From Candidatus Poribacteria bacterium (GTDB lineage: Bacteria > Poribacteria > WGA-4E > WGA-3G), in contig JAJEBZ010000255.1 in NCBI GenBank assembly GCA_022822275.1, positions 1 through 32,124 on the forward strand: 32,124 bases of DNA, read 5' to 3'. The notes under the pieces are model-generated. The model was not told where the DNA came from. It saw nothing but the letters and a program-made list of their open reading frames with translations, and made no database searches. A program made the translations under genes and the position numbers. Below, piece by piece: positions 1 to 32,124 of this stretch. The number at the start of each line of letters is the position of its first letter. Position 1 is the first letter of the stretch.

Positions 1-141
1 AATGGGGCACTTTTGTAGCACAAACTGTTAGTTTGTGCAGATGCGGACACAAACTAACAGTTTGTGCTACAACACCCCTGGTAGGTTCGGTTTCCTAACC
101 GAACCGAACATAATGTCCAATTAATTCTAAAGTCTACTATA
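1..141. repeat. MITE-like palindromic repeat A, left end cut by window
   Basis: A perfect 23-bp inverted repeat (15-37 and 48-70) with a 10-nt loop carries the core GTAGCACAAACTGTTAGTTT. Each arm is itself nearly palindromic. Positions 114-141 resemble the right terminal inverted repeat of the element at 2901-3059, and positions 2-9 resemble the inner end of the matching left repeat. I infer a small non-autonomous element whose outer left end lies outside the window. It ends about 10 bases before atpB and contains no ORF. Confidence 0.65.
84..105. repeat. Perfect 9-bp hairpin inside repeat A
   Basis: GGTTCGGTT (84-92) and AACCGAACC (97-105) are exact reverse complements around the 4-nt loop TCCT. 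No T-run follows on either strand, so it is not a typical intrinsic terminator. It is preceded by GTA, like the GTAGGTT-type palindromic repeats seen at 25944-25974 and, degenerately, at 5661-5682. Confidence 0.6.
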
Positions 142-143
142 AT
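138..143 (+). promoter_or_regulatory. Candidate -10 box of atpB (leaderless?)
   Basis: A consensus TATAAT lies 8 bases before the atpB ATG at 152. A start point about 7 bases downstream would fall at roughly 150, leaving almost no 5' leader, and there is no Shine-Dalgarno sequence before this ATG. The -35 region (about 114-120) is poor. The box straddles the end of repeat A. Upstream read-through from outside the window is possible. Confidence 0.4.
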
Positions 144-151
144 TATATAAG

Positions 152-1039
152 ATGAAAAAAATATCGTTTATCTGTTTAGTTATTGCTCTCTGTTTTATAG
201 CAATGACCAACACATTCGCAGCAGAAGATGCGTCTACAGATGGGGCAGACGCTGATAATTCTGGCAAAACTCCCATCCAACATTACGGTTACCGTTCCTG
301 GTTCTCTTTTATATCGCAATTATTACCGAATAATGTAATCCCTGAACCAACTCGATGGCATCAACCGGACCTGATCCCAAATACATACTTTGCTGTTATC
401 GTCCTAACTCTGTTTTTTATCTTCGCAACCCGGAAATTAAAGCGGATTCCAGAAGGAAAAGGACAAACCCTATTAGAGGTGTTTGTAGGTGGTATCACGG
501 ACTTCTTTGGAGGTATTTTAGGTGACCACGGCAAAAAGTATATCCCATTCGTTGGCTCCTACTTCATCTTCATTCTCTTCCTGAATTATCTTGGAATCAT
601 TCCCGGGCTTCAACCGCCAACAGCAGATTTGAATACAACACTCGCCCTCGGTATAACCGCTGTTATCGGCGTTCAAATTATCGCTATTAAAGAGAGCGGA
701 GTCGGCGGTTATCTGAAACATTTAGCTGGGAACCCGCCATGGTTAGGATTTTTGATGTTCCCGCTGGAAATTGTTGCACAGCTATCGCGGGCAGGTTCAC
801 TCGCCGTACGGCTTTTCGGTAATATTTTCGGAGAAAAATCGGTTGTTATTGAACTAACAAAACTCGGACTTATCGTGCTAATTGCAGATACTATACCGAT
901 TATTCCAGTGCAAGTACCGATGTTATTCTTCGGGCTCTTCGCTGGCTTCCTACAGGCATTCGTTTTTACTATCTTAACATCTATCTACATCGTGCTGTTT
1001 ATAGAGCATGATGACGAAGCGCATGAAGCGCATCATTAA
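152..1039 (+). CDS. atpB: F1Fo ATP synthase subunit a
   Basis: Subunit a is the membrane stator that forms the two ion half-channels facing the c-ring. The 295-residue product begins with a signal-like segment (MKKISFICLVIALCFIAMTN, then TFAAED), followed by several membrane helices. The family hallmark SLAVRLFGN is present, with the essential arginine at about residue 220. The C-terminus is short and His/Asp/Glu rich. It is the first gene of an atpB-E-F-H-A-G run on the plus strand. The ATG at 152 has no visible ribosome-binding site but lies just after a TATAAT box, so a leaderless transcript is possible. The N-terminal signal-like extension is seen in some bacterial a subunits; alternative starts are not better supported. 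No atpI is visible upstream, although the window begins only 151 bases before the gene. Confidence 0.97.
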   Translation: MKKISFICLVIALCFIAMTNTFAAEDASTDGADADNSGKTPIQHYGYRSWFSFISQLLPNNVIPEPTRWHQPDLIPNTYFAVIVLTLFFIFATRKLKRIPEGKGQTLLEVFVGGITDFFGGILGDHGKKYIPFVGSYFIFILFLNYLGIIPGLQPPTADLNTTLALGITAVIGVQIIAIKESGVGGYLKHLAGNPPWLGFLMFPLEIVAQLSRAGSLAVRLFGNIFGEKSVVIELTKLGLIVLIADTIPIIPVQVPMLFFGLFAGFLQAFVFTILTSIYIVLFIEHDDEAHEAHH

Positions 1040-1076
1040 ACTCTGTCGGACAAGGAAAACTTGTCCCTATCTGTCC

Positions 1077-1084
1077 AAGGAGGA
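1077..1084 (+). promoter_or_regulatory. Strong ribosome-binding site setting the atpE start
   Basis: AAGGAGGA lies 6 bases before the ATG at 1091. It favours that start over the in-frame TTG at 1061, which has no such site and would add ten non-conserved residues. Confidence 0.8.
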
Positions 1085-1090
1085 CATTTC

Positions 1091-1441
1091 ATGATTTATT
1101 TAGCAGTATTAGCGTTTGGTGTCACCTTAGGTTTGCCAATCGCTGTCATTTTTGCCTCAAGGGCACAAGGTAGCGCAACAAGCACCGCACTTGAGGGAAT
1201 CGCACGTCAACCTGAATCAGCTGCGAAAATACAAACCGCAATGATCATCGGTTTAGCTCTGATAGAATCCCTTGTTATCTATTCGTTGCTCATGTTCTTT
1301 ATCTTAGTCGGAAAACTTCCCGGCGTTGATGTTAAAGAAAACACAATTACAGTCAAAGATGCAATTGAAGCTGCCAGTCAGGCACCCACTAACCACGGTG
1401 CAAGTGTAGAAATAGAAGGACAGGCAGACGAAAATCAATAA
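1091..1441 (+). CDS. atpE: F1Fo ATP synthase subunit c
   Basis: Subunit c forms the rotating ion-binding ring of Fo. From the ATG at 1091 the product has 116 residues: helix 1 at about 1-24, the polar loop GIARQPES at about 36-43, helix 2 at about 48-73, then an unusual hydrophilic tail of some 40 residues (typical c subunits have 75-90 residues in all). The ion-binding carboxylate is Glu59 in LIESLVIYS. Gln26, Glu59, Ser60 and Tyr64 fall at positions equivalent to Gln32, Glu65, Ser66 and Tyr70 of the Na+-translocating Ilyobacter ring. The serine directly after the glutamate is the informative residue, because proton-type rings such as those of chloroplasts have Gln and Tyr but Ala there. Na+ specificity is inferred, not shown. 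A 138-bp gap with hairpins separates it from atpF. Confidence 0.95.
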   Translation: MIYLAVLAFGVTLGLPIAVIFASRAQGSATSTALEGIARQPESAAKIQTAMIIGLALIESLVIYSLLMFFILVGKLPGVDVKENTITVKDAIEAASQAPTNHGASVEIEGQADENQ

Positions 1442-1579
1442 CTCGGACCTCTAACACGTTGGGGCATCTCAACAATAAACAGCCCCAACAGGTTGAGGTA
1501 TTTTAGCAGATTGCGCGCTATTTTCTTTATTGAATTTCACACGTTGCGCGCAGCATGCATTACGAAATAGAGACCGTTT
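1442..1579 (+). promoter_or_regulatory. atpE-atpF intercistronic region with competing hairpins
   Basis: GTTGGGGC (1458-1465) pairs with GCCCCAAC (1482-1489), an 8-bp stem with a 16-nt loop. The loop contains CTCAAC (1468-1473), which can instead pair with GTTGAG (about 1492-1497). The second pairing crosses the first, so the two would be mutually exclusive or form a pseudoknot. TTGCGCGC also occurs twice (about 1511 and 1542). No ORF is visible. A role in c-to-b stoichiometry or mRNA processing is only inferred. Confidence 0.4.
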
Positions 1580-2161
1580 ATGAAGAAAATATTCGCATGT
1601 TGTTTCATTCTCATAGTGATTTGTTTCCAAAACGTATTCGCCGCTGATCCCCCTGCCGGTGGGGGACTGTTATCTGATCTCGGTATTGACCCAAAGACTA
1701 TTTTGCTACAAGTCATCGGTTTTCTGGTAGTACTTGCTGTCCTTTGGAAGTTTGTCTTCGGAAAAGTCGGTGGACTTTTAGAGGAACGCCGCACTGAAAT
1801 TACAACGCAGTTAGACCAACTCAAAACTGACCGAGAAGAATTGGATCGTCTAACCGCGGAAACACGGCAACGATTAGGTGATATTGAAACCGAAGCACAA
1901 GCCAAAATCCAAGCAGCAATTGAGCAGGGGAACACTGAACGACAGCAAATTGTCGCACAAGCAAGACAAGAAGCTGAAGATGAAATAGCAAGAGCACGTG
2001 CCGAAATCCAACGCGAAAAAGATGAGGCTATCTCTGAACTCAGAGGCGTTGTCGCGGAACTCGCTATTGATGCCGCAAGCAAAATTATCAGTGCAGAATT
2101 GACACCAGAAAGACACCAAAGTATTATTGATGCTTCCATTAGCAGGTTGTCAGCGGAATAG
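1580..2161 (+). CDS. atpF: F1Fo ATP synthase subunit b
   Basis: Subunit b is the peripheral stalk linking subunit a in the membrane to delta and alpha in the cytoplasm. The 193-residue product has a signal-like N-terminus ending at about FAADPPAGG, a membrane helix at about 40-60 (KTILLQVIGFLVVLAVLWKF), then a long charged helix of heptad type over about 65-180, typical of b subunits. A 200-residue ORF on the opposite strand over the same bases is a shadow. The ribosome-binding site before the ATG at 1580 is weak. The N-terminal pre-sequence resembles the one on subunit a, which suggests that these lineage-specific leaders are real. Only one b-type gene is present, with no b' paralogue. Confidence 0.95.
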   Translation: MKKIFACCFILIVICFQNVFAADPPAGGGLLSDLGIDPKTILLQVIGFLVVLAVLWKFVFGKVGGLLEERRTEITTQLDQLKTDREELDRLTAETRQRLGDIETEAQAKIQAAIEQGNTERQQIVAQARQEAEDEIARARAEIQREKDEAISELRGVVAELAIDAASKIISAELTPERHQSIIDASISRLSAE

Positions 2162-2255
2162 TTACCAGCTATCAGTTGTCAGTCACAAGGGACTGCTTGT
2201 AGACGAAAACTTCTTAACTGACGACTGAAAACTACTAACTGAAAACTATTAAAGG
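2162..2255. repeat. Short CAGTTGTCAGT-type inverted repeat between atpF and atpH
   Basis: AGCTATCAGTTGTCAGTC (2167-2184) is an imperfect inverted match to the stretch 2209-2251, which holds the unit ACTGAAAACTA twice. The same word family (AGTTATCAG, CAGTTAAGA) reappears on both sides of the MITE between atpH and atpA. It holds no ORF. The ribosome-binding site of atpH (AAAGGTG, about 2251) lies at its right edge. Confidence 0.5.
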
Positions 2256-2267
2256 TGAAAACAAACT

Positions 2268-2807
2268 ATGAGAGACATTCGAGTCGCAAAACCTTATGCC
2301 CGCGCACTATACGAAGCGGCTATGGAACAGCGCGTACTACCCTCTATCGCAGCTGACATCGTAACACTGAAAGCGTTGTCTGAACAGTCTGAGGAATTTA
2401 GAGAATTTATTAACACACCTCTGATCTCCCCTCAATTGAAAAGCAACCTGTTTCAACAGCTGTTCACTGGTGGATTGCATCCGTTGACGATTAATTTCTT
2501 AAAACTTATTGCACAAAAACAACGTGAAAGTTACATTGACGCAATAATGAATGCATTTTCATCTATTGTTGATGAAGCCGCTGGCAGAATCGTGGCAAAA
2601 GTAACGACAGCCGTGCCAATCTCACAAGACCAAGCACAACGACTCGTCCAGCAACTAAGCGCATACTCAGGAAAACAGGTGCGATTAGGGGCCGAAACTG
2701 ACGAACAGATCCAGGGTGGATTTATTGTGAAGTTAGGCGACACCGTTTTTGATGCAAGTGTCGCAACACAACTCCAACGTTTGAAACGACAACTCGCAAA
2801 AGGATAA
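2268..2807 (+). CDS. atpH: F1Fo ATP synthase subunit delta
   Basis: Delta (OSCP family) caps the F1 head and binds the b stalk. The 179-residue length is normal. The N-terminal six-helix domain begins RVAKPYARALYEAA. The C-terminal signature GGFIVKLGDTVFDASVATQL is the conserved delta ending. An AAAGGTG ribosome-binding site precedes the ATG at 2268. Repeat DNA flanks the gene on both sides (2162-2255 and 2808-3106), so its distance from atpF and atpA is far greater than is usual in atp operons. Confidence 0.96.
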   Translation: MRDIRVAKPYARALYEAAMEQRVLPSIAADIVTLKALSEQSEEFREFINTPLISPQLKSNLFQQLFTGGLHPLTINFLKLIAQKQRESYIDAIMNAFSSIVDEAAGRIVAKVTTAVPISQDQAQRLVQQLSAYSGKQVRLGAETDEQIQGGFIVKLGDTVFDASVATQLQRLKRQLAKG

Positions 2808-3106
2808 TAGTTATTAGTTATCAGTTATCAGCAATCAGTTAAGAGATAGAGTTGTAACAATTTGCGCCGATTTGACATGTACCAAAAAGGGATAGATTAT
2901 TATACTGAACTTTGAAATTATTGGGACACTTTGATAAATCTATTTTGGAAACATAACGGACAATAGAAGTTGTAGCACAAACTTTTAGTTTGTGCCGATG
3001 AGACGCAAACTAAAAGTTTGCGCTACAGAGGTGTCCCATTAATTGTAGGTTTTACTATACAAGAATCTATTAACCGAAAACCGATAACTGAAGACTGATA
3101 ACTACT
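2808..3106. repeat. Composite repeat: outer inverted repeats enclosing a MITE
   Basis: The 319-bp gap between atpH and atpA has no gene. Outer arms at about 2809-2850 and 3065-3106 are imperfect reverse complements that share AGTTATCAG and a CAGTTAA.AGAT-like word. Between them lies the palindromic element at 2901-3059. The arrangement suggests one mobile repeat inserted into an older one. The atpA ribosome-binding site (AGAGG, about 3114) lies outside the right arm and is intact. Confidence 0.55.
2901..3059. mobile_element. MITE-like element B, 159 bp
   Basis: The terminal inverted repeats at 2901-2929 and 3031-3059 match at 21 of 29 positions by hand alignment, including the inner GGGACAC/GTGTCCC and the outer TATA/TATA. 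The centre is an inverted repeat of GTAGCACAAACTTTTAGTTT type (2972-2994 and 3004-3026). There is no ORF, so mobilisation would need a transposase supplied elsewhere. Ends in TA-rich sequence would fit a Tc1/mariner-IS630-type mover, but that is inference. Confidence 0.65.
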
Positions 3107-3126
3107 TCTCACAGAGGAATGATAAT

Positions 3127-4764
3127 ATGGCAAGAGAAGTCCGACCGGACGAAATATCAAATATATTAAAACAGCAACTACAACAGTTTGAACAAGACGT
3201 GGATGTCTATGACTCTGGCACTGTGCTGGAAGTCGGCGATGGCATTGCACGGGTGCATGGGCTTGCAAACGCAATGGCAAGCGAAATGATCGAATTCCCT
3301 AATGACATTTACGGCATCGCTTTTAACCTTGAAGAAGACAACGTCGGGTGTGTGCTGTTCGGTGAAGACCAACTTATACATGAAGGCGATACTGTTAAAC
3401 GCACCGGCAGACTGGCAGAAGTCCCTGTCGGTGAAGCACTCCTCGGACGCATCGTAGATGCTCTCGGAGAGCCTATTGATGGCTTGGGAGATATTGAAAC
3501 TGAACACAGACTCCCCGTAGAACAGAAAGGGTTAGGCATCGTTCAACGACAACCCGTTAGCGAACCGCTTTACACAGGTTTGAAAGCTATTGACAGTTTA
3601 ACCCCAATCGGTAGAGGACAACGGGAACTCATTATCGGTGACCGTCGGACTGGAAAAACAGCCATCGCAATAGATGCTATTCTGAGCCAAAGAAATACAG
3701 ATGTCTATTGTATCTATGTTGCTATCGGTCAAAAAGGGTCAACACTGGCACAGGTGGCAAGCACCTTGCGTGAACACAATGCATTGGAATATACGACTAT
3801 CGTATCTGCCCCCGCAAGTGCACCATCACCACTTCAATACCTTGCCCCCTATTCCGGCACATCCATGGCGGAATATTACCGAGATAACGGCAAACACGCA
3901 CTCATCATTTACGATGATCTAACAAAACACGCGTGGGCATATCGTCAAATGTCACTACTTTCCCGCAGACCACCGGGGCGAGAAGCATATCCCGGTGATG
4001 TGTTCTATCTACATTCACGTCTGTTAGAACGCGCTGCAAAACTCAGTGACGATTTAGGCGGTGGTTCTCTGACCGCACTGCCTATCATTGAAATCTTTGA
4101 AGGCGACTTGACAACCTATATCCCAACAAACGTTATCTCTATCACCGATGGGCAGATATATCTCACAACGGATCTATTTAACCAAGGGGTAAGACCTGCT
4201 ATTGATGTCGGTACTTCTGTTTCGCGTGTCGGAGGTGATGCACAGGTCAAAGCGATGAAATCGGACGAAGTTGCAGGCACGCTAAAACTCGACCTCGCAA
4301 GTTTCCGAGAAGTTGCTGCCTTTGCTCAATTCGGATCAGATCTGGATGCGTCAACACAATCTCTGCTCCTACGCGGTACACGCCTCGTGGAATTGCTGAA
4401 ACAACCACAATATGAACCGATGCCTGTTGAACGCGAAGTCGCATCCATATTCTGCGGCACAAATGGCTATTTGGACGATGTGCCTGAATCAGAGGTGGCA
4501 CGATTTGAATCTGAATTTCTGCAATACCTTGACAGAAATCATGCGGAACTCCTCTCTGAAATCGCAGAAACAGGATTGCTTGAAGGCGAATCACTTGAGG
4601 CATTACACGCTGCAGCCAAAGCATTCAAAGAGAACTGGAGTGATACGCCACCTGAACAACCGCAAGTAGAGGACGTGGCAGCAGAAGAAGTTTCTCCAGA
4701 GGAAGCAGCAACGGAAGAAACTGCGACAAAAGAGGTAGAGGAAACACCAGCAGAAGGTGAATAA
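3127..4764 (+). CDS. atpA: F1Fo ATP synthase subunit alpha
   Basis: Alpha forms the F1 hexamer together with beta. The 545-residue product has the beta-barrel N-domain, the Walker A-type motif GDRRTGKT (171-178), the [20 protein letters not shown] region and the arginine finger in [10 protein letters not shown] (Arg377). The end differs from the usual length of about 505-513: the last 35 or so residues form a very acidic Glu/Ala/Thr-rich tail that is probably disordered. The ATG at 3127 has AGAGG about 9 bases upstream. Its stop is 2 bases before atpG, so the two are translationally close. Its partner atpD is not in this window. Confidence 0.98.
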
Positions 4765-4766
4765 TC

Positions 4767-5645
4767 ATGGCTACGTTACGAGAAATTCGGCGACGAATCG
4801 CCAGCATAAAAAATATTGAACAGGTTACAGATGCAATGCGTGTTGTCGCAGCAGCAAGACTCCGCCGTGCACAAGAAAATATAACCGCAACGCGACCCTA
4901 CGCAGACAAACTAAACGCAATACTCGGTCATCTCATCTCACAGATGGACATTGAGCAGGAAGCACTGACACATCCACTGCTTGAAGAACGCGAAGTAAAG
5001 CACGTCTGCATCATTTCCGTGTCTGGTGATCGTGGGTTATGTGGGAGCTTCAACAGCAATGTCATCCGTACAACAACACAACAGATACAACACTATCAAG
5101 AAAACGGTGCTGATGTGACGCTTATCTGCATCGGTAGACGCACACAAGAACATTTCGACAGGCGCGGATACGACATCACCGATTCATACATCAACATCTT
5201 CCGCCAACTGGAATTTCAAACGGCAGTTGATGTCGTCCACGAATTTGAACATCTCTATATTGACAAAACGATCGACAAGGTTGAGGTGATTTACAACAAC
5301 TTCAAGTCTGCAATCCTCCAAACGGTACTTGTTGAACAACTCCTCCCATTAGAACCTATTGAACCAGAAGGTGACACGCTTTTCCTTGACTATATCTATG
5401 AACCGGGGCAGGTGGAACTCTTTGAAATGCTGCTCAGTAAACACCTGAACATGCAGATGTGGAAGGTGCTTTTAGACTCAAACGCAGCAGAACAAGCAGC
5501 CCGCATGGCAGCGATGGAAAACGCTACGCAGAAAGCAAAAGAACTCATTGACGAACTAATCCTACAACGCAACAGAGCACGTCAAACGCAGATTACAACG
5601 GAAATCTCCGAAATAGTCAGTGGCGCAGCCGCTCTGGAAGGTTAA
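4767..5645 (+). CDS. atpG: F1Fo ATP synthase subunit gamma
   Basis: Gamma is the central rotor shaft turning inside alpha3-beta3. The 292-residue product has the conserved N-terminus (LREIRRRIASIKNIEQVTDAM), the mid motif GDRGLCGSFN and the C-terminal helix ending with TQITTEISEIVSGAAAL. Length is normal. The start codon is 2 bases after the atpA stop, with GAAGGTGA just upstream inside atpA. In most bacteria atpD and atpC follow; here the next gene is unrelated and on the other strand, so this is the last gene of the plus-strand operon. Confidence 0.97.
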   Translation: MATLREIRRRIASIKNIEQVTDAMRVVAAARLRRAQENITATRPYADKLNAILGHLISQMDIEQEALTHPLLEEREVKHVCIISVSGDRGLCGSFNSNVIRTTTQQIQHYQENGADVTLICIGRRTQEHFDRRGYDITDSYINIFRQLEFQTAVDVVHEFEHLYIDKTIDKVEVIYNNFKSAILQTVLVEQLLPLEPIEPEGDTLFLDYIYEPGQVELFEMLLSKHLNMQMWKVLLDSNAAEQAARMAAMENATQKAKELIDELILQRNRARQTQITTEISEIVSGAAALEG

Positions 5646-5932
5646 GGATTATAAATCTCTGTAGGTTGAGTTTGCGAAACCCGTTCTATAACCCATCCAC
5701 TATTAGCCTATATTTCGGTCTTGGTGTTATCAGACACTTCCGATCAAATCATTATAATGCCTATTAGAACGGTATTATTGTCATTAACCGCTGATTTTTT
5801 GAATTAACGCCAAGTGATGCAGCTAACACAGATGGCTTGCTACATCACTTGGTAGGGGATAGATCCGAGTCCCTTGCTGTCAAGTTTTTAGTGCTATTAC
5901 AGACAACTAACATACTTGCATATAGGATAGAT
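5646..5932. other. Convergent intergenic region with hairpin
   Basis: This is the 287 bp between convergent ends (atpG on plus, the DUF4252/CBM9 gene on minus). It contains a perfect 10-bp inverted repeat, CCAAGTGATG (5810-5819) and CATCACTTGG (5843-5852), with a 23-nt loop and no following T-run. A degenerate GTAGGTTGAG...CGAAACCC repeat lies at 5661-5682. I see no ORF and no atpD remnant. It may serve as a two-way transcription end, but no clear intrinsic terminator is visible. Confidence 0.45.
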
Positions 5933-7132
5933 TTATGGTGGTAAAACTTTCAACCAATTGCCATCTTTGCTGTATGACTTCTCAATACCGACATTGGACC
6001 ACCAGGAATCTTCACCAGTCCGCTGTTGTTTCCTGTTGAAGTTAATCCCCATCTGGATCGGCTTGGTAGTACTGGGACGCATCAACATATTCCATGGGAT
6101 TTCCATCTCAACGACCCATCCATCATCAACAATCTTGGCAGCGGCATTCCAACGGTCAGCCAATTCATAAGTATTTAAAGTTTTATCCGCAAATTGGACA
6201 TATTTTTTTCCGATTGGGTTTACCATGAATTTTGTTCTCATTTTTGAATTATGTGTATGCATTGTGTCAATACTAAAGCAGACCGAGTCCTCGTTTGAAA
6301 AACTCTTTTGATCTTTAGTTTGAAGTGAAACGATTTTCTTAGGTTGTGAATCGTAGATGTACCAACCGACGTAGATTGCTTTTTCGGTATAAACTAATTT
6401 AACTTTAGTTTGATCTTTGACAGGTTTTTTTGTACTCACGTGTGTGAAGTTTTCAGCGTTCGGTGCAGATTTCCAACATTTATCATCAAGTTTTCCATCA
6501 ATTTTTGGTGGATTTTTGACTTTTACAGCCTGTAAACCTTTACTACTGATACCTTTAATTGCTTTTACTTCAAAATTAGGTTTAGAATCTAAGTTTAAAT
6601 TAAACTCTGGTAAACCGAATTCCATTATGTTACTAATTAATTCGCTAATTCGTTCTGCCTCAATTTCTCCTACAATATTAACAAGAATGACTTCTTCAGG
6701 TTTTGCTTGCATAATGATAGCAAATATTCCATAAGCGACATCCTCATCTAATTGTAGTCTGATTTCGACGATTTCTTTCGCATCCTTGATTTTAACCAGA
6801 ACTTCCCACTTCTCTTTTTTTAGTTTCTCTTGATAATATTGAATTAGTCTTTCTTCATCAACTGTACTTCGATCATAAGATCGAACATATATTCCATCAA
6901 GCATCTGTATGATTTCTGCTACTTCTGATGAAGAAGTAATGGATTTGGTAACCAGACTAATAAGTTTATCTGTCAAATTAATTTCAATCTTCGCTTCGGG
7001 AGTTTCTGGAAAATCAAAGTTAATGAGACCTTTTTGTACCTTCTTTTCTGCTGACACTTGATCAATAGGTATAATCCACAAAGCAATTAAACAGGTTAAT
7101 ATTATCAGTGCAAAGTGTCTACTAAGTTTCAT
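5933..7132 (-). CDS. Secreted DUF4252-like / CBM9-like fusion protein
   Basis: The 399-residue product has a signal peptide (MKLSRHFALIILTCLIALWI, to about VSA at 28). A DUF4252-like domain covers about 34-190 (FDFPETPEAKIEINLTDKL onwards, closely echoing the next upstream gene). From about 205 to the end comes a family 9 carbohydrate-binding-like module with PPKIDGKLDDKCWKSA, a central strand region and EMEIPWNML. CBM9-like modules bind sugars or occur as sensory/binding modules; the ligand here is unknown. AAAGGAG lies about 10 bases before the ATG. It follows the sigma/anti-sigma/DUF4252 genes on the same strand, after a 159-bp gap holding a degenerate repeat, so it is probably part of that regulon. 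The fusion may have arisen by duplication of the neighbouring DUF4252 gene. Confidence 0.65.
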   Translation of the reverse strand: MKLSRHFALIILTCLIALWIIPIDQVSAEKKVQKGLINFDFPETPEAKIEINLTDKLISLVTKSITSSSEVAEIIQMLDGIYVRSYDRSTVDEERLIQYYQEKLKKEKWEVLVKIKDAKEIVEIRLQLDEDVAYGIFAIIMQAKPEEVILVNIVGEIEAERISELISNIMEFGLPEFNLNLDSKPNFEVKAIKGISSKGLQAVKVKNPPKIDGKLDDKCWKSAPNAENFTHVSTKKPVKDQTKVKLVYTEKAIYVGWYIYDSQPKKIVSLQTKDQKSFSNEDSVCFSIDTMHTHNSKMRTKFMVNPIGKKYVQFADKTLNTYELADRWNAAAKIVDDGWVVEMEIPWNMLMRPSTTKPIQMGINFNRKQQRTGEDSWWSNVGIEKSYSKDGNWLKVLPP

Positions 7133-7182
7133 GGTGTTATTCTCCTTTCAGTATAATTTTCTTTTAGTTTATAAGGAGTTTC

Positions 7183-7278
7183 TGCTGTAGCACAAACTGT
7201 TAGTTTTGGTTTTCTTCTATGTGCCAACTGACAATTTATGCAACAGCGGTCTCAAAGTAATTATAGGCTTTACTATTT
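7183..7278. repeat. Degenerate palindromic repeat C
   Basis: GTAGCACAAACTGTTAGTTT at about 7185 matches the core of repeat A. The right side (7249-7278, ending TTTACTATT) resembles the right terminal repeat of element B. The inner palindrome is decayed (GTGCCAACTGACAATTTATG). It sits between two co-directional genes and looks like an old copy of the same family. Confidence 0.5.
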
Positions 7279-7291
7279 GTGATGCCCTTGT

Positions 7292-7834
7292 TTACTTCTT
7301 ATTTCTAAACTTTGCATCAAATTTAATGTCTTTCATGATCTCTGGTGCGGATTCCCTAATTTTCCCGAAAAGGATTCCGAGTTTTTGAAAATCAATTTTC
7401 CCAAAAATGTTCACAAAAGTCGTCTTATGTTCGTCAGTGAAGGATATGAAAATCCCGTGTAATACCCCAGGTTCATCGGTGTAGAGGAGACTGACGTGAA
7501 GTTTGTCCTTGACCTTGATAAGATTCTCCCACTTTTCTGTTTTGAGAATGTTTTTGTAGTGTCGTGTCATTTCAGCTATGTTCCCAACTTCTTTATCATA
7601 CCCGCGGATAAAAGCACCATCAATCATCTCCGCATACTCTGATAATGCAGGTAAATTTACCGTGAATTTGATAAATAAGTTGAAAAATGTTCTGTCTAAG
7701 TTGATTTCGACCATAGGTGTCGGTGCATTTGGCACGTTCATATCTATTTTGCCGCGAATTGATTCATTCTGCGCAATTCCGCTGCTAAAAATGCAGAAAA
7801 CTAATATTAGGGTGATAAGGTTAAGTCGTTTCAT
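7292..7834 (-). CDS. Secreted DUF4252-like protein
   Basis: The 180-residue product has a signal peptide (MKRLNLITLILVFCIFSSGI then AQ) and a single DUF4252-like domain. It is similar to residues 34-190 of the CBM9 fusion downstream: both have a VEINL/IEINL-type strand, a 'MIDGAFIRGYD'/'MLDGIYVRSYD' motif, a 'KTEKWENLIKVKD'/'KKEKWEVLVKIKD' motif and a 'VNIFGKID'/'VNIVGEIE' strand. Its ATG overlaps the anti-sigma stop by 4 bases (ATGA), and AAGGAGA lies upstream. Function is unknown; being coupled to an ECF/anti-sigma pair suggests a cell-envelope target or feedback component. The family call is from memory of the pattern. Confidence 0.7.
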   Translation of the reverse strand: MKRLNLITLILVFCIFSSGIAQNESIRGKIDMNVPNAPTPMVEINLDRTFFNLFIKFTVNLPALSEYAEMIDGAFIRGYDKEVGNIAEMTRHYKNILKTEKWENLIKVKDKLHVSLLYTDEPGVLHGIFISFTDEHKTTFVNIFGKIDFQKLGILFGKIRESAPEIMKDIKFDAKFRNKK

Positions 7835-8511
7835 TGTTTGTTTTCTCCTTGTATTGGTAATTTGGGTTTTTCAGAATAATTTGAAAAACCTTTGGTATTA
7901 GTCATTATTGTATCTGAAGTCAGATCGTCTCCAGTTAGACGGTTTAGTATACCTAAACTCATATTGATTGCTGATGAGATTGTTGATGTCGATTGTATAG
8001 CACGATGTTGTACTTCATCTATCTTGATAGAATCAATTCTTTCGTTGACAGCAAGACCTGTTTTTTGAACCGCATACCGCATCTGACTCATAGCATAGTT
8101 GAAGTCGCTTTTTGCTTGTTCAACAGCAACGTGTTTCTGATATTGATAAAGACCAAATATCATCATTGCCATGAGACAGACAATTGCACTGACACGAAGA
8201 ATCAGTAAACGTGGAATCTCCCAAGTGAAAATGCTTGCAAAACGATCAATCCAATTTTTCTTGTCAGGATTTTCCTGAACATAAGTTGTAACCTCTCGTA
8301 ATACATCAGGTGGCGCAGTTGGTTTAGGAAGATCACCTAACACCGTATCAATTACTTGTGCCAAACGGAGTTCGTTTTGACACATTTCACAACTGGAAAG
8401 ATGGGAGGCAATTGATGATTTGGTAACTGTATCCAATTCCCCAGCGATGTATTCTTCAATTTGTGCTTGGCAGTCAATGCAAGTCATTTCGTTTAGTGTA
8501 TTTTGCGTCAT
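7831..8511 (-). CDS. Anti-sigma factor with N-terminal zinc-binding domain
   Basis: This protein is predicted to hold the neighbouring ECF sigma factor inactive at the membrane. The 226-residue product has a cytoplasmic zinc-finger anti-sigma domain with Cys11, Cys14 and the HxxxCxxC motif HLSSCEMC (His37, Cys41, Cys44). A single membrane helix lies at about 102-123 (LRVSAIVCLMAMMIFGLY), and an outside domain of about 100 residues follows without recognisable features. It lies 3 bases after the sigma gene and overlaps the DUF4252 gene by 4 bases, so all three should be co-translated. The type of release signal (proteolysis or redox) cannot be read from the sequence. Confidence 0.88.
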   Translation of the reverse strand: MTQNTLNEMTCIDCQAQIEEYIAGELDTVTKSSIASHLSSCEMCQNELRLAQVIDTVLGDLPKPTAPPDVLREVTTYVQENPDKKNWIDRFASIFTWEIPRLLILRVSAIVCLMAMMIFGLYQYQKHVAVEQAKSDFNYAMSQMRYAVQKTGLAVNERIDSIKIDEVQHRAIQSTSTISSAINMSLGILNRLTGDDLTSDTIMTNTKGFSNYSEKPKLPIQGENKQ

Positions 8512-8514
8512 CGG

Positions 8515-9042
8515 TTATACCTCCATAAGACGGTTCAATATCTCTCGCAATTTCTTACGAGCACGGAATACTGTTGATTTCACACTGTTTACGGGTTGGT
8601 TCACTACCTCTGCGATTTCTTTATAACTCATTTCTTCTAATTCTCGCATGACGATTATTGAACGCATATTCGGGGGTAATTCGTCAATCGCCCGATGCAC
8701 TAACTGCTTGAGTTCCTGTTTAATTGCTATCTCATCTGGTGATGGATTTGACTTGTATGAGTGTGTATTTAACAGGTTTTCAAGCGTCTCCCCATCTTCT
8801 TCAGATAAATGCACCTGAAATTTTCGTTTTTTGAGTTGGTTGAAACAGAGATTTTGTGCAACTTTCAACAACCATGAATGTACTGTTTCTCGCCTTATTT
8901 TCTTGCGGTATTGCCATGCTTTAATAAAGGTTTCCTGTGTTATATCCTTTGCGTCTTCACTGTTTTTGAGCAGGTAGAATGCATGCCGATAAACTTTATC
9001 TTGATGCATACGGACTATTTCAAGGAATTCTTTTTCATTCAT
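8515..9042 (-). CDS. ECF-type RNA polymerase sigma factor
   Basis: The 175-residue product has the two-domain ECF form: sigma region 2 at about 8-75 (DAKDITQETFIKAW, then TVHSWLLKVAQNLCFNQLKK) and sigma region 4 at about 110-170 (DELPPNMRSIIVMRELEEMS, then a helix-turn-helix YKEIAEVVNQPVNSVKSTVF). It redirects RNA polymerase to stress- or signal-responsive promoters. It is first in a four-gene minus-strand set with an anti-sigma factor directly behind. A TGAAACTT-CGTTA-like pair lies upstream (about 9069-9093), but its spacer is shorter than typical ECF promoters, so autoregulation is only suggested. Confidence 0.93.
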   Translation of the reverse strand: MNEKEFLEIVRMHQDKVYRHAFYLLKNSEDAKDITQETFIKAWQYRKKIRRETVHSWLLKVAQNLCFNQLKKRKFQVHLSEEDGETLENLLNTHSYKSNPSPDEIAIKQELKQLVHRAIDELPPNMRSIIVMRELEEMSYKEIAEVVNQPVNSVKSTVFRARKKLREILNRLMEV

Positions 9043-9159
9043 ATAGCAACTCCGCGCGCATTGAAGTTAACGCTACTACAAATAAGTTTCAAAAAAGTTG
9101 CATCTTTTTTGAATATTTTGGTGAAAAGTTGTAATTATGTGTGACATTGGGGCTGTACA

Positions 9160-9192
9160 AAAAAGAAACGCCCCTTGTCCGGAGCGTTTTTG
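9160..9192 (-). terminator. Intrinsic terminator after the WD40 gene
   Basis: Read on the minus strand, AACGCTCC pairs with GGGGCGTT (one G-T pair) around the 6-nt loop GGACAA. A T-rich run follows, giving a classical terminator 28 bases past the WD40 stop. On the plus strand the stem is also followed by TTTTTG, so it could work in both directions. Confidence 0.8.
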
Positions 9193-9218
9193 TCTTTCTA
9201 TCGGTTTAAAACATAGAC

Positions 9219-10436
9219 CTATTTTGAAATGGGGTCTTTCCAAATCAGGATTGTACCGTTTTTACTCCCACTGGCAAGCGTGCCATTGGGTGAGAACGCT
9301 AAAGCCGTGACTTCATTGGTGTGCTTATTAAGAGTACCTATTGGTTTGCCCTTCTTGATGTCTATTAATTGGATTGCCTTGTCAGCACTACCAGTGGCGA
9401 GATGACTGCAGTTCGGAGAAAACGCCATAGTAGTCACTGGGCATTCTGCATCTTTGATATTGATATAGATAGGATGTCCATTGACTGTATCGATCACCTT
9501 GACTTTGATGTTCTGATATGTGTTACTTCCACCACTTTCTATAACCAGCACCCTTGCCTTAGCAAGTCTTGTGCCATCAAACGAGAACACAACCGCAGAG
9601 ATCTTAGTATACTTACGAATCTGAGCACCATTGTTGGAAATATAGATGTCTTTTTCTTCTCCAACGGAAATGTTTATTCGATTTCGATAAGGTTTATTGA
9701 TACCAGTGTCCACGTCATGCAATAGGAATTCACTACTATCATTGGACCAAGAATCATCAGAAGCAATAGCGAGCGTTTTATCACTCGTGAATACCAAGGC
9801 AGTGCCCGAAATGTTAAGGGTTTTCAGGGGTTTTACCGAGTTAGTATTCCAAAGGTGAATGGTATCGCCATCTAGTAGTTTCTCTATTTCCGCCATTTCC
9901 TCGTCCCATTTTTTATTTGATTCGTCAAGATATTTTTTTAACTCATCCGGGTCCGAGGGGAACTTTATTGGCTCGTCCAATAGAGATTTTCTTGGTTTAT
10001 CAGACAATTTTGAGAAATCTATTTTGTAACGGCTGCTACTAGCAAGCATTTTACCATCGGGCGAGATGGCAAGGACATTAACTCTGCCTTTATGCTCCTT
10101 GAAGTTTTTCAGTATTTTAGATGTTTCCACATTCCATAGTCTCACCGTCTTATCTTCTCCTCCGCTAGCGATCATTTGACTATCTGACCATGCCAAGGCA
10201 AAAACTTGCCCCTCGTGTCCTATAAGCACTGTTGGTTCTGCATCGCCCCCAGTGTCGTATATCCAGAGCCCCTCTGAACTTGCTATAGCGAGATACTTTC
10301 CGTTCGGCGAGAACTTAAGATCGTTTACCGTGCCATCTACCTTGATAGATTTAGGTGAATCTTCGGCAAAACCGTTTGCTATAAATATAGCTACAGTCGT
10401 TAGTAAAATGAACGTCAAGTATTTTGTCATCTTCAT
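9219..10436 (-). CDS. Exported WD40 beta-propeller protein
   Basis: Six or seven WD40-type blades are visible, for example VNDLKFSPNGKYLAIAS, GHEGQVFALAWSDSQMIASG then DKTVRLWN, HKGRVNVLAISPDGKMLASS, VTTMAFSPNCSHLATGSADK and VTALAFSPNGTLASGSKNGT. An N-terminal hydrophobic segment (YLTFILLTTVAIFIANGFA) predicts export. One blade is interrupted at about residues 140-195 by a charged, helix-like insertion rich in Lys/Glu/Asp. The start at 10436 (405 residues) is chosen because AAAGGAAA lies 8 bases before it; the upstream ATG at 10454 would add six residues. It probably acts as a protein-binding scaffold; partner unknown. It is a single-gene unit with a terminator behind it. Confidence 0.85.
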   Translation of the reverse strand: MKMTKYLTFILLTTVAIFIANGFAEDSPKSIKVDGTVNDLKFSPNGKYLAIASSEGLWIYDTGGDAEPTVLIGHEGQVFALAWSDSQMIASGGEDKTVRLWNVETSKILKNFKEHKGRVNVLAISPDGKMLASSSRYKIDFSKLSDKPRKSLLDEPIKFPSDPDELKKYLDESNKKWDEEMAEIEKLLDGDTIHLWNTNSVKPLKTLNISGTALVFTSDKTLAIASDDSWSNDSSEFLLHDVDTGINKPYRNRINISVGEEKDIYISNNGAQIRKYTKISAVVFSFDGTRLAKARVLVIESGGSNTYQNIKVKVIDTVNGHPIYINIKDAECPVTTMAFSPNCSHLATGSADKAIQLIDIKKGKPIGTLNKHTNEVTALAFSPNGTLASGSKNGTILIWKDPISK

Positions 10437-10594
10437 TTGAAGTTTCCTTTTCATTAGTTGTTATTTGGAAGGTTGGAGTTCATCATTTACGTCAATTGTA
10501 AAATAGATTTAATTTCATTAGGCATTATGTTGATTTAATTGAATATTCTGATTAAATCATTGATTTCTATTACAATCAGCATAATTCCTATAAA
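10437..10594. other. AT-rich intergenic region with inverted repeat
   Basis: TGATTTAAT (10531-10539) and ATTAAATCA (10551-10559) form a perfect 9-bp inverted repeat with an 11-nt loop, and a further GATTTAAT copy lies at 10505. The region follows nuoN and precedes the WD40 gene. It could be an operator or a weak transcription end. There is no T-run and no ORF. Confidence 0.35.
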
Positions 10595-12025
10595 CTAAAG
10601 CACCGCATTTTGTGCTGTATTGAACAGTAGCGATGGCAGAATACCGATGAGTAAAATGCCGATTGCTGCAAGGACTAATCCGATGACTAAGGTTGAGGGA
10701 TACGGGTTGAACTCCAATTCTTCTTCCGGTTCGCGCATATACATGGTGACGACTACGCGTAGGTAGTAGAACGCTGAGATTGCAGTATTGATAGCTCCAA
10801 CAATGACAAGTAGGTAGAGTTCTGCGCCGATCGCGGATTTGAAGATGTAAAATTTTCCGACAAATCCGGCTGTAGGTGGAAAACCTGCCAGAGATAGCAG
10901 CATTAACGTTAAAAATCCGCCGAGTAAAGGTTTTCGGAAGCCGAGTCCTGCGTAATCGGAAATCACCAAACTTTCCCCATCAGCAGTTCTTGCCAAAATA
11001 ACCGCTCCGAATGCCCCAATATTCATGACGCAATAAACAAAAAGATAAATCATTGCACTTGATTTGCCATCACTGTTTGCTGCTGCTAAACCTATCAACA
11101 CATATCCCGCGTGTGCGATACTTGAATATGCAAGCATCCGTTTGATGTTTGTTTGTGCAATAGCGATGACGTTTCCAACCGTCATCGTCAGCATTGCGAT
11201 TAGAATGATAACCCCACTCCATTCGGTGTGTAGGTTCGGTAATGCTTCTGTGAATATTCTGATAAAGGCAGCAAATCCTGCAGCTTTCGGACCCGCTGAG
11301 ATGAAGGCAGCGATAGTCGTAGGTGCACCTTCATAGACATCAGGTGCCCATTGATGGAATGGCACGACAGCGACTTTAAAACCGAATCCAACTATCAGTA
11401 GAAATATTCCTGCTAAGAGAAGGGGGGATTGACTCTCGGTAGTGAGTTTTTCTGCAATTCCTGGTATGCTTGTTGTTCCAGTGGCACCGTAAATTAGAGC
11501 GATCCCGTAAAGGAAAAATGCACTCGCAAATGCGCCGAGTAGTAGGTATTTCATGCCTGCTTCGCTTGATGCTGGACTTTCTCGGAAGTAACCCGCTAAC
11601 ACATACAGCGATAGTGACATCAGTTCCAAGCCAAGGAAAACTATGATCAGTTCATTGCCAGCAGCCATCAACATCATGCCGAGTGTTGCTAACAGGATAA
11701 GTAGATAGTAGGGGCCCTGTTTTTTGTCGTCTTTCCCTAAATAACTGATTGAAAATAACGCGACCAAAATGGTAGAAACGAGAAAGATAATATTGAAAAA
11801 GAGGGAATAACTATCAATCCTGAACATATCGTTGAATTGGATTGTATCTGTGCCTGCATTTAGTAGATTTATAGATGACCATAAGGCAATCCCCGATCCA
11901 ACGATTGTCATCCATGCATGCATCTTTTTGGAAATCGAATCAAACATGTCAAAAACAAGCACAATGAACAAAGTTGCGACAATAACAAGTTGTGGCATTA
12001 ACAATGACCAATCAATATCAGGCAT
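10595..12025 (-). CDS. nuoN: NADH-quinone oxidoreductase subunit N
   Basis: NuoN is one of the three antiporter-like, proton-pumping membrane subunits of complex I. The 476-residue product has about 14 membrane helices and the family blocks VFLGLELMSLSLYVLAGY (helix with the essential Glu), KVAVVPFHQWAPDVYEGAPT (Lys in the pump channel) and NIKRMLAYSSIAHAGYVLIG. Length is normal. GGAGG lies just before the ATG at 12025. It is the last nuo gene of the cluster in transcription order and is separated from nuoM by a Na+/H+ antiporter gene, an unusual intrusion. Confidence 0.97.
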   Translation of the reverse strand: MPDIDWSLLMPQLVIVATLFIVLVFDMFDSISKKMHAWMTIVGSGIALWSSINLLNAGTDTIQFNDMFRIDSYSLFFNIIFLVSTILVALFSISYLGKDDKKQGPYYLLILLATLGMMLMAAGNELIIVFLGLELMSLSLYVLAGYFRESPASSEAGMKYLLLGAFASAFFLYGIALIYGATGTTSIPGIAEKLTTESQSPLLLAGIFLLIVGFGFKVAVVPFHQWAPDVYEGAPTTIAAFISAGPKAAGFAAFIRIFTEALPNLHTEWSGVIILIAMLTMTVGNVIAIAQTNIKRMLAYSSIAHAGYVLIGLAAANSDGKSSAMIYLFVYCVMNIGAFGAVILARTADGESLVISDYAGLGFRKPLLGGFLTLMLLSLAGFPPTAGFVGKFYIFKSAIGAELYLLVIVGAINTAISAFYYLRVVVTMYMREPEEELEFNPYPSTLVIGLVLAAIGILLIGILPSLLFNTAQNAVL

Positions 12026-12117
12026 TCAAAACCTCCGTTTTTAAACTCCGAAATAGCAGTAAAGGTGTATCATCAAGCATCAAGTCGTAATAATAAATAA
12101 TAGACAAGTGCAATCTC

Positions 12118-13614
12118 CTATCTTAAGAACACAAAAGTTACAATTACAAATAACGGGAATAATATAACAACTGACCAGAGCATATATCCAAAGAAACTCG
12201 GCATACGGATTCCACTCTGTTCTGCAATTGCTTTGACCATGAAATTCGGTGCGTTGCCGATGTAGGTATTTGCCCCCATGAAAACCGCACCAACAGATAT
12301 TGCTGTTAGCAGTTTGACAAATGTTTGATGCCCTTCAACTGTCAATTCTGCATAAGGTGTAGACAAGATAGTCGGGACTAATTCTTCAGAGAGACCTAAT
12401 TTACCAAGTGCTGTGTTGAAGAACGTCAAATATGTTGGTGCGTTGTCCAAGAAACTTGAGAGGATACCGGTAGTCCAGAAATAGTGAAATGGTTCTTGCA
12501 TTGCACCAATTAATCCGGCTAAGGCACCTTTTTCTCCCGCTTTCAGAATTGCTAATGCTGGAATAATCGTTATAAAGATACCGGCGAATACTTTTGCTAC
12601 CTCTTCAATCGGTTCCCATGAGAATTCGTTCGTTTTCCGTAATTCACCACTAAAGGGTGTGAATTGAAGAGATAGTAACCCCATCACGATAATAATTAAA
12701 TCTCGGGTAATACTCGGCCACGCCACCTCAATACCGAAGATGCTGACTTTGAGTTGCTCCACACTGCCACTCATTAAAACCGCGCCAATGATACCGAGAA
12801 GGAAGACGAGGTTAAAAAGACCATCAACGCGCAGCGGTTCTTTAACTCCATCATCAGGGACTGCGCCACCCTCCCGTTTAAAGAAGAAACTATCAATAAC
12901 AAAGAACAGCATAATTAGCACAACACTTATCAAAAGCATGTGCGGTAATAATGCGGTTGTCGTCCAGAAGAATGGGACACCGCGGAGGAAACCGAGGAAT
13001 AGTGGCGGGTCTCCTATGGGTGTCAAAGAACCTCCGATGTTACTGACAAGGAAGATGAAAAAGACAATCAGATGTACTTTACTCTTTCTATATTCATTTG
13101 CTCGGATTAAGGGACGTATAAGGAGCATGGACGCACCTGTAGTTCCGACCCATGATGCAATCACTGTTCCTAATAGTAACAACAGAGTATTGACGACTGG
13201 TGTTCCACGCAACGTACCTCGAACGAGAATACCTCCCGCAACTGTAAACAATCCCCATAAAAGAATAATGAACGGTATATAGTCTAACAGGTAAATGTGG
13301 AGAATGTCATAGAACCCGTCCCCCTTGAAAACTGCAAGATACGGAACAGCAAAGATTAATGCCCATACTAACGACATCTTCCCACCATGGTGGACAAGAA
13401 AGTGAGAATCAAACACGAGTGGAAGAATTGCAATTGATAAGAGAATACCGACAAATGGAATGATACTCCAGAGAGGTAACTTGGAACCGTCTACACCGTG
13501 GTGTGCAGCTTCTCCATTGTTTGTCTCATCTGCCGCATAACTATCCATTGTAACGGATAATGTAAATGCTAAAATGATACTAAGTATAATACAACAAGCA
13601 AGTTTTGATTTCAC
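12118..13614 (-). CDS. Na+/H+ antiporter-like transporter (CitMHS/ArsB-NhaD superfamily)
   Basis: The 498-residue polytopic protein has a signal-like N-terminus (to about SYAADE) and about 12 membrane segments. Motifs typical of bacterial 'sodium:proton antiporter' proteins of the ion-transporter superfamily are visible: WVGTTGASMLLIRPLIRAN, GGSLTPIGDPPLFLGFLRG, LDNAPTYLTFFNTALG and GANTYIGNAPNFMVKAI. It would exchange Na+ for H+ across the inner membrane; substrate assignment is by family and not proven. The start is GTG at 13614, sharing one base with the nuoM stop (TAGTG), with GAGGAGG somewhat far upstream. The tight coupling to nuoM suggests co-expression with complex I. It is distinct from nuoL/M/N (Mrp-type) in family. 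Confidence 0.85.
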   Translation of the reverse strand: MKSKLACCIILSIILAFTLSVTMDSYAADETNNGEAAHHGVDGSKLPLWSIIPFVGILLSIAILPLVFDSHFLVHHGGKMSLVWALIFAVPYLAVFKGDGFYDILHIYLLDYIPFIILLWGLFTVAGGILVRGTLRGTPVVNTLLLLLGTVIASWVGTTGASMLLIRPLIRANEYRKSKVHLIVFFIFLVSNIGGSLTPIGDPPLFLGFLRGVPFFWTTTALLPHMLLISVVLIMLFFVIDSFFFKREGGAVPDDGVKEPLRVDGLFNLVFLLGIIGAVLMSGSVEQLKVSIFGIEVAWPSITRDLIIIVMGLLSLQFTPFSGELRKTNEFSWEPIEEVAKVFAGIFITIIPALAILKAGEKGALAGLIGAMQEPFHYFWTTGILSSFLDNAPTYLTFFNTALGKLGLSEELVPTILSTPYAELTVEGHQTFVKLLTAISVGAVFMGANTYIGNAPNFMVKAIAEQSGIRMPSFFGYMLWSVVILFPLFVIVTFVFLR

Positions 13615-15215
13615 TATTTCGTCTGTGCCTCCTCTTCAATCGACTGTAGGTTTGCAGATTTGACGTGCATAATAACAGATCCTTTACCTTCTTCGTCAAG
13701 TATTAATTGCCCTTCTGCGGGCGTATCATCAGTATCTTTTACTTTTACTTTTGCTACGACTTCGTTAACAGATTTTTCCATGGGATCCATGAATGTTTTT
13801 GGAAACACTCCGATCCAGACGATAAACAGAAGTATTGGTAGAAGAACAGCGATCTCGCGCGGGTTCAGGTCAGGCAAAGATTCATTGGTACTGTCCAATG
13901 TTCCGAACATGACCCGTTGGTACATCCATAGCATATAGACCGCTGCCAAAATGACCCCCGATGTTGCAAAGACCACGTACCATTTTGAGAATGCGCCGCC
14001 TACAAAGCTACCGAGTAGTATCATGAATTCGCCTACAAATCCGTTCAGAAAAGGTAATCCGATGGAGGACAGCGTTACAATCAGAAAGATGGTAGCAAAG
14101 ATAGGCATTTTCTTTGCCAACCCACCGAAATCAACGATCATTCTGCTATGTCTGCGTTCATATATCATACCGACTAAGAGAAACAGCGCGCCCGTGCTTA
14201 ACCCGTGATTTATCATCTGAATAACGCTACCCTGTATACCTGCCTCATTTTGCGAAAATAGTCCTAAAACAACGAAACCGAGGTGACTTACACTGGAGTA
14301 TGCAACTAACTTTTTCAAGTCGGGCTGTACCATTGCTACTAATGCCCCGTAAATTATACCGATAATGGCAAGTGGAACTATCCATGGTGTCGCGTTTGCC
14401 GCTGCTTCTGGGAAAAGTGGCAGGCAAAATCGCACTATGCCGTATGTTCCCATTTTAAGCAGGACACCCGCAAGGATAACGCTGCCTACGGTAGGTGCTT
14501 CAACGTGTGCATCCGGCAGCCAAGTATGGAATGGAAAAAGCGGTACTTTTATGGCAAAGGCGATGAAGAAAGCAAGGAATAAGAGCATGGAATGGTCAAA
14601 TGATGTTTTCACTAATAGCGTTGTGAGATCAAAACCATTATCATCGTTTTGGAAGTAGAGTGCTAAAATTCCGACTAACATCAATGCACTGCCTGCCATT
14701 GTATAAAGGACGAACTTTATCGTGGCATAAATCCGACGTTCCCCGCCCCATATTCCGATAAGGAAGTACATCGGGATCAACATAGCTTCCCAGAACACGA
14801 AGAACAGGAATAGGTCTAATGCACAGAAAACGCCTAACATGCCGGTTTCCAGGGCAAGAAGCGACATCATGAAACCGCTGAGACCTTTCTCTACAGAATT
14901 CCATGCGGCGAGAATACATATTGGCGTTAGGAAGGTTGTTAGTAACACTAACCACAACGAAATACCGTCAATGCCGATATGATAACTTATGCCTAAACCT
15001 TCTACCCAATCCTGTTTCTGGTAGAGTTCTGAGTTTTCGATTTGGAATCCGGCAACATCCTGTTCAAATTCTGTGTAAAGGCGTATTGAAATAATAAAGG
15101 TAAGTAGACCAACACCCAATGCAATCCATTTGACAGTGTTTGCTCCTAAACTTCTAAACAATGCAATTGCTATCACACCCAGCAGTGGTAAAAAAATAAC
15201 TATTGAAAGTAGCAA
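13614..15215 (-). CDS. nuoM: NADH-quinone oxidoreductase subunit M
   Basis: NuoM is the second antiporter-like pump subunit of complex I. The 533-residue product has the conserved FWEAMLIPMYFLIGIWG (Glu143), KVPLFPFHTWLPDAHVEAPT (Lys223), VLLKMGTYG (Lys254) and DLKKLVAYSSVSHLGFVVLG. The C-terminal 60 residues are hydrophilic and extend past the last helix. The start is TTG at 15215, supported by AAGGAG (15222-15227) 6 bases upstream. A foreign-looking four-gene block separates it from nuoL, which is normally its immediate neighbour. Confidence 0.97.
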   Translation of the reverse strand: MLLSIVIFLPLLGVIAIALFRSLGANTVKWIALGVGLLTFIISIRLYTEFEQDVAGFQIENSELYQKQDWVEGLGISYHIGIDGISLWLVLLTTFLTPICILAAWNSVEKGLSGFMMSLLALETGMLGVFCALDLFLFFVFWEAMLIPMYFLIGIWGGERRIYATIKFVLYTMAGSALMLVGILALYFQNDDNGFDLTTLLVKTSFDHSMLLFLAFFIAFAIKVPLFPFHTWLPDAHVEAPTVGSVILAGVLLKMGTYGIVRFCLPLFPEAAANATPWIVPLAIIGIIYGALVAMVQPDLKKLVAYSSVSHLGFVVLGLFSQNEAGIQGSVIQMINHGLSTGALFLLVGMIYERRHSRMIVDFGGLAKKMPIFATIFLIVTLSSIGLPFLNGFVGEFMILLGSFVGGAFSKWYVVFATSGVILAAVYMLWMYQRVMFGTLDSTNESLPDLNPREIAVLLPILLFIVWIGVFPKTFMDPMEKSVNEVVAKVKVKDTDDTPAEGQLILDEEGKGSVIMHVKSANLQSIEEEAQTK

Positions 15216-15235
15216 AAAGAACTCCTTAGATTTAC

Positions 15236-15252
15236 GGTGCTATCTTAGCACC
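15236..15252. promoter_or_regulatory. Perfect hairpin in the nuoM leader
   Basis: GGTGCTA (15236-15242) and TAGCACC (15246-15252) form a 7-bp perfect stem with a 3-nt loop. It lies 9 bases upstream of the nuoM ribosome-binding site, in the 129-bp gap after the DUF5069 gene. No T-run follows on the minus strand. It could stabilise or set the 5' end of a nuoM transcript after interruption of the operon. Confidence 0.4.
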
Positions 15253-15344
15253 AAAATAGTTATGGCGAATTTCTTATGAAAATCACAATATATCGTGCTT
15301 GTTTCCTACATAATACATGCATTTTAAAGTTTCTAATACAAGGA

Positions 15345-15761
15345 CTAACTGAACCAAATAAACAACCAATCCCAAAATGTAAGAGTTAAATCAGGTTGTT
15401 CTCGTGCTATTTGTCGTCTCTGTTTAGAAAAATAATTTCGTGGAGTGTTCGTCTTCCACCAAGACAACAACTGCTGATTAAACTTAGAAATATCTTCATC
15501 CGATCTCTTACAGTGATCCAGAACCCATGCTCCGAGTCTAACGTCATTTGTATTTCTAACTGCTGCCTCTTGAAAAGCGTCTGCAGAAATTCCCAAGAAA
15601 GCCAGAATCCGTGTATCCTGCTGTGAGTCAGCACCGTACTGGTATTCACCAATTTGTCCAGTATACGCGGCGCGTGCTTTGTCTACCATTCTTGCGACAC
15701 CACAGATTCCAGCAACCTCTTTGCTAACCATATTGCGCGGTTGAAATTTTTTCTGTTTCAT
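15345..15761 (-). CDS. DUF5069-domain protein
   Basis: The 138-residue product matches the pattern of DUF5069 proteins: a starter block with ARMVDKARAAYTGQIGEYQYG, then ILAFLGISADAFQEAA and a segment with RSDEDISKFNQ. The family has no established role. GGAGGGAGA immediately precedes the ATG. It lies 44 bases after the DNA methyltransferase gene on the same strand and could be the fourth gene of that block or an independent cargo gene. The last 40 residues end in an aromatic-rich WDWLFIWF. Confidence 0.7.
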   Translation of the reverse strand: MKQKKFQPRNMVSKEVAGICGVARMVDKARAAYTGQIGEYQYGADSQQDTRILAFLGISADAFQEAAVRNTNDVRLGAWVLDHCKRSDEDISKFNQQLLSWWKTNTPRNYFSKQRRQIAREQPDLTLTFWDWLFIWFS

Positions 15762-15805
15762 TTTCTCCCTCCGTTAGCATTCACTAAAAAAGAAAGGAAT
15801 TAAAA

Positions 15806-16969
15806 TCATTTGAATATCGGGTTACATTTATGGTGTTTTCCTAACAGTTCTTTGAAATACTTATCAAGTTTGGTCTCTGTTTGTTCTTTTTCTATCGGTT
15901 TAATCTCAAAATTCTTTTCTAAATAAGGGTGATGTCTAATAGCATCACTGATGAAATAGTGTCTATATTGCTTGAACAACTTATCATCAATTGGGACATC
16001 GCAGTTTCCAAAATAGAAGGGAAGTCTATATATGTTTCTTTTGAACACATCTACATAAGCATAATAATCCAGTTTTGTTTTGTCAAGGACAATCGTGTTT
16101 GTGCTATATTCTTGGACAAAAGTGCGATTTCGCTTTAATGCGTTGATATCCCGCATTGTCCAGAAAAACAGAGAATTATCAGGGACCGGTTGTTGCTGCT
16201 TGCTGGGATACTTGCGAATATAACCTGTTATATAATCAAAATCACTCAAACAGAAACGATTCTTGTCCGCTGTTCTGAAATGAAATGAACGGATATAATC
16301 GTATTCCATTCCCTCAGTATCACGTCTATATAATGCAATGATAATCGGAAATGGCGTATGTTTAGCTGATTCTGGGAATTCCCCGCTACTAATCAGTAAC
16401 CCGTTTATCAGTTTGTAATTTGCAGTAAACTCCTTTAAGTGTCTGAAATTAGTTTGTTTTATCAAGTAAGACAATGGATGTAACACACATATATAATCTG
16501 CTTTCAGTTTATTATAGGAACGGAGAAATGATATTCCCAAGTCCCGACTTACTATATCTTCATCAACGTCGAAGTTAACATTTTTGATCTTGTGTCGTAT
16601 TTGCGATGTTCTATCATTATAGGGTGGGTTTCCTACGACAATCAATCTTTCTGTCTGCTGAGGAATCCCAAATTTTTGTCTTGAAACGTTGGATAAAGCG
16701 TTCGTCCGCAAGAATTGGACGTTATCCGTGTTCTTTTTTGCTCTATCTATTGCATCTTCGTCTATATCACATCCGATTGTGTATGGTTGCCCATAATCTT
16801 TTAGACTGTTTTTTAGAAAGTCACCATATCCACAGGCACTGTCAAGGACAGTCGTTTTCGAATCTATGTGGGATTTAATTAATTCCCATGCCAGTTGGAC
16901 AATTTTAGGTGGCGTATAATAACTTCCCAAGTTGACTCTATCTTCATAGACTAAATGCTTTTGACTCAT
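15806..16969 (-). CDS. N6-adenine DNA methyltransferase (gamma-type motif order)
   Basis: The 387-residue product has the amino-methyltransferase motifs in order: motif X-like LGSYYTPPKIV (14-24), SAM-binding motif I LDSACGYGDF (42-51), acidic motif II GCDIDEDAI (66-74) and catalytic motif IV NPPY (114-117). This order is that of gamma-class N6-adenine methyltransferases (TaqI-like). The C-terminal 200 or so residues would hold the target-recognition part; no nuclease motif is evident in this chain. It starts 5 bases after the preceding 157-residue gene and belongs to the ATPase/small protein/methyltransferase set inside the nuo cluster. It appears AT-richer than the nuo genes by eye. It could be the modification half of a restriction-type system or a solitary methylase. 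Confidence 0.82.
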   Translation of the reverse strand: MSQKHLVYEDRVNLGSYYTPPKIVQLAWELIKSHIDSKTTVLDSACGYGDFLKNSLKDYGQPYTIGCDIDEDAIDRAKKNTDNVQFLRTNALSNVSRQKFGIPQQTERLIVVGNPPYNDRTSQIRHKIKNVNFDVDEDIVSRDLGISFLRSYNKLKADYICVLHPLSYLIKQTNFRHLKEFTANYKLINGLLISSGEFPESAKHTPFPIIIALYRRDTEGMEYDYIRSFHFRTADKNRFCLSDFDYITGYIRKYPSKQQQPVPDNSLFFWTMRDINALKRNRTFVQEYSTNTIVLDKTKLDYYAYVDVFKRNIYRLPFYFGNCDVPIDDKLFKQYRHYFISDAIRHHPYLEKNFEIKPIEKEQTETKLDKYFKELLGKHHKCNPIFK

Positions 16970-16974
16970 TTAAA

Positions 16975-17448
16975 TTACGCAACTGCATTTTTTATGACCG
17001 AATCTGCGTTTAATACAGCACTCGGTCCACGGATACCATTTTTCGCTAATATTAGACGGTATTTACCTCGTTTTACACTTGACGCGGTTTTTCCAGTGGA
17101 AATCCAGTGATAAGAACTCTGACCCTCCAAATTCGCAAGGCTTTTTGCAGAGCGTTTAACCCACTGCTTTAGCCATTCTAATTTTGCTGTGATCTCTCTT
17201 ACTTTGCGCGTATTTTCCGCCGGATGAACTTCAACATAGAAGATGCGATCTTTATAACCGAACACGTAATCCCAACGATGCGCGTTCGGATAAAGTTTTG
17301 TAAGACACGTATCTATATCAACGCTTCCTGCCAAATCACGTGTTGAACTTGCCTCTATTTTTCTGCTATTTGTCCCCAATGCCTGTAACCCTTTTCTTAG
17401 GCAGTTAGCAATTTCGGGAATACTCTGAACAACGTCGGCAAAATTCAT
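16975..17448 (-). CDS. Uncharacterised protein, possible PD-(D/E)xK-like fold
   Basis: I do not recognise the 157-residue product as a named family. A central segment (residues about 59-80: RWDYVFGYKDRIFYVEVHPA) has the look of two adjacent strands carrying Asp and Glu, as in PD-(D/E)xK nucleases. The usual Lys of the ExK motif is His (EVH), so catalysis is uncertain. A helix with ITAKLEWLKQWVKR follows. Its ATG overlaps the ATPase stop by 4 bases (ATGA) and its stop is 5 bases before the methyltransferase start. Strict coupling to both suggests a three-part system in which this would be the effector or an adaptor. Confidence 0.55.
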   Translation of the reverse strand: MNFADVVQSIPEIANCLRKGLQALGTNSRKIEASSTRDLAGSVDIDTCLTKLYPNAHRWDYVFGYKDRIFYVEVHPAENTRKVREITAKLEWLKQWVKRSAKSLANLEGQSSYHWISTGKTASSVKRGKYRLILAKNGIRGPSAVLNADSVIKNAVA

Positions 17449-18596
17449 GTGTTACTCTCCCATACAGCTTCTGTAACAATATCAGCTGCCTTCGTGCTAA
17501 AGAGTGTAAGTCCACCCCAATCTGATACAGCTGCATCAGGGTCTTCCGGATCTAACTTTGAAATGTCCTTGACCTCTACAACACCATCCTGCCGAGAAAA
17601 ATAATAAGTTTTGAACGTCTTTTTGTGTATGATGGTATCAGTAAGATCATAGGTAAAGGCTTTCGGTTTCAAATCCAGCAAATCCCTTAACCGTGATGCA
17701 GCGTTTTTGGATTTGGCAATGAGCTGAATTGCCCAGATAAGTTCCAAAACTTGCGGTGAATGAGTGGAAACAATGACTTTGTACCCTCGCCTTAAAAGTT
17801 CTAAAAAAATAAGCAGCAGAGCTGAGATCGCTTTGGGATGTAATCCCATTTCCGGTTCTTCAATAACAACCCAGTTGATGTTATTTCTCTTTTGAGCTTT
17901 TCCTGAAGGCATTAACCGGTACAGTCCCAGTAAAAGTGGCGCGAATTCTCTCTGACCTGTAGACCAAACCATAAACGGCAGTTGGGTCCCCGCAACATCT
18001 AAAATAATGCGTTTACGTAATCCCGACCTATCCAATTTGACCTCACCCTTTCCAAAGATACTTGTCCCAATTGCATCTCGGACTGTTTTGTTCATACGAC
18101 CTTCTTGTGGAAAAATAGCACCCTTACCTGATCCTAAACCTGCTTCCATTAATAGACGCAATTGTTCGCTAAATTCCTTAACCACGTACGGATCGCTCGT
18201 TCCATAGTCGGTAAAAGCGCGCGGCCACCCATCTTTGAGTGTTACAACTCTGTGTGCTGGTATCAGAAAAAGACTTTCATTTTTCTTTCTCTTTGATAAC
18301 GCATTTTGAGGTGTAAAATCCGCTTTGTCAATGGTGACTTTCGTCTCATCTTTGTTCCAAACCGTTTCCATTCCTTCACCGAAATAAAGGGACAAAAAAT
18401 TCTCAACTTTTTTTTGCCAATCAAACCCATGTTTTTTGAGGGTTTGTGTAATATCACCTGCGTCTGAAATTAACTTCACAAGTTGAAGTACAATGCTCTT
18501 TCCGCTTGCTTGTTCCCCAACAAAGATCGTCATATCTCCAAAGATAATATCGGCTTCACGGATTTGCCCCAAGGAAGTTAGTGTAAGACGCTTCAT
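17445..18596 (-). CDS. ABC/OLD-like AAA ATPase
   Basis: The 383-residue product is an ABC-type ATPase of the AAA_15/AAA_21 kind: Walker A GEQASGKS (27-34), signature-like STGQRE (212-217), Walker B WVVIEEPEMGLHP (242-254) and the switch His in STHSPQ (277-282). No C-terminal TOPRIM nuclease is visible, unlike full OLD proteins. Such ATPases are sensors or motors in several anti-phage systems (PARIS AriA, Septu PtuA, Gabija GajA in part), and here the partner is a different small protein. It starts 78 bases after the nuoL stop, with GGAACAGGA before the ATG, and leads the inserted set. Confidence 0.8.
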   Translation of the reverse strand: MKRLTLTSLGQIREADIIFGDMTIFVGEQASGKSIVLQLVKLISDAGDITQTLKKHGFDWQKKVENFLSLYFGEGMETVWNKDETKVTIDKADFTPQNALSKRKKNESLFLIPAHRVVTLKDGWPRAFTDYGTSDPYVVKEFSEQLRLLMEAGLGSGKGAIFPQEGRMNKTVRDAIGTSIFGKGEVKLDRSGLRKRIILDVAGTQLPFMVWSTGQREFAPLLLGLYRLMPSGKAQKRNNINWVVIEEPEMGLHPKAISALLLIFLELLRRGYKVIVSTHSPQVLELIWAIQLIAKSKNAASRLRDLLDLKPKAFTYDLTDTIIHKKTFKTYYFSRQDGVVEVKDISKLDPEDPDAAVSDWGGLTLFSTKAADIVTEAVWESNT

Positions 18597-18674
18597 GGTT
18601 TTCCTGTTCCTTGTATTTATTCTAAAATTATCCTGAAATCAATCACCTTATTTATGTTAAGTTCTAACAACCTA

Positions 18675-20606
18675 CTAAGCAAAAAATAGGTAGTATGCAA
18701 GGAACAACACGATTCCTATAACCATTGACACGATATATACTTGGACGAGCCCTGTTTGTAACCTTCGTAACGTTCCACCAATCACTCGGATAATTGCAGC
18801 GACAGCGTTAACAATCCCATCCACAATGAGTGTATCAAACACTTTCCACAAGAGAAAATGAGAGATGTTTTTGATGGGTTGAACAATAAAGGTGTTGTAT
18901 ATCTCATCAATGTAGAACTTGTTAGCGACAAGTCTCTGCAATGCGTTTGTAGGTTCATCAGAAGGCACACGATCTTTGTAACGTGTCCAAGCATAAGCAA
19001 TGCCTGCTAATCCGACAATTGATGAAATTACCATAAACAGAATTACATTACCTGGTGCCTTGTCTGCTTTTGGGAAAACATCTTCTGTGAAGTGGTGGAA
19101 CCAGCTATCATGTCCTCCCACTCCTAACAGCAATCCGATAAGTGCCGATGGAACAGCAAGAATAGCCAACGGCAACCACATGACTGCTGGGGATTCATGG
19201 AGATGTGACGCAACTTCAGGCTCAACGCGAGATTTACCGTAAAAGGTTACGAAAATCAAGCGGAACATATAGAATGCTGTCAGAAATGCAGTAATTAGTC
19301 CTATGATGTAGATTGCTTTTGAACCTCCCCAGGCACTATGCAGTATTTCATCCTTGCTCCAGAAACCACTTAAGAACGGAGCACCTGCAATTGCCAATGC
19401 ACCAACCAAAAATGTAGCATGGGTTATCGGTAGTTTGTTTCGTAAGCCCCCCATTTTGCGTATATCTAATTCATTCGCCATTGCGTGCATCACACTGCCA
19501 GCGGTTAGGAACATTAGTCCTTTGAAGAACGCATGTGTCACCAAGTGAAAAATACCGGAAGCATACGCGCCGACACCGACACCGACAAACATATATCCGA
19601 GTTGGCTTACTGTGGAATAGGCGAGAATTCGTTTGATGTCGTTCTGTTTGAGGGCTATTATTGCGGCGAACAACGCAGTTAGGACACCGATCCACGCAAC
19701 AACGACCCCTGTTTCTGCCAGATTATACAGCACAGCAGAGCGTGCAATCATATAGACACCCGCGGTGACCATTGTGGCAGCGTGTATTAACGCACTAACA
19801 GGGGTTGGACCTTCCATTGCATCGGGGAGCCAGACATAAAGGGGAATCTGTGCAGATTTACCTATTGCCCCAACAAAGAGGAGTAATGTCGCAATTACAA
19901 GGGTACTTGCCCCGAAAATTTGCTTGAAATTGTCTGTTTCAACAAAACCCATCCCGTCTGCTGCAGGTTGTAATTCCTTGGCAGTTTCAAAGATACTACC
20001 AAAATCAAGACTACCAAACGCCGCAAATAAGGTAAACATTCCTAACAGGAATCCGAAGTCACCGATTCTGTTGACAATAAACGCTTTTTTGCCAGCATCC
20101 GTAGCGGATTGCTTCTCATACCAAAATCCTATTAGCAGATAGGAGCAGAGACCGACACCTTCCCAACCAACAAACATCATCACGTAGTTGTTGCCGAGAA
20201 CGAGGATTAGCATTGCAAAGACAAAAAGGTTTAAGTACGCAAAATAGCGGGTATAACCTGAATCGCCGTGCATGTAGCCGATAGAATATATATGAATAAG
20301 AAATCCGACACCTGTGATAACCAGGAGCATCACAGTCGTCAGCGCATCAACATGAAATCCAATATTGAAAGTGAATGATTCTCCAGAAATCCATGTATAG
20401 AGGATTCCATTTTCACCTTCAAGCGTAGTTCCGCCCTGGACCTTTATAAAGGCGATGATTGAACAGGTTAGAGAGATGAACACTGCAAGCGAACCGAGGA
20501 CACCGCTTAGTTTCTCCTGCCCCTTTAACCATTTGCCAAACAACCCGTTAATCAGAAACCCGACAAGTGGTGAAATTAACAAGATAACAATTAACTCTTT
20601 TGACAT
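18675..20606 (-). CDS. nuoL: NADH-quinone oxidoreductase subunit L
   Basis: NuoL is the distal pump subunit of complex I with the long lateral helix. The 643-residue product has the blocks MMFVGWEGVGLCSYLLIGFW, IGKSAQIPLYVWLPDAMEGP, TPVSALIHAATMVTAGVYM and NDIKRILAYSTVSQLGYM. The C-terminal part, including the lateral helix region and a final membrane anchor (VYIVSMVIGIVLFLAYYLFF), is complete. It starts 3 bases after nuoK ends. In standard clusters nuoM follows directly; here four unrelated genes come first. Confidence 0.98.
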   Translation of the reverse strand: MSKELIVILLISPLVGFLINGLFGKWLKGQEKLSGVLGSLAVFISLTCSIIAFIKVQGGTTLEGENGILYTWISGESFTFNIGFHVDALTTVMLLVITGVGFLIHIYSIGYMHGDSGYTRYFAYLNLFVFAMLILVLGNNYVMMFVGWEGVGLCSYLLIGFWYEKQSATDAGKKAFIVNRIGDFGFLLGMFTLFAAFGSLDFGSIFETAKELQPAADGMGFVETDNFKQIFGASTLVIATLLLFVGAIGKSAQIPLYVWLPDAMEGPTPVSALIHAATMVTAGVYMIARSAVLYNLAETGVVVAWIGVLTALFAAIIALKQNDIKRILAYSTVSQLGYMFVGVGVGAYASGIFHLVTHAFFKGLMFLTAGSVMHAMANELDIRKMGGLRNKLPITHATFLVGALAIAGAPFLSGFWSKDEILHSAWGGSKAIYIIGLITAFLTAFYMFRLIFVTFYGKSRVEPEVASHLHESPAVMWLPLAILAVPSALIGLLLGVGGHDSWFHHFTEDVFPKADKAPGNVILFMVISSIVGLAGIAYAWTRYKDRVPSDEPTNALQRLVANKFYIDEIYNTFIVQPIKNISHFLLWKVFDTLIVDGIVNAVAAIIRVIGGTLRRLQTGLVQVYIVSMVIGIVLFLAYYLFFA

Positions 20607-20609
20607 TTT

Positions 20610-20921
20610 TTATCCTTTCAGCGAATTAACTTCATCCACATTGATTGTTTTTTTATGCTTGAACACACTAACAATAATTGCTAACCCGATGGCTACTTCA
20701 GCAGCAGCAACAGCCATGACGAAAAAGACGAACAACTGTCCATCTGGGTCTGAGCTACCAAGACTACGATTGATTGCAACAAAGGCGAGATTCGCTGCGT
20801 TTAGCATCAGTTCTATACACATAAAGATAATAATCGCGTTTCTGCGGATGAGGACACCGAGAACACCGATTGTAAACAGAAGCGCGCTTAAAACGAGATA
20901 ATATTCTACACCTAATGACAT
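20610..20921 (-). CDS. nuoK: NADH-quinone oxidoreductase subunit K
   Basis: NuoK is a small three-helix membrane subunit in the proton path between the quinone site and the pumps. The 103-residue length is typical. Conserved features are [20 protein letters not shown] at the N-terminus, [20 protein letters not shown] (essential Glu in helix 2) and [20 protein letters not shown] (second Glu in helix 3). It is separated by 41 bases from nuoJ and 3 bases from nuoL. Confidence 0.97.
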
Positions 20922-20962
20922 ATATAAATCCTTTTTTGCAGATAGATTATTTAGTCTTTTGA

Positions 20963-21484
20963 TTAGTTTTCAGCTTGGTTTTCGCGTTTTACCAAGACAA
21001 TAACTCCTATCAACGCTGCCAATAAAATAAGCGATGTTACCTCAAATGGTAGAAGATATTTGCTAAACAGGAGTTCACCAATTTTGTAAGTTGTTACTAC
21101 TTCCGTTGAGGCTTGTGCGGACTCAAGTGCAGTATCGGTCCCTGCTGTCATTGCAATATAAACACCTTGAATTGCCAACAGAACTCCCAACACTACCGCT
21201 AACCCTTTCAGTTTTCCTTTAAGAGCACTTTTAGCAGATAACGTGCCGAGATTCAGCAGCATAATTACAAAGAGGAACAGCACCATGATTGCCCCTGCAT
21301 ACACAATCACTTGAACAGCAGCAACGAAGTGTGCACCCAAAAGCACAAACAACCCCGCTTGTGCAAAAAAAGTCACAATCAGCGAAAGTGCACTATAGAT
21401 CGGGTGTCGAAACGAGATGACAGAGATGGCACCAATCAATGAAACGGCACCAAAAACAAAAAAGAGAACGTGTTCTGCAGTCAT
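20963..21484 (-). CDS. nuoJ: NADH-quinone oxidoreductase subunit J
   Basis: NuoJ is a five-helix membrane subunit of complex I that lies next to NuoK and takes part in coupling. The 173-residue product shows the core [20 protein letters not shown] with VIMLLNL, the most conserved NuoJ stretch, and a last helix [20 protein letters not shown]. It starts 11 bases after nuoH ends. nuoI, which normally lies between nuoH and nuoJ, is missing, and there is no space for it. Confidence 0.96.
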
Positions 21485-21495
21485 TGTTGTCCCTC

Positions 21496-22722
21496 CTATT
21501 CTATAGCGTCCAAGCCGCGTAGTGGCGGTGCAGATGCCCTTTGTACTATTGGTTTGCTGTTATTATCTATTGCCATTATCCCTGCTACAATTGCGACCAC
21601 GATGAATGCTGCCACCAAATTTCCAATGCCTATCCAAAGACGACTACCGTTCGTTGCAATCCACAACGTCCCGGTAACCACGATTGATGTCAACGCAACG
21701 GGCAACAGGAATTTCCAACCGAAATTCATCAGTTGATCGTAGCGGAAACGCGGAAGTGTCCAGCGAACCCAGATAAACACAAACAGGAAAATACCTGTTT
21801 TGACGAAGAAGATTGCGAATGAGATAACGCCACTCCAGAAGGGGCCACCCATTGTTTCCAAACCGAAGAAGTGCCATCCACCTAAGAACAGCGTTACAAC
21901 CACAGCAGAACCGACAATCATGTTCATATATTCAGCCATGAAAAATATAGCGAATTTCATGCTGCTGTATTCGGTGTGGTATCCTGCGACAAGTTCCTGC
22001 TCCGCTTCTGCAAGGTCAAAAGGTAAGCGGTTTGTTTCCGCAAACATTGCTGTTGTGAACGCCAGAAATGCGGGGAAGTGTATGAAAATGTTCCATGGAT
22101 GCGCTCCCTGTGCTAATGCAATATGTCGAAGACTCAACGGATTAGTTTCGTCAACACCCAACTTAGTTAGAATCTCTTCAGGTAAATCAGTTAGCATCAG
22201 CACGCCAATGATTGCCAATCCGAGTGTTAATTCGTAACTTATCATTTGTGCAGATGAACGTAAACCACCCAGCAGAGAGTATTTGTTATTTGATGCCCAC
22301 GCACCTATCACAACACCATACACCCCAAGAGAGGTTATTGCTAAAATATACAAAATACCGATGTTGATGTCTGCAATTTGGAGCGGAATTTCATGACCTG
22401 CTATTGTGATAGTGTCACCAAACGGAACAACTGCGACAGCAATCATCGCTGGTACCAAGAGCATAGCAGGGGCAAGCACATAAAGCGGTTTATCTACGTG
22501 ATTCGGGATAATGTCTTCTTTAAAGAGGAATTTGATCCCATCTGCTATCGGTTGCAAGAGTCCCTGCGGTCCCACACGATTCGGTCCGAGACGATCTTGT
22601 ATCCATCCACTTACACGGCGTTCTGACCAGATCATCGCCATCACACCGATAATCAACAGATGGGCAATGAAAAGTACCTTAATGATTGGAATGATTATAT
22701 CTTTTACTAACTCTATATCCAT
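21496..22722 (-). CDS. nuoH: NADH-quinone oxidoreductase subunit H
   Basis: NuoH anchors the hydrophilic arm and forms much of the quinone chamber. The 408-residue product is longer than E. coli NuoH (325), with extra length at the C-terminus (about 370-408, one more helix then a polar tail). Conserved motifs are MIWSERRVSGWIQDRLGPNR near the N-terminus, GGLRSSAQMISYELTLGL, and the acidic loop ETNRLPFDLAEAEQELVAGY with HTEYSSMKFA, which faces the quinone site. It lies 42 bases after nuoG. Confidence 0.97.
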   Translation of the reverse strand: MDIELVKDIIIPIIKVLFIAHLLIIGVMAMIWSERRVSGWIQDRLGPNRVGPQGLLQPIADGIKFLFKEDIIPNHVDKPLYVLAPAMLLVPAMIAVAVVPFGDTITIAGHEIPLQIADINIGILYILAITSLGVYGVVIGAWASNNKYSLLGGLRSSAQMISYELTLGLAIIGVLMLTDLPEEILTKLGVDETNPLSLRHIALAQGAHPWNIFIHFPAFLAFTTAMFAETNRLPFDLAEAEQELVAGYHTEYSSMKFAIFFMAEYMNMIVGSAVVVTLFLGGWHFFGLETMGGPFWSGVISFAIFFVKTGIFLFVFIWVRWTLPRFRYDQLMNFGWKFLLPVALTSIVVTGTLWIATNGSRLWIGIGNLVAAFIVVAIVAGIMAIDNNSKPIVQRASAPPLRGLDAIE

Positions 22723-22764
22723 ATTTTCTCCTTCTTGATGACACTACGGATTGAAGTTATGCGG

Positions 22765-24402
22765 TTAGTCCAATTTGACTCCTGCATCTCCAATGTTCTG
22801 ATGTGTTGCGTCATCGTAGCCCTGGACATTTTCTGAAATCGCGATTGCAATTTCTCCTGCAAAGTGGTAATCAATCTCACCACCGAGTTGCTTTGCCAGT
22901 TGCTGCGTGATTTCCCAATCTGCCTGTGCTTCACCCGGCGGGTCAATCGTCTTGCGGATTCGCTGGACCCATCCCGTAGAATTGGTGAAGGTGCCATCTT
23001 TCTCAGCAAAGGTGGTTCCCGGTAGCACGACATCCGCTAATTCCGCAACCTCTGAGTGTAAAATGTCTTGGACAATGAGGAAGTTAACCTTTTCTAATGC
23101 CTCTTTTTCGGTGCTTTCAAGAGAACGTTCTGGCACACCACTAATGAGGTAAACGACCTTTGCATCGGCAACCTTTTCCCAAAGTGCATCGCCTTCTAAA
23201 ACCGTATTACCGTTTGCGGAACCGAGGACTGTTCGCGCACCAGCTGTATTCGGGTTCTTGTCTGCTTCAATCGTGAATTGCGGGAACTTATGTTCTTCAC
23301 CCGGTTGCTGTCCAAAGAGACCAAGTTGCGTTGTTTTCAGAACATCGTGTGCAAACTGCTGTAAGACATAGTTATCTTCATTTGTGCCTTGTGCAGAACC
23401 GATGACAACAATTTCTTCCGCCTCAACTTCCGAAATTCTTTCAGTTATCAGTGACAACGCATCTGACCACTGTGTTGTAGCGAGTTCACCATCAACCCGC
23501 TTCAATGGGAGCTGAAGTCTATCATCACTGTTGACATAGTGGTAGCCGAGTCTGCCATCATCACACATCCAATGTTGATTGATATCTTCATGGAAACGTG
23601 GTTTGATACGATATAACCCATCTTCTTTATACTCAACGGTGATATTACAACCGACACTACAACCCGAACAGATGCTATTTTGCTTCTTCATAAACCATGG
23701 ACGAGATTTGAACAGGAAATCCTTGCTAATCAACGCACCGACAGGGCATATATCAACAACATTTCCAGCAAGTTTGTTATCAAGCAGTTGTATAGGCACT
23801 CCCTCATGGCTTCGGGGAATATCAATCTCATCGTGAGAACCGCGATTGATCAGGCCAAGTTCGCCACTCCCTGAAACCTCATCACAGAATCGGATACATC
23901 GCGTGCAGACGATACACCGTGTTGAATAGAGCAAAATATCCGGTCCTAAGTCCTTTTTCGGTGGTACGTTTTTTACTTCCAGATAACGACTTTTATCGTG
24001 TCCATGCCGATAACTGAAGTCTTGCAAATCGCACTCGCCTGCTTGGTCACAGACGGCACAATCAAGAGGGTGATGCACTAATAGAAATTCAAGTATATCC
24101 TCACGTGCTTTTATGACACGGGGACTATCTGTGCGGACGATTACGTCATACTTTCCATCCAGTTTTCTTTCTGGTGGCGCGGACCGGACAGTCGTTGTGC
24201 AGCCCGTCGCTAATTGCCGTTCGGGCATCTCCGAACTTCTAAGGTAAAGGTCTATGAGACACATCCTGCAATTCGCTGGACGACTCAAACCTGGATGGTA
24301 GCAGTAGTGAGGCACTTCAATACCGTGTTGACGTGCAGCCTCAACTATATTCGTTCCATCTTCGACCTCTATTTCAAGGTCATTTAGTTTAATAAATGCC
24401 AT
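22765..24402 (-). CDS. nuoG: NADH-quinone oxidoreductase subunit G (short form)
   Basis: NuoG carries iron-sulfur clusters of the electron-input arm. All cluster ligands can be seen: the 2Fe-2S set (Cys34, Cys45, Cys48, Cys68), HxxxCxxCx5C (His111, Cys115, Cys118, Cys124), the 4Fe-4S set (Cys163, Cys166, Cys169 and Cys219 in VVDICPVGA), and also the N7 set CSGCSVGC with Cys280 (Cys245, Cys248, Cys252, Cys280). The molybdopterin-oxidoreductase-like part is short: the chain is 545 residues against about 900 in E. coli. Retention of N7 in a shortened chain is worth noting. The C-terminus is continuous to a normal stop, and no frameshift is evident. Confidence 0.96.
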   Translation of the reverse strand: MAFIKLNDLEIEVEDGTNIVEAARQHGIEVPHYCYHPGLSRPANCRMCLIDLYLRSSEMPERQLATGCTTTVRSAPPERKLDGKYDVIVRTDSPRVIKAREDILEFLLVHHPLDCAVCDQAGECDLQDFSYRHGHDKSRYLEVKNVPPKKDLGPDILLYSTRCIVCTRCIRFCDEVSGSGELGLINRGSHDEIDIPRSHEGVPIQLLDNKLAGNVVDICPVGALISKDFLFKSRPWFMKKQNSICSGCSVGCNITVEYKEDGLYRIKPRFHEDINQHWMCDDGRLGYHYVNSDDRLQLPLKRVDGELATTQWSDALSLITERISEVEAEEIVVIGSAQGTNEDNYVLQQFAHDVLKTTQLGLFGQQPGEEHKFPQFTIEADKNPNTAGARTVLGSANGNTVLEGDALWEKVADAKVVYLISGVPERSLESTEKEALEKVNFLIVQDILHSEVAELADVVLPGTTFAEKDGTFTNSTGWVQRIRKTIDPPGEAQADWEITQQLAKQLGGEIDYHFAGEIAIAISENVQGYDDATHQNIGDAGVKLD

Positions 24403-24433
24403 AAATTTACTCCAATGGCTTCAGTATTCCGTT

Positions 24434-25909
24434 CTATAGATCAGCAAACTCTTTCGGAATAATCCGCTGTTGATATGCATAGTTTTCTTCTGGTGGCACT
24501 GTCGCTTCAGCAACAGGCAATGTCACAAGTTTACCTTCTCGGATAGCAGCCTCAAATTCAGGTCTGAACTTTCGCAAATAACTGACTGCTGGCCACGAAA
24601 CAGCAATACCAAACACACAGATAGTGTTCCATGTCATCGTATCTACATTCGCGATGTTGTTCGCAACGTTTTCCAGCAAGTCAAGGTCTTCGTATACTTC
24701 CTCCGTTTCACCAGTATCGCCCCACCTTCCGCTTTCGGTGATGCCGAATTTCGGTCGTGTAATAGTGGTTTGTCTACCCTCTCCATCGGCAATACGTTGA
24801 ACAATATCACGTACCCACGGTGTGCCCCATCGGCACGGTGTGCACTGTCCACACGATTCATGCGCGTAGAACTTCATGATATTGAGCAAACAATCAACGA
24901 TATTGCGGGTCTCATTCATCACAATGATACCCCCCGAACCTAACATGGATTTGGCAAGCGTGAGTGATGTAAAATCAAGCCTTGTGTCTAATTCGTAATG
25001 TGTCAAGATTGGTGCGGAACTACCGCCAGGGATTACCGCTTTAACCTCCTCACCACGCAAACCGCCTGCGACCTCTATCAGCTCGGAACATGTCAAACCG
25101 AGATCTAACTCGTATACCCCCGGTTCGTTGACATCCCCACTGATACAGTAAAGTTTTGTGCCAGTGTTGGGATCGGGTGTTGGTGGATCGTTTCGCATAT
25201 CTGCATAGGTCGGTCCCATCTTGGTATACCAATCAACACCATTCCCAACGATGAAAGGTAAATTGCACAAGGTTTCCACATTTTGCACAACGGTGGGTTT
25301 CATGAACACACCTTCAACAGCGGGAAAAGGCGGTTTGTTGCGAGGTTGTCCACGTTTTCCTTCAAGCGATTCAATCAATCCTGTCTCTTCACCGCAGATA
25401 TATGCACCAGCACCAGGATGTGTATAGATGTTAATGTTTAGTCCTGTGTCCCGGACATTTTCACCAAGGTACCCCTGCTCGTAAGCTTCTTTGATAGCAG
25501 CATCTAACATCTTTTTGCCAAGCGTGAATTCACCGCGAATGTAGACATAAGTGGTTTCAATTCCCATCGCGTAGCAACAGATGAGAATGCCTTCAATCAA
25601 CAGATGTGGATTCTTTTCCAAGACATAGCGGTTACTGAACGTGCCAGGCTCGCTCTCGTCAGCGTTGCAGCACAGGTAACGCGGTTCTATATCCCTTGGG
25701 ACAAAACTCCATTTTAACCCAGTAGAAAAACCAGCACCACCTCTACCTTTCAGTCCAGAATCCATCACCATTTTAGCGATGTCTTCAGGTTGGTATTCGG
25801 CAATCGTCTTTTCAAAACGGGTGTAACCCTCATGTTGTCGAAAGACATCAAAAGTATTTATATTTGGTACATCCAGATGCTCGTAGAGAATCCGTCTTTC
25901 TTGAACCAT
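24434..25909 (-). CDS. nuoF: NADH-quinone oxidoreductase subunit F
   Basis: NuoF binds NADH and FMN and holds cluster N3. The 491-residue product has the FMN/NADH motifs GLKGRGGAGFSTGLKW (about 53-67) and GAGAYICGEETGLIESLEGK (about 166-185), and the N3 ligands in ESCGQCTPC (Cys353, Cys356, Cys359) with Cys431 later in NTICVFG. Compared with E. coli there are some 30 extra residues between the CxxCxxC motif and the last Cys (about 378-408, acidic and Gly rich). AGGAA precedes the ATG. An 89-bp gap containing a small palindromic repeat separates it from nuoE. Confidence 0.97.
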   Translation of the reverse strand: MVQERRILYEHLDVPNINTFDVFRQHEGYTRFEKTIAEYQPEDIAKMVMDSGLKGRGGAGFSTGLKWSFVPRDIEPRYLCCNADESEPGTFSNRYVLEKNPHLLIEGILICCYAMGIETTYVYIRGEFTLGKKMLDAAIKEAYEQGYLGENVRDTGLNINIYTHPGAGAYICGEETGLIESLEGKRGQPRNKPPFPAVEGVFMKPTVVQNVETLCNLPFIVGNGVDWYTKMGPTYADMRNDPPTPDPNTGTKLYCISGDVNEPGVYELDLGLTCSELIEVAGGLRGEEVKAVIPGGSSAPILTHYELDTRLDFTSLTLAKSMLGSGGIIVMNETRNIVDCLLNIMKFYAHESCGQCTPCRWGTPWVRDIVQRIADGEGRQTTITRPKFGITESGRWGDTGETEEVYEDLDLLENVANNIANVDTMTWNTICVFGIAVSWPAVSYLRKFRPEFEAAIREGKLVTLPVAEATVPPEENYAYQQRIIPKEFADL

Positions 25910-25943
25910 ATTTTTCCTCTACATATTGTCTCTTATAGTTTTT

Positions 25944-25974
25944 GTAGGTTGGGTAGAACGAAGTGAAACCCAAC
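25944..25974. repeat. GTAGGTTGGGT...ACCCAAC palindromic repeat
   Basis: GTTGGGT (25948-25954) and ACCCAAC (25968-25974) are perfect inverted arms around a 13-nt loop, preceded by GTAG. This REP-like form is common between genes in several phyla. Here it lies in the nuoE-nuoF gap inside the operon. A degenerate relative is at 5661-5682. Confidence 0.6.
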
Positions 25975-25998
25975 AAATTTTGACTTATAAAATATGCT

Positions 25999-26523
25999 TT
26001 AATTTGGAAGTTGTTCTAATAATTCGTCAACCTTTTCTGGTGTCAAATTCTTATATAAATCGTCATTTACCATAATAACGGGTGCGACATCACACGATGC
26101 AAGGCACTCAACTTTCATCAAGGTAAACTTACCATCATCTGTTGTTCCTTTTGCAAGATTCGTTTCCGAAGCCACGTCAGTACCGAGTTTCGCTTTGAGA
26201 TGTTCTAAAACCACCTTACAATCGCGCAAGGCACAAGGTAACGTATGACAGATGCGGATAACATATTTCCCCACCGGCTCCTCAAAGAACATTGGATAGA
26301 AGGTTACCACGTCTTTCACCTTCATCACGGAAAGCTCCAACAGTTCCGCGACATACTTCATGACAGCGGGCGTAATATAACCTTCTTGCCGTTGCGCAAG
26401 GTGGAGTGTTGGCAGCATCGCTGCCTCTTTAACAGGGTACCGACCAATCAGTTCGTCGAATTCTCGTTTGTTTTCTTCGTTAAACTGAAATGGTGTTTCT
26501 ATTTGGACAATTTCATCTGACAT
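25999..26523 (-). CDS. nuoE: NADH-quinone oxidoreductase subunit E
   Basis: NuoE is the thioredoxin-fold 2Fe-2S (N1a) subunit that docks on NuoF. From the ATG at 26523 the product has 174 residues. Cluster ligands are CHTLPC (Cys92, Cys97) and CLASC (Cys130, Cys134), the standard CX4C...CX3C pattern. The in-frame TTG one codon upstream is a weaker start; AAAAGGAAAA sits about 8 bases before the ATG. In most clusters nuoD directly precedes it; here five small genes intervene. Confidence 0.97.
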   Translation of the reverse strand: MSDEIVQIETPFQFNEENKREFDELIGRYPVKEAAMLPTLHLAQRQEGYITPAVMKYVAELLELSVMKVKDVVTFYPMFFEEPVGKYVIRICHTLPCALRDCKVVLEHLKAKLGTDVASETNLAKGTTDDGKFTLMKVECLASCDVAPVIMVNDDLYKNLTPEKVDELLEQLPN

Positions 26524-26585
26524 CAATGTTTTCCTTTTCTTGGCTATCAGCAGTCTTTAAGAGATTTGAATCTATAACGTAAGTC

Positions 26586-26780
26586 CTATTTTTTAAACCC
26601 AAATCGCCAGATTAAATAAACAATAACGGCTATCAGAAGTATAGTGTTTAGGATCAGAAATTGTAAAATAATGGAGAACAGTAACGTGTCAGTTCCAAGA
26701 CATCCGCTAAAAGTCAAACATACACAAATTATACCCAATAAATTGGGTGTTATCTTGCCTAAACGTTTTTTATTTTTCAT
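26586..26780 (-). CDS. Small hypothetical membrane protein
   Basis: The predicted product has 64 residues from the ATG at 26780 (a TTG at 26789 would give 67). It has two hydrophobic stretches: LLGIICVCLTFSGCLG (about 14-29; FSGC resembles a weak lipobox) and FLILNTILLIAVIVYLIW (about 43-60), with a basic N-terminus. No family recognised and only a weak ribosome-binding site. It may be a lipoprotein-like or two-helix membrane peptide, or a chance ORF. Confidence 0.4.
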   Translation of the reverse strand: MKNKKRLGKITPNLLGIICVCLTFSGCLGTDTLLFSIILQFLILNTILLIAVIVYLIWRFGFKK

Positions 26781-26841
26781 ATAAAACAACTTATACTTAT
26801 ATAGTAAGTGTGCAAATTATTTACACATTTAAACTTAACTC

Positions 26842-27063
26842 TTATCTTGCCGCTATGAATGCGTCCTGTACTTTGTGAGGTAGTTCAACAAAAATGAAAT
26901 AAGATTCGGGATACAAGTAATCTTCCTGAGATTCATCAATGACCCGTAAATATCCTTCACTGGCTGCGTCTTCGTCAGGCAGAATTTGATAGAATTTTCG
27001 CTTCTCTATATCTTCACAACCTTCGTTTTCAATGCAAAGAGCAAATTGAGTTTTTATATTCAT
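26842..27063 (-). CDS. Small hypothetical protein paired with HicB-like gene
   Basis: The product has 73 residues from the ATG at 27063, which lies 2 bases after the HicB-like stop, so the two are probably co-translated. The sequence pattern (MNIKTQFALCIENEGCEDIE, then YQILPD, RVIDESQEDYLYPESYF and an ending VQDAFIAAR) looks like a conserved family of short proteins that I remember from cyanobacteria and Poribacteria without a known role. It has no similarity to HicA toxins that I can see. The earlier in-frame TTG (27084) overlaps the upstream gene and is less likely. Confidence 0.65.
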   Translation of the reverse strand: MNIKTQFALCIENEGCEDIEKRKFYQILPDEDAASEGYLRVIDESQEDYLYPESYFIFVELPHKVQDAFIAAR

Positions 27064-27065
27064 AC

Positions 27066-27242
27066 CTATGGTTTCAAAGGGCAATTGTCAACATCCACAG
27101 ATAAACACCCTTCAATTGCTTCATAGATGTTTTCAAGCAATTCTTCAAAAGTGTCACCTTGTGTAGCACAACCGGCGATTGATGGCACTTCCGCCCAATA
27201 TCCGCCTTCTTCAGCTTCGTGAATAACAACTTTTAGTTTCAT
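27066..27242 (-). CDS. HicB-like (UPF0150) short protein
   Basis: The 58-residue product from the ATG at 27242 has the HicB-type partial RNase H-like fold: [37 protein letters not shown], then YEAIEGCL. HicB proteins are usually antitoxins for HicA, but short forms without a DNA-binding C-terminus, like this one, occur with or without a partner. GGAG lies about 11 bases before the ATG. No HicA-like gene is adjacent, so this is an orphan or works with the 73-residue gene that follows. Confidence 0.75.
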
Positions 27243-27296
27243 GGTATTTATTAACTCCACTCATTCAAAGTTATTTTATCTGTCGTTGACAGTGTA

Positions 27297-28055
27297 TTAG
27301 TTACTTGCTTTCAAACGTGTCAGTTCTTCACGGAGTAGTGCGACCTCTGCTTCTGCGTTTTTTGCACGTGTTTCTGCGTTTTCCCGTGCAATGGACTCCT
27401 GTTCTGCACGTGCAGTTTCTTGTTCAGCGCGTGCTTCTGCAATTTCAGTACGTTCAGCGCGTGTCTGAACCCATTCGTTCGCTATAGGATCATAAATCGC
27501 GATCTCTCCATCCCGAAGACGGAAATCCAAACCCAAAACAGAAGAACGAATCCCACCGTCATCATTTGGCGGAATCGCCACATAGTCACCATCCACTAAG
27601 GTAAATCCCATTAGCGGAGAGGGTAAATACAAACCCTCTGCATCATATAAGAAATATTCTTCTATCTTCAGTGAAGCATAAATATCCATCTTCTCATTTA
27701 AGTCTTTTTTATAAGTACTTTCACTGGAAAATTCCATCACGAAATCGGGTGCTTTTCCTTCCTCCCATGTTTTATACGTCCGCCGTAACTTCGGGTTTAT
27801 GTCAAAACAGACGAGGACATCTGGAGAAATAGACTTTCGAGGATCTCCTTCTCTATAATATATTAGTATGTCTCCAGAGATATAAACATCTGAGTTTTGT
27901 GCGAAATGTGCCTCAAGAGCTTGCAGCGTCCATATTAGTAATTTTAAATGATAATCGCTTGCTGCCATAGGTTCTCCATCTTCTGCGGGGTAGTGAATCG
28001 CGCCATCTGTAGGGACATAAGAGATAGTAGTATCTTTTGTATAGGGACGTGCCAT
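27297..28055 (-). CDS. Uma2 family (DUF820) putative endonuclease
   Basis: The 252-residue product is a PD-(D/E)xK-fold protein of the Uma2/DUF820 family: SPDVLVCFD (Asp79), APDFVMEFSSEST (Asp104, Glu108), then YKKDLNEKMDIYASLKIEEY. From about residue 205 it has a coiled-coil tail of Arg/Ala/Glu/Gln repeats (units like ARAEQE). The start at 28055 is set by AAAGGAGAAA upstream; a longer frame exists but lacks a site. The family is abundant in cyanobacteria and Poribacteria, often linked to mobile DNA, with no confirmed substrate. It lies in the gene block between nuoD and nuoE. Confidence 0.88.
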   Translation of the reverse strand: MARPYTKDTTISYVPTDGAIHYPAEDGEPMAASDYHLKLLIWTLQALEAHFAQNSDVYISGDILIYYREGDPRKSISPDVLVCFDINPKLRRTYKTWEEGKAPDFVMEFSSESTYKKDLNEKMDIYASLKIEEYFLYDAEGLYLPSPLMGFTLVDGDYVAIPPNDDGGIRSSVLGLDFRLRDGEIAIYDPIANEWVQTRAERTEIAEARAEQETARAEQESIARENAETRAKNAEAEVALLREELTRLKASN

Positions 28056-28257
28056 AATGTTTCTCCTTTGTTGTCCGATGCAAGAAAACGGAGACAACCA
28101 ATTTCATGTAATTTCAGTATCACTTTAGATCACGAAAATCAAGAGTAGTGCTATCAAAACCATAGCAAAGGTTCTAAAAAGTAATTGCATCAGTAAGTTC
28201 TCCCTTACGATAAAAATTATAATGCTTCGCTATTGTCTCTTAACCTCCAATTCTGAG

Positions 28258-28614
28258 TTAGTATTTTCCCCCAAACTGAATTCGGTTTTTCTCAGGGTCA
28301 TGGATATCAAATATCCCATAACCATCTTCATTTTTCAAAGGTCTCAAACGTAACCCTTTTGCCTTTAAATGTTGGTGCATTGCACTCACACTTTCAACAT
28401 GAAGCATTAACTTTTGTCTACCCTCATTTGGTTTACTTGCACTATGAAGACACAGTTTACACTCACCTGTATCAAACCGATAAAAGCGATGTTCTGGAAA
28501 TGGTTGATCTTCATCCGGTGTTAATCCGATTACATCTCTATAAAACGCAATGACAGTTTTCATATCTTTTACAAAAAGCATAACGCCGCCAAGACTAACT
28601 TTCATTTCTGCCAT
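28258..28614 (-). CDS. VOC-fold (glyoxalase/bleomycin-resistance type) protein
   Basis: The 118-residue single-chain VOC protein has the paired beta-alpha-beta-beta-beta modules starting VMLFVKDMKTVIAFYRDVIG and ending GIFDIHDPEKNRIQFG, the typical metal/substrate barrel ending. Substrate unknown; the family includes glyoxalases, dioxygenases and resistance proteins. AGAGG lies before the ATG at 28614. It is 61 bases after nuoD and may read through from it. Confidence 0.85.
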   Translation of the reverse strand: MAEMKVSLGGVMLFVKDMKTVIAFYRDVIGLTPDEDQPFPEHRFYRFDTGECKLCLHSASKPNEGRQKLMLHVESVSAMHQHLKAKGLRLRPLKNEDGYGIFDIHDPEKNRIQFGGKY

Positions 28615-28675
28615 ATCTATACCTCTATCCTATCTTGAAGATGCGATCCAATTTCCTTTCTATGTCCGGGTATTA

Positions 28676-29872
28676 CTACCTATCCAACTCCCCCGCAATC
28701 ACGTTCAAACTCCCTAACACAGCCACCGTATCCGATACCATACCGCCCTCCAGCATGTGCGGCAGTGCTTGAAAGTGAAAAAAACTTGGTGGACGAATTC
28801 TAATGCGATAGGCAGTTCCACTCCCATCACTCACAATGTAAAATCCCAATTCTCCATTTGGTGATTCCGTAGCACAATAATGATCACCTAATGGCGGTTG
28901 TACACCGTGCCCATCCATTACAATCTTAAAATGATGAATTAACCCCTCAATATGTCCATACGCATCCGATTTGTCTGGCATCATGATTTTATTATCTTCT
29001 ACGCAATACGGACCTTCTGGCAGGTTATCTAACGCCTGTTGGACGATACCACAACTCTGGATCATCTCCTCCATTCGCACCAAATATCGGTCATAAACAT
29101 CACCGTTAGTACCAACTGGTACATCAAATTTCATTTCATTGTAAGAGGAATACGGCTCAGCCTTGCGGATATCGTGTGAGACACCGGTTGCACGCAAACA
29201 GGGACCAGTCAACCCATAATTAATTGCATCTTCGGGAGAAATTGCCCCAACGCCTTTTGTCCTATCCATCCAAATCCGGTTGCGGGTTAGCAATGTATGT
29301 GTTTCCTTCAGTGCCTTGGGTAAATTGGTTATGAAATCCCGAGCATCAGTTTCAAACCCGTCATAGAGGTCGCGGAATACACCTCCGACACGCGTGTAAC
29401 TTGTTGTCAACCGCGCGCCAGTTGTCTTTTCAAATATGCTATAGAGTTTTTCGCGTTCACGGAAACTATACAGAAACACAGAAAACGCACCTAAATCCAA
29501 CGCTGCAGTGCCAAGCCACAACAGGTGGTCTGCCAAACGAGAAAGTTCTGCCATCAAAATACGGATATATTGACACCGTTTCGGCACTTCAATACCAAGT
29601 AATTGTTCCACCGCAAGCACATATCCGAAATTGTTAGACAACGGTGACAGATAATTCATCCGATCTGTTACGACTATATACTGGTTATAATCCAGATGCT
29701 CACCCAGTTTTTCAAAACCGGTATGTAAGTAGCCGGCATGGGGGATCGCCTTCAAAACGGTTTCACCGTCAAGTTCTAAGACGATCCGAAGTGTACCGTG
29801 CGTTGCAGGGTGTTGCGGTCCGAAGTTGAGAACCATCTTTTCGCCTGTAGTGCGTTCCATCCCAGCTTGCAT
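28676..29872 (-). CDS. nuoD: NADH-quinone oxidoreductase subunit D
   Basis: NuoD forms the quinone-binding side of the hydrophilic arm (49-kDa subunit). The 398-residue product has the classical NFGPQHPATHGTLRIVLELD at the N-terminus, GYLHTGFEKLGEH, DRMNYLSPLSNNFGYVLAVE, and the C-terminal stretch ending SLNVIAGELDR as in the family. AAGGAG (29879-29884) lies 6 bases before the ATG. It is not fused to nuoC. Neither nuoC nor nuoA/B is upstream: the next gene is an unrelated restriction-like gene, so nuoD is the first complex I gene here. Confidence 0.98.
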   Translation of the reverse strand: MQAGMERTTGEKMVLNFGPQHPATHGTLRIVLELDGETVLKAIPHAGYLHTGFEKLGEHLDYNQYIVVTDRMNYLSPLSNNFGYVLAVEQLLGIEVPKRCQYIRILMAELSRLADHLLWLGTAALDLGAFSVFLYSFREREKLYSIFEKTTGARLTTSYTRVGGVFRDLYDGFETDARDFITNLPKALKETHTLLTRNRIWMDRTKGVGAISPEDAINYGLTGPCLRATGVSHDIRKAEPYSSYNEMKFDVPVGTNGDVYDRYLVRMEEMIQSCGIVQQALDNLPEGPYCVEDNKIMMPDKSDAYGHIEGLIHHFKIVMDGHGVQPPLGDHYCATESPNGELGFYIVSDGSGTAYRIRIRPPSFFHFQALPHMLEGGMVSDTVAVLGSLNVIAGELDR

Positions 29873-30118
29873 ATAAAACTCCTTTTATAAAAATGATTTA
29901 CTTTTTTTATTTTTTATATTGTAGCACAAACTAAATGAAGTTTAAGAAAATACTTTAGTAATACTATGTTTCACTAATGACTTGTCTATTTTAAATTAAG
30001 GGTGGTTTCATTGGTTCACATTGAGGTTTGCCCTTCCTACAGCGGATAGTCCACAATTTTAGAGTAGACGTTCCACTATCGATTAGGTTGTATAAACCTT
30101 GAAAAAAATTTAGTCATC
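29873..30118 (-). promoter_or_regulatory. nuoD upstream region with candidate promoter and repeat fragment
   Basis: This 246-bp gap has no ORF. On the minus strand, TACAAT (plus positions 29918-29923) preceded at 16 bases by TTAAAC (29940-29945) is a possible -10/-35 pair, giving a start some 35-40 bases before the nuoD ATG. The TAC of the -10 belongs to a fragment of the GTAGCACAAACT repeat (29921-29932), so a repeat remnant contributes to the candidate promoter. The -35 is weak. Confidence 0.35.
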
Positions 30119-32124
30119 TCAATGTATACTCTTTTTGACTTTCACATTGATAGCAGCAGGACTTTTTCCTTCCTCAGCTTCTGCTATATTAAATTCTATC
30201 GGGTACCCTTCTCGTAACAAATTAATATCCTTTGATGGAACTTGAGATTTATGCAAATAAATATCAGCAGGATAGTCTCTGGATGTTAGGAAACCCGACC
30301 CTTTCTCTGAGTCATAAAACTTTATTTTGCCCTGATATAACTGTCCTGTTGTTATTGGTTGCACATTAGACGTTTCGAAATATGAATGTTTATCTTGTTG
30401 TATTATTCGTAGGGTAAATTTTACTTTCAGATTTGGGAGTAACTTTCTTGAAGTAATGCTTGGATTTAAAGAAGCTGATTGTACCTTAAGACTCTGCGGT
30501 AGTTCGGTTTCTTGAGGTAATTCATCAACAATATCGCTAAACTCTAAGTATCCGTATAAATCATCTGTCCCCCATTTTTTCACGATACCACTTAGTTCTT
30601 CTATTCTAAGCTCAATTATACTTGTTCTGAATATTATTACGTCACAATTTTTAATTGTCAGATAAATTGCATCATTGTCAAAGTATTTTATCATTCCGGG
30701 AAATTCACGTCCGAAACTTGTAATCACTTTAATTACGAAATTATTTTGTAGAGCAAATTCAAGAATAAAGTCATCGAACTGAAGTTGTGAAGTAGATTCT
30801 GTGTTAAGGGTAGAAACCCGGACAAAAGTATTATATAGAAGATTTTGCCAATCATTTGCTGAACAAATGAATAGAATATCTTGTTTTGTCAATTCATGCT
30901 CTTCATTATTGCTGTCAAAACCCCTAATTTGGCTTTGTCGGATGACTTTAATTCTTGACAAAACTTTAACAGTATCTTTCTCAAAACATGTTTCAAACCT
31001 AATAGGTTGATACACATCTGATTGAAGCATTGAAATCCATTTTGGAAATGCAGTTCCTGAAGTACTATTTGGAAATGCAGTTCCTGAGGTACTAATAGAG
31101 TCATTTTTATTAAATTTTCCAACAGTTTTAGTAAAGTGCTCTACAGGTTTCCATAATTTAAAAAAACATGAAAGTAAATCTTTTTTTCTGTCGTTTATTT
31201 GAATTTGTGTCCATTTTTTGTGATTACAGATTTCCTTGTTTAGCAATAGACGCGCGTTTTCAGGTTCTTCTAAGAACATTTTTTGTTCATCAAATGAATT
31301 AATCCCGGGTCTAGTCACACCACTTGTACATAAGGTAAAATTTCCAGGACTAGCCCAGGGATCTTTACCTAATTTTTTAGAATTGATCATCCATTCACGA
31401 AAAGAAAACGAAGAACGAAATTCTTCAAAGTCAAATCCCAACGGATCTTCTCCGATTTCTTGTCTCTTCAAATTTTCAATACGATAGTAGATATAACTTT
31501 CAGCAAAATACAACCTCTCTTTAAACCTTGGACCTGAATGATCTTCTCGGAGCTTACCACGTTTAAATTGTTCTGAAACTTCAAAGTTTGATTTCCATCT
31601 TCTTTTTCCTTTCCTTGAGAAAAATCCAATGAGATCGTCAACGGTAAATGAACGCCCACTGACTATCTCATTAAGGTAAATTGCAATCGTTTCATAAGCG
31701 TAACTGTAATCGGCAGGCTCCACCAATAAACGGCGAGCTATATAAGATTCCAAAATCTCAAATGCTGTGTAGATCTTTTCTTCGGATATTTCTAATTCGT
31801 TTTTTAAATGCAATATGAATGATTGCACACATGCGATATTTTCATTATGTTGAAATCCAGTTTCGGAATAGTTGTTATCTTCCTTTTCTAATATACTTAA
31901 ATCTTTATGAAATTGCATTCGAGAACCAATTTTAGAATCAGGATTATCCAGTTCTGCAAAAGTTTCTGCATAAATTTTCAATTGATCTATCTCATGTTTA
32001 GGAATTTGTTTGGCCTTCGGCAGTTTTGGAAGATGTTCTCTCTGATATAGATCAAATAATTTCGTATCGTTGTGGAAAACCTTAGAAGGACCAAGTTTTG
32101 CAATGAGAAAAACACCAAAGAAAT
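30119..32124 (-). CDS. GmrSD/DUF1524-like protein with Sm-like and cold-shock domains, 5' end beyond window
   Basis: The frame is open from the stop at 30119 to the window edge (no stop codon in the last 143 bases), so the in-frame TTG at 31981 is probably not the start and the N-terminus is missing. Residue numbers here count from that TTG. About 115-270 resemble the DUF1524 part of GmrSD type IV restriction proteins: SYIYYRIENL, GNFTLCTSG, then LLLNKEICNHKKWTQIQIND with a following RKKDLL. The usual histidine motif (like EHILPQ) is not seen. Residues 402-463 (FDDFILEFALQNNFVIKVIT, G.I..FD, then a final strand) look like an Hfq/Sm fold. Residues 548-620 are a cold-shock domain with KGSGFL and DIYLHKS. 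A DUF262 domain would be expected upstream, outside the window. Confidence 0.6.
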   Translation of the reverse strand, partial: FFGVFLIAKLGPSKVFHNDTKLFDLYQREHLPKLPKAKQIPKHEIDQLKIYAETFAELDNPDSKIGSRMQFHKDLSILEKEDNNYSETGFQHNENIACVQSFILHLKNELEISEEKIYTAFEILESYIARRLLVEPADYSYAYETIAIYLNEIVSGRSFTVDDLIGFFSRKGKRRWKSNFEVSEQFKRGKLREDHSGPRFKERLYFAESYIYYRIENLKRQEIGEDPLGFDFEEFRSSFSFREWMINSKKLGKDPWASPGNFTLCTSGVTRPGINSFDEQKMFLEEPENARLLLNKEICNHKKWTQIQINDRKKDLLSCFFKLWKPVEHFTKTVGKFNKNDSISTSGTAFPNSTSGTAFPKWISMLQSDVYQPIRFETCFEKDTVKVLSRIKVIRQSQIRGFDSNNEEHELTKQDILFICSANDWQNLLYNTFVRVSTLNTESTSQLQFDDFILEFALQNNFVIKVITSFGREFPGMIKYFDNDAIYLTIKNCDVIIFRTSIIELRIEELSGIVKKWGTDDLYGYLEFSDIVDELPQETELPQSLKVQSASLNPSITSRKLLPNLKVKFTLRIIQQDKHSYFETSNVQPITTGQLYQGKIKFYDSEKGSGFLTSRDYPADIYLHKSQVPSKDINLLREGYPIEFNIAEAEEGKSPAAINVKVKKSIH
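31041..31094. repeat. Two tandem 27-bp units inside the GmrSD-like gene
   Basis: 31041-31067 and 31068-31094 are identical at 26 of 27 bases. In frame, they encode STSGTAFPN followed by STSGTAFPK. This is a recent in-frame duplication in a low-constraint linker between the DUF1524-like and Sm-like regions. Confidence 0.85.

Follow-up and report, generated by a model that had tools for sequence, protein, structure and literature searches.

The window, by which we mean the whole stretch of DNA analysed, is the entire contig C26 (32124 bp) of a 320-contig genome, and its last gene encodes a GmrSD-family protein (30119..32122, minus strand). The reading frame of this gene spans 667 visible codons (667 aa) without a start codon inside the window, its 5' end being beyond the contig edge, and the interval 30119-31981 is merely the first-TTG reading of the same frame. 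Directly downstream lies nuoD (28676..29872, minus strand), and nuoC is found on contig C159, which terminates 87 bp past the nuoC stop codon. From the synteny of nuoC and nuoD we infer a join between C159 and C26, which are unassembled with respect to each other. Since nuoC and nuoD flank the GmrSD gene here and are spaced 49-860 bp apart in 14 congeners, the gene is, judging from this gene order, an accessory insertion interrupting nuoC-nuoD of the nuo operon. A second insertion in this operon occupies the nuoL/nuoM interval (window 15806-18596, minus strand) and consists of three genes, encoding a PDC-M56A-type AAA ATPase (PADLOC 5e-156), a 157-aa protein that resembles the PDC-M56B-type partner found in locus L044, and a type II methyltransferase-like protein (1.5e-88). 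A similar pair of ATPase and small protein is also present upstream of the L044 GmrSD gene pair.

In full-length homologues, the positions aligned with residue 1 of the visible frame range over residues 271-343, and about 285 N-terminal residues, corresponding to the DUF262 domain, are therefore absent from the window gene. The DUF262 domain with its (I/V)DGQQR motif is not visible for this gene owing to the contig edge, and is on no other contig of the genome. A PF03235 search for the N-terminus elsewhere in the genome returned four other GmrSD_N genes, none of which runs into the window gene; the one on C7 terminates at its own stop codon and those on C198, C80 and C308 are contig-internal or complete. 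Given its presence in the full-length homologues, a DUF262 domain probably lies upstream of the visible part. A tail-less partner gene, of the kind described below for the homologues, was searched for in this genome and not found.

The visible protein begins with a helical linker and a degenerate DUF1524 (GmrD-like) region (residues 1-316; 31175..32122, minus strand), for which blastp finds L036_7590 (E=4e-57) and L037 (E=1e-54). PADLOC matches this core to the C-terminal part of the GmrSD-like models Orf5 (2.2e-6) and HEC-06 (4.4e-5). Among the four GmrD motifs defined by Machnicka et al. (PMC4619093), motif 4 (WxxxxIxxRxxxLxxxxxxIW) is conserved at residues 304-324 (WTQIQINDRKKDLLSCFFKLW; 31151..31213, minus strand). 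Motif 4, the homology over the linker and DUF1524 region, and the PADLOC and homologue matches together bear out the GmrSD-family membership proposed in the earlier note. Motif 1 (EHxxP, more fully (E/D)H(I/L/V)xPQ), which carries the catalytic His, is missing; the counterpart of the GmrSD (E/D)H(I/L/V)xPQ...GN segment is a degenerate HNH site, FREWMINSKKLGKDPWASPGN (31340..31402, minus strand), with no catalytic His. Motifs 2 and 3 (GNLxLLxxxN and NxxFxxKK) are not matched in full either, as PGNFTLCTSGVTRPGINSFDEQK keeps GN without the catalytic Asn and motif 2 is reduced to PGNFTLC, without its Asn. Thus, the DUF1524-type signatures described earlier hold for motif 4 but not for motif 1, which is absent, or for motif 2, which lacks its Asn.

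The rest of the protein is a tail of predicted nucleic acid-binding domains. The linker immediately before its Sm-like part carries a 27-bp tandem repeat in two copies (window 31031-31084; STSGTAFPN / STSGTAFPK). A first Sm-like barrel (residues ~370-428; 30839..31015, minus strand), named by no Pfam model, is predicted by AF2 as a five-strand sheet, with pLDDT of ~60-72 in the window model and 81-85 in the model of the homologue L065. It is followed by a Hfq (Sm) domain (residues 444-510; 30593..30793, minus strand), identified by Pfam, homologues, PDB profile and fold match. PF17209 (Hfq) matches residues 451-502 of the window protein with E=0.086 and 12.9 bits, below the cut-off of 27; the call is marginal in the window alone, and the homologues that lie above the cut-off are decisive, namely L038 (1.8e-6, 27.9 bits, at the same position) and L084 (7.8e-10, 38.7 bits, in a protein that also has GmrSD_N, 4.4e-35, and GmrSD_C, 1.1e-19). 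A profile built on five GmrSD rows, of which four have a Hfq tail, matched the PDB entries of B. subtilis Hfq (2.6e-4), Aquifex Hfq (0.004) and cold-shock proteins (~1e-10); cold-shock proteins and DUF262 proteins each match their own part of the profile. The two AF2 models were made from thin alignments and have mean pLDDT of 49 (window) and 55, and only the Sm part of the window-only model, which is poor overall, was used. In these models the Hfq region is predicted to form a helix and five strands (pLDDT 70-86), as in the Sm fold, and Foldseek superimposes it on Hfq chains with TM(target) of 0.8-0.9 and an rmsd of ~0.8 Å over ~59 residues (probability 1.00); the accompanying E of ~0.01-0.02 is weak because the match is short. 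The Hfq/Sm-like domain of the earlier note, which a profile search or a structure prediction was expected to recover, has therefore been recovered by both.

The fused Hfq keeps the Sm1 G-x-I-x-x-FD spacing, with FD at 39-40, and the strand layout. On the proximal face, the window Hfq has D and T in place of F42 and H57 (E. coli numbering), and its YKHA motif is FRTS, so that the canonical proximal U-binding residues (F42, YKH) are replaced by D and FRT; in L084 they are Y and YKH. As F42 and YKHA are lost, Hfq-type binding of U-rich RNA is not to be assumed. Between the Hfq domain and the C-terminus, alignment reveals a degenerate, extra cold-shock-like OB domain (residues 512-585; 30368..30589, minus strand) on which Pfam is silent in the window protein; L039 shares this stretch between its Hfq and last cold-shock domain (CSD), where a CSD HMM matches residues 793-866 with E=4e-3. 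The protein ends in a cold-shock domain proper (residues 593-663; 30134..30346, minus strand) with RNP1-like KGSGFL and RNP2-like DIYLHKS, one Phe of RNP1 being replaced by Ser. PF00313 (CSD) matches residues 597-661 with 7.6e-10 and 39 bits against a cut-off of 27, in agreement with the cold-shock domain reported from the first reading.

Relatives were sought in 85 Poribacteria genomes. The full-length relatives L038, L039, L040 and L041 (884-940 aa) share the order GmrSD_N (1e-29 to 1e-35), DUF1524-like region, Hfq-like segment and CSD (6.3e-15 in L038), with the Hfq part of L039 assigned by alignment and a custom HMM, not by Pfam. L048 (1126 aa) has two Hfq+CSD units, and the window architecture thus recurs in five other assemblies (L038-L041, L048); homologues with the order DUF262, DUF1524-like, Sm/Hfq and CSD, which the earlier note had suggested looking for, do exist. 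In L036_7590 and L037_7700 three or seven S1 domains replace Hfq+CSD. The CSD of L036_2594 is slightly below the Pfam cut-off (3.8e-5, 23.9 bits), and its sisters L043 and L044 have C-terminal ends that are CSD-like by eye and have no Pfam name. The tail types among the relatives are therefore CSD, Hfq+CSD, 2x(Hfq+CSD), 3xS1 and 7xS1, all of them RNA/ssNA-binding folds.

The closest loci, including some of the same architecture, are in public Poribacteria records, which identifies the organism as Candidatus Poribacteria; a contig scan by alignment retrieved three Poribacteria records and one ordinary cold-shock protein of Mucilaginibacter, and a single-sequence scan of genome contigs found no relatives outside Poribacteria. 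None were found in the viral contigs searched, and tblastn against plasmids yielded DUF262 cores only, never the tail. Among the open-licence papers searched, none describes Hfq, CSD or S1 domains attached to a DUF262/DUF1524 protein. This agrees with the earlier note, to which no named system of this architecture was known, and the design is apparently undescribed.

Sm/Hfq-like segments also occur in other Poribacteria proteins. One such protein, which starts with a CSD and ends in a Hfq-like part, is encoded at L006:766-1692 (minus strand) and on contig C256 of the window's genome (G000:C256; 308 aa), and CSD+Hfq-like frames of 308-355 aa are present in most of the surveyed Poribacteria genomes. 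This ordinary-size protein perhaps serves as the phylum's own cellular Hfq and could be one origin of the tails on GmrSD proteins. The same Sm/Hfq-like segment is also found at the N- or C-terminus of Sacsin/HSP90-type ATPases 1208-1284 aa long (L049:7077-10703, L050:10004-13858, L051:4003-7779). A 355-aa protein at L053:278-1345 combines S1 domains, the Sm/Hfq-like segment and a CSD, and perhaps represents a tail that stands alone or has broken off.

A tree of 79 Poribacteria GmrSD rows places the window protein in a 33-row clade (local support 99) that has two parts. In the sister clade EHxxP is kept in all 14 proteins that have the region, and in the 18-protein clade of the window it is gone from the window protein and from 15 of the 16 other members that have the region. 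L048 is ambiguous at the HNH site, where LDHIDH supplies a His without the Pro and without the following Asn; in L041 a His is displaced by two residues, and its sister L040 has none. In the 33-row tree the support for the HNH-dead clade is 96/80 with L048 and 98/98 without it, and, with L048 scored among the losses, a single change on the tree accounts for the missing site. DGQQR is retained in 17/17 clade members with a visible N-terminus. The nuclease site thus appears, from these motif comparisons, to have been lost in the window's clade, and the term restriction-like, if taken to mean that the protein cuts DNA as GmrSD enzymes do, is not sustained, the HNH His and Asn being missing in the window and its clade. 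A first assumption, that only HNH-dead proteins have tails, was refuted by three EHxxP-containing, HNH-intact proteins of the sister clade, L042 and L046 with CSD and L084 with Hfq; hence the tail does not demand loss of the nuclease.

Seven tandem, same-strand pairs of HNH-dead genes, with gaps of 44-223 bp, are present in six genomes (two pairs in L036 and one each in L037, L038, L041, L043 and L044); the two proteins of the L041 pair measure 597 and 892 aa. The order within the pairs is constant, with a tail-less gene first and a tailed (CSD, Hfq+CSD or S1) gene second; neither member keeps the HNH site, and the DUF1524 region is more degenerate still in the tandem partners. An adjacent second DUF262 gene accompanies 7/8 tailed clade members with upstream sequence, a count that leaves out L039, L040 and the window, where the upstream DNA is unassembled; the exception is L048, which is single, with no partner. 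In L036 a truncated histone-deacetylase-like gene (L036:5033-5578; 180/312 aa matched) separates the two GmrSD pairs, as if it had been split by the insertion of a pair.

The core of the window protein is nearest to the S1-tailed proteins of L036 and L037 (37% identity, 4e-57; tree support 100/99) and its tail to that of L039 (Hfq+CSD+CSD; 35%, 3e-48). A single origin of the Hfq-tailed cores was rejected by the AU test (monophyly of five cores, p-AU 0.009), in which the Hfq group was defined by tail and the window row covers just half of the columns. As the core and tail of the window protein have different nearest relatives and the monophyly of the Hfq cores is rejected, tails are, on these comparisons, swapped among cores. 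A site at ubiE(-pheT-pheS), with pheT-pheS recorded where visible, harbors CSD, 3xS1 and 7xS1 pairs and a nearby Hfq+CSD gene in four genomes (L036, L037, L039, L044), and the GmrSD genes of L038 and L040 are near trpA. Defence genes in the vicinity include a ThsB-like TIR gene (L038), a type IIG R-M system (L041), PDC-M56A/B (L044), Cas6 (L048) and, in the window, PDC-M56A and a type II methyltransferase within the same nuo operon; none is a constant neighbor across the loci. In L048 (3715-13999), Cas6 (2.7e-91) and RAMP-like genes are ~3.4 kb away from the GmrSD gene with two Hfq+CSD units. Since plasmids yield the core only and no defence gene is constantly adjacent, the design may be lineage-restricted.

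We hypothesize, with a probability of about 0.4, that the window gene is the tailed component of a GmrSD-derived accessory module in Poribacteria that probably comprises two genes. This module, on our reading, has kept the DUF262 NTP site, lost the HNH site and gained a swappable RNA/ssNA-binding tail, and would exert an RNA-directed block as against DNA restriction. Going beyond the domains, the HNH motif loss, the homologue pairing, the tail swapping and the accessory insertion described above, we propose that two GmrSD paralogues would form a hetero-oligomer in which the tail (Sm-like, Hfq, CSD-like and CSD in the window protein) would bind RNA or exposed single strands, candidates being the transcripts of phages and RNA present where a process has stalled or been hijacked. 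Engagement of the tail would be coupled to NTP binding or hydrolysis by DUF262, and the output would be the holding, remodelling or handing over of the bound RNA with no cutting of DNA by DUF1524; transcripts might be sequestered, translation blocked or RNA handed to host RNases, in what would be an anti-phage role. RNA binding is not assured, as ssDNA is likewise a ligand of CSDs and equivalents of F42 and H57 are missing from the fused Hfq. More tentatively, and well short of even odds, the family could be a two-protein, nuclease-dead one whose DUF262 NTPase is connected to exchangeable modules for RNA binding (Hfq/Sm, CSD, S1 arrays), a restriction scaffold turned into an RNA-sensing or -silencing anti-phage machine that gains specificity through tail swaps, often at a fixed chromosomal site.

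It is also conceivable, though in our estimation unlikely, that the protein is a working modification-dependent or RNA-directed nuclease, in which a non-canonical DUF1524 site, DUF262 (ParB/Srx) or a partner nuclease cuts and the tail only targets. It has been suggested that proteins of the DUF262 fold can themselves act as nucleases (PMC4619093), and the HNH-intact proteins with CSD or Hfq tails show that tail and nuclease are viable together. However, the HNH His and Asn are lost clade-wide, the tandem partners are more degenerate in DUF1524, and no conserved nuclease gene lies beside the pairs. Rather improbable is a housekeeping or regulatory RNA-binding protein, such as an RNA chaperone or translational regulator, built on a co-opted dead GmrSD scaffold with no defence role: Sm, S1 and CSD folds are typical of RNA regulators and the ordinary-size CSD+Hfq-like protein, which this genome itself encodes, is a possible source of the tail, but the patchy distribution, the insertion into the nuo operon and the exchange of pairs with different tails at the same site are typical of accessory or defence genes, and R-M, TIR, PDC-M56 or Cas genes are neighbors. 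That a decaying restriction gene, or domains joined by chance or misassembly, explains the locus is very hard to credit, for while the gene in the window runs up to the edge of its contig in a 320-contig genome and has lost its HNH residues, the frame is open throughout, simple decay is disfavoured by the selective loss of the HNH site with DGQQR intact clade-wide, and independent homologues of the same architecture, including public records, already contradict it.

The preferred reading, an RNA-directed two-gene module, can be set against known systems. The window Hfq resembles bacterial Hfq in its Sm1 spacing, FD, strand layout and TM(target) of up to 0.9, and differs in being fused, with one copy per chain, and in its substituted proximal-face residues. 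PADLOC HEC-06 and Orf5 are the top matches of the homologue cores (PDLC02693, PDLC04155, PDLC04157), but these models are of 530-601 aa and tail-less, and HEC-06 GmrSD-like proteins have been described as single-acting (PMC11411939). The phosphorothioate-sensing DUF262-DUF1524 proteins SspE and DndI are the nearest solved relatives by profile and fold (9jfl, from the DndI system, 6e-20 and Foldseek 2.9e-6; SspE 6jiv, 5.7e-4); they lack an RNA-binding tail and act on DNA via an intact DUF1524, and no dnd or ssp genes were noticed at the loci examined. TgvAB of Vibrio cholerae is likewise a two-protein GmrSD system, in which both DUF262 domains are needed, such that GmrSD can act as an obligate pair (PMC11411939); TgvB, however, requires the HNH residues His571 and Asn602, whereas the Poribacteria pairs are HNH-less and one member has an RNA-binding tail. 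With the GmrSD type IV enzymes Eco94GmrSD and BrxU the family shares the order DUF262, helical linker and DUF1524, DGQQR in the homologues and GmrD motif 4, but the Poribacteria clade is without the HNH His and Asn, and the additional domains catalogued for the family (DUF4268, DUF4357, DNA_binding_1) do not include a Sm/Hfq or CSD tail (PMC4619093). GmrSD proteins are usually regarded as modified-DNA nucleases; chimeras with different tails on related cores, along with the nuclease-intact sister clade, offer a natural test set. The McrBC-derived CoCoNuTs, predicted RNA-targeting type IV systems, have an unrelated scaffold (the McrB GTPase) and mostly HEPN RNases, unlike the Poribacteria systems, which have no HEPN, but are similar in having a DNA-restriction scaffold, CSD-like OB folds and a predicted RNA switch (PMC11090510). 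If a whole clade has indeed dropped the nuclease, kept the NTP site, paired up and come to trade RNA-binding tails, DUF262 would be an NTP switch of general use, with RNA among its possible targets, in parallel with the RNA turn proposed for these McrBC-type systems.
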